Shown here: piece after piece, positions 1 to 64,000 of the stretch
How positions within the stretch are numbered: the stretch's first letter is position 1
How the letters are laid out: each line of letters opens with the position of its first letter
Origin: Candidatus Peregrinibacteria bacterium
Lineage (GTDB): Bacteria > Patescibacteriota > Gracilibacteria > UBA1369 > JACRIC01
DNA length: 64,000 nucleotides
Assembly: GCA_016188705.1 (NCBI GenBank)
Contig: JACPHH010000024.1
Coordinates: forward strand, 1-64,000
Direction of reading: 5' to 3'
Position numbers and translations under genes: made by a program
Notes under the pieces: model-generated
Told to the model about the DNA's origin: nothing
Seen by the model: only the letters and a program-made list of their open reading frames with translations
The model's database searches: none

Positions 1-1
1 C

Positions 2-268
2 TATAAAATCGCGCAACAAATCGGCGCTTACGTGGCGAGTTTAAACGGTCTCGATGCCCTCATTTTTACCGCGGGAATCGGAGAAAATGCTTGGTATATC
101 AGAAAAAATATAGTGTCATCATTTTCATACATGAATATTAAAATAGATTCCACAAAAAATTTAAAAAATAGCTTTGATATAAGTCATGCAAAAAGTAAGG
201 CGCAAATTCTCGTCATTCCAACAAACGAAGAACTAGCCATGGCACAAAAAATATGCTATAATTTATAA
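2..268 (+). CDS. ackA: Acetate kinase, C-terminal part (gene truncated by window start)
   Basis: Open frame continues to base 2 (YKIAQQIGAYVASLNGLDALIFTAGIGENAWYIR); the IFTAGIGEN motif and tail are typical of acetate kinase. Confidence 0.88.
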   Translation, partial: YKIAQQIGAYVASLNGLDALIFTAGIGENAWYIRKNIVSSFSYMNIKIDSTKNLKNSFDISHAKSKAQILVIPTNEELAMAQKICYNL

Positions 269-308
269 GAAAACTTTTTAGCATTTTTTATTAACCCAGC
301 TCATCTCC

Positions 309-1793
309 ATGCGTCTCAAACCAAAAAGAATAAACATCAAAACCGGCAATAAATACATTGCCGTACTTTCTGAAAACACAGCGCTGAAACTCGATCTACA
401 CGCCGGTGATCGCATTAAAATAACGAATACATGCGGAGATACGAGCTATGATATTACCGCCATTCTTGATGTCTCCGAAGGATTTTTCCCTGACGATTCC
501 ATCGGACTTTTCTGGGAAACCTATCAAAAAATATACTGCCATCAAAATCAAAAAGTACACGTTACTCTAGCGGAAAAACCTCTAACGAATATTTTCATAC
601 GAAAAAAATTAGATGGCATTGAACTCAAACCATCGGAAATTGACGCTATTATTCAGGATGTGGTGCAAGATGATTTTTCCGACATAGAAATGTCCTACTT
701 CGTGGCAGGATGCTATACGCACGGGCTCAATGATAATGAAACTGCGGCGCTCACGAGGTCTATCGTGAAACACGGCTCAAAACTCACGTTCAAAAATGGC
801 ATTGTGGTGGACAAGCATTGCATTGGAGGAGTACCTGGAAATCGCACCACCATGATAGTTGTGCCAATTATAACAGCTTTGGGGCTGCTCATGCCAAAAA
901 CCTCGTCTAGGGCCATTACAAGTCCCGCCGGCACCGCCGACACTATGGAAGTTTTGTGTAACGTGCGCAATGACGCAAAAAAACTTCGAAAAATTATAAA
1001 AAAAACCAACGGATTTATTACATGGGGCGGTGGAGTAGATCTTGCTGCCGCTGACGATTACATGATCCGCGTCAGGCATCCATTAAGTCTCGATCCTGAA
1101 GGAATGCTTCTCGCCTCTATTATGGCGAAAAAACACTCTGTTTCCGCAACCCATGTTCTCATCGATATTCCCTGCGGCCCTCAAGTAAAAATACAAACAA
1201 AAGCGCAGGCAAGCCATTTAAAAAAACGATTTTTAAAAATCGGGAAAATGCTCGGGATGAAAGTCCAAGTAGTTTATTCCGATGGTTCCGAACCTATAGG
1301 AAATGGCATTGGACCGCTTTTGGAAGCGCTGGATGTCATCAAAGTATTAAAAAACGAACCAGACGCGCCAAAAGATTTAAAAACAAAATCATTAAAAATG
1401 GCCGGTTTACTCCTTGAAATGACAAAAAAAACCAAAAAAGGCGAAGGAATAAAAAAAGCAACTGAAGTGCTTCAATCGGGTCAAGCTTGGAAACAGATGG
1501 AAAAAATTATTGAAGCGCAAGGGGGGAAAAAAATACCGGATTTTGCGCCATTTCAATTCCCGTACTCCGCGCAAAAAAACGGAAAAATCCGCATGATCGA
1601 CAATAAAGTGATTGCCCGTATTGCCCGCATGGCAGGAGCTCCTATTGCTCCGCAAGCCGGTCTCTACCTTCATAAAAAACTTCATGACACAGTCAAAAAA
1701 GGTGAAAAACTCTTCACGATTTACGCGAGCAGTCCTGATCGATTAAAATATGCCGTGGAATACGCGCTGCATAATAGAGCTTATCTCATTTAA
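309..1793 (+). CDS. deoA: AMP phosphorylase (thymidine phosphorylase-like, archaeal/CPR type)
   Basis: GGVPGNRTTMIVVPIITALGLLMPKTSSRAITSPAGTADTMEVL signature; about 494 aa, the length of AMP phosphorylases. Confidence 0.88.
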   Translation: MRLKPKRINIKTGNKYIAVLSENTALKLDLHAGDRIKITNTCGDTSYDITAILDVSEGFFPDDSIGLFWETYQKIYCHQNQKVHVTLAEKPLTNIFIRKKLDGIELKPSEIDAIIQDVVQDDFSDIEMSYFVAGCYTHGLNDNETAALTRSIVKHGSKLTFKNGIVVDKHCIGGVPGNRTTMIVVPIITALGLLMPKTSSRAITSPAGTADTMEVLCNVRNDAKKLRKIIKKTNGFITWGGGVDLAAADDYMIRVRHPLSLDPEGMLLASIMAKKHSVSATHVLIDIPCGPQVKIQTKAQASHLKKRFLKIGKMLGMKVQVVYSDGSEPIGNGIGPLLEALDVIKVLKNEPDAPKDLKTKSLKMAGLLLEMTKKTKKGEGIKKATEVLQSGQAWKQMEKIIEAQGGKKIPDFAPFQFPYSAQKNGKIRMIDNKVIARIARMAGAPIAPQAGLYLHKKLHDTVKKGEKLFTIYASSPDRLKYAVEYALHNRAYLI

Positions 1794-1918
1794 AAAAAAT
1801 CGTTTTTTTTCTAAACTATCATCCGTGTTAGTCATAAAGTCACAGCGTCCAATGTTCGCCATTGAACGCATGACAGATATGATTTCGTTACAAAAATCGA
1901 AAAATTTGAACACACATT

Positions 1919-2803
1919 ATGAATCAAAACTTTACTTTTGAAGAAACAATCAAAAAAATCAAAAATCTGGAAATTCAGGGAGCCGAACACATTGCCATAC
2001 TTGGAATAAAAGCTTTTGGGCTTAAACTCGAAGAAACTTCAGATCCGAAACTTCTTCAAAAATACGCCGACGAACTGAGACAAGCGCGGCCTACGGAACC
2101 AGCGCTAAAAAACGCGCTCCATTTTTGCCTCAAATATTACCGCGAACGAAACAGTATAAAAGACGTCGTGAAAGAAGTACTTCGTCATTTTGAAGAAGCG
2201 CGCAAAAAAATTATTGAATACGGTGAAAAAAAAATTGAAAACAACATGTCAATTTTCACGCACTGTCATTCTTCAACGGTTACCGCGATTCTCATTCAAG
2301 CTTTTCGTAACGGAAAAAAAATTCGTGTCTACAATACCGAAACACGTCCACGTTTTCAAGGAAGAATAACGGCAAAAGAGCTTACTGAAGCAGGTATTCC
2401 AGTCGATCATTTTGTCGACAGCGCAGGTCCCATGGCATTAAAAAAAACTGATATATTTCTTTTTGGATCCGACGCCGTGACGAGCGATGGTCGAGTGATA
2501 AACAAGATTGGCACGGCTCCCCTGCTCGAATTCGCAAATGAATATCGAATTCCATCATTTGCTTGCACCAATTCTTGGAAATTTGATCCGGAAACGCTTT
2601 ATGGAGCAGAAGAAGAAATCGAACAACGCGAGAAAAACGAAGTATGGGAAAATCCACCACGAGGCGTGACGATTCATAATCCTGCGTTTGAAACGGTTTC
2701 TCCTGATCGAGTGAGTGGCCTTATTACAGAACTTGGGATATTGAAACCTGAATCACTTGTCAACGCGATTCAAGTAGCGTATCCTTGGCTGTTAGAACGA
2801 TAA
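1919..2803 (+). CDS. Ribose-1,5-bisphosphate isomerase / eIF-2B alpha-like family
   Basis: IFTHCHSSTVTAIL, VYNTETRPRFQGR and LFGSDAVTSDGRVINKIGTAPLLEFA motifs of the R15P isomerase/eIF2B family; follows AMP phosphorylase. Confidence 0.87.
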   Translation: MNQNFTFEETIKKIKNLEIQGAEHIAILGIKAFGLKLEETSDPKLLQKYADELRQARPTEPALKNALHFCLKYYRERNSIKDVVKEVLRHFEEARKKIIEYGEKKIENNMSIFTHCHSSTVTAILIQAFRNGKKIRVYNTETRPRFQGRITAKELTEAGIPVDHFVDSAGPMALKKTDIFLFGSDAVTSDGRVINKIGTAPLLEFANEYRIPSFACTNSWKFDPETLYGAEEEIEQREKNEVWENPPRGVTIHNPAFETVSPDRVSGLITELGILKPESLVNAIQVAYPWLLER

Positions 2804-2822
2804 AAAAATCACAAAATTTGAA

Positions 2823-3371
2823 ATGCCATCTATTCAACAAAACGACCTCAAATTTTTAAAAAAAACTATTAAACTTGCGGAAGAATCATTTTGCTTGAGA
2901 AAACGAGTTGCCGCCATGATCGTAAAAAATGGAAAAATACTTGCCGCATGCACCAATGATCCCTTGCCAGCGTACGATTGCAGCATTATCGGATGCATCC
3001 GCGACGAAATGAAAATTCCGCATGGACACAGAAGAGAAATTTGTTATGGCATTTGCGCCGAAATGTACGCCTTGGCAAAAATTGTGCAATCAGGACAAAA
3101 CGCAAAAGGATCAACAATATACGTTACCATTCGTCCTTGCCGCGTCTGCGAAGGAATTATTTCGCAAAGCGGCATAAAAAGGGTCGTTTACGCTTCAGAA
3201 TATCCCAGCGTTATTCCTCATATTGATACGCTTCGCGACCATAATATCGAAGTCGTGCATATTCCTATTGAACTCAAACCAAAACAAATGGAACAAAAAA
3301 TGTCCGTGGAAAAAACAGCAAAAATCCTTCCAAAAAACCTCGGTTTCATTTCCCCTCCTGCGAAAAAATAA
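2823..3371 (+). CDS. Cytidine/deoxycytidylate deaminase family zinc enzyme
   Basis: GICAEMYAL ... TIRPCRVCEGII zinc-binding motifs (CAE / PCxxC). Confidence 0.78.
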   Translation: MPSIQQNDLKFLKKTIKLAEESFCLRKRVAAMIVKNGKILAACTNDPLPAYDCSIIGCIRDEMKIPHGHRREICYGICAEMYALAKIVQSGQNAKGSTIYVTIRPCRVCEGIISQSGIKRVVYASEYPSVIPHIDTLRDHNIEVVHIPIELKPKQMEQKMSVEKTAKILPKNLGFISPPAKK

Positions 3372-3581
3372 AAATTCTCATTACTCCAGTCCTGCTTAAA
3401 AACTCGGATCATACGCAAATCATTTTGAATAAAAGTACATATGCTGGCAGGCGAGAACTTCTGAAAAATCACATTTCTACCGCAATGCGAAAATTTCGTT
3501 ACGAAAACGAATTTTACAAAAATTCCCTTATTGAAATGATACTTTTTTCACCTCTCAAAACTTCATGATACAATAACTGGG

Positions 3582-4148
3582 ATGTTTTTTTCTCTCGAAC
3601 AAATTATAGACTTACTCGAGACGTATAAATACGTACTCCTTTTCCCATTAGCTGTTATTGAAGGACCAATGGTAACCGTGCTTGCAGCATTTCTCGCATC
3701 TTTGGGCTATTTTAATACATACTACGTCTATGGTCTGGTCGTGCTCGGAGACATCGTAGGAGACGCTCTCTATTATGCCCTCGGAAAATGGGGAGGAAGA
3801 AAATTCATCAACCGATGGGGAAAATACATCGGCATACAAACAGAAAGAATGGGACGCCTCGAACAACATTTCGCGCATCACAGCCGAAAAACTTTAATTA
3901 TTGGAAAACTTACACAAACCGGCGCCATTACGCTCGTTTTGGCAGGAATCGTTAAAATGCCATTTCTAGAATTTCTTATCTTTAATCTCATTCCAACGGT
4001 ACCAAAATCACTCCTCTTGGTATATATTGGGTATTATTTTGGAAAAATATACGCGACTGTAAACGATTATATTGCAAAAATCTCAATTGTTTTGATCATT
4101 CTGGGAATAATTCTCCTCTGGCGATTATTTTTTCAACGCAAAAAATGA
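3582..4148 (+). CDS. DedA/SNARE-associated family membrane protein
   Basis: Hydrophobic protein with GDIVGDALYYALGKWGGRKFINRWGKYIG, typical of DedA. Confidence 0.82.
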   Translation: MFFSLEQIIDLLETYKYVLLFPLAVIEGPMVTVLAAFLASLGYFNTYYVYGLVVLGDIVGDALYYALGKWGGRKFINRWGKYIGIQTERMGRLEQHFAHHSRKTLIIGKLTQTGAITLVLAGIVKMPFLEFLIFNLIPTVPKSLLLVYIGYYFGKIYATVNDYIAKISIVLIILGIILLWRLFFQRKK

Positions 4149-5158
4149 AAATAAATTTGATTTCAGAAACAACTTTTACTGTTCAAGGACACGGCGTGCA
4201 TACAGCCTTTATCGAAAACAGAGATGCTTTAAAAAACCTCGGAATCGATGTACAAACCAATTCAAAAAAACCATGCGACATTATTCATGTTCATACTGTT
4301 GGCCCTTATTCCCTCTATCACGTGCTAAAAAACAGAGGTAAGGTAGTAATAACCGCACACGTCATCCCCGATTCTTTCGTTGGAAGTCTCAGATGCGCTT
4401 CCACGTGGTATCCTCTCGCAAAAAAATACTTACATTTTTTTTATAATCAAGCCAATGCCATTATAGCAGTGTCTCCTGAAGTCAAGCGAACTCTGCGAAA
4501 ATGGGGCATACAAAAAAAAATATACATCATACCGAATGGCGTAAACAGGGAACTATTCAAACGTGATAAAAAAATACGTCAAAAAATGAGAAAAAAATTT
4601 AGTTTCGCCGACCATGAATTCGTAGTGATAAATTCAGGCCAAATTCAACCAAGAAAAGGCATAGAAACATTTATAAAAATGGCAAAAAGTTTGCCGGATG
4701 TGAAATTTTTATGGGTAGGAGGAATACCATTTAAAAACCTGGCGCAAGACTATAAAAAAATGAAAAAAATCGAAAATTCAGCGCCGAAAAATGTATTTTT
4801 TACAGGGACAGTTCCTTTTGAAAATATGCCAAATTATTACAGCGCGGCGGACATGCTTTTTTTCCCATCTCATCAAGAAACTTTTGGCTTTGCCATTATT
4901 GAAGCAGCAGCGGCAAAACTTCCTTTACTCATGAGAAATCTGCAAACTTTTCAATTAATTTTCGGGGATGCGTTCATCGGAGGCAATGACACAACATTTA
5001 AAAAAATAATTATGAAATTGAAAACCAACAAAAAATTTTATAATGAATACAGTAGTAGAGCCATCAATCTCGCAAAAAAATTTGACGACAAAATGCTGGC
5101 AAAAAAAATCATCAAAGTGTATAAAGAAGTTCAAATCATGAATATCCAAAAATCATGA
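4145..5158 (+). CDS. Glycosyltransferase family 4
   Basis: IYIIPNGVNRELFKR, SGQIQPRKGIETFIKMAK and PSHQETFGFAIIEAAAAKLPLL motifs; start overlaps the dedA stop. Confidence 0.86.
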   Translation: MKINLISETTFTVQGHGVHTAFIENRDALKNLGIDVQTNSKKPCDIIHVHTVGPYSLYHVLKNRGKVVITAHVIPDSFVGSLRCASTWYPLAKKYLHFFYNQANAIIAVSPEVKRTLRKWGIQKKIYIIPNGVNRELFKRDKKIRQKMRKKFSFADHEFVVINSGQIQPRKGIETFIKMAKSLPDVKFLWVGGIPFKNLAQDYKKMKKIENSAPKNVFFTGTVPFENMPNYYSAADMLFFPSHQETFGFAIIEAAAAKLPLLMRNLQTFQLIFGDAFIGGNDTTFKKIIMKLKTNKKFYNEYSSRAINLAKKFDDKMLAKKIIKVYKEVQIMNIQKS

Positions 5159-6411
5159 ATATCGTTTTTTTCGCAGACACATTTCTCCCTCAAACAAATG
5201 GAGTGGTCACCTACGTCATTGAAACCGGTCTGCAATTGAAAAAACTTGGACACCGCATTCTTTTTGTCATACCGAAAGAGGTAAAAAAATCCCAAATACC
5301 AAAAGGATTTTCGCCAAAAAATTTTTGTTTCGCTCCATCAATTCCAGCTGATGTATTTTATCCAAATTGGCGCATTGCGCTAAGCTATTCCTATAGAATT
5401 GACAAAACGCTTGCAAAATTTAAACCGGATATTCTGCATATTCATATTCCGCTCACCATAAGCATGGGGGGGATTTTAGCGGCGAAACGCTTCAATAAAC
5501 CGCTTATCGGAACTTATCACACCTTCATTTCAAGCGAAGAAATGTTTAAAATGATCGGCATCACCAAGGGAAAAGGCACGCGCGTTCTCAAAAAACTCTC
5601 TTGGGAATACAGCAATCTTTTTTATAATCGCTGCGATCTTGTTTTGGCTCCGACGGAAAAAATGGCTTCAATACTCAAAAAAAATGGCATAAAAAAACCA
5701 ATCACGATTCTGCGCGAAGGCATCAATTTTCATAAAATGAAAATACTGACAAACGATGAAAAAAAAACTTTCAAAAAAAAATATCAATGCGAAGAAAAAA
5801 AAGTAATCTTGCACGTCGGCCGCCTATCGCGCGAAAAAAATCTTCCTCTGCTCCTGCAAGTTATGGCTCTTATTCATAAAAAACATCAAAATATTCATCT
5901 CCTTATCGTCGGTGACGGACCGCAAAAAAAAGAACTCATGAAAACAGCTCAAAAACTCGAAATAGAAAACGCTGTAACATTTACCGGAAGCATTCCTCGT
6001 GAAAAAATCCTGTCTGACGGGATCTATTCAGCCTGCGATCTTTTTTTGACAACCTCAAAATTTGAAACTTTTGGTCTAACGGTGCTGGAAGCTATGGGAT
6101 CAGGGCTGCCCATCATTACCGTAGAAAGCCAAGGAGCGCCGGAATTAGTAGAAGAAAACGGATATATTTGCAAAGATAATAAACACCATATCGCCAATCA
6201 TGTCATAAAAATACTTTCCGACACAAAACTCCAAAAAAAATTTTCACAGCAATCACTCAAAATCCGTAAAAAATATGATTCCAAAAAAACAACTCAAAAA
6301 CTTATTCAAATATACGAAAAACTTATAGCAGAAAAAAAAATAAAAACCACGAAAAATAAATTTACCTGCCCGCCGATTCTTCTTAAAACAAAGGACGGAG
6401 ATAGATTTTGA
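5155..6411 (+). CDS. Glycosyltransferase family 4
   Basis: DTFLPQTNGVVTYV, HVGRLSREKNLPLLLQVM and TSKFETFGLTVLEAMGSGLPIITVESQGAPELV; the C-terminal ~15 codons appear to lie in a dispersed repeat. Confidence 0.9.
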   Translation: MNIVFFADTFLPQTNGVVTYVIETGLQLKKLGHRILFVIPKEVKKSQIPKGFSPKNFCFAPSIPADVFYPNWRIALSYSYRIDKTLAKFKPDILHIHIPLTISMGGILAAKRFNKPLIGTYHTFISSEEMFKMIGITKGKGTRVLKKLSWEYSNLFYNRCDLVLAPTEKMASILKKNGIKKPITILREGINFHKMKILTNDEKKTFKKKYQCEEKKVILHVGRLSREKNLPLLLQVMALIHKKHQNIHLLIVGDGPQKKELMKTAQKLEIENAVTFTGSIPREKILSDGIYSACDLFLTTSKFETFGLTVLEAMGSGLPIITVESQGAPELVEENGYICKDNKHHIANHVIKILSDTKLQKKFSQQSLKIRKKYDSKKTTQKLIQIYEKLIAEKKIKTTKNKFTCPPILLKTKDGDRF

Positions 6412-6470
6412 GCGCATGGCGAAATCGTAGCAAAAATAGAATCCTCACTCCATTGCTCAATAAATGATTT
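6364..6470 (+). repeat. Repeat family R1 copy (degenerate) overlapping the 3' end of the GT4 gene
   Basis: acctgcccgccgattctt...gagcgcatggcgaaatcgtagcaaaaatagaatcctcactcc resembles TGCCCACCGC...GAGCGCATAGCGAAGCGTAGCGAAAATGGAATCCCC at 29438-29565. Confidence 0.6.
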
Positions 6471-8400
6471 ATAATTTTGCCTCGTACACCTTCGTTTTAT
6501 CCAAAAGATAAAGTTTATTACTGACTTTATCCACGAAAAAATCTTTCATTTCAGGAATATCATCAAAAATATACTGACCGCTATAGACAAGGTTTCCACT
6601 CTGAGAATCTTTATTATAAATAAGAACGCGCTTATTTAAAGGTTCCATCACGTATATTTGACTCATGTCAAGCTCCGTAAAAATCTTCACAGGCGCCGTC
6701 ATAGGCACTAAAGGCTCTTTCATAATACGATAATTTTGCTTTTCTCCCGTATATAATTTAATAATTTCACCTGTGCTTTTTAGAGCATACACATTTCCGT
6801 CAATAGCCATCGAAACTGTTCCCTGAAGATCCGCGTTTCGATTGTAACTTTCCGAACCACTATAATTATCCCTTCTGCGGACATACCTCCAAATTTGATT
6901 TTCAATGGGAGATAAAATATAAACTTTATTCGAATAACCCTGAATACCTACGCCTCCGTGCCAATTTCCATCTTCCGTGTCCATAAAAACAAACTGACCA
7001 TCCTTGTATTCAATCACGCGATTCGATTTCGTGAGAAAAAGAAGTGAATCACGATCTTCAAAATAGCTGCCGGTCACAACGGATTCATTTTCATCAATAG
7101 TCAACGGATCTTCAATGCTATGAAGAACGATTCGATACAGGGCATTGTATTCATACACATAGAGCGAATCCTTTGCCTTCATTATTCCCAAACTATCAAC
7201 ATTACTTCTTTTTTGGGAAAGATCGGCAAAAACCGTATAATCAACGCCTTCTTTCATCTTCACAATGCCATCGAGCGAATTACGAAGTTCCTCAATCTTA
7301 TCAAGAAGCTGTCTGGCTTTATTATAATGGACTCCTGAATCCACGACTTCCAGCGCTTTCGTTCTGGCTTCTTCCAATTTTATCCCGGCGGTGGCCTTAT
7401 CAAAATTTCCTTTTGTTTCCGCGATATTCATGTCTTCCTGCGCATCCACCAAAATCTGTTCCAGGCTCGCGATTTTTTTCTGCTCATCATTACGTTTTTT
7501 TACCGCAATAACTCCAACCGCAAGAATAAAAAAACACAAAAAAATAACAATAAGAATGTGCTTTTTCCCCATTCCTGAAAATTTTCTAAAATAACGCGAA
7601 ACCACAGAAATATACGAGAAAAAAAATGTAAACTTCTTAACGTAAGAAAACGCTTTTTCTTTATTCAAAAGCGGAATACTCGGAAGTTTGAACTGCTTTT
7701 CTTTTGCCGATGAACCCTGAACCTCACTCATGCCTTCAATGCGAATACCGAAAATAACGGTCTTATTTTGAATTTCACTCTTTAAAAAGTCCTTCAATTT
7801 TTGAAGAGAACGCGTAATGGTGGATTCCGTGGAAATACTGCCAAGTTCCGATTTTGAAATAAAACGCAAAAGCTTATTGGAACTAAAAATCACGACATCA
7901 CCTTTTTCCAAGGTGCCATTCGCGATATTTAAAAAAACTTCACTATGAGATCGTTCGCCTTCCGAAAGACCTTCGCTAATAATGCTCACATGTTTTCGAC
8001 GGATAAGATATGCTTCCGACTCACCTGCTTGTGAAATAAAAAGTTCATCACCGACAATAGCGCCCAGAACAACATTAATATTGGAAATAAATTTAAACTG
8101 CTTTTCCTGCTGCATAACGGCAATTTCCTGATTGACGACTTTCAAAGCTTCTTCAAAACGCACGTATGGATCTTCTTCAAGTTTTTTAAAAAAACATTTT
8201 TTGACGGTTTGAAAAAGAAACTCGCCCACGTCTTCACCCAGGGCGAGATTATTCATCATTTCAAAATTCATGAAAAGCTTTCCTCCTTTAACGGCTTCCT
8301 CTCCCCTCTCTTCCTCATCAAGTTCGTAGAAATAATTTTTTACAAATGCGTCTTCGTTTTTTCCAACAAATAAAAATTCAAAATAAACATTTACTCGCAT
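6469..8400 (-). CDS. Membrane protein with PP2C-like N-terminal domain and C-terminal beta-propeller-like region
   Basis: N-terminal PP2C-like segment (VLGAIVGDELFISQAGESEAYLIR...EGDVVIFSSNKL), one TM (HILIVIFLCFFILAVGVIAV), repetitive YVYEYN.../YVMEPLNKRVLIYNKD segments. Confidence 0.6.
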   Translation of the reverse strand: MRVNVYFEFLFVGKNEDAFVKNYFYELDEEERGEEAVKGGKLFMNFEMMNNLALGEDVGEFLFQTVKKCFFKKLEEDPYVRFEEALKVVNQEIAVMQQEKQFKFISNINVVLGAIVGDELFISQAGESEAYLIRRKHVSIISEGLSEGERSHSEVFLNIANGTLEKGDVVIFSSNKLLRFISKSELGSISTESTITRSLQKLKDFLKSEIQNKTVIFGIRIEGMSEVQGSSAKEKQFKLPSIPLLNKEKAFSYVKKFTFFFSYISVVSRYFRKFSGMGKKHILIVIFLCFFILAVGVIAVKKRNDEQKKIASLEQILVDAQEDMNIAETKGNFDKATAGIKLEEARTKALEVVDSGVHYNKARQLLDKIEELRNSLDGIVKMKEGVDYTVFADLSQKRSNVDSLGIMKAKDSLYVYEYNALYRIVLHSIEDPLTIDENESVVTGSYFEDRDSLLFLTKSNRVIEYKDGQFVFMDTEDGNWHGGVGIQGYSNKVYILSPIENQIWRYVRRRDNYSGSESYNRNADLQGTVSMAIDGNVYALKSTGEIIKLYTGEKQNYRIMKEPLVPMTAPVKIFTELDMSQIYVMEPLNKRVLIYNKDSQSGNLVYSGQYIFDDIPEMKDFFVDKVSNKLYLLDKTKVYEAKL

Positions 8401-8575
8401 TCTAAAAGTACATTATGAAACAAACAAAAATAATATTTTTTCAAATTTTAATCTACTATAATGTCTGTGCAATTACAAGCAATCTCGAAACCAAACTTGA
8501 ATCTAGCCCCAACTTCCATTGACACAGATAAAAAAACCTTTAAAATAGACAAGAACATCGAATAATCTTTTAATT

Positions 8576-8704
8576 ATGATTTCAAAATCGAAAAAGGGTC
8601 CAAGAAAAAAAACACACGGATACCTTAGTCGCATGAGAAAACGCGCAGGACAAAAAGTATTAAACGCCCGACGGAGAAAAGGACGCAAACGCCTTACGGT
8701 TTAA
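8576..8704 (+). CDS. rpmH: 50S ribosomal protein L34 (missing from the ORF track because of length)
   Basis: Manual translation [52 protein letters not shown]...[11 protein letters not shown] is the L34 signature. Confidence 0.93.
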
Positions 8705-8756
8705 CGGAATAATGTTTTAAAATAAAAAAATCTCTGATAAAGGAGTTGTAAATATA

Positions 8757-8790
8757 TTTTTCAGAGGTTCCCTAGGCAGTGTTCACATAA
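8757..8790 (-). repeat. R2 half-repeat (TTTTTCAGAGGTTCCCTAG) overlapping an R3 end (TAGGCAGTGTTCACATAA)
   Basis: Same motifs occur inverted at 11923-11941 and 11988-12002. Confidence 0.8.
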
Positions 8791-8812
8791 TACTTCGACA
8801 TCACTTTATTCC

Positions 8813-9154
8813 ATGCTCGCTTCTCATTTTCGCCTGAAAAAAAAACGGGAAATAGAATATATATTACAAAAAGGGAAAAAATTCACGGCTCCGATTTTTA
8901 TTGCAAAATATACGCCAAATAATGTACACTTCCATCGATTCACTATTATCACGAGTCAAAAATTTTCGCATTCAGCGGTAGTGCGAAACAGAACGCGAAG
9001 AATACTTTATGAAACAATTCGACTGAATCTTCCAACAACACCTTTATCATACTCATACGATTGTGTCATTATTCCTTTTAAGTCAGTGGTAAAAACGAAA
9101 CATGAAGTTATCAATGGGCATATTTTTTCTCTTCTTCATACGGCATTTCAATGA
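8813..9154 (+). CDS. rnpA: Ribonuclease P protein component
   Basis: Starts LASHFRLKKKREIEYILQKGKKF; contains AVVRNRTRRILYETIR; position between rpmH and yidC. Confidence 0.9.
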   Translation: MLASHFRLKKKREIEYILQKGKKFTAPIFIAKYTPNNVHFHRFTIITSQKFSHSAVVRNRTRRILYETIRLNLPTTPLSYSYDCVIIPFKSVVKTKHEVINGHIFSLLHTAFQ

Positions 9155-10386
9155 ATAAAAACTTTTTACTCGGACTCATTCTGCTCTTCGGAAGCTTTCT
9201 GCTTTTGAAAAATTTTCTACAACCCCAAACTCCGATTCTCATTCAAGAAGGAGTCGCGATAACAACCGATCGAGCAGGCTACGATCGAGGTCAAATCGTA
9301 TCGATAAAAATCGCGAATAACACGAACGCGGCAATAACTCTGCCAGCCGATTGCCCCAAAGAACCTTTTGACGTTTTCGCGTCGGAAAATAATATTTGGG
9401 TAAAAAAAGAAGCAATCTCAAATATTAACTGCAAGGAATTAAATATCGATCAAGAAATAATTCTCCAGCCCGGCGCTTCAACGAAAATCCTCTATAATTA
9501 TTGGAATCATCAACTTTTTGGCGCATTTGGAAAATACAAAATCAGCATTCCAATCACAATAAATAATGAACAAAAAATCTTTACGTCAAACGAATTCAAC
9601 CTTCAAGAGGAATCATTTTTCAAAAAAATCTGGCTCAATTTTTTCTATCGGCCGCTGTATAATGTGCTTATTGCCTTCGCTCAAATTCTTCCATACCACA
9701 GTTTAGGAGGAGCCATCATTCTTTTAACGCTGCTCATTCGAACCATTCTCCTCATTCCGTCGCAAAGAGCGATGAAGGCGCAAAAAAAAATGCAGGAAAT
9801 GCAGCCACACCTTGAAGAAATTAAAAAAAAGTATAAAGATGACCAGCAGCGTTTAACCCAAGAAACTATGGCGCTTTGGCGTGAACACCGCGTCAATCCT
9901 TTTGGAAGCTGCCTGCCGCTCTTGGTACAGTTTCCCGTGCTCATCGCGGTTTTCAACGTGGTTCAAAACGGAATCAATCCGGATAGCATATATTTACTCT
10001 ACGAACCTTTGAAAAATTTTCCGCTTTCAAGTATTTCAACGCTTTTTCTCGGAATACTCGATTTGCAAAAAAACAATCTCTACGTTCTTCCAGTTATCGT
10101 TGGAGGGCTGCAATTTTTGCAAATGAAACTTTCCATGGCAAAAATAAAATCAAAAACGCCAACGAAAGAAAAAACAAAAGATGATATGCCGGACATCGCA
10201 ACAATCAATCGATCCATGATGTATTTTATGCCATTTCTCATAGCATTTTTTACCGCCTCCGTTCCATCGGGAGTCGGACTTTATTGGGGAGTATCTACCC
10301 TCTTTGGACTTGGTCAACAAATAGTAATCAATCGGCAAAGTGATGACGAAAAGGTAAAAGTGGAAGTCGTTAAGCAAAAACATTAA
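9151..10386 (+). CDS. yidC: Membrane protein insertase YidC/Oxa1 family with N-terminal extracytoplasmic beta domain
   Basis: LLTLLIRTILLIPSQRAMKAQKKMQEMQPHLEEIKKKYKDD ... NPFGSCLPLLVQFPVLIAVFNVV; about 130-aa domain after the first TM. Confidence 0.93.
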   Translation: MNKNFLLGLILLFGSFLLLKNFLQPQTPILIQEGVAITTDRAGYDRGQIVSIKIANNTNAAITLPADCPKEPFDVFASENNIWVKKEAISNINCKELNIDQEIILQPGASTKILYNYWNHQLFGAFGKYKISIPITINNEQKIFTSNEFNLQEESFFKKIWLNFFYRPLYNVLIAFAQILPYHSLGGAIILLTLLIRTILLIPSQRAMKAQKKMQEMQPHLEEIKKKYKDDQQRLTQETMALWREHRVNPFGSCLPLLVQFPVLIAVFNVVQNGINPDSIYLLYEPLKNFPLSSISTLFLGILDLQKNNLYVLPVIVGGLQFLQMKLSMAKIKSKTPTKEKTKDDMPDIATINRSMMYFMPFLIAFFTASVPSGVGLYWGVSTLFGLGQQIVINRQSDDEKVKVEVVKQKH

Positions 10387-10402
10387 CTCTTTACATACAT
10401 TT

Positions 10403-10891
10403 ATGGAAGATATCATTAAAGAAACTCTGGAAAACATTTTAAAAAAAATGTCTATTCATGTAAAAAAAATCCAGATAACGGAAGATAAAAAAGAAAAACG
10501 TTTTCGTGTAAATATTGAAAGCGAGGACTCAAGCATGCTTATCGGGTATCACGGTGAAACGATGTATAGTTTACAGCATCTCCTGAAAAGTATTCTTTGG
10601 AAAAAAGGAATAAGCGAAGAATACAACTTATTTCTTGACGTAGACAAATATCGTAAACGGCAAGAGGAAAGCGTCGTAATTCTCGCGGAACGAAAAGCGG
10701 AACAAGTACGAAAAACAGGCAGAAGCGTCATGCTTTTACCGATGTCAGGTTATTTCCGTCGCCTTGTGCATCTCCATCTTGCGGAAAAAGGTTTTGAGGA
10801 TATTGAAACTGAAAGCATTGGCGAAGGAGATCATCGTCAGGTTGTGATTAAGCTCAAAAATCATGAATCTCCATCGGAAAAAAATGAATAA
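10403..10891 (+). CDS. jag: KH/R3H RNA-binding protein Jag/EloR-like
   Basis: MLIGYHGETMYSLQHLLK (KH) and R3H region ESVVILAERKAEQVRKTGRSVMLLPMSGYFRRLVHLHLAE; yidC neighbour. Confidence 0.87.
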   Translation: MEDIIKETLENILKKMSIHVKKIQITEDKKEKRFRVNIESEDSSMLIGYHGETMYSLQHLLKSILWKKGISEEYNLFLDVDKYRKRQEESVVILAERKAEQVRKTGRSVMLLPMSGYFRRLVHLHLAEKGFEDIETESIGEGDHRQVVIKLKNHESPSEKNE

Positions 10892-11948
10892 CCGGCTGAA
10901 AAACATCTTTATCGCATTCAGTATTGCTTTGATGATTTCTTCGACGAACGTCCATGCTGAAATTATCGAATCAACCCCTGCCACTCAAGATGTTAATAAC
11001 AAAATAAGCGACACGCTTTTTAGTGATGTCGACGAAACACATCCTTCTTATGAAGCAATCCGTTATTTCAAAAACCACGAAATCATAAAAGGCTATGATG
11101 ATGGAAGTTTTCGCCCGGAAAAACCTGTCAATAGAGCCGAAGCCCTCAAAATTATTCTCCTCGGAGCCAATTATCATTTCACAAATAATATAATTTTCTC
11201 AACTGCGACAAATGATGTTGAAAAAAAATACAGCGATCTCGAAAAAAACGCTTGGTACGTTCCCTATATTCTCAAAGCAACGGAATTAAAAATCGTGAAT
11301 GGTTATTCGGACAATACGTTTAAACCGGAAAATACTCTCAATAAAGCCGAAGCTCTCAAAATGATTCTCGAATCAAACGAGGTCACATTAGAAAAAACAA
11401 TAAAACAACTTCCTTATGGAGATGTGCCTTCCGAAAGCTGGTTTGCTGGTTATTTTCAATACTACAAAAATTATCATTTATTGGAAACAGATGAAAACGG
11501 ATCCGTTCATCCATCGCATGAATTGAGCCGCGCCGAACTCGCTGATCTTATGTACCGCTTCATTAAAAGGGAAGAATTTGCCAAAGAACCTGAAAAAATT
11601 TCTCGATCCATCACAAAAGAATTAATCACGGGTAAAGCGACTTTTTATGGCGGAAATGATGGTTTCAATGGAAAACGAACGGCAAGCGGGGAAATTTTTG
11701 ATGACACGCTCATGACCGCGGCCCATCGCGATTTGCCATTTGGAACCTGGATACGAGTCTATTCAAAAGAAGATACAACTCAATATGTGGATGTAACAAT
11801 TAATGACCGCGGCCCGTATGACTATCGTTTTATACTCGATCTTTCAGCGGCAGCATTCGAAAAACTCGCGCCGACTTCGCGTGGCTTTATCGATATTCAG
11901 TACGAAATTATCAAAACTCCATCTAGGGAACCTCTGAAAAACGTATAA
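10863..11948 (+). CDS. SLH-domain protein with C-terminal RlpA-like double-psi beta-barrel domain
   Basis: SLH repeats (LFSDVDETHPSYEAIRYFKNHEIIKGYDDGSFRPEKPVNRAEALKIIL) then GKATFYGGNDGFNGKRTASGEIFDDTLMTAAHRDLPFGTWIRV...VTINDRGPY. Confidence 0.88.
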   Translation: MNLHRKKMNNRLKNIFIAFSIALMISSTNVHAEIIESTPATQDVNNKISDTLFSDVDETHPSYEAIRYFKNHEIIKGYDDGSFRPEKPVNRAEALKIILLGANYHFTNNIIFSTATNDVEKKYSDLEKNAWYVPYILKATELKIVNGYSDNTFKPENTLNKAEALKMILESNEVTLEKTIKQLPYGDVPSESWFAGYFQYYKNYHLLETDENGSVHPSHELSRAELADLMYRFIKREEFAKEPEKISRSITKELITGKATFYGGNDGFNGKRTASGEIFDDTLMTAAHRDLPFGTWIRVYSKEDTTQYVDVTINDRGPYDYRFILDLSAAAFEKLAPTSRGFIDIQYEIIKTPSREPLKNV

Positions 11949-12002
11949 TATTTGGTAGTTTTTGGGATAAATTTTTGAGATGGTTGGTGTGAACACTACC
12001 TA
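11923..12002 (+). repeat. R2 half-repeat (CTAGGGAACCTCTGAAAAA) followed by R3 end (TGTGAACACTACCTA)
   Basis: Exact 19-bp inverted match to 8757-8775; 14 of 15 match to the inverse of the R3 end at 8773. Confidence 0.8.
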
Positions 12003-12079
12003 AATAAATCACCTTTTATATTTTATCTTTGTAAAAAAATAAAAGGTGCTATACTACTACTCGGTACAAAAATAAATAC

Positions 12080-12445
12080 ATGAATCTTCATAAAAAATCA
12101 CCGATTTATCGAAAAAAAACTCCTCTATCACAGGAAATTAAGAGCATCTACCGTTCTCTCATTGTTGTTGTCGTTGGATTAAATATCATCTTGGCAAGTC
12201 TTCTGCTTTACTTTGGAAGTCAAAAAGCGACTTTGGGATACACATTGCAAGATTTACAAAACAAAAACGCAAAACTCATGCAAGAAAACAAAATCATCGA
12301 AACAAAAATTATTGAAGTGCGAACCGCCCAGACATTGAAAGACTCAAAAAAAGTAAAATCGATGGAAAATATTATTAAGGCTCAAGAATCAGACAAAAAT
12401 CGGGTTACTTATTTTGAAGAAGGAAACAGGGTAAGTTCAAAATAA
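12080..12445 (+). CDS. Small single-TM coiled-coil protein, FtsL/DivIC-like
   Basis: Short basic N-terminus, one TM (SLIVVVVGLNIILASLLLYFG), coiled coil LQDLQNKNAKLMQENKIIETKI. Confidence 0.5.
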   Translation: MNLHKKSPIYRKKTPLSQEIKSIYRSLIVVVVGLNIILASLLLYFGSQKATLGYTLQDLQNKNAKLMQENKIIETKIIEVRTAQTLKDSKKVKSMENIIKAQESDKNRVTYFEEGNRVSSK

Positions 12446-12496
12446 AAACGTAATTGAAAAAAATATTTATAGAAAAATCTGCAAATACATTTTGGA

Positions 12497-12789
12497 GTAT
12501 TTGCCCACCGCCGTTACTTTTTATTCAGATAGAAATGGAGCGGGAACTCCATTTTCGCTACGCTTCGCTATGCGCTCAAATGGCAGGAACTCACACAAAA
12601 CTCGCTTTCGTAACGAAATTTTAAATTTTTGAGCGAAAATTGTGAAGAGCGAGGAAGGCGTATCAAATAAGATACGTTGACGAGCTCTGAATAATTTGGA
12701 GCCAAAAATTTAAAATTGCAGTAGAAATGGGGTTTTGTCTGAGTTCCTGTTGTCCCCGCCCCATTTCTTCAAAAAAAGCGGTGGGCAGG
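12497..12789. repeat. R1 foldback element with nested R5 palindrome, flanked by 11-bp direct repeat TACATTTTGGA
   Basis: TTGCCCACCGCC... at 12501 and ...GCGGTGGGCAGG near 12778-12789 are inverted; TACATTTTGGA at 12486-12496 and 12790-12800; R5 arms aaattttaaatttttgagc / gccaaaaatttaaaatt inside. Confidence 0.78.
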
Positions 12790-12815
12790 TACATTTTGGA
12801 AGTCGCATGCATTGC

Positions 12816-13086
12816 TAGGCAGTGTTCATATAAAATTTTTACAGATGGAAGAGACGTATTTTGTTCAGTTCAAGGAACGACGACAAGAGTGTACCCAAAG
12901 GTACATTGAAAAGGAGTGACGCAGAAATGGACAAAATACGTCTCTTCCCTTTGGGTTGGACGGAAAGATGTCCGTCTTCTTTGTTGCTCGTCGCTTATGG
13001 AGACTTGCTCCACTGCGCTCCTCGCGCCTTGAATCGAGACATCTTTCCGTCCAACCATCGCAAAAATTTTATATGAACACTGCCTA
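12816..13086. mobile_element. MITE-like non-autonomous element (family R3) with perfect 25-bp TIRs at TA
   Basis: TAGGCAGTGTTCATATAAAATTTTT (12816-12840) is the exact reverse complement of 13062-13086; ends in TA on both sides; no credible ORF inside. Confidence 0.88.
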
Positions 13087-13149
13087 AAAAAATTGACTAC
13101 GAAAAAATTGACTTCGCCGGTTCTCCAGCTATACTTCTTGAGGTTATCT

Positions 13150-13224
13150 GGCGCCATCGTCTATTGGTTAGGACATCACCCTTTCAAGGTGCAAAGGCGG
13201 GTTCGATTCCCGCTGGCGCTACCA
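13150..13224 (+). tRNA. tRNA-Glu (anticodon TTC), CCA encoded
   Basis: ggcgcca...caccCTTTCAAggtg...gcgggTTCGATTcccgc tggcgct a CCA folds as a cloverleaf; anticodon loop CTTTCAA. Confidence 0.93.
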
Positions 13225-13260
13225 AAATCTAACACCTTCGCAAATAAATTAAATTTCGAC

Positions 13261-13286
13261 TAAGCAGTGTTCACATAAAATTTTTA
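13261..13286 (+). repeat. Solo R3 end (TAAGCAGTGTTCACATAAAATTTTTA)
   Basis: Near-identical to the TIR at 12816-12840. Confidence 0.8.
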
Positions 13287-13346
13287 TGAAAAATAGATCG
13301 ATGCTTTAAAAGTCTCTCATTTGCCGAAAAACTACTAGATTGCTAA

Positions 13347-13366
13347 GGAACCTCTGAAAAACGTAA
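13347..13366 (+). repeat. R2 half-repeat (GGAACCTCTGAAAAACGTAA)
   Basis: Matches copies at 11926, 24270 and 36227. Confidence 0.75.
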
Positions 13367-13388
13367 CTGCGTAATGAAAATTTAACCC

Positions 13389-13439
13389 TTGACCTTTCTA
13401 GTATAACAAACTATACTAAAAATGAATCTTTTTAGTATA
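13389..13439 (+). promoter_or_regulatory. Sigma-70-type promoter with TAGTATA dyad operator
   Basis: TTGACC (13389-13394), 17-nt spacer, TATACT (13412-13417); TAGTATA-N6-TATACTA at 13399-13418 overlaps the -10; third half-site TAGTATA at 13433-13439, just before the ATPase start. Confidence 0.7.
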
Positions 13440-13450
13440 TTCAAATATAT

Positions 13451-14872
13451 ATGAACCAAGAACTAATCCAATACCTGCAACAGCAAATCCGTACGACCAA
13501 TGAACGATTAAAACGTTTTACGCACAGCATAGATGGAAAAAAACATCCAAGGCGCTTTATATTCGTAAAACTGCAAAAGTATATAGATGACTTTTTGAGC
13601 AAAAAATCTGAAAACAGAATGGTAATTATTCCCGGATTCAGGGGAGTTGGTAAAACAACCCTCATGGCGCAAACGTGCACGGAGTACCAAAACAAAGTCG
13701 AAAAAATCTTATTTTTATCTGTTGAAGATGCCAAAAATTTGTTTGATGCAGGAATTAACGAACTCATGTCAGCCTATGAAGAAATTTTAGGCGATAATCT
13801 GGAAAGTGTAAAAAAACCTATCCTCATTTTCCTCGATGAAATTCAGAGCGATCCCAAATGGGCGGTCACGTTGAAATCACTCTTTGAGAAAACAACCAAT
13901 ATTTTTTTTTGTTGCACCGGTTCATCGGCTTTAGTTCTCCAAACGACAACAAATTTAGCACGCAGAGCGGTTTTTGAAAAAATGCCGCCAATATGTTTTA
14001 CCGAATTTGAGATGATAAAAAACAACGTGCATCCGCCAAAACTCAAAGAAAAAATCAGACAAACGATTTATTTCTCTACAAACGCCGAGGAAGTTTATAA
14101 TAATTTATTGCCATTACAGGCATCAACTCATCAATATTGGTCAAAAGTGAACAAAACCAATATAAGAACCTATTTGGCGTATGGCACATTACCTTTTTCT
14201 TTTGTAATGCCGAATGAATCCGCTGTATACGATTCGATTTCTTTACTTTTGGATAAAATCATCAAGCAAGATCTGCCGATGCTGGAAAATTTCGATAATA
14301 ACACTCTTGGAGTAGTGAAAAGAATCATCTTTGCCATTGCTGAGAACGACACGACAAGCCTCAACGCATTGGAGCAAAAATTTAAAATCAATCGTCTCAC
14401 GATAGCGAATATTTTTGACGCGCTGGAAAAAGCCGAATTGCTGATTAAAATTCCAGCATACGGTTCAAACATGACCATCGCCAAAAAACCAAACAAATAT
14501 CTTTTTATGTCTCCTGCAATCAGAATGTCATTTTTTTACTTCACTGGTCAGGAAAGCACCTACCTTACACGACAGGGAAAATTATTGGAAGATTCCATTG
14601 GATCACATTTATATCGAGAATTTATCATAAGAGGACAGGGTGCGATACGATACGACAGCGAACAGGGGGGGGCGGATTTTATTTTACAAATATTAAATAA
14701 CAAACAAATTATTATCGAGGTTGGGATGGGAAATAAGGACAAAAAACAAATTATAAACAGCATGAAAAAAATCAATTCCGACTACAATGTAATTTTCTCC
14801 GATTCCGGACTAAAAATTGATAAAAAATTTAAGACAGTGTCAATTCCTTTAGAATATTATTTTTTGATGTAA
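13451..14872 (+). CDS. AAA+ ATPase (AAA_14/DUF4143-type architecture)
   Basis: Walker A PGFRGVGKTTL, Walker B PILIFLDEIQSD, sensor FFCCTGSSAL; C-terminal GADFILQILNNKQIIIEVGMG resembles a nuclease-fold region. Confidence 0.75.
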   Translation: MNQELIQYLQQQIRTTNERLKRFTHSIDGKKHPRRFIFVKLQKYIDDFLSKKSENRMVIIPGFRGVGKTTLMAQTCTEYQNKVEKILFLSVEDAKNLFDAGINELMSAYEEILGDNLESVKKPILIFLDEIQSDPKWAVTLKSLFEKTTNIFFCCTGSSALVLQTTTNLARRAVFEKMPPICFTEFEMIKNNVHPPKLKEKIRQTIYFSTNAEEVYNNLLPLQASTHQYWSKVNKTNIRTYLAYGTLPFSFVMPNESAVYDSISLLLDKIIKQDLPMLENFDNNTLGVVKRIIFAIAENDTTSLNALEQKFKINRLTIANIFDALEKAELLIKIPAYGSNMTIAKKPNKYLFMSPAIRMSFFYFTGQESTYLTRQGKLLEDSIGSHLYREFIIRGQGAIRYDSEQGGADFILQILNNKQIIIEVGMGNKDKKQIINSMKKINSDYNVIFSDSGLKIDKKFKTVSIPLEYYFLM

Positions 14873-14954
14873 ACCACATCCCAATACCATATTGCACAAC
14901 TTATACGCAATCTTTACAATCCATAAATGCCTTAAATCTGATCAAATTCCAAAA

Positions 14955-15022
14955 TTTGAGCGCATAGCGAAAACCAATTCCCACCACATTGCTGTTTGAA
15001 TAAAAAATAAAGTGGCAAGCAA
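14955..15022 (+). repeat. R1 half-repeat
   Basis: tttgagcgcatagcgaaaaccaattcccaccacattgctgtttgaataaaaaataaagtggcaagca resembles the right half of R1. Confidence 0.6.
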
Positions 15023-15086
15023 ATATCAAAATTTTCCATTATGCCAAAAATTTTAATAAAAACCCACGAAAGGTCGACTTTTAAGT

Positions 15087-15890
15087 TTAAGATGACGATA
15101 AAACATGGCGGGGTTTTCGATAAAAGAGAATAAATGCCGAAATAACGTATACCGCATATCCAATCACTTCTGAAAGCGAAGGATTGCCATTATAACCAAA
15201 AACACCCTTGGCAAAGGTTCCAAGCGTACTTTTTTCATCAAAAACCGTATTGATGTTATAAAGATGCTCGACAAGAATCGGCAAAAAACCGGCTTCTTCC
15301 AATTCATGAATGCCGTGAGCAAAAAGCCCCGCGGCAAAAAGAACAAGGAAAAAACTCGAAACCTGAAAAAAACGTTTCACGGGTATTTTAATTTCAATGA
15401 TAAAAAACAGATACCCCAAAAAAAGCGCTGCGAAAATGCCAAAAAATCCAGCGCCAAAAGCAACGTGGCCACTGTTAAATTTTACGGCATTCAAAAAAAA
15501 TACGGTTTCAACTCCTTCGCGAAGTACCGCAAAAAATACGAGAAAAAAAAGACCATAAACATTGGAACGCTGATTTTGCAATTTCTGACGCAAAATAGAA
15601 CCAATATTTTTTTCCTTATAAAGCCATAAAATCATATACGAAAGAAAAATCGTGGCGAGTATCATGGTGACTCCTTCAAAAATTTGTTCATTCCGACCTG
15701 AAAAACCACCTTCAACAAGAGAAAAAAGATAAGCGAAAAAAAGACTGGTTACTGTAGCCGCGGCAAGAGACAAAAGAACAACAGAATAAAAATTCTGTTT
15801 TTTATTCTGCCTCAAAAAAGCCAAGACTATCCCGACAATAAGCGCCGCTTCAAGACTTTCACGAAAAGTGACAAGAAAACTTTCCAGCAT
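15087..15890 (-). CDS. FTR1-family iron permease
   Basis: MLESFLVTFRESLEAALIVGIVLAF and VLREGVETVFFL (two REXXE motifs); multiple TMs. Start moved in from 16007 to the ATG at 15890. Confidence 0.85.
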   Translation of the reverse strand: MLESFLVTFRESLEAALIVGIVLAFLRQNKKQNFYSVVLLSLAAATVTSLFFAYLFSLVEGGFSGRNEQIFEGVTMILATIFLSYMILWLYKEKNIGSILRQKLQNQRSNVYGLFFLVFFAVLREGVETVFFLNAVKFNSGHVAFGAGFFGIFAALFLGYLFFIIEIKIPVKRFFQVSSFFLVLFAAGLFAHGIHELEEAGFLPILVEHLYNINTVFDEKSTLGTFAKGVFGYNGNPSLSEVIGYAVYVISAFILFYRKPRHVLSSS

Positions 15891-16143
15891 ATATAAAAAA
15901 TAAAAAATATGTATCACGACATTAAAGATGAATCGAAAAAAGGTCAACACAAAAATAATAAAACATTGGAAAATTCGCACAAGATTATTTTTTTTAAAGG
16001 TTCCCATAGATCAATAAAAAAATTTAAGGTAAAATAAAAAACGTCAACGAGTTTTGAACAATTTAGAACAAAAAATTTCAAATCGTAGTAAAATGAAATT
16101 TTGAAGAAGTGCTTAAATTCACTGAAATCTATAAAAAAACGAA

Positions 16144-16680
16144 ATGACAATGCTACGCGACATTCTCACTATTTTTTTTCTCGCTTTTACATTACTGCTA
16201 CTTCTAACCGCTATGGTAAGCCTTTTTTTAGGAGTACCCTATGTGCCGAGTAAACGGAGGGTCATCGATGCTCTTCTCGAATATGTACCAAAAAAAAATA
16301 ACCTCAAGGTCTACGATTTAGGATGCGGCAATGGAAAAATTCTTTTTCAACTCGAAAAGAAAAAAGGCATAATCGGAACAGGGTATGAACTCGCGCCACT
16401 CGTTTTTATGTTCGCCATACTACAAAAATGGCTCAGACGCTCCAAAGTAAAATTACGATACGCGAATTTTTTTCATCAAAATCTTTCCGATGCGGACATC
16501 ATTCTCTGCTATTTAACACCGGGAATCCTGGAAAAACTCGGAAAAAAACTTCAAAACGAATGCAAAAAAGGAACACTCATTATAAGCCATACCTTCAAAA
16601 TCCCAGGATTAAACCCGAAACATATTCAAGAACGCGACATGGCAAAAAAATTACCAACATTATATATTTACGAAATTTAG
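16144..16680 (+). CDS. Membrane-anchored class I SAM methyltransferase (paralogue 1)
   Basis: N-terminal TM, VYDLGCGNGKILFQLE, GTGYELAP. Confidence 0.75.
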   Translation: MTMLRDILTIFFLAFTLLLLLTAMVSLFLGVPYVPSKRRVIDALLEYVPKKNNLKVYDLGCGNGKILFQLEKKKGIIGTGYELAPLVFMFAILQKWLRRSKVKLRYANFFHQNLSDADIILCYLTPGILEKLGKKLQNECKKGTLIISHTFKIPGLNPKHIQERDMAKKLPTLYIYEI

Positions 16681-16700
16681 GGAGCCCCTGAAAAATCTAA
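16681..16700 (+). repeat. R2-like half-repeat (GGAGCCCCTGAAAAATCTAA)
   Basis: Similar to other R2 copies; immediately follows a TAG stop. Confidence 0.55.
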
Positions 16701-16709
16701 CTTCATAAT

Positions 16710-17243
16710 ATGGATCTCAAAAAACTCGAACTCGTCATTATTTTTCTCCTCATGATACCGACAGTCATTGCTCTCGTGAAAGGAGCTCCTTTTGTGCCGA
16801 CTCCACTCAAAGCCGTTCGCCGGATGCTTGAACTCGGCCGTTTAAAAAAAGACGAAAAAGTCTACGATATAGGTTGCGGCGATGGACGGATCGTGCATCT
16901 CGCTTCAAAAGAATATGGAGCAAACGCAACGGGATTCGAACTGTCCCCTCTTATTTATTGTATCGCGAAAATCTGTCAGCCTTTTTGGAAATCAAAGGCT
17001 AAAATCCAATTTCGCGATTTTCGATTTCAAAATTTTCATGATGCCGATGCCATTTTTTGTTACCTCATGCCTGACACGCTCAAAAAAATACAAAAAAAAT
17101 GGGATAAAGAATTACGAAAAGGAACTCGGGTTATTTCCTATGCTTTTCCCATCGGAAATTGGAAACCAAGCCATAAAGAAGCAAAAAATCCTGAAAAAAA
17201 TCAAGCGCCTATTTGGGTGTACGAAATAGGAAAACACCAATAA
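16710..17243 (+). CDS. Membrane-anchored class I SAM methyltransferase (paralogue 2)
   Basis: N-terminal TM, VYDIGCGDGRIVHLASKEYGANATGFELSP, KGTRVISYAFPIGNWKPSH, APIWVYE. Confidence 0.8.
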   Translation: MDLKKLELVIIFLLMIPTVIALVKGAPFVPTPLKAVRRMLELGRLKKDEKVYDIGCGDGRIVHLASKEYGANATGFELSPLIYCIAKICQPFWKSKAKIQFRDFRFQNFHDADAIFCYLMPDTLKKIQKKWDKELRKGTRVISYAFPIGNWKPSHKEAKNPEKNQAPIWVYEIGKHQ

Positions 17244-18660
17244 GCGCAAAACTCGCGATGAGCATCCAAATGTCAAAACCTTCAAAAAAAATCGAAGCGT
17301 AGGGAATACGGGACAACCAGTCAACAAAAAAAAGAATCAGAGAAAGAGAAAGCCAAGCAAAATAGCCAAAAATACTACCAAGAGCGGAAGAAAAAAACGA
17401 AAGGATAACAGCAAAAAAACCAAAAAACATCGAAAGCGGAATAAAAGGAGCTACTATAATATTCGCAAAAGGAGAAACAAGAGAAAATCGCTGAAAATAG
17501 TACAAAATCAAAGGCGCCGTAAGCGCCATTGCCGAAAGAGTAAGAGCAAATGATTCTTTGATGAATCGAAAACGCTTTCCTGAAAAAAATTTTAAAGCGG
17601 AAAGAAAAGGCGACACAAAAATAAGACCAAAAGTGGCGGCAAAGGAAAGTTGAAAACCGCGATCATAAAGCAAAATTCGAGGATTCCACAAAACCATGAA
17701 AAACCCTGAAGCGGCAAGGGCCAGACTTGTTTCATTCTGTCGACCAGAATTCAAAGCAAAAAGCCCAATAATGCCCATAAGAGCGGCGCGAACCACTGAA
17801 GCTGATGGTCCTACGAACATGGTAAAAAAAAGCACGGAAAAAATACTCAAAAGACAACGCGAACGTCTGTTTAAAGACGCAAAAAGAGCATTGGCAAAAA
17901 TAATAATGAGAGTGATGTTATAACCTGAAATAGCAAGAACATGAGTAAGACCTGTGATATTGAACGCATTCATCATTTCGGTTGAAAATGATTTACGTTC
18001 TCCAAAAAGAAGACCAAGCGCAAAACTCGCCTGTGGCTCGGGAAGAACTTGCTGAAGCTGGGTACGAAAACGTTCACGAAGAAAGTAAAGAAAAGAAAAA
18101 AAATGATTCCCCTGCCCTGACGCCAAAAAACGCGCTTTTGGATACGGCAAGGTGGCATATATTCCCTGCATGGCAAGAAACCATCGACGCTCTTCATCGG
18201 GTGATTCAAGTTTTCCAAAAAAAGAAAGCTTGTCTCCATAAAACCATTGTGGATATGGCGGAAGTGTCACGAGTATATGCCCTGGAAAAACAGGATCAAT
18301 AAATTTTACAATCACTTTCTGAAAAGACTCATTTCTTTCAGGATTTTCAACGATAATGGCAACAAACGAAGAAATCGCGTCAGAAGAAACTGATGTCTGA
18401 AATGTTGAAAGAGAAGGGATTTGCGACAAAAAAAGACGAATGATTCCAAAAAGAAAAGCAAAAATGCAAAAAAACAAAAGACGAAAACAAATGGCGCGAG
18501 AGTATCGCGGGAAAGAAAAACGCAAAAAAAGGAAAGAAAAAAACGCGCTGGCGCACAAAAGAAGTATAAAAGAGACAGAAAGATCATGAAATAATGTTGC
18601 GCTGATCACTCCCCAAAAAAAACTCACAAAAAAAACAATGATTCTATTTCTTTTAGACAT
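17209..18660 (-). CDS. comEC: ComEC/Rec2-family competence membrane protein
   Basis: NITGLTHVLAISGYNITLIIIFANALF and SASVVRAALMGIIGLFALNSGRQN are ComEC core motifs. Confidence 0.88.
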   Translation of the reverse strand: MSKRNRIIVFFVSFFWGVISATLFHDLSVSFILLLCASAFFSFLFLRFSFPRYSRAICFRLLFFCIFAFLFGIIRLFLSQIPSLSTFQTSVSSDAISSFVAIIVENPERNESFQKVIVKFIDPVFPGHILVTLPPYPQWFYGDKLSFFGKLESPDEERRWFLAMQGIYATLPYPKARFLASGQGNHFFSFLYFLRERFRTQLQQVLPEPQASFALGLLFGERKSFSTEMMNAFNITGLTHVLAISGYNITLIIIFANALFASLNRRSRCLLSIFSVLFFTMFVGPSASVVRAALMGIIGLFALNSGRQNETSLALAASGFFMVLWNPRILLYDRGFQLSFAATFGLIFVSPFLSALKFFSGKRFRFIKESFALTLSAMALTAPLILYYFQRFSLVSPFANIIVAPFIPLSMFFGFFAVILSFFSSALGSIFGYFAWLSLSLILFFVDWLSRIPYASIFFEGFDIWMLIASFALIGVFLFRTPK

Positions 18661-18787
18661 GCCAGAAAAAATAGCACAAGAAAATAAAATTTTCTTAAAA
18701 TGAAGATAAAAAAAATAAGAAAACCTTCCCTTTCAATGAAAAATCACTACAATAAGAAAGCTAAGGAGCCTTAAGGAAAGGACTTTT

Positions 18788-20233
18788 ATGAATTTTAAAA
18801 AAACACCTATTCAAAAAGCATCAAATTCATCCGGAAAATTACAAAATTTCTCCGAATGGAAAACCCGTATTTGCAAAGTCTGGAAAAAAAAGAAAATCAT
18901 TCAAAAACATCATCCGGGCCTTTTCTTTCTCACGCTTGCCGCTGGAATTATCGCAGGCGCTTTTCTCATCCTTTCAACCTATGGACTTATAAAAAATGGT
19001 GGGCTTCTCAAAATCATCCAGCCACTCAAAGTTGATAACGAAAATCGCACAAATGTTCTGCTCTTGGGAACAGGAACGGAAGACCATGAAGGTTCCGATC
19101 TTACGGACACAGTCATGGTCGCAAGCCTTGATCATGAAAAACAAACTTTATCCATCATTTCACTGCCGAGAGACCTTTATATTGTGACGGAATTCGGCCC
19201 AAGCCGCATAAATCAAATTTATGAACACGGCCTCAAATCCGCCACAAAGGAAAAAGGTCTCGAAGTGCTGAAAACAGCGATACAAAAAATAATCGGCATG
19301 CAAATCCACTATTACGCGAAAATCGACTTTAAGGGTTTTGAAGAATTTGTCGACGCCATTGGCGGCGTTGACATTTTTGTTGATCAAAAAATTATCGACA
19401 CATCCTATCCAAAAGGCGAAACTTTTGAATATGAAACATTCGTGCTTGAAAAAGGTCCGCGGCATCTTGATGGAAAAACAGCTTTAAAATACGCGAGGAC
19501 GAGAAAATGCACCATCTGTCTTGATGGAGACTTTGGAAGGGCGAAACGTCAGCATCAAATTCTCAACGCGATAAAAGACAAAACAATAAGCGCTAAAACG
19601 CTTCTCAGCCCTTCAAAAATAAAAAATATTTTTCAAATAATACGAAATAATTTCGACTCCGATTTAAATGTAAATGATTTTTTATACATTGCCGCGCAAG
19701 GAAAAAATTTTTCAAATAATACAATTTTCAGTTGGGTGATACATGACAATCCCGATCAAGCCGGTGGCTTCCTTTATGTGCCGGAACGAAAATATTACGG
19801 AGGAGCATTTGTGCTGCTTCCAACGACGAATCCCATGGGATTCAAAGACGAAAATCCCTACTATGAAATCAATGATTTTGCGGACCTCGTCATGAAACAT
19901 CCGAAAATTATGCAAGAAGCGACGACAATAAAAATTCTCAATGGAACGCGTATTAACAGCTTCGCTTCTCTCACTTTCCGCTATCTCGCGAGATATGGTT
20001 TTAACGCCGTGCAATTCGGCAATAACACTACCAGAGACAAAGAAAAAACTATAATATATGACACAAAAAATAAAAATCCTGAAATTCTCACCCTTTTGCA
20101 AAAACGAATACCCGGTGAAATACAACATAATGTTCCCGAAGATATCGAAAACACTGAAAATGTCGATATTATCGTAATACTAGGTCAAGACTTTTACGAA
20201 TTTTATAAAACGAATAAAGCTCGATTTTATTAA
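18788..20233 (+). CDS. LytR-CpsA-Psr (LCP) family protein
   Basis: LLLGTGTEDHEGSDLTDTVMVASLDHEKQTLSIISLPRDLYI; TALKYARTRKCTICLDGDFGRAKRQHQIL. Confidence 0.9.
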   Translation: MNFKKTPIQKASNSSGKLQNFSEWKTRICKVWKKKKIIQKHHPGLFFLTLAAGIIAGAFLILSTYGLIKNGGLLKIIQPLKVDNENRTNVLLLGTGTEDHEGSDLTDTVMVASLDHEKQTLSIISLPRDLYIVTEFGPSRINQIYEHGLKSATKEKGLEVLKTAIQKIIGMQIHYYAKIDFKGFEEFVDAIGGVDIFVDQKIIDTSYPKGETFEYETFVLEKGPRHLDGKTALKYARTRKCTICLDGDFGRAKRQHQILNAIKDKTISAKTLLSPSKIKNIFQIIRNNFDSDLNVNDFLYIAAQGKNFSNNTIFSWVIHDNPDQAGGFLYVPERKYYGGAFVLLPTTNPMGFKDENPYYEINDFADLVMKHPKIMQEATTIKILNGTRINSFASLTFRYLARYGFNAVQFGNNTTRDKEKTIIYDTKNKNPEILTLLQKRIPGEIQHNVPEDIENTENVDIIVILGQDFYEFYKTNKARFY

Positions 20234-20342
20234 AAAAACCGCGCATTTGCAGTGGTTTCAGATTGCAGACAAAAAAATTTAGATATACACTATGAAAAAA
20301 GAACTCGCAAAAGTTCATTTCTGACATTATATTTTTTTTCAC

Positions 20343-21245
20343 ATGCTCAAAGGTCTTCTCACGATGTTTCTCATAAGCTCTCTTGCTCATCCGGGATTAA
20401 CGATCGACGCAGAAAAACAGCAAGCGTCTACAAAAATGCAGTCGGAAATAAGTATCATTCATGTAACACCTTATCCTGTAAAAAAAGAAAATGTAGAGCC
20501 TCTTTCTCTTGAAGCAAAAGCAGCCATGACAATCGATTTTCGGTCCGGCGCTAAAATATACGAAAAAAATATTCACGAAAAACTCCAGATAGCAAGCATC
20601 ACAAAACTCATGACCGCGATTATTATCAGCGAAGAAGAAAGCGGTGAAGAAAAAATCAAAGTAAGCCGAAAAGCCGCGAATACTCCCGGATCAAAAATCT
20701 GGCTTTATCCAGGAGAAATAATAACCGCGGGAAATCTTTTGGAAGCGCTTCTCATCCATTCAGCGAATGATGCCGCCGTAGCTCTTGCGGAATATAACGC
20801 GATTACCGAAGAAGAATTTGTAAAAAAAATGAATGAAAAAGCGGAAAAAATCGGACTCAAAGAAACGCACTTCATGAATTCCACGGGACTGGATAATGAT
20901 GAAAACTATTCAACCGCCTGGGATATTTCACTTCTGGCAACCTATGCCTACAAAAAAGCGCGTATTCGTGAATTAGTATCGCGTTCTGAAGGAAAAATCC
21001 GTTCCGTGGATGGAAGCATAACGCACGATCTCAAAACAACGAATGAAATACTCGGCGGACCGTTCAATGTCGTTGGACTCAAAACAGGCAATACAATTCT
21101 CGCGGGACCTTCATTTGTTTCCGTCGCGAAAGGCCCAAATCCGTCTCTTCGGCAAGAAGTCATTACCGTGGTTCTCAATAGTCCTCAAAGATTCGCTGAA
21201 ACCTCAAAACTGCTCGAATGGACTTATAATGCCTATTCTTGGTAA
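20343..21245 (+). CDS. D-alanyl-D-alanine carboxypeptidase family (S11)
   Basis: QIASITKLMTAI (SxxK), SANDAAVALAEY (SxN), VVGLKTGNT (KTG). Confidence 0.9.
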   Translation: MLKGLLTMFLISSLAHPGLTIDAEKQQASTKMQSEISIIHVTPYPVKKENVEPLSLEAKAAMTIDFRSGAKIYEKNIHEKLQIASITKLMTAIIISEEESGEEKIKVSRKAANTPGSKIWLYPGEIITAGNLLEALLIHSANDAAVALAEYNAITEEEFVKKMNEKAEKIGLKETHFMNSTGLDNDENYSTAWDISLLATYAYKKARIRELVSRSEGKIRSVDGSITHDLKTTNEILGGPFNVVGLKTGNTILAGPSFVSVAKGPNPSLRQEVITVVLNSPQRFAETSKLLEWTYNAYSW

Positions 21246-21344
21246 ATTTTTCATAGAAAAAAAACTATAATTTTCGCTCGAATTAAGGGTCCATAAATTT
21301 CTAAAATTATAAAATAAGGAACCCCTAAAACATTACGCTTTTTT

Positions 21345-22394
21345 ATGTTTATCAGCGATACCATCCGTCATCTTATTCTCATCTTTGGCTCATTTTTACT
21401 CGCCTTTATTTCAGGTTTCTTTCTTGCCAAACCTTTCATTCAACTGCTGATTCATAAAAAAATGACAAAAAATATACGCGAAGACGCAACCGGCGGAGGC
21501 AAAGCGCCATTATTTCGACAACTCCATTTAAAAAAAACAGGAACCCCGACAATGGGCGGCATACTGATTTGGGGAATTTCCATACTTATTATTCTTTTTT
21601 CTCGGGTTCTCTCGTATATTGGCATCTTCGAACACTCGCTTTTGAATCGAAAAGAAACCTATCTTCCCGTTGCCACTCTTTTGGTAACGGCATTGCTTGG
21701 CGCCATCGACGACTTTCTCAATATCAAAGGAAAAAATAATGGTTTAAGCGCAAAATTTAAATTTTTCTGGCTTTCTTTGTTTGGACTCGCGGGAGGCCTT
21801 TGGTTTCATTACAAACTCAATTATGATCTGATTCACATTCCTCTTATAGGAGACCTTCCCATTGGTCTCTGGTATATTCCTCTTTTCGCTTTCGTCATTG
21901 TAGCTTCGGCAAATGCCGTAAATATTACCGATGGACTCGATGGACTTTCAGGAGGCCTTATTGTGATGGCATTTGCGATTTTTGGATCGATTGCTTTCGC
22001 CAAAGGGCTTTTTATATTGAGTGCGTTCTGCGCCGTACTTATCGGCGCGACATTAGCTTTCCTTTGGTACAACATTCCGCCAGCGCTTTTTTATATGGGA
22101 GACACCGGTTCCCTCGCGCTTGGAGCAACTCTTGGAGTGATTGCCATGCTTACAAATTCAGTGGTTATTCTGCCGATAATTGGTATTATTTTTGTAATTG
22201 AAACGCTCTCAGTCATTATCCAGCTCTTTTCCAAAAAATACTTCAAAAAAAAAGTGTTTCATATCGCTCCGCTTCATCACCATTTCGAATATATCGGATG
22301 GAATAATGCAACCATTACCATGCGATTTTGGTTCATTGGCGGAATTTTTGGCGCGCTTGGACTCATTCTCGCTCTCATTAGTGTTCAAATCTAA
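21345..22394 (+). CDS. mraY: Phospho-N-acetylmuramoyl-pentapeptide transferase
   Basis: GTPTMGGILI, ITDGLDGLSGG, FYMGDTGSLALG, HHHFEYIGWNNATITMRFW. Confidence 0.94.
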   Translation: MFISDTIRHLILIFGSFLLAFISGFFLAKPFIQLLIHKKMTKNIREDATGGGKAPLFRQLHLKKTGTPTMGGILIWGISILIILFSRVLSYIGIFEHSLLNRKETYLPVATLLVTALLGAIDDFLNIKGKNNGLSAKFKFFWLSLFGLAGGLWFHYKLNYDLIHIPLIGDLPIGLWYIPLFAFVIVASANAVNITDGLDGLSGGLIVMAFAIFGSIAFAKGLFILSAFCAVLIGATLAFLWYNIPPALFYMGDTGSLALGATLGVIAMLTNSVVILPIIGIIFVIETLSVIIQLFSKKYFKKKVFHIAPLHHHFEYIGWNNATITMRFWFIGGIFGALGLILALISVQI

Positions 22395-22514
22395 CGAATC
22401 AGATATCAATTACTTCATAAGCAAAATTCAAAAAAGGTAATGTAGAATTTTGTGTGTCTGGGGTTGTAGGATAGAAACGAAAATACAAAAATTCCTATTC
22501 TAAAAAAAGTTGAT

Positions 22515-24719
22515 TTACCATACATCAATTTGAGAAGTTGCGGTGCGTGAATCAATAAAAACGGAATCCGAAAATCGAATTTTCACTTCCTCCCCGCCTT
22601 TAAGTATTTCAAACGCCGTGCTGCTCAGAGTCAATTTTTCAAAACGGTCCAATTGAATCCGAACATTTTCATCTTGAACCATCTTTTTAAGTCCGCGAAG
22701 AATACTTTTCTGCACGAATTCATCATTGCGCTGCTCTAAAAGCACCTGCGCAATTTCTTGTTTAAGAGCATCTTCATAAGAAAGAACGAGCATATTGATA
22801 TCCCACAAAAGATTTACTTTCAATCGATATATTTTTTCCGAAATAGAATCGCTCAAAAAACTTTTTTCCAATACTTTAAGTGTCAAAAACTCGCGTATTT
22901 TATAATCAATAACATTTTGAATAATTGAAACCTTATCATCTTTCGTAAGTTTATAAAAACCATCCAAAGAATCCTGAGCCGCAGAACGATAACGCGTAAA
23001 TTGCGCCAAAATTTTCGCGTCATCTTGATTCTTAGTCTTCAAAAAATCCCGTATTTCCAAAAGCGTGTCATGAGCATACCGAAACTGAAAATCACTCCTT
23101 TCCTTTGGATCATCAACATTTTCGACAAAAGCCGCTATCACCGATTCTTTTGCCTTAACATGAGAAACTTCATTGGTTCCAAAAGGAAAAGAATTAGCGT
23201 GTTCCTTAAGATTTTCCTGAAACGTTTTATTCAAACTTTCTCCTGAATTTTCATTTTTCGCGCGAATATCATCCAAATCGTTGGAAACTTCGAAAACCGT
23301 ATCTTTAAATTCTTGAATCGCATTATCCGCCTTATCGTTCTCGCCTGAAGAAAAAAGAATTTCCGCTTCCATAAGACGCATTTCAGCAATAGAAACCATC
23401 TGTTTTTCTCTTTCAACTGGATTAAAAGTTAAAGCAAGTTTCGCGTTTTCGGTTAATTTTTTAACCGGATAGAAAAAATGACCGGGAAGTAAACCTGTTT
23501 TTTCTCTTAAAGCAATTTGATATTCTTCTTTTACTTTTTGTTCGTACACTTTATCCTTCACTATATTAGAATCAATCCACTGATCTTTAATGAGAGCATC
23601 AAGAAAAACAAGACGTTCGGAATAATCATGTTCTTTATTTTTAATTTCAAACTTTTGTCCTTCCACTAAAACCTTTTGAATAACGCCATCATTTTGCTGA
23701 ACTTTTAAATCAACAGTATTGGACGCGGCTGTTACCAGTACTCCATTTGGATTAACGGCAACGTCAAAACTTGCCTTCGAATCAACTTCCGTTATCATAT
23801 CGGAACTTTTCACCACAAAATTTCCGGCATCATGATTCATGTCGAACACGTTGGACCAAACGCGGCCCTTTTTTATTTCCACTTCAATGCGTGCTTCTTT
23901 CGGCTGATATTCATCAATATCGAGTGAAAAAAGAGCAACTTCCGTTTCTTCGTCCAGACGGCTTACTCCTTTATTGGAAAAATAAATTTCCGCAGAAGTA
24001 TGACGCGGAGTAATGACGGTATCGCCTTCATAAAGAAATATGTCGCTTTCAGTAACAATATTTTTACCATCGCGCTGAACTAAAATTTTCCCCATTGGCT
24101 TGATATAAATAGCATATGCCAAATGGTTGTCGGTATTTGACAAAAAAGTGGGAAAAATAATAACAATAAAAAAAACACTGGTAAAAATAAAAGCCCAAAC
24201 GCGTTTTTTGCCAAAGAAAAATTGCATGTCATTTAAAATTTGTTGCATAAATGCACGAATTTTCCGTGTAAGGAACCTCTGAAAAACGCAATTTCGGAAA
24301 CGAAAATGCAGAGATTCCTTAAATGAATGAACTAAACTCGCATCAAAACGTTCCATAAGGGTTTCTTTCATTCTAACGCGGGAAGAACAAGTAAGTTCAG
24401 TGCGAAGAACGCATTGTTTCAAAAAAGCAAGAAGCGGCGCGAAAAAAAGGCCTGCGGGAATTTCAGCAGAATTCTGTTTTTTAGAAAATTGTATCATGAG
24501 TTTAAGACGTTTTCTTGATTCACTCAAAAAACGCTCATCCGGAATTACGCGCGATTTCTCATTTTCAAGAAAACGCCGCACGCCTTCAAATGATTCATTA
24601 TTCCGATGATGAAAAAAAAACCACTTCATAACTCTGCAATCAAAAAAATTATATAAGGAGACATAATTTTTTAAGCATTCCTGAAGTATTATATCTCTAG
24701 AAACATGAAGCCATGACAC
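22515..24719 (-). CDS. FecR-like membrane protein with DUF5667-like region (probable ECF partner; true start probably ~24629, MKWFFFHHRN)
   Basis: TM (VWAFIFTSVFFIVIIFP), FecR-like EGDTVITPRHTSAEIYFSNKGVSRLDEETEVAL, then PGHFFYPVKKLTENAKLALTFNPVEREKQMVSIAEMRLMEAEIL; downstream of a sigma factor. Confidence 0.7.
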   Translation of the reverse strand: MSWLHVSRDIILQECLKNYVSLYNFFDCRVMKWFFFHHRNNESFEGVRRFLENEKSRVIPDERFLSESRKRLKLMIQFSKKQNSAEIPAGLFFAPLLAFLKQCVLRTELTCSSRVRMKETLMERFDASLVHSFKESLHFRFRNCVFQRFLTRKIRAFMQQILNDMQFFFGKKRVWAFIFTSVFFIVIIFPTFLSNTDNHLAYAIYIKPMGKILVQRDGKNIVTESDIFLYEGDTVITPRHTSAEIYFSNKGVSRLDEETEVALFSLDIDEYQPKEARIEVEIKKGRVWSNVFDMNHDAGNFVVKSSDMITEVDSKASFDVAVNPNGVLVTAASNTVDLKVQQNDGVIQKVLVEGQKFEIKNKEHDYSERLVFLDALIKDQWIDSNIVKDKVYEQKVKEEYQIALREKTGLLPGHFFYPVKKLTENAKLALTFNPVEREKQMVSIAEMRLMEAEILFSSGENDKADNAIQEFKDTVFEVSNDLDDIRAKNENSGESLNKTFQENLKEHANSFPFGTNEVSHVKAKESVIAAFVENVDDPKERSDFQFRYAHDTLLEIRDFLKTKNQDDAKILAQFTRYRSAAQDSLDGFYKLTKDDKVSIIQNVIDYKIREFLTLKVLEKSFLSDSISEKIYRLKVNLLWDINMLVLSYEDALKQEIAQVLLEQRNDEFVQKSILRGLKKMVQDENVRIQLDRFEKLTLSSTAFEILKGGEEVKIRFSDSVFIDSRTATSQIDVW
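24270..24320. repeat. R2 palindromic element (51 bp) inside a CDS
   Basis: AAGGAACCTCTG at 24270-24281 and CAGAGATTCCTT at 24309-24320 are inverted (1 mismatch); core aaaaacgcaatttcggaaacgaaaatg resembles 38700-38740. Confidence 0.75.
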
Positions 24720-24769
24720 GATCTCGCTGTTACACTTAATAATAACGAAAAAAACGGTTTTTTGTTACG

Positions 24770-25375
24770 TCAAGAAAAATTCATACCCATTTTTTCCAAA
24801 ATTTCTTTCAACGCTTGAATAGCTCGAAATTGAAGCACTCTCACGTTTCCTTCAGTTCTTCCCATAATCTCGGAAATTTCGGCATTCGACAGATCATTCA
24901 TAAATTTTAAAAGAATCACCTGTTGATAACTTTCTTTCAATCTTCCAAGCGCGGTTTTCAATGTCGCATTATGCAAATTGTTTTCCGTGAGAAAAATCGG
25001 ATTCATATGACGACGCTCATCGGGCGTTTCATAATCCAAAGGATCACTCATATTGCGTACCCGATAATGATCGATAACAAGGTTACGCGCGATTTTAAAA
25101 AGCCATGCCGCGAAAGAAACATGAGTTTTACGATATTGAGTGAGATGCTCCCATGCTTTTAAAAAAACTGTTTCAGTGAGATCTTCAACATCGCTTTCAT
25201 CAACGCGATAGTAAATATATCGATAGAGAGGAAGCACAAAAATATCGTACAGTTGAGCAAAAGCCTCCGTATCACCTTTCTGGCTGAGCGCGACAAGACG
25301 GTCGATTGCTTCATTTCGGTGTTCCCTGTCATCAGAAAAAAAAGTCATAAAAAAAAGGTTCGTACACGCATTCAA
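24770..25375 (-). CDS. ECF-type RNA polymerase sigma factor
   Basis: DIFVLPLYRYIYYRVDESDVEDLTETVFLKAWEHL; RLKESYQQVILLKFMNDLSNAEISEIMGRTEGNVRVLQFRAIQALKEIL. Confidence 0.9.
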   Translation of the reverse strand: MNACTNLFFMTFFSDDREHRNEAIDRLVALSQKGDTEAFAQLYDIFVLPLYRYIYYRVDESDVEDLTETVFLKAWEHLTQYRKTHVSFAAWLFKIARNLVIDHYRVRNMSDPLDYETPDERRHMNPIFLTENNLHNATLKTALGRLKESYQQVILLKFMNDLSNAEISEIMGRTEGNVRVLQFRAIQALKEILEKMGMNFS

Positions 25376-25384
25376 GCATAAAAC

Positions 25385-26359
25385 CTAAGCCGAATGCAAA
25401 AAATTTTCCGCGTTTTCAACTTCTGACTTGGAGCCGATATAAATTGGGGTTCTGAGAGTCAACTCTGTAATTTTTTTTTCAAGAATGCGTCGAACTCCAT
25501 CAGTAGCTTTTCCCTGAGCCTGCTCAACAAGAAGCGCCATGGGATTACATTCAACAAGAAGCCGTAATTTGCCATGCGGAGCTTCAATGTAGCCAGGATA
25601 CGTAAAAATTCCTTTCCCTTTTAAAATAATCTGATTGATATCCGGAACCATTCCGCCGGAATATCGAAGAGTATATTGCTCGCGCATCCAGTATTCCATG
25701 AGTTCGACGTAATCCTCGCGAAATTTCGTGGCGCGAAGATTGCCGGGCGCGAACATTTTTCCGGTTTCTTTAATAAAAAGCCGTTCTTTGGAAAGAAAAA
25801 AATTTTTATTTTTTCGATCATAGGCGCATTCGCAAACACCTGCTTTCACGGTAAGAAGGAGGGTTGTTTTCGGACCATACACAATGCAGCCAGACGCTAT
25901 TTGATCATCGCCACAAAGCCCGATAAAATGATCGCTTTTGTAAATACCGAAAATCGTTCCAACGGAAAGATTCACATCCACAAGAGAGGAACCATCCAAA
26001 GGATCATAGGCAACGGCATAAGGACCGTTTCCAAATTGTACCTGATCGGGAAGTTCTTCAGAAGCAATGAGTCCAACAACGCCGGTCGATTGCAATGCCT
26101 TCTGTACAATACGATCGGAAAGAACATCGAGCGCGAGCTGCTCTTCTCCATAAACATTTTTTTCTCCCGTAAAACCCGCGTCTACTCTCTGAAGAGCATC
26201 GGCAATTTCAGAAGCAGCTGAAGCAAAAGCAAAAATAATTTTTTGCAATCCTTCTTCAACGGCGCATTGACGCAAATATTCTGAAAGCGTGACCATAGAG
26301 ACGAAACGATAATTTTCAATAAAAATACCCTTCGAAAAATCATTTAAAAAAAATTCCAT
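25385..26359 (-). CDS. fbp: Fructose-1,6-bisphosphatase class 1
   Basis: YAVAYDPLDGSSLVDVNLSVGTIFGIYK; RYSGGMVPDINQIILKGKGIFTYPG. Start may be internal (26296, MVTLSEYLRQ). Confidence 0.92.
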   Translation of the reverse strand: MEFFLNDFSKGIFIENYRFVSMVTLSEYLRQCAVEEGLQKIIFAFASAASEIADALQRVDAGFTGEKNVYGEEQLALDVLSDRIVQKALQSTGVVGLIASEELPDQVQFGNGPYAVAYDPLDGSSLVDVNLSVGTIFGIYKSDHFIGLCGDDQIASGCIVYGPKTTLLLTVKAGVCECAYDRKNKNFFLSKERLFIKETGKMFAPGNLRATKFREDYVELMEYWMREQYTLRYSGGMVPDINQIILKGKGIFTYPGYIEAPHGKLRLLVECNPMALLVEQAQGKATDGVRRILEKKITELTLRTPIYIGSKSEVENAENFLHSA

Positions 26360-26413
26360 CGAACAAAAAAACTATAACATTTTCTGCCACTTCAAATACT
26401 CTTCTTACATGCG

Positions 26414-27352
26414 CTACTTAAAAATCGGCTGAGCTTTTGTGTCGAGCGTATCCTGAAGAAGTTTTGTCACCCTAAGGGCATCATCTTTTTTGCGTTTCCA
26501 CATATTTCTTCCAAAAATAAATCCAAAACATCCGCCTTCAACGCAAACCTGAGCATTTTCCATCAAATCCGCCTCGCTGATTTCACTGCCACCGCTAAAA
26601 AGCACGGGAACGCCTTGCGCGGCCTTCACCACTCGCGCGGCGCGTTCGACCTTTTGCTCGCGTTTTGAAAGAGTCTGCAATTCTTTTTCAACTTTTTTCG
26701 GATATTCGGGAATATCGGTATTTTCAAAAAATTCAGGTTTCCATGCTTTCGGAAGATTCGATTTAATAATGGAAGCGCCCATTTCCACGGCCATGCGAGC
26801 AGCGGATTCAAGAACATAACTCGATTCTTTTCCTCCTTTGCCATCAACTGCTTCACCGCGCGGATAAGCCCAAATAACAAGCGGCATGCCATAGCGATCA
26901 CACAAACGTCGAACAGCCGTCAATTGAGGAAGGTCTTCTGTTTCACTCGGAGTGCCGTAATACATAGTATAGCCGATTGCCGAAGCTCCCAAACGAACCG
27001 CGTCTTCCACGGATGAAGTATAGACGCTGAGCGCCTGTTTTTGAGAAGGAAATCCTGTTTTTCCATTTATTTTCAAAAGAAGAGGAACCGCGCCTTCCCA
27101 TCGCGTCCAATAACGTTTCGCGAGTCCATAATGAATAGCTACGGCGTTATAGTGGCCCGATACCGCCAGATCGAGAATATAATCAGGATTTCCTGAATCG
27201 GACTCAGCTTCAAGATGGCGAATATCATGTTCGATAAATTGATCATAGGGAAGAATCAGCGAGGTGCCACTCTCGCGAAGAAGCGGTCGAATGCGAGTTA
27301 TTTCTCCTGGAGTATACTGCGGCTTACGAAAAAAACGAAACAGATCGGACAT
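26414..27352 (-). CDS. Class I fructose-bisphosphate aldolase (DhnA-type)
   Basis: LILPYDQFIEHD, VPLLLKINGKTGF, GASAIGYTMYYGTP, PLVIWAYPRGEAV, GASIIKSNLP, VLFSGGSEISEADLM. Confidence 0.88.
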   Translation of the reverse strand: MSDLFRFFRKPQYTPGEITRIRPLLRESGTSLILPYDQFIEHDIRHLEAESDSGNPDYILDLAVSGHYNAVAIHYGLAKRYWTRWEGAVPLLLKINGKTGFPSQKQALSVYTSSVEDAVRLGASAIGYTMYYGTPSETEDLPQLTAVRRLCDRYGMPLVIWAYPRGEAVDGKGGKESSYVLESAARMAVEMGASIIKSNLPKAWKPEFFENTDIPEYPKKVEKELQTLSKREQKVERAARVVKAAQGVPVLFSGGSEISEADLMENAQVCVEGGCFGFIFGRNMWKRKKDDALRVTKLLQDTLDTKAQPIFK

Positions 27353-27466
27353 ATAATGAAAAATAAAAAATGGAAAAAGACATCCCTAAAATACGGCAAA
27401 AAAGACAATCGAGTCAAGGAACCTTAAAAAACAAATTTTCAGAAGTGACGGAAGCAGCGGTTTATG

Positions 27467-27504
27467 CCAAAAACTCTTCACTGCAGAGCAGAAAGAGTTT
27501 TTGG
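27467..27504. other. Perfect 12-bp stem hairpin downstream of the minus-strand ftsL-like gene
   Basis: CCAAAAACTCTT (27467-27478) / AAGAGTTTTTGG (27493-27504); no clear U-tract. Confidence 0.5.
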
Positions 27505-27582
27505 TTGATTTATCCCCTATCCCTTTTTGTTTGATTCACTCACACTGAGTGCCACCCGCATTCACTCTTGTTACACACTCTC

Positions 27583-36788: not shown

Positions 36789-37784
36789 ATGAAAAAAATC
36801 TCTATAGGGATTATTGGCAAAGGAAATATTGGCTCTGAAGTTTACCATAAATCTCAGTCTAATGGATGGATTGTAAATTGGATTGCAGGCTCTAAGGGAA
36901 TTTTTTCAGATTTATCTGAAAAAACAAAAATAGCAGAGCTGAAAAATTATGAACAACATCTTCAAGGATTAGATGGAATTTTTCTCGCTATTCCAACATT
37001 AGATAATGGGGAAGCCGGATTTCATTATATAAAATCAAGTTTAAACGCAAACGTGCCAGTTGTAACTTGTGAAAAAGGAGCATTATCCAATTATTTTTTA
37101 GAACTTGAAGAAGCTATAAAAAATCAACAAATAGGTTATAGTGCGACTGTTGGCGGTGGCTCAAGATTATTGAGATATTTGCAAGAAAGAATTGGTCCGC
37201 AGGTTCAAGAAATTCATGCTGTTGTAAATGGAACATTAAATTATATTTTTGAAGGGTTATCCAATGGAAGAAGTTTAGGTGAAGTGGTTGAAGAGACAAA
37301 AAAATTAGGTTATGCCGAACCTGGAGCAAAACATCCTTTAGAAGTCATAATAAAAGAGGCTATTGGCGATGTTCCGATGAAAGCCTCTATTTTATTTAAT
37401 ATTTGTAATCTAACAAATGAAAGGATGAGAACAAAAGATGTTAAAATTGAAACAATTGAGCAAAATGAATTAAAAAGGCTCATAAAAGAAGCCACCAACA
37501 GAAGATATATTGTTTCAATTACAAGAGACGGAAATAATGAAGAAGATGTCATTTGGGGATTTAAGCATAAAATTGATGATTGGCATATTTCAGCAGGATT
37601 TAAGCATGTAGAAGACAATCCTTTGTTTAGAAATTTGATTCCAAGCGGAGTTAATAATGCTATTTTGACTTCCGAGGGGGAATTTGGAAAAGATGGAAGC
37701 TATGTTCTTATTGGTCCCGGGGCTGGTCCTGGCCCAACCGCAAGCTCAATGATAATAGATGCAAAAAAAATAATGCATTTATAA
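36789..37784 (+). CDS. Homoserine dehydrogenase
   Basis: IGIIGKGNIGSEV, TCEKGALSNYF, YSATVGGGSRLL, VVNGTLNYIFEGLSNGRSLGEVVEETKKLGYAEP. Confidence 0.82.
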   Translation: MKKISIGIIGKGNIGSEVYHKSQSNGWIVNWIAGSKGIFSDLSEKTKIAELKNYEQHLQGLDGIFLAIPTLDNGEAGFHYIKSSLNANVPVVTCEKGALSNYFLELEEAIKNQQIGYSATVGGGSRLLRYLQERIGPQVQEIHAVVNGTLNYIFEGLSNGRSLGEVVEETKKLGYAEPGAKHPLEVIIKEAIGDVPMKASILFNICNLTNERMRTKDVKIETIEQNELKRLIKEATNRRYIVSITRDGNNEEDVIWGFKHKIDDWHISAGFKHVEDNPLFRNLIPSGVNNAILTSEGEFGKDGSYVLIGPGAGPGPTASSMIIDAKKIMHL

Positions 37785-37852
37785 CTCCCGCGCTTCAGTC
37801 CTCACCATAGAATACTGCAAATTTTCAAATTCTCTCACTTTTCTCAAGTTCC

Positions 37853-38446
37853 TTAACGAATGGGAAAAACATCATTATCACGCACTTCAAAAATTCGAGA
37901 CGGAAAATTTTTTTTCAATTCGCCGGCATCCAAAATAAAATCGGGCTTCAACTCCTCTTGTTCAAACTGACGCGCAAGATCATCAACGCTATACACAGGT
38001 GGCAAACCTGAAAGATTAGCGCTCGTTGTGGTAAGAGGCCGCTTCAGCCCATTCACCAATGCAAGACAGAGAGAAGAAGCAGGTATGCGAAAACCTATTG
38101 TTTCCACATTTTTATTAAAATATCGCGGCAGAGTATCTTTTCGAGGAACAACCAAGGTCAAAGCTCCAGGCCAACCTTTTTGAGCCAATTCCAATGCTTT
38201 TTGAGAAAAACTGCCATAATATTTTGCTTGTTCGAGTGAAGCCACCATAATGCTTACAGGTTTGTCCAAAGGCATTTTTTTTAATTCATATAAACGCTTC
38301 AATGCATTTTTTTGAAAAATATCCACGGCAAAACCATAACAGGTATCCGTCGGATGAACGACAACGCCTCCTGAACGCAAAACATTCAACGCTCTTTTAA
38401 GCGCTTCATTATAATCAGCCTCAGATGAAATCGAATATATTTCCAT
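37853..38446 (-). CDS. tsaC: Threonylcarbamoyl-AMP synthase (Sua5/YciO/YrdC family)
   Basis: GGVVVHPTDTCYGFAVDIF, PLDKPVSIMVASLEQA, WPGALTLVVPRK, RIPASSLCLALV, TSANLSGLPP. Confidence 0.92.
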   Translation of the reverse strand: MEIYSISSEADYNEALKRALNVLRSGGVVVHPTDTCYGFAVDIFQKNALKRLYELKKMPLDKPVSIMVASLEQAKYYGSFSQKALELAQKGWPGALTLVVPRKDTLPRYFNKNVETIGFRIPASSLCLALVNGLKRPLTTTSANLSGLPPVYSVDDLARQFEQEELKPDFILDAGELKKNFPSRIFEVRDNDVFPIR

Positions 38447-38697
38447 AAAAAATTCACGTTTAGAACTTTAAAAACACAATTTCGACATAAATTACATTTT
38501 TCTTAATTTTTTTAAGACACGGACAACAAACGGATAACAATAAGAATTCATCATAAACGAAAAATTAAGTCAATATTTCTTTCATTGAATAAAAAACTTG
38601 AGACTTCTATAATAAAATCCCGAATAAAAAAAACTTTTAAATTTTGATATACGAAAATTTCGTATGACGTATAAAAAAAATCGCATAATATCGATAA

Positions 38698-38751
38698 AAA
38701 CTTCTAAAAAACGCAATTCCTGAAACAAAAATACATTTTTCAAAGGTTCCC
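38698..38751. repeat. R2 element copy upstream of gap
   Basis: aaacttctaaaaaacgcaattcctgaaacaaaaatacatttttcaaaggttccc matches the 24270-24320 core. Confidence 0.7.
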
Positions 38752-38774
38752 ATAATAATATTTTATAAACATAT

Positions 38775-39803
38775 ATGAAAACACGTATCGCCATTAATGG
38801 ATTTGGACGCATCGGTCGAAATGCTTTTCGCGCCGCCTTGCAAAACCCCAATATTGAAATAGTAGCCGTCAACGATATCGGCGATCCGAAAATAACAGCT
38901 CATCTCCTGAAATACGATTCAGTATATGGAGTTTCTAAATTCGATATCAAAATAAAAGATATGTCCCTCGTCATAAATGGAAATGAAGTGAAATGCTGCC
39001 AAGAACGAAATCCGGAGCTTCTCCCGTGGAAAGAACTCAACATCGACATTGTGATAGAGTCGACGGGGTTTTTTACAGATCGCGAAGGAGCCTCAAAACA
39101 TATCAAAGCTGGCGCCAAAAAAGTAATTATTTCCGCTCCTGCAAAAGGCGAAATTGATCGCACAATAGTGCTTGGAGTAAATGAACAAACATATAACCCT
39201 GAAACCGACACCATTATTTCCAATGCTTCCTGCACGACGAATTGCCTTGCTCCTCTTGCCAAAGTACTCCATGAAAATTTCACGATTCGAAAAGGATTTA
39301 TAACGACAATTCACGCTTATACAAATGATCAAAACCTCACCGATAATCCGCACAAAGATTTAAGGAGGTCTCGAGCAGCAGGACTGTCTTGTATTCCAAC
39401 TTCGACAGGAGCGGCTTCGGCTATTGGACTCGTCATGCCCGAATTAAAGGGAAAACTCGACGGACTCGCTATTCGAGTACCAACGCCTACTGTTTCTCTC
39501 ACCGATCTTGTCTGTGAAGTCGAAAAAAGCACTTCAAAAGAAGAAGTCAATCAAGCTTTAAGGCAGTCCGCAAATGACCGGCTTAAAGGCATTCTTTCTG
39601 TATGCGATTTACCGCTCGTTTCAATGGATTTTAAAGAAAATCCACATTCTTCCATTATTGACAGCCTCTCCACTATGGTTATTGATGGAACACTCGTAAA
39701 AGTACTCAGTTGGTATGACAATGAATGGGGCTACTCCTGCCGGCTCATTGATCTCTGCGATTACATGGGGCAAAAAAATAATACTGCTCAATCAACGAAA
39801 TAA
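38775..39803 (+). CDS. gap: Glyceraldehyde-3-phosphate dehydrogenase, type I
   Basis: RIAINGFGRIGRNAFRAAL; SNASCTTNCLAPLAKVL; SWYDNEWGYSCRLIDL. Confidence 0.96.
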   Translation: MKTRIAINGFGRIGRNAFRAALQNPNIEIVAVNDIGDPKITAHLLKYDSVYGVSKFDIKIKDMSLVINGNEVKCCQERNPELLPWKELNIDIVIESTGFFTDREGASKHIKAGAKKVIISAPAKGEIDRTIVLGVNEQTYNPETDTIISNASCTTNCLAPLAKVLHENFTIRKGFITTIHAYTNDQNLTDNPHKDLRRSRAAGLSCIPTSTGAASAIGLVMPELKGKLDGLAIRVPTPTVSLTDLVCEVEKSTSKEEVNQALRQSANDRLKGILSVCDLPLVSMDFKENPHSSIIDSLSTMVIDGTLVKVLSWYDNEWGYSCRLIDLCDYMGQKNNTAQSTK

Positions 39804-39906
39804 AAAGTGTAACCCGATTCGACAAAAAGAATGTACGAAAGAAAAAGACATCCGGAAACTACACCCTTATGGGTATTAAATTATATTATTTTTTTAACAT
39901 CATACT

Positions 39907-41379
39907 ATGAACAAACGTTCACTCAGTATTCTCACGCTATCACTTTTAGTGTTGAGTCTCAGCATAAGTCCGATTGCGTTAGCTCAATCAGACGAAACCA
40001 CAGGCACTTCGAATGATACGACAACCACGCCCTCCGACACATCCACTCCAGACGCGTCAACCACTTCTACAGACCCGTCGACAACTTCCACTGATGGGAC
40101 AACCACGACTCCCGATACATCAACCACTTCCACAGACGGTTCTTCCACGTCGACCGACGGAACAAATACCACGACAGACGTGACCAGCGAATCTTCGACC
40201 GAAACTTCCACTGACACGACAAACGTTGATACAAAGATGAATATTATGAAAAAAATGAAATCCGCCAAGGCTTTGAATGCGCAAAAAGCTATGGAAGCAG
40301 CCAAAAAATTAAAAAGCGCGGAAGCCTTCAAAGAAAAATTTATGATGCAGGCCACGGGAGCAAAACACAAATTTACTCCTAAAAAACACGCGCTCGGACA
40401 TCAAAGAGCATATCAAAACAGAAAATCTGTTGAAAATATCGTGAACAATTTAAAAAAAGTAAGCACAAACTGGGAAGCGCTTCGTGAACAAATGATCAAG
40501 GGCAATAATTCCTACATCAAATTTCTCGAACTTTTAAAAAGACAGCTTGATTCCCAAATCGCCTCCGGTGGAATCACGAGTCTTTCCGACACGTCTTTCG
40601 TTGACAATGATATTCTTGTAATAAAAAGTTTCAATGAAGCCTATGCAAGTGTCACCAAAGAATGGATTAAAAGTGTAAAAGAAAAATCAGGAAGCGAGGT
40701 CAATGCCGAAGAACTTGCCAATAATACGCTCGCCAGCATCGCTACGGTTCAAGTAATCTATAATTATTACGTCAGCAGCCTCGGAGTTATTGGAGGAACG
40801 GGTCTTTTAACAGCCCAAGCAAATGAAACTGCCTTGGAAAAACAATACACGCTTGCCAATGTTACGCTTCCAGAACAAGTCAAAGTATATGGCGAAAATA
40901 TGCTCAAGCTCTCGGGCGACGATCTGAATAATTTCATTACCTACTACACAAATCGAATAGCGAGCGATCTTGTAGTCCATCTCGACGCGATTACTGTAGA
41001 AACAGATAAGGCTATTGCCATATATACAAATGACATAGCGGCGGCAAACGGCATATTTACAAGCGTCAATGAACTTATGACCATGCTTAAAACCCTCGTT
41101 GACGATCCGAGTCAGTTTACCACTGATACGCTGACTGATCTCTTGGAAAATTTGGCCACTATCGCAGCCAGTATTAAAGCCGCCACGGAAAGTCTTGCCA
41201 ATGGCGATCCACGGGCCAACGCGCAAATTCGCGCCATAACGGAACACTATACCGAGCTTACGAATGCCACTCTCAAATTCTACGCCGATCTTGCTTTTGA
41301 ATATTCGAGCAGAAATGATGCCAACCAGTGTCGAAAATGGAAAACTTCTGACTCCTCAGAGTGTACATATAAAGAATAA
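39907..41379 (+). CDS. Secreted protein of unknown function with Ser/Thr-rich linker (paralogue of 41873-43135)
   Basis: Signal peptide; TTSTDGSSTSTDG-type region; helical domain; terminal CRKWKTSDSSECTYKE. Confidence 0.85.
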   Translation: MNKRSLSILTLSLLVLSLSISPIALAQSDETTGTSNDTTTTPSDTSTPDASTTSTDPSTTSTDGTTTTPDTSTTSTDGSSTSTDGTNTTTDVTSESSTETSTDTTNVDTKMNIMKKMKSAKALNAQKAMEAAKKLKSAEAFKEKFMMQATGAKHKFTPKKHALGHQRAYQNRKSVENIVNNLKKVSTNWEALREQMIKGNNSYIKFLELLKRQLDSQIASGGITSLSDTSFVDNDILVIKSFNEAYASVTKEWIKSVKEKSGSEVNAEELANNTLASIATVQVIYNYYVSSLGVIGGTGLLTAQANETALEKQYTLANVTLPEQVKVYGENMLKLSGDDLNNFITYYTNRIASDLVVHLDAITVETDKAIAIYTNDIAAANGIFTSVNELMTMLKTLVDDPSQFTTDTLTDLLENLATIAASIKAATESLANGDPRANAQIRAITEHYTELTNATLKFYADLAFEYSSRNDANQCRKWKTSDSSECTYKE

Positions 41380-41478
41380 TGTACTCTAAAGAGCAAACTT
41401 TTGACTCCACGGGAAGTACGTATTAAAAAATAACGTACTCAAAAAGTTTCAAAAAATATCTATTTCAGATGAAAAAAA

Positions 41479-41510
41479 GCTCGGTTTACACAAAAAACCG
41501 GGCTTTTTTT
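41479..41510 (+). terminator. Rho-independent terminator
   Basis: GCTCGGTTTacacaaaAAACCGGGC followed by TTTTTTT. Confidence 0.85.
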
Positions 41511-41515
41511 GTAAA

Positions 41516-41575
41516 AGGTATTTGCCAACCACTTTACTTTTTATTCAGATAAAAATGGGGTCTTTTCAGTAAAAA
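41516..41575 (+). repeat. R1 half-repeat
   Basis: ggtatttgccaaccactttactttttattcagataaaaatgggg matches the left half of R1. Confidence 0.65.
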
Positions 41576-41872
41576 TCTATTGACTTTTTTAAAAAGACAT
41601 GTAATATTACTACCTTCTCTCTATTTTTTAGCGCATTTAAATCTCTATATAATAGCACTATGCTTAGATGTTAGACTGTTAGATTGAGATATTAAATCTA
41701 TTCAAGTGCAACTTTCGATAAAATCTGTGTTAGAATAATCGCCTTTGATAAAATTTTCATAAAATAAAAAAAAATAAAAGTCGTGTAACCCGTCTCGACA
41801 TATCCTAACGGAAAATCAAAAACATTCCCCAATATCCTTTAAATCTTCATAAATTTTTAACCCAAACAACAT

Positions 41873-43135
41873 ATGAAGCCAAAAAATCTTCTGAAAGTAA
41901 TGAGCACACTGCTTGTAATGATAACTGCCCTAAGTCCGCTTGCGGCGAGTGCGGCAACTTCAAAAACTGGAACAACCAGCAAAAATGCCAGCACCAATCT
42001 CAATGCCGGACAAACTTCCACCGGGAAAATTAAAACAAATCTAAAAAACGTCATTCAAAAAATCCAATCAAAACAGGGAATAACAAGTGATATCAGTGAT
42101 AAAACTCCTGGCATGCCGGACAACAAATATCCAGTTCCAGCCCTTACATCAAAAGCGATAGAAGACCTTAAAAAGGCAACTTCTCTTCTAGAAGATGTTC
42201 TCAGTAAAACAACGGTAAGCATGGAAGAATGGGAAAAAGCTCGAGAACAGATCATCAAGGCAAATGAATCCTATATCGCCTACCTCAAAACTCTCAAATC
42301 AGCTCTCGACGCTCAAATAAGCTCAAAAGCCATTACTGAAATAAGCAATACTGACTTCATCAATCGAGAAGTCATGGTTATAAGCCTTTTCAATGGCGCT
42401 TATGAAATGGTAACAAAAAGCTGGATTCAATCCATTGAGCAAAAATTCAAACAAGATGTCGATGATGAAAAGTTTGCCATGGATGCTCTTGCAAAAATTG
42501 CTACCATGCAAGTCGTTTATAATGCTTACGTTAGCCCGTTAACAGTTGTTGGCGCTCAAGGTATGCTCGTAACGGAAGCTATTGAAAAAACCTATGTAGC
42601 TCAATACAATTACGCCAATGTTACCATCCGAGACCTAATCAAAGATTATGCCGCGAACGTTCTCAGATTGACAGGAGACGACTACACAAGTTTCACCAAT
42701 TATTACCTTGGACGACTTGATACCGATGTAATAGCGTTATTGAACACGATTAAGCAAAAAAATGATGAAGCAAAAGGTATCTATGTAAATGATATCGCCG
42801 TTATCGGAAGCACTCAGGACAAAGTAATTGAATTCATCAACAGCCTCCTTTCGCTTGTAGACAACCCGCTAAATTTCAGCCTTGAAGCTATCGTTGATAT
42901 TCTCGGAGACATGATGAATGCCATGGAAGCTATAAAGCAGGCGACAGCCGCGACCGTTGGTAGCGATTTCCGCGCTCAAGCTCAGATGGCCACGATCAAA
43001 CAAACGGCTCCTAAAGTCGTTCAAAATGTGGCCGCTCTGATAAAAGATCTTGCCTACGAATTAAAAATCAAGAAAGACACGACGCATTGCAAAAAATGGA
43101 AAGGTACGGACGCTTCAGTTTGTTCCTACAACTAA
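41873..43135 (+). CDS. Secreted protein of unknown function (paralogue of 39907-41379)
   Basis: Signal peptide LLVMITALSPLAASAATS; many aligned positions with the upstream protein; terminal CKKWKGTDASVCSYN. Confidence 0.85.
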   Translation: MKPKNLLKVMSTLLVMITALSPLAASAATSKTGTTSKNASTNLNAGQTSTGKIKTNLKNVIQKIQSKQGITSDISDKTPGMPDNKYPVPALTSKAIEDLKKATSLLEDVLSKTTVSMEEWEKAREQIIKANESYIAYLKTLKSALDAQISSKAITEISNTDFINREVMVISLFNGAYEMVTKSWIQSIEQKFKQDVDDEKFAMDALAKIATMQVVYNAYVSPLTVVGAQGMLVTEAIEKTYVAQYNYANVTIRDLIKDYAANVLRLTGDDYTSFTNYYLGRLDTDVIALLNTIKQKNDEAKGIYVNDIAVIGSTQDKVIEFINSLLSLVDNPLNFSLEAIVDILGDMMNAMEAIKQATAATVGSDFRAQAQMATIKQTAPKVVQNVAALIKDLAYELKIKKDTTHCKKWKGTDASVCSYN

Positions 43136-43165
43136 ACATTTTTCTTGACTTGGTTAAAGAAAAAA

Positions 43166-43197
43166 GAGTCTGGCTTAAAACCCCGGACTCTTTTTTT
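43166..43197 (+). terminator. Rho-independent terminator
   Basis: GAGTCTGGcttaaaaccCCGGACTC followed by TTTTTTT. Confidence 0.85.
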
Positions 43198-43248
43198 ATT
43201 GTAAAAAAACACATATTACAGATACAAATCTGAACGCCATTTCATTTT

Positions 43249-43285
43249 AAGGAGCCTCTGAAAAACAGATTTTCAGAGGCTCCTT
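43249..43285. repeat. Perfect R2 palindrome
   Basis: AAGGAGCCTCTGAAAA / TTTTCAGAGGCTCCTT, 16-bp perfect arms, 5-nt loop. Confidence 0.85.
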
Positions 43286-43368
43286 TATTCTTAAAGCAAC
43301 ATTCTTGATTCAAAAAGTATTTATACGCTATACTTCTTTCGGTTAAGCCATAATTAAGACAACAATCA

Positions 43369-44094
43369 ATGGACGAACGAAAACAAGAAATATTTCATGC
43401 CATTGTGCGGCATTTTATACAAACGGCGACTCCCGTAGGATCAAATACCATACTCGTCAGTTACAAACTTTCCGTAAGCCCCGCGACCATTCGAAATGAC
43501 ATGGTTTTTCTCGAACACGAGGGCCTTTTGTATCAACCTCATACTTCAGCGGGCCGTATTCCAACAGACCTCGGCTACCGAATGTATGTAAATAATATTC
43601 AAAAAGAAGAACGAATACGCGAAAAAGTACAAAAAGACATCCATCGGCTATTAGCATTTTATCGGACGCATAAAGCAAAAGAACACATTTACGACGCCGT
43701 TGGACTTTTAGCTGACAGCTCAAATAACGTCAGTTTCGCGACACTCCCTGATCAGAGTCGAACTTTCTACCTTGGGCTCTCTCATATACTGAAACAACCG
43801 GAATTTCGCGAAAATCCAATGATGGCGAGTCAAGTTGTGGAAGTATTTGAGCACAATAATAATTTTCTCAGCACTCTTCATACTCTCGACATTACGGACG
43901 ACGTAAAAATTTTCATTGGAAAAGAAAATATTATTGAAAAAATTCAAAGCTGCAGCCTTATTGTAAGTCAATACAATTTTGAAGGACACAAAGGCTTTAT
44001 TGGAATTCTGGGACCAACAAGAATGAATTACGCGTACTGCACGGTCGCTCTCGAAGAAATAAAAAAAATACTCGAAAAAAACAAATTACACTGA
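43369..44094 (+). CDS. hrcA: Heat-inducible transcription repressor HrcA (short form)
   Basis: ERKQEIFHAIVRHFIQTATPVGSNTIL...SVSPATIRNDMVFLEHEGLLYQPHTSAGRIPTDLGYRMYV; next to grpE/dnaK. Confidence 0.92.
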   Translation: MDERKQEIFHAIVRHFIQTATPVGSNTILVSYKLSVSPATIRNDMVFLEHEGLLYQPHTSAGRIPTDLGYRMYVNNIQKEERIREKVQKDIHRLLAFYRTHKAKEHIYDAVGLLADSSNNVSFATLPDQSRTFYLGLSHILKQPEFRENPMMASQVVEVFEHNNNFLSTLHTLDITDDVKIFIGKENIIEKIQSCSLIVSQYNFEGHKGFIGILGPTRMNYAYCTVALEEIKKILEKNKLH

Positions 44095-44241
44095 TGAAAT
44101 TTACATTATATGTAAAAAAAACCTGATAAATATGATTTTGTTACGAAAATTACAAAATTCGAGCAAAAACACTGAACAACGTACCATCTACTGCAATTTT
44201 AAAATCAATAACAGCAAGACAATTTATTAATAAAAGGAATT

Positions 44242-44940
44242 ATGGATCAAAACACACAAAAAGATGATAAGAAAAAAATCGAAATACTTGAAAAAAAATG
44301 CAGCGAAGCCGAGCAAAAAAATAACCTGCTGCAGGAAGAACTTCAAAAAAAAGATCTTGAATTAGAAGAAGTAAAAAATTACGCGGAATCGCTTATGGAA
44401 ACCTCAAAACGCGCTCTTGCCGATCTCGCCAACTTTCGACGAAGAAGTGAAGAAGAAAAAAAACATTTTATTCAATTTGCAAATGCTGTTCTTATTCAGG
44501 AAATGCTTCAGATCACAGACATTTTCGAACGCGCATTCAATCATATTCCCGAAGAACTGGAAAAAAATGACTGGGTGGAGGGAATCAGTCAAATTGAAAA
44601 AAAATTCAAGGGTATTTTGGCAAAACAGGGCGTGAGAGAAATCGATGCCATTGGTAAAAAAATGAATACCGAAGAGCATGAAGCAATAATAACCTGTTCA
44701 GGAGAAAAAGACCTTGTCATTGAAGTATTGGAAAAAGGCTATATCATGGGTGATAAAGTGCTGCGTCCCGCGAAAGTAAAAGTGGGTGACGGAGCCAATC
44801 AAAAAACCAGCGACAAAATAAACGATCAAGTCAACCAAGAAACAGTCAATCAAACCCCTCAAGGAGCCGAAAACCAAATCAACCAAGAAACGAACGGAAA
44901 AACCGACGATCAAACCAATGAAACGGAAACTACCATTTGA
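44242..44940 (+). CDS. grpE: Co-chaperone GrpE with Q/N/T-rich C-terminal tail
   Basis: ALADLANFRRRSEEEKKHFIQFANAVLIQEMLQITDIFERAF; EHEAIITCSGEKDLVIEVLEKGYIMGDKVLRPAKVKVG. Confidence 0.93.
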   Translation: MDQNTQKDDKKKIEILEKKCSEAEQKNNLLQEELQKKDLELEEVKNYAESLMETSKRALADLANFRRRSEEEKKHFIQFANAVLIQEMLQITDIFERAFNHIPEELEKNDWVEGISQIEKKFKGILAKQGVREIDAIGKKMNTEEHEAIITCSGEKDLVIEVLEKGYIMGDKVLRPAKVKVGDGANQKTSDKINDQVNQETVNQTPQGAENQINQETNGKTDDQTNETETTI

Positions 44941-45020
44941 ACGCAGAGCGAAACGTAACGAAAATGGAGTCCCTTCCCCATTACCATCTGAATAAAAAGC
45001 AACAGCGGTGGACAAGCACT
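44934..45020 (+). repeat. R1 half-repeat between grpE and dnaK, containing the grpE stop codon
   Basis: catttgaacgcagagcgaaacgtaacgaaaatggagtccc...taaaaagcaacagcggtggacaagcac matches R1. Confidence 0.78.
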
Positions 45021-45044
45021 ATAAATTATCTTGACTCTTTGAGC

Positions 45045-45071
45045 CTAGCACTCTAAAATAGCGAGTGCTAA
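45045..45071 (+). promoter_or_regulatory. CIRCE element upstream of dnaK
   Basis: cTAGCACTC-taaaatagc-GAGTGCTAa: 8-bp perfect inverted repeat with 9-nt spacer; consensus TTAGCACTC-N9-GAGTGCTAA. Confidence 0.95.
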
Positions 45072-45097
45072 ATATATATTCATTTACTAACATATTT

Positions 45098-47038
45098 ATG
45101 GCAAAAATTATTGGAATTGACCTTGGAACCACAAATTCATGCGTTGCTTTTATGGAAGGCGGCGAGCCAACCGTAATACCCAATGCTGAAGGCGCGAGAA
45201 CAACTCCTTCCATAGTGGCTTTTAAAAACGGGGAAAGGTTGGTTGGCACGCCTGCAAAGCGTCAAGCCGTCACCAATCCAGAAAATACGGTTTCTTCTGC
45301 GAAACGATTCATCGGCCGCCAATATAACGAAGTGGAAAAAACTGCAAAACGCATGCCATTCAAGGTACTGGCAGGAAAAGAAGGCGAGGTGGAAATCAAC
45401 GCTGGAGGAAAACAGTATCGTCCGGCTGAAATTTCAGCCCTGGTACTGCAAAAATTAAAAGCAGACGCGGAAAGTTTTCTTGGACAAAAAATAACCGAAG
45501 CCGTCATTACGGTGCCAGCCTATTTTAACGACTCTCAAAGACAAGCAACAAAAGACGCGGGAAAAATAGCCGGACTCGAGGTGAAACGAATTATCAACGA
45601 ACCAACGGCCGCGGCTCTTGCTTACGGCATGGACAAAAAAGGCCAAAAGGATCAAAAAATCGCGGTCTATGATCTCGGTGGCGGAACTTTTGATATTTCC
45701 ATCCTCGATGTTGGCGAAGGCGTGTTCGAAGTGCTTTCAACGAATGGCGACACGCAGCTCGGAGGAGATGATTTTGACGCCATAATTACGAATTGGCTCA
45801 TTGATGAATACAAAAAAGACCAAGGAATCGACCTTTCCAAAGATAAAATGGCTCTCCAAAGGCTCAAAGAATCTGCTGAAAAAGCAAAATGCGAACTTTC
45901 TTCTTCCGTAGAAACCGACATCAATCTGCCATTTATCACCGCGGACAGTTCAGGTCCTAAACATTTAAATGTAAAACTGAGCCGGGCCAAACTTGAAGAA
46001 CTCGTGGGCGACCTCGTAAAAAACACCGTGGAGCCATGCAAAAAAGCGCTCAAGGATGCCAAATTAGAAGCGAAAGATATAGATGCCGTGCTTCTTGTGG
46101 GAGGTTCGACGCGTATGCCGATGGTACAAGCAAAAGTAAAAGAAATTTTCGGCAAAGAGCCTTATAAAGGAATCAATCCAGATGAAGTCGTTGCCTTGGG
46201 CGCGGCGACGCAAGCCGGAGTATTGCAAGGCGATGTGAAGGATATTTTACTTTTAGACGTTATTCCTCTTTCGCTGGGTATTGAAACCCTGGGTGGAATC
46301 GCGACGAAACTTATTTCGCGAAATACCACGGTTCCAACATCAAAAAGCCAAATTTTCTCTACTGCATCCGATAGTCAAACATCGGTCGAAGTGCACGTGG
46401 TTCAGGGAGAACGCGAGATGGCAGCGGATAACAAATCGCTCGGACGATTCATTCTCGATGGTATTCCTCCTGCTCCGCGCGGAGTTCCGCAAGTTGAGGT
46501 AACTTTTGATATTGACGCCAATGGTATTTTGAATGTAAAAGCAAAAGACAAAGCAACGAGCAAGGAGCAACACATTACCATTACAGGAGCTTCAGGAATG
46601 TCGGAACAAGAAGTCGAAAAACTCCGAAAAGAAGCCGAACAATACGCCGAAGATGATAAGAAAAAAAAGGAAGCGATTGAAATAAAAAACCATGGCGACA
46701 CGCTTGTGTATCAGGCTGAAAAAACGCTCAAAGAAGCCGGAGACAAAATTTCCGACGATATTAAAAAGCCGGTTCAGGAAAAAATTGACGCCTTAAAAAA
46801 AACGCTGGAAGATAAAGAATCTACGACAGACGCAATCAAAAAAGCATCAGATGAACTCTCTGAATCAATCCAAAAAGTCGGAGCGAAAATGTATGAAAAC
46901 GTGAGTAAAACGGAACAAGCGTCAGCGGAATCAGGATCATCTGATGAAGGAGTTCGAGTGAAAGATATGAATGAAGGAAAAAACGAAGAAACCGTCGTCG
47001 AAGGCGAAGTTGTCGACAAAAAAAATGATGAACAATAA
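45098..47038 (+). CDS. dnaK: Molecular chaperone DnaK
   Basis: [42 protein letters not shown]; start moved to the MAKII methionine. Confidence 0.97.
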
Positions 47039-47046
47039 TCAAAAAA

Positions 47047-47427
47047 ATGAACAACGATAAAAACTGGAAGGAAAAACTCACTCCCGAACAATATCGTATA
47101 ACCCGTTTAAAAGGGACAGAGGCGCCATTTACCGGAGAATATTATAAAACGAAAAATAAAGGCATGTATACCTGCGTTTGTTGCGATAATCCCCTCTTCG
47201 ATTCCGAAACGAAATATGAATCAGGAACCGGCTGGCCGAGCTTCTCCGAGCTTTCAAACGAAAAAAATGTAAAATTAGTGCCAGACGAAAGTCACGGCAT
47301 GAAACGGATAGAGGTCATCTGCGCGAAATGCGATGCCCATTTAGGACACCTTTTTGATGACGGTCCAACTCCAACAGGAAAACGCTACTGCATAAATTCC
47401 GCGGCTCTTAATCTAAAAAATCTTTGA
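47047..47427 (+). CDS. msrB: Peptide-methionine (R)-S-oxide reductase MsrB
   Basis: [61 protein letters not shown]. Confidence 0.95.
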
Positions 47428-47447
47428 AAAACATCGCTTATTAATAA

Positions 47448-48164
47448 TCACTTCTTCAAAAAGCCACGAATAATAGCCTCCCAAAAAGTAATATTAGGAT
47501 CGAGTTGATTATTTTCATCCGTTGCAATTCTATTCAAGGTAGGATTATTACTGAATTTTTCGGGTGGTAAATTCGGGTCCGTTAAAGCGGTCAGTGTATT
47601 ATCAATAGTAACGAGACTACTTTGAATTTGTCTAAGCTGCATTGACATAGCAATAGATCCATCAAGGCCAGTCCAACGAGTTATTTTCTTAACGACTTTT
47701 GAACTTTCAGATTGTTGTTTGAGCCATTGAGCAGCTTGATCATATTTTTTATATGATGGCATTTGAAATTTTTCTAAATATGTATGTATTTTTTCTTTTG
47801 CCGATGCCAAAAAAACACTATTAAAACGAATATTTTTTCCATGAATAAAAGTCAATTCTGTATTTATTGTATCAAGTTCATGAATCACAAGATCAAATCT
47901 TCGAGATGTTTCAATTTCATTTCTTAAAATATCAAACTCTGAAATAGGCGCTCTGGCATATTGATCAAGTTTTTTTTGAGCATCTGATATAGCGATAAAA
48001 TGCTCTTTCATTGCAGAAAGAGAAAGTAGGTTGAGTCCACGATCCAGTGTTTCGATGCCCTCACCCACAATATTCAATCCCAAATTGAATACACCTTGCA
48101 ATAATCCCCCTTCATTTTCAGGAGCTGATGGATTATTTTTGTTTGCCTCTGCATTATCTGCCAT
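47448..48164 (-). CDS. Hypothetical protein
   Basis: Long open frame, coding-like composition, no recognised motif. Confidence 0.65.
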   Translation of the reverse strand: MADNAEANKNNPSAPENEGGLLQGVFNLGLNIVGEGIETLDRGLNLLSLSAMKEHFIAISDAQKKLDQYARAPISEFDILRNEIETSRRFDLVIHELDTINTELTFIHGKNIRFNSVFLASAKEKIHTYLEKFQMPSYKKYDQAAQWLKQQSESSKVVKKITRWTGLDGSIAMSMQLRQIQSSLVTIDNTLTALTDPNLPPEKFSNNPTLNRIATDENNQLDPNITFWEAIIRGFLKK

Positions 48165-48250
48165 AGTTGTTGATTATAAAAATAAGATGCGCAAGTCAAA
48201 AAATTCTTCTTATTATAACAGATTTTAACGTACATTGCAAATATACCCTC

Positions 48251-48372
48251 AGTACCTGCCCACCGCTTTTGTTTATTCAGATAGAAATGGGGAGGGGACT
48301 CCATTTTCGCTACGCTATAGGCTTAAATGGCAGTCCTCGCCTTCTCTTTCGAAAAAAAACGGTAAGCAGTTA
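48251..48372. repeat. R1 palindromic element
   Basis: TACCTGCCCACCGCTTTTGTTTATTCAGATAGAAATGGGGAGGGGACTCCATTTTCGCTACGC ... AACGGTAAGCAGTTA. Confidence 0.8.
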
Positions 48373-48421
48373 CAAAATTTATCCCTATGCCATATTTTCG
48401 TTGATGATCCTCAAGTTCTCT

Positions 48422-50347
48422 TCAAGGCATTACAAATGGCCGCAAACCCAGAATTACAAGCTTTCTATTAGCTTCCAAAAAAGCTTCTCGAAGCTTACCC
48501 GTCTGTTTCATGTCTGCTCGCGGCGATAGACCCCCCAACATATTTCCAAGAGACAACCTGTCAATGATCGAAATGCCGGTTTCGCCCAAATTTACGCCAA
48601 TTTCTTGCAAAGCTCCACGCCTTTTTTCAAGTTCATTGCGAAGCGTCAAAATACGTATTTTTTCTCCATCTTCCTGAGAAATATCCCGCAAAGATGTATA
48701 TTTTTCAATAATTTTCATAATATTTTCCTCAACTGCCGTAAGATGAATTTCTTTGAGCTCATCAACCACTTCAACGCCTGTATACACTGCAAAAGCAATA
48801 TTCAATGGACCACTTATCACTCCCTGCCCTACACGCTTTCCAATAATATTTCCTATGGTTTTAAGACCTCGTCTCGCGATGCTTTTCCCTGGAATCGGCG
48901 CGAGATGATAACCGAGTTTCATAGAAAGTCGAGCAAATCCCGGCATTAATCGAAGCAACGCGGCCAATTCCACGGCCTGCAAACCTGTGGAAAACAAAGG
49001 ATGTTCCTTAAACCATCCCATATCATAAGCCGATCGTACATGAACAGGCTCTTTTCCTTCTTCCCGATCAACACTTTCAGGCAACAAAATACCAAACGGC
49101 GAATACATCTGCATAAGACGACAAATATCACGCCCTTTTATTTGCATAAATTTAGCGCGTCCTTCCGAATCCGCCGAAAATTCCGATGTTTTTTCACCGC
49201 GGGCCAAAGGAAAATCATATTGAATCAGGTCAATTTGCGTATCAATAATTTTCTTCATGACAGCAGTTGTCGCTGGAACAAAGCGCCGAAACGCTTTCAT
49301 AAACTCCTCCTTATCTTTTTCAGCGAGCATGTTATCGGGATTGGCTTTGAGATTCACGCATGCCTGACGAATGGCATTTATCGCATCCGCATCAACAACG
49401 CTTCCTATTTCGGCTATCTGTTTTTTCACTTCCTCTTCAATCGATCTCACCAATGTTTCATCGAATACCAAGGGTTTCATAATATTTTTACCCACTTTCC
49501 CCGCGGCAATCGCGACAGTGCGCGAAAGCCCTTCATTCCCTCCGATTATGTCCACCGCGACATCAATCGCTTTTTCCGTTCCTTTTTGAATCATTCCGCG
49601 TATTCCCTCAAAATTCGCCTTCTGATTTTCAAAAATCTCCCGTGCCCTTTGTGCCATACTTTCTGCCACTTTCTGCTGATATTCACCGTTTGTCAGTGAA
49701 TCATAAAGATTAAGCGTGGTCATAAGGATATCGATATTACCATCTCGTTCGCTTTTTGGAAGTTTTAATATTTTGTCAGTCAATTCCGTGTATCGATCGA
49801 GAGTTACCGCGTATGTTTCCAAAAGCGCGTCACGATCACCAATGTTTGCCAATTGCCCAATGCGTTTCGTTTGAGAGGCATCAAGTGTGTCATCAAGACG
49901 TTCTTCAGCCGATACATATTCCGCTTTTGTCACGGGCTTTTTTCTCTCAAGCAATTTTCTAAAAGAATCTAAAAAATCGTCTGATTGACTTTCATTCTGC
50001 GTCCTTCGTGAATATATCGCATTCATGGCGCGAGCAGCCTCAATCACTTCCGAATCTTGAGCAAACTGAAAAAGTTGCCGGATCATTCTTGTAAAATCCT
50101 CAATTTTCAATTCTCTTTTAAAAATTTCCGCTTGAAGACTGGAATCTTCCGGCGTTAATCGTTGTTGCAATTCCTGAATTTTCGTTTTTAATAACTTTAT
50201 ATTTGTTTCAAGAGATCTAATAAGATCGCTAATTTCACTTGGCACGTCTAATTCAGGATGCTCTATTAAAAAACCAAGAGAATCTCCTGCCTTTAAATCA
50301 ACTGCTTCTCTTTTTCGTTCACTTCCTTCAGGTTTATACGACGCCAT
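48422..50347 (-). CDS. Hypothetical large helical protein (start at MASYKPEGSERK)
   Basis: Long ORF; internal ATG at 50347 preferred since the upstream part overlaps the next gene. Confidence 0.7.
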   Translation of the reverse strand: MASYKPEGSERKREAVDLKAGDSLGFLIEHPELDVPSEISDLIRSLETNIKLLKTKIQELQQRLTPEDSSLQAEIFKRELKIEDFTRMIRQLFQFAQDSEVIEAARAMNAIYSRRTQNESQSDDFLDSFRKLLERKKPVTKAEYVSAEERLDDTLDASQTKRIGQLANIGDRDALLETYAVTLDRYTELTDKILKLPKSERDGNIDILMTTLNLYDSLTNGEYQQKVAESMAQRAREIFENQKANFEGIRGMIQKGTEKAIDVAVDIIGGNEGLSRTVAIAAGKVGKNIMKPLVFDETLVRSIEEEVKKQIAEIGSVVDADAINAIRQACVNLKANPDNMLAEKDKEEFMKAFRRFVPATTAVMKKIIDTQIDLIQYDFPLARGEKTSEFSADSEGRAKFMQIKGRDICRLMQMYSPFGILLPESVDREEGKEPVHVRSAYDMGWFKEHPLFSTGLQAVELAALLRLMPGFARLSMKLGYHLAPIPGKSIARRGLKTIGNIIGKRVGQGVISGPLNIAFAVYTGVEVVDELKEIHLTAVEENIMKIIEKYTSLRDISQEDGEKIRILTLRNELEKRRGALQEIGVNLGETGISIIDRLSLGNMLGGLSPRADMKQTGKLREAFLEANRKLVILGLRPFVMP

Positions 50348-50948
50348 AAGAACCTGTAGTAAAAAGGTCTCTAAAAAGATCGATAGAAGAAGGATCAATA
50401 GCAATCAACTTTGTAAGCAATTCGCTCGTCAAACGAAGTCCTTCTTCACCAAAGCCCGACAGGCCAGCGGTTAAGGGAACGCCAAAATACCAAAGACCAA
50501 ATCCAGCGAGTACGATGACGGCAGTTTTAAAAGGATGATCTTTTATGCAATTTCCGAGCCACGCGGCAGGTTTTAAAATTAAAAATTCCATGGCCTTTTT
50601 TACTCGTTCCATCATCGGACCAAAAATCGCATCATGAGTTTCGGCAAGTTCATTCCGTTCTTGACTCAAATCCAATGCTCCAACTTCACGTCCACCTTTC
50701 TTTATTTCAAGCCCTTTAACTTCTTCAACAAGTCTCATTATACTAGGTTCACCTTGATCAAAACCGCTCATTACATCAGGAATCCTCATCACGTCAGGAA
50801 CTCCTATAGTGTCAGGAACTCTTGTATCATCGGAGAAAAACCTTTCCAAACTCTTGCCCGCTAAAACACCCTCAGGAACCGATCCTGGAACAAAATCAGG
50901 ACTTGCCGGCTCATAATTTGATCCCCGTTGAGATGAAGAATGTATCAT
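50334..50948 (-). CDS. Hypothetical membrane-associated protein
   Basis: ORF with one hydrophobic segment (TAVIVLAGFGLWYFGVPLTAG); overlaps next start by 14 nt. Confidence 0.6.
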   Translation of the reverse strand: MIHSSSQRGSNYEPASPDFVPGSVPEGVLAGKSLERFFSDDTRVPDTIGVPDVMRIPDVMSGFDQGEPSIMRLVEEVKGLEIKKGGREVGALDLSQERNELAETHDAIFGPMMERVKKAMEFLILKPAAWLGNCIKDHPFKTAVIVLAGFGLWYFGVPLTAGLSGFGEEGLRLTSELLTKLIAIDPSSIDLFRDLFTTGSYGVV

Positions 50949-50951
50949 GGA

Positions 50952-51449
50952 TTATTCTTTATAAAGTTCTTTTTTTTCTCGAAGATATTTTCTGAAAGCC
51001 TTTTCCAAAAATATTTCCTCGGCTTGCCGCAGCTTATTTCTCCCCTCAATCAAACTTTTAAGATTTTCAATTGTTTTCTCATGAAAATCTCCTGTTTCCA
51101 TTTTTTTTAAAACATCTTCAATAAGTCTTGTAATTCCGTATGAACCTAATATTTTAAAAAGATTATCCGCCATGTCATCTTTGATAATGCACTTTTGAAT
51201 AATGGTATGGGATATGCCGTCTCGAGTCGCCATGGTACAATATTTTTCCGCGCCGACTTTCTGAGTATTTGCTATTAAAAATCGTAAAAACTCTTTTGCC
51301 AGGGGCATGTCATATTTTTTCAAAAATGGGGACGGCAACTCGACACGAAGTTTTGATAATATCTGAGTCAACAAATCTGCTTTATGCGGATATTTTTGCG
51401 CGATGCCCTCCACAAGCTTTTGCTCCGATACATAAAGGATATTTCTCAT
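50952..51449 (-). CDS. Hypothetical protein
   Basis: ORF 165 aa in the same minus-strand cluster. Confidence 0.6.
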   Translation of the reverse strand: MRNILYVSEQKLVEGIAQKYPHKADLLTQILSKLRVELPSPFLKKYDMPLAKEFLRFLIANTQKVGAEKYCTMATRDGISHTIIQKCIIKDDMADNLFKILGSYGITRLIEDVLKKMETGDFHEKTIENLKSLIEGRNKLRQAEEIFLEKAFRKYLREKKELYKE

Positions 51450-51493
51450 ATTTCTATTGTACTCCTTCTTTTCTAATATTCAATACCGAAACA

Positions 51494-51720
51494 AGGGTCA
51501 TACGCTTTTTCCTTTGAAAAAAAGTACATATCGCTGGGAGGCGGGGGCTCGTCGCTCAGATACTCGGCTGGATCAAAAAGGACGAAAATTCGCTAAAAAT
51601 GCTATCGGCTACGCATTTTTTAACGCTCATTTTCGCCTCTTTTTGAAAACCAGCCTGCGTAACTCGCTCCGAACCCCCGCCTCCCAGCATATGTTTTCAA
51701 TTTGCGTATGATCCCGAAAA
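51494..51720. mobile_element. Foldback/MITE-like element (family R4)
   Basis: CATATCGCTGGGAGGCGGGGG (51527-51547) inverted to CCCCCGCCTCCCAGCATATG (51674-51693); outer arms GGTCATACGC / GCGTATGATCC extend the TIR. Confidence 0.75.
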
Positions 51721-51795
51721 AACGCCACGTCAACCACACATTGCTTGACAAAAATAAAATAATACTTTTTAATACAAGTAAATAAAATACAATAT

Positions 51796-52677
51796 ATGTC
51801 AGATAATTCTAAACCAAGGGACATAGATCGCGATAAAATAACTGATCCTAGCGAAATTACTGATGACAATTCTACTGATGATGCTGACGCTGCTACTGCT
51901 AAAACTGCCAATGCTATGAGGTCTACTGAAATTGGACATACTGCTCATGCTGGAACGAATAATTCTCATGATTTTATTAAAGATATTATTATTCAAGAGA
52001 GGAAAGTTCGTTTAGTAATTGAACAATTTTTCCCAATGAATGAGATACGGGAGGATACAGCAAGAAATATGCAAGATTCAAGTCCATGGACAAAAATAAC
52101 TGCAAAAGATATAAAACGATGGGAAGAGATAATTCAAGAACACTTAGACGGAATTCTCAAAATATTCTGTAATCAGGATGAAAACATCGACACTCGCATG
52201 AAAGCTGGCGTACAACTATTGGAATTTCTGGAAGGAGGCGCTGATGAAACACTCATTGATCCACTCAAATTTTTATGTGAATCAGAAACAAATGCAACAA
52301 TACTTCATATTGCATTCGAAGCTTTCTCCATGATCCCATGCGCAAAGTCAGTAGAAAACATGATTATAATAGCTGAAAGGCAAAAAAAAGACTCCGAAAT
52401 ACAAAGAATATTGTGCGAAAAAATCGGAATTCTTATAAACTCGATGCTTCGTTATCCTCCTGGGAAAATTATAGCAATTCGATTAATGGCCATAGAAGAA
52501 AAAATACAAAAAATTGCCCTCCCTCTTTCTCGTTCAAAACATCCAATAGTATCAAAAGTCGGTGAACAAATTCATGAAAGATTATTAAGACATAAAGAAT
52601 CATGTCATACTCAACTCGTCTATTCAGGTGAATTGAGCTTAGACCAACTTGAGCCACCTTCTATTTTACGACATTAA
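51796..52677 (+). CDS. Hypothetical protein, possibly helical-repeat (HEAT-like)
   Basis: Long ORF; helical, low-complexity N-terminus DDNSTDDADAATAKTANA. Confidence 0.6.
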   Translation: MSDNSKPRDIDRDKITDPSEITDDNSTDDADAATAKTANAMRSTEIGHTAHAGTNNSHDFIKDIIIQERKVRLVIEQFFPMNEIREDTARNMQDSSPWTKITAKDIKRWEEIIQEHLDGILKIFCNQDENIDTRMKAGVQLLEFLEGGADETLIDPLKFLCESETNATILHIAFEAFSMIPCAKSVENMIIIAERQKKDSEIQRILCEKIGILINSMLRYPPGKIIAIRLMAIEEKIQKIALPLSRSKHPIVSKVGEQIHERLLRHKESCHTQLVYSGELSLDQLEPPSILRH

Positions 52678-52683
52678 AAAATA

Positions 52684-53781
52684 TTAATTCAAAAAAGTAA
52701 AACGGTTATCAATCCATTTCGTTTTTGAATAAACCTTTTTGCCGTCAAAATAGAGTTCCGCGTTAGCCCAATCAAAACGGAAAATAAGATCCCAGTGGAT
52801 AGTGGAATCATTGCCGTTCGACGCTTCGTCATAACATTTTCCAAGAGCCATGTGAAGACTTTTTCCCATTTTTTCATCAAAAAGGATCTCGCGAGTCGGC
52901 TCCAGTATAGATTTATTCAGTCCCAACGCGAATTCTCCATAGTAGCGAGCGCCGGAATCGGTATTAAGAATGCTTGTCAAATCTTTCACGTCATGGCTGC
53001 AGGCCTCTTTGACGACTTTTCCGTTTTTCAACCACACTTTCACCCAATCAAAATCCTTTGACATATAGCGAGTCGGCACATTGTAACGAATAACGCCGTT
53101 TACCGAATCTCGAATCGGAGACGTAAAAACTTCCCCATCCGGCAAATTAAATTGTCCGCAACATTTGATCCATTTTTGACCATCAATGGAAAGCGTCAAA
53201 TCCGTCTCGTGTCCAACAACGCGAATTTTCTTCACTTTTTTCAGAAGATCAATAAGTTTCAATTGCGTGGTTTCCTCTTTTTTCCAATCTTTAATGCAAC
53301 TATCAAAAACAAAATTTTCCCAAGCCTCCAAGCTCTTCTTTGCTGTCTGCGCCGTGGCGTTATTCGGATAATAAAAAAGACACCAGCGTTTTTTATGCAA
53401 AATATCACTGAGCGGTTTCATCGCCTTCATCGCGAGTTGCTTCTTTTTAATGTCCACGGCCGCGAGTTCAAACGGATTTTCATCAGCGATAATCTGAATC
53501 ATGGCGTCATAATTATCCGCCACTTTTTTATCGAGAGGATCGAGAAACGTAATCTGCTCTTTCGTGGCATTTTCATAAAAAATACGCGCCATTTCGTCGC
53601 TCGAATATTTCACGTCGATTTTAAACGCGCCGGCCTTTACAGCCTCAAGATAAAGCTCCTTAATAAGAGGATAACCATCAAATCCATAGCCGCGAATAAG
53701 AAGTTTTTCACCTTTTTTTAAAGCGATGGAATAATTGATCATAATATCCGCAAGTTTCTTCAATTTTTGCGTATCAACCAT
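52684..53781 (-). CDS. M29-family aminopeptidase
   Basis: LIRGYGFDGYPLIKELYLEAVKAGA; FNLPDGEVFTSPIRDSVNG; ARYYGEFALGLN; IHWDLIFRF. Confidence 0.85.
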   Translation of the reverse strand: MVDTQKLKKLADIMINYSIALKKGEKLLIRGYGFDGYPLIKELYLEAVKAGAFKIDVKYSSDEMARIFYENATKEQITFLDPLDKKVADNYDAMIQIIADENPFELAAVDIKKKQLAMKAMKPLSDILHKKRWCLFYYPNNATAQTAKKSLEAWENFVFDSCIKDWKKEETTQLKLIDLLKKVKKIRVVGHETDLTLSIDGQKWIKCCGQFNLPDGEVFTSPIRDSVNGVIRYNVPTRYMSKDFDWVKVWLKNGKVVKEACSHDVKDLTSILNTDSGARYYGEFALGLNKSILEPTREILFDEKMGKSLHMALGKCYDEASNGNDSTIHWDLIFRFDWANAELYFDGKKVYSKTKWIDNRFTFLN

Positions 53782-53862
53782 GGTATAAAAAAAATGATAA
53801 AAATATTTTTTCCGAATAAAAAGGCATTATTTCAATAAAAATGATTTACTTATCCAAACACA

Positions 53863-54069
53863 TTACGATGAATAATCGCAGCCAAAAATTATTTTGTCTC
53901 GTACTGCATTTACAATTTTTGGATATTGTCGAAATTCCTCTAAAAAAAATACCGCAGGGCTGGAATGTGACTCATCTGGGATTTCATCACCACTAACGCA
54001 TGAAAATTCTAAACCTGCATCAGAACCCGGTTCGGAATCAATTCTACGCCCTTCAGGTCTATCAACCAT
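53863..54069 (-). CDS. Possible small hypothetical protein
   Basis: 68-aa ORF in an otherwise empty gap; no motif. Confidence 0.3.
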   Translation of the reverse strand: MVDRPEGRRIDSEPGSDAGLEFSCVSGDEIPDESHSSPAVFFLEEFRQYPKIVNAVRDKIIFGCDYSS

Positions 54070-54187
54070 AAAATTAAATTAATAAAATAAAAATATTTCA
54101 AAACTGAATATACTATTGCTCATATTTTAGAAAACCGTCAAGAATATTTCAAAAAAACAGAAATTTGGTATAATAAAAACGCATTCA

Positions 54188-57100
54188 TTGAAATACGGAA
54201 ACCCAGATACATATGATTTCATTATAGATTCATTCATGTCTATCAATTTTATAGAAGTACGAACAAAAATTCCTGATCCTCGGGTAAAAGCCCTTAAAAA
54301 ACAACTTCTCGGATACAAAAATATCACTGAAATAAGCGTGTCCGACATCTATACGATTGAAAAAAAACTCACGAAGAATGATCTCGAAAAAATCGCGAAG
54401 CTCCTCGTGAATCCGGTTATTGAAGAAGCCAGCATTAACGAAACCAAACTTCCTCCAAACACCGATTGGATTATTGAAATCGGCTTTTTGCCGAAAGTAA
54501 CGGATAACGTGGCGAACACAGTAAAAGAATGCATGGAAGATTTTTTGCACCACCATAATCCATCGCGCGATGATAAAAACACAAATTTTTTCTCAAATAA
54601 CGCAAATAATGAAGGAGTATACAGTATTTTTGCGCTCTACGTGAGTGGAATTTTAAATGAATCAGAAGCGAAAAAAATCGGCAATGAACTTATGAATCCA
54701 CTCATTCAACGCATATCCGTCCAGTCGCGAAAACAGTACGAAAAAAACGGCAGCATGGCAAAAAATGTTCCTCAAATGAGCTTTCAAAACCATGTAAAAA
54801 TCGACGAAATTGACATGAATTTGAACAACGAATCATTAAAAAAACTTGGAAAACAAGGCATCCCGAATAAAGACGGCTCGCGAAGAGGCCCTCTCGCCCT
54901 CGACCTCGAACAATTGAAAACCATACAAACACATTTTAAAAAACTCGGACGAAAACCGCGCGATATCGAACTCGAATCTCTGGCGCAAACTTGGTCGGAA
55001 CACTGCAAACATACCATTTTCTCCTCAGAACTCGACGAAATCAAAGAAGGCCTCTACAAACGCTACATCAAAGGCGCGACGGAACGCATTCGCGAACAAA
55101 AAAATACCCCGCAAGACATTTGCGTTTCCGTTTTCAAAGATAATGCCGGTGCCATCATTTTTGACGATGAATACCTCATAACTCACAAGGTCGAAACGCA
55201 CAACACTCCATCAGCTCTCGATCCATTTGGCGGCGCTGTTACAGGCATTCTCGGCGTCAATAGAGACACCATCGGATTCGGAATGGGGGCGAAACCCATC
55301 GCGAATTTTTACGGCTACTGCTTCGCCGATCCGAATGACACAAAACCACTCTACAAAAGCCCAAACAAAACACAAAAAATGCTCGAACCCAAACGCATTA
55401 TGATGGGGGTTATCGGCGGCGTCACCAAAGGTGGAAACGATTCAGGCATACCGACACCGCTCGGATTCATGTATTTCGATCCGCGTTACAAAGGAAAACC
55501 GCTCGTTTTTGTCGGAACCGTCGGCATTATTCCAAAAATCATCAACCGCAAACCTTCCCATGAAAAAAAAGCGCGTCCCGGCGATTACATTGTGGTGGTT
55601 GGAGGCCGTGTTGGAAAAGACGGCATTCACGGCGCGACTTTTTCGTCGGAAGCGCTTGACAGCGGAAGTCCTGTTACCGCCGTGCAAATCGGCGATCCTA
55701 TTACTCAAAAAAAATTCAGCGACGCTCTCGTGAAAGAAGCGCGCGATCTGGGACTTTACACGAGCATTACGGACAACGGCGCTGGAGGACTTTCCTGCTC
55801 CGTCTGTGAAATGGCGAAAGAAAGCGGAGGATGTCATGTAATACTCGAAAAAATTCCAACAAAATACCCAAATCTTTCTCCATGGGAAATATGGATTTCC
55901 GAATCGCAGGAACGAATGACTCTTTCAGTGCCAAAAAATAAATGGCCGGCATTTGAAAATCTCATGAAACGACGCGCCGTGGAAGCAAGCGTTATTGGCG
56001 AATTCACGGATTCAGGAAAATGCGTCATTGAAAACGATAAAAAACTTATTATGGATTTGGAACTCAATTTTTTGCATGACGGCTGTCCGAAAAAAATTCT
56101 CAAAAGCGCGCCCTATAATGTAAATACGTTTTCATCAAAAAATAATGAAATAAAACTCTCCGAACACAATGTATTCGAGACAAAATATCCACAATCACAG
56201 TCAACCGCGTCAAAAAAAAACACTTCAAAATCATCGCAGGCTGAAATATTAAAAAACTCTCAATCTATAAAAAAACAATTCGATTGGACAAACCAACTCC
56301 TCCAAATGCTCGCCCGCCTCAATCTCACGAGCTACGAATTCGTGAGCCGGCAATACGATCATGAAGTTCAAAGCACCGATATTTTAAAACCGCTTCAAGG
56401 ACGCGGTCGCGTCAATGCTTCGGCCAGCGTGATCAAACCGCTCTACAATTCACAAAAAGGAATTATTCTTTCTTATGGCATAAATCCGCTCTACAGCGAC
56501 ATTGATACCTACCACATGGCCGCTTGCGCCATTGACACCGCGGTGAGAAATGCCGTTGCCACTGGAGCAAATCTTAATCATCTCGCGCTACTTGATAATT
56601 TCTGCTGGTGTTCGAGTAATGACCCCGAACGGCTCGGACAGCTTAAAGAAGCCGCTCGTGCTTGCTACGATTACGCCGTCGCTTACGGCACGCCATTCAT
56701 TTCAGGGAAGGACAGCATGTTCAATGACTTCAATGGTTTTGATGAAAATGGAAATCCTGTAAAAATTTCCATTTCTCCTACTTTGCTCATTTCCTCAATT
56801 GGAGTCATCGATAATATTGAAAACGCGGTTTCACTCGACGTCAAAATGCCAGGAGATCTCATATACATTTTAGGCGAAACTTCGGATGAACTCGGTGGCA
56901 GCGAATATATGAATTTCATGAACGAAAAAAACCAAAAACAATTTTTTACAAATACTCCCGAAAATGCCTCAAACTCAATCGAAAAACACATCCAAAACTC
57001 ACTGGAAAATTTTATTCAAAATGAAATCAAAATCAATGTTCCAAAAGTAAACGCGAAAACAAATAAAAAACTTTACGAGGCATATAATCATGCTATTCAA

Positions 57101-57529
57101 AAAAATCTCATCGCTTCAGCTCAAAGCGTTGGTCTCGGAGGACTCGCCGTAGCGCTCGCAAAAAAAGCCATAGCCGGTCAACTCGGAATGGACATTTCAT
57201 TTAAAAATATCCCGACACGCAAAAATGCCAAAGAATGCAAAAATCCTTCCACTGATAAAAATTTTTCAGCGCTTTTAGATAATTCTAACGAAACTCTTTC
57301 CGACATGACTCTACTTTTCTCGGAAAGCCAAGGTCGAATAATCGTAAGTATTGCGCCCGAAAATAAAAAATCTTTCGAAAAAATATTTAAAGGATTTCCT
57401 TTCGCGCCTATTGGCGTAGTATGCGAAAACGCTGAATTTACCATCGAAGGGAAAAATGGAACAAAAATACTCGAAACCAATGTCAACGCTTTGACCAAAA
57501 ACTATCGAAAAACTTTCTGTCAATATTAA
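54188..57529 (+). CDS. purL: Phosphoribosylformylglycinamidine synthase, PurL with N-terminal PurS-like region
   Basis: ESLAQTWSEHCKHTIFSSEL; HKVETHNTPSALDPFGGAVTGILGVNRD; GGSEYM; PurS-like N-terminus. Start possibly 54239 (MSINFIEVRTK). Confidence 0.93.
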   Translation: MKYGNPDTYDFIIDSFMSINFIEVRTKIPDPRVKALKKQLLGYKNITEISVSDIYTIEKKLTKNDLEKIAKLLVNPVIEEASINETKLPPNTDWIIEIGFLPKVTDNVANTVKECMEDFLHHHNPSRDDKNTNFFSNNANNEGVYSIFALYVSGILNESEAKKIGNELMNPLIQRISVQSRKQYEKNGSMAKNVPQMSFQNHVKIDEIDMNLNNESLKKLGKQGIPNKDGSRRGPLALDLEQLKTIQTHFKKLGRKPRDIELESLAQTWSEHCKHTIFSSELDEIKEGLYKRYIKGATERIREQKNTPQDICVSVFKDNAGAIIFDDEYLITHKVETHNTPSALDPFGGAVTGILGVNRDTIGFGMGAKPIANFYGYCFADPNDTKPLYKSPNKTQKMLEPKRIMMGVIGGVTKGGNDSGIPTPLGFMYFDPRYKGKPLVFVGTVGIIPKIINRKPSHEKKARPGDYIVVVGGRVGKDGIHGATFSSEALDSGSPVTAVQIGDPITQKKFSDALVKEARDLGLYTSITDNGAGGLSCSVCEMAKESGGCHVILEKIPTKYPNLSPWEIWISESQERMTLSVPKNKWPAFENLMKRRAVEASVIGEFTDSGKCVIENDKKLIMDLELNFLHDGCPKKILKSAPYNVNTFSSKNNEIKLSEHNVFETKYPQSQSTASKKNTSKSSQAEILKNSQSIKKQFDWTNQLLQMLARLNLTSYEFVSRQYDHEVQSTDILKPLQGRGRVNASASVIKPLYNSQKGIILSYGINPLYSDIDTYHMAACAIDTAVRNAVATGANLNHLALLDNFCWCSSNDPERLGQLKEAARACYDYAVAYGTPFISGKDSMFNDFNGFDENGNPVKISISPTLLISSIGVIDNIENAVSLDVKMPGDLIYILGETSDELGGSEYMNFMNEKNQKQFFTNTPENASNSIEKHIQNSLENFIQNEIKINVPKVNAKTNKKLYEAYNHAIQKNLIASAQSVGLGGLAVALAKKAIAGQLGMDISFKNIPTRKNAKECKNPSTDKNFSALLDNSNETLSDMTLLFSESQGRIIVSIAPENKKSFEKIFKGFPFAPIGVVCENAEFTIEGKNGTKILETNVNALTKNYRKTFCQY

Positions 57530-57560
57530 AAAAATTAAAAACACCCACTTTTTATCATCT

Positions 57561-64000: not shown

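Follow-up and report, generated by a model that had tools for sequence, protein, structure and literature searches.

A gene-less mobile element able to fold as a cloverleaf in a Peregrinibacteria genome, and its structure-conserved relatives in distant phyla

What moves a short stretch of DNA that ends in inverted repeats, encloses two further inverted repeats and carries no gene? The question is raised by an element in the window (the whole 64,000-nt stretch analyzed, contig C32 of G000, a 1.37-Mb draft genome of Candidatus Peregrinibacteria that is 95% complete). An initial annotation, made from the letters alone, had described a 25-bp perfect terminal inverted repeat (TIR) and two internal inverted repeats, and all three are borne out by complementarity (Table 1). 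The TIR is 100% complementary over 25 bp, and arm A is perfect over 12847-12864/12931-12948, with an imperfect extension (87%) to 12842-12871/12924-12953. The TIR pattern has three matches in the 64-kb window versus none in 100 shuffles, and the folding energy of the element, compared with shuffled sequence, gives z = -13.1 on the + strand and -12.8 on the - strand. The three inverted repeats are confirmed as real and far beyond chance. ORFs that overlap the element are mechanical only and it has no coding capacity; it is a gene-less mobile DNA able to fold as a cloverleaf.

Table 1. Features of the element and its surroundings (window coordinates)
Feature	Position	Strand	Basis or remark
Whole element	12816-13086	+	Genome copies and their ends; 271 bp
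Left TIR, helix P1 5' side	12816-12840	+	25 bp
Right TIR, helix P1 3' side	13062-13086	-	25 bp
Arm A	12847-12949	+	Covariance model R1, alignment A1 columns
Arm A outer stem	12847-12867/12928-12948	+	Read on + strand
Arm A core with tandem G.A steps	12874-12886/12908-12920	+	Predicted pairs
Arm A tip hairpin	12888-12907	+	
CCC-TTT-GGG mini-palindrome separating arms A and B	12947-12955	none	Cross-phylum alignment
Arm B	12954-13056	-	G.A form on - strand
Arm B outer stem	12954-12972/13038-13056		19 bp, perfect
Arm B core	12983-12994/13016-13032		GTTGCTCGTCGC / CGCTCCTCGCGCCTTGA
tRNA-Glu gene	13150-13224		Between element and solo TIR 13261-13285
Solo TIR	13261-13285	+	23/25 match (92%), beyond tRNA-Glu gene
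Solo TIR end TAGGCAGTGTTCACATA	8773-8789	+	17 bp
Diverged single arm, neighboring same-superfamily element	12615-12720	+	Model R1, E = 8e-7
Sites of second TIR-like repeat TARGGAACCTCTGAAAAA	8757, 11924, 13344, 16224, 16678, 24269, 36223, 43248		

The same genome holds 12-13 copies that are full or nearly so (92%-95% identity), spread over many contigs along with about ten partial copies, and the outer TIR was found at 64 sites versus none for a reversed control pattern. One copy (C20:12884-13154) lies inside a dispersed repeat. When its flanks are joined with one TA, they match an element-free copy of that repeat on contig C13, which has a single TA, at 88% over 85 bp. This is direct evidence of discrete, precise insertion at TA with duplication of the TA. 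Judging from this empty site of another copy, the TA at each end of the window element (12816-12817 and 13085-13086) most likely stems from target duplication as well. At the ends that were read, a pyrimidine precedes the left TA and a purine follows the right TA (a YTAR target). Thus, the initial description of the element as MITE-like and TA-bounded holds, and the element is dispersed, on the evidence of the genome copies and the TA-duplicating empty site.

The TIR also occurs without the rest of the element. The solo TIR beyond the tRNA-Glu gene is probably a remnant of another copy, and the TIR tip TAGGCAGTGTTCACATA is conserved and common to G000 and a second genome, G010. Nine palindromes in G000 (40 bp, one of them 42 bp) consist of two TIR ends joined at AAAATTTT, with no arms, and G010 has a 57-bp palindrome that likewise lacks both arms. 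These could be either internal-deletion products, as the occurrence of AAAATTTT in both TIRs would allow, or the smallest mobile form. In the window, a second TIR-like repeat (TARGGAACCTCTGAAAAA) is present at eight sites versus 0.2 expected, with the copy at 11924 forming the last codons of an ORF, and TIR-only palindromes of the cloverleaf family directly abut this repeat.

The perfect arms had initially been attributed to recent mobility or to selection for structure. Recent mobility is not shown, given that the copies differ by 5%-8% and several are truncated; selection for structure is supported, in that pairing has been maintained. Paired stem changes are seen among the genome's own copies, and one copy (L009) alone carries several double changes. 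Across 18 lineages, double changes occur in 31 of the 36 pairs of arm A, with 151 double-change cells versus 56 in shuffles (0 of 500 shuffles reach 151), and the arm A covariation score of 0.54 falls to 0.29 or less once partners are slid. Compared with partners taken from other lineages, an element's own stem partner is the best in 11 of 11 lineages for the TIR, 11 of 11 for arm A and 7 of 11 for arm B. Covariation therefore shows that pairing is preserved in the TIR and arms even as their letters are replaced. The perfect arms are a sign of maintained pairing and not of youth, because nearly perfect arms are also found in distant relatives whose letters differ.

The core of each arm hardly varies (CAAGGAACGACGACGA...GGAGGAGTGACGCAG or an inverted counterpart), and tandem G.A pairs are predicted in it. 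The predicted pairing of core A is G-C, (G.A, A.G), A-T, C-G, (G.A, A.G), C-G, (G.A, A.G), C-G, (G.A, A.G), and the window copy, which scores E = 8e-18 with covariance model R1, has lost the G.A step that adjoins the tip. Core B, which contains CGAGGAGC/GCGACGAG, has two predicted G.A/A.G steps on the strand opposite to that of core A. It should be noted that core invariance is overstated where the core pattern itself was used to find the loci; elements found by homology to the window (in G042, G034, G037 and G039) also show a near-invariant core.

How far does this structure extend? Among 59 relatives, seven other genomes, all from other families of the same order, have the same layout, with 67%-77% identity over the matched part. 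A scan for the core pattern, using one genome per species, returned 34 stretches where about one is expected by chance from base counts, and about 30 of the 34 are real elements as judged by their surroundings. Four matches (L082, L094, L095 and L109) have no element around the motif and were taken as chance. Elements found in this way occur in Patescibacteria records (Peregrinibacteria, Peribacteria, Gracilibacteria and Paceibacterota) and, outside that group, in Omnitrophota, Elusimicrobia, Planctomycetota and Deltaproteobacteria/Sandaracinaceae (myxobacterial). Several of the relatives can be linked to named records through identical elements, G026 for example to a Gracilibacteria record, which would place G000 among the Patescibacteria near them. 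The geometry common to the phyla is TIR, arm A, CCC-NNN-GGG, arm B, TIR, although some elements are one-armed; in the cross-phylum alignment, most lineages have the CCC-NNN-GGG palindrome as the link between the arms. Measured from core A, most two-armed elements have the start of the TIR 55-60 bp before it and the end 160-170 bp after it, whereas clear one-armed elements end 52-56 bp after core A. Stem letters are unrelated between lineages yet still pair, and the arm cores are better conserved across phyla than is the TIR. This is a real, structure-conserved family of mobile elements with a wide distribution. The initial annotation had named two outcomes as counting against its proposal, namely no further full copies in related genomes and no compensatory changes in the arms. 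Neither outcome holds: full copies recur in G000, the layout recurs in relatives, and the covariation analysis found compensatory arm changes both within the genome and between phyla.

Several relatives have features of their own. In one genome (G137, L189/L196, C24:21568-21773), the arm A model picks up both arms, in inverted orientation, suggesting that arm B derives from an inverted copy of arm A that has diverged. In G283 and G264 (L195, L200, L188 and L190), the TIR looks like a tRNA 3' half (GGTTCGAATCCCGCGTCC), and its copies differ by compensatory changes. In G010, several cloverleaf copies (L154, L155, L158 and L162) have a second palindromic repeat (CAGACCGTCCGA...GACGGTCTG) in or near their hairpin tips, as if this repeat targeted hairpins by preference.

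The G.A cores differ in strand between the two arms, and the outer stems were examined for strand polarity. A one-sided transition in a Watson-Crick pair yields G.T or A.C with equal prior chance. Isolated outer-stem mismatches were scored per element and counted once per lineage, position and type, with each arm read on the strand that carries its G.A core. The G.T to A.C ratio is 20:3 in arm A (+ strand) and 21:4 in arm B (- strand), or about 6:1, with p-values of 5e-4 and 9e-4 that are optimistic because related lineages are partly dependent and the test followed a smaller count on overlapping elements. In addition, the G.A strand is the more stable strand in eight of eight arms, using both RNA and DNA folding parameters. 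A single-strand mutation bias is disfavored because the two arms point to opposite strands. Based on the mismatch counts and folding energies, selection apparently acts on each arm in its folded single-stranded form, with the two arms on opposite strands; the polarity fits DNA and RNA alike.

These results bear on two rival explanations. Templated correction of quasi-palindromes at replication, a process known in general for DNA palindromes, could keep the arms complementary with no selected function, and the multiple double changes in L009 speak for it. However, it predicts neither a bias of G.T over A.C nor one of opposite sign in the two arms, and it leaves the near-invariant non-Watson-Crick core letters and the fixed spacing unexplained, so we consider it very improbable. 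Alternatively, the element could be a structured RNA, spread by transposition, whose transcribed fold acts as a processing site, terminator, mRNA stabilizer or small RNA. The very stable RNA fold, strong covariation and tolerance of G.U are consistent with this, but because the arms are polar for opposite strands, no single transcript would hold both selected forms. Of 19 copies between genes, seven are between divergent genes (11 are in tandem and one is convergent, based on a crude ORF call). Occurrence is also patchy, with arm A in seven of 294 Patescibacteria genomes under strict filters that lose weak matches, and no Rfam family matches the element. A structured RNA is, in our opinion, an improbable explanation overall.

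The element could instead be an ordinary MITE whose TIR is recognized, through its outer ~17 bp, by a DDE transposase (IS630-like or IS5-like, with a TA/YTAR target). The arms would then be passengers or stability aids, and the transposase would have been lost or be missing from the assembly. The TA duplication, the YTAR target at readable ends, the TIR tip common to two genera and the TIR-only palindromes at separate sites all agree with this. The initial annotation had pointed to a Tc1/mariner/IS630 partner and to an autonomous transposase with the same ends, and neither was recovered. Five families were profiled in the genome (Y1_Tnp, DDE_3, DDE_Tnp_1, rve and RVT_1). DDE_3 (PF13358) has no match in G000, which leaves an IS630/Tc1-mariner partner there unsupported, and the DDE_Tnp_1 and rve transposases were rejected for the same lack of a match. 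No longer (1-2 kb) element with the same ends was found in G000, G010 or the planctomycete G059. A composite transposon between two TIRs on contig C19 was dismissed, as the interval holds housekeeping-type genes, and a planctomycete TIR pair 5.8 kb apart has no transposase evident by eye among its ORFs. Because insertion sequences are a frequent cause of assembly breaks, the absence of a transposase from draft genomes carries little weight, and the missing autonomous partner argues against a present partner, not against a past MITE origin. The better conservation of the cores than of the TIR across phyla, and strand-specific selection on the arms, are unexpected if the arms are passengers, and we find the ordinary MITE explanation doubtful.

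Other candidate enzymes were also set aside. Y1_Tnp (PF01797, RAYT) is present in G034, G037 and G039 and was found in none of G000, G010, G026, G030 and G042. G000 and G010 hold most copies, and RAYT was rejected because it is missing in these main carriers and because there is no arm A match around the Y1 loci sampled. Reverse transcriptase (RVT_1) occurs in G010, G137 and G283 and not in G000, with no arm near those loci. The phages, plasmids and viral contigs searched gave no credible match to the element, and open-licence papers searched by core sequence and by topic gave none.

Our preferred reading, to which we assign a probability of roughly 0.55, is that of a non-autonomous element, REPIN-like and bounded by TIRs, which is moved by an enzyme that probably recognizes hairpins. 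When the locus becomes single-stranded, during replication or DNA uptake, each strand would fold one arm in the recognized G.A form. An enzyme acting in trans would bind the hairpins and cut at the TA beside the TIR, and the element would then be joined to a new YTAR site. With a hairpin for each strand, the element could be processed from either one, as in REP/iREP pairs and REPINs. The letters of the TIR and outer stems would drift because pairing and fixed core spacing matter more than letters, and the enzyme may be lost, supplied in trans or encoded in an unassembled part of the genome. Against this reading, the tip common to G000 and G010 and the nine arm-less palindromes suggest that the TIR itself may be recognized. 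More speculatively, and in our judgment unlikely, the elements could form a separate cross-phylum class of mobile DNA recognized by folded shape, through an enzyme family that has yet to be connected with mobile elements; the signal would then be the fixed spacing and the opposite-strand tandem G.A ladder, with TIR and stem letters free.

The neighborhood of the element contains further repeats. The diverged single arm upstream is enclosed by an inverted pair (GCCCACCGC at 12503 and GCGGTGGGC at 12786), and parts of this one-armed neighbor (window 12490-12800) recur near 16049, 29449, 41525, 48260 and 58384. Five of 21 copies and fragments are within 150 bp of a tRNA gene; loci noted as tRNA-adjacent (<150 bp) are L001, L003, L014, L015, L018, L061 and L098. 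On the - strand, an ORF at 17209-18660 resembles, by eye, the DNA uptake channel ComEC, and imported single-stranded DNA would be compatible with the mechanism proposed.

How does the element compare with known systems? Like REPINs and BIMEs moved by RAYT/TnpA-REP (PMC3116915, PMC8266576), it is extragenic and non-autonomous, comprises two inverted hairpin units within a larger hairpin, and has conserved mismatches inside the hairpins, with one form per strand recognized (here, presumably). The two inverted hairpins on opposite strands that characterize a REPIN are present as inverted cores of opposite polarity, and their recognition is what we propose. It differs from REPINs and BIMEs in its TIRs of 25-30 bp and the duplicated TA, and in the size of its arms, which are much larger; arm A has a tandem G.A ladder of four steps. 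The alignments show no GTAG (or variant) tag at the core or at the base of the stem, and the main carrier genomes lack a Y1/RAYT gene. Since both the tag and, in those genomes, the RAYT gene are missing, we do not file it as a REPIN.

The nearest published architecture is that of the palindrome-enclosed REP dimers CGTC-1 of H. neapolitanus and GTAG-15 of A. variabilis (PMC3733652), in which inverted REP-like hairpins sit in a palindrome that is effectively a TIR. Those dimers are species-limited, whereas the cloverleaf geometry and core recur across phyla with differing stem letters. The same paper reports no dedicated transposase for CGTC repeats, whose superfamily has a CGTC tag, an 8-9 bp stem starting with AT, a 4-5 nt loop and a CCA tail (PMC3733652). 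Membership in it was rejected, as the stem of the cores is longer, contains mismatches and has an additional hairpin at its tip, and their CGTC is internal rather than a terminal tag.

Correia elements and Coxiella QMITEs (PMC10969869, PMC5896051) are similar in size, TIRs, short target duplication, intergenic location, lack of coding and a strongly folding transcript (predicted here). A bacterial MITE usually descends from an insertion sequence resident in the genome and is confined to a single species or genus (PMC10969869, PMC5896051). The cloverleaf element shares with MITEs its dispersed, short, non-coding TIR copies and, in the C20 copy, target-site duplication; a same-ended autonomous element was not found in G000, G010 or G059. 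Insertion at TA with TA duplication is as in IS630/Tc1-mariner elements, although not specific to IS630. In contrast to bacterial MITEs, no insertion-sequence partner was found, and conservation is higher in the interior than at the ends.

Integron attC sites and IS200/IS605 ends keep their pairing and unpaired landmarks while stem letters vary, and mismatches or extrahelical bases set strand choice. The cloverleaf element likewise keeps pairing and unpaired landmarks with varying stem letters. Unlike those sites, which are named as single-stranded DNA hairpin sites (PMC8266576), it has two opposite-strand arms in one TIR-bounded unit, and no matching integrase or IS200 transposase was seen at copies. 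If our reading is right, MITEs and REP/REPINs, usually treated apart, are united in one architecture across very distant bacteria, and the question of what moves REP-like repeats without RAYT takes a testable form. The near-invariant core with its G.A ladder offers ready-made bait for finding the enzyme, and the spread of the family can be mapped with the covariance model.
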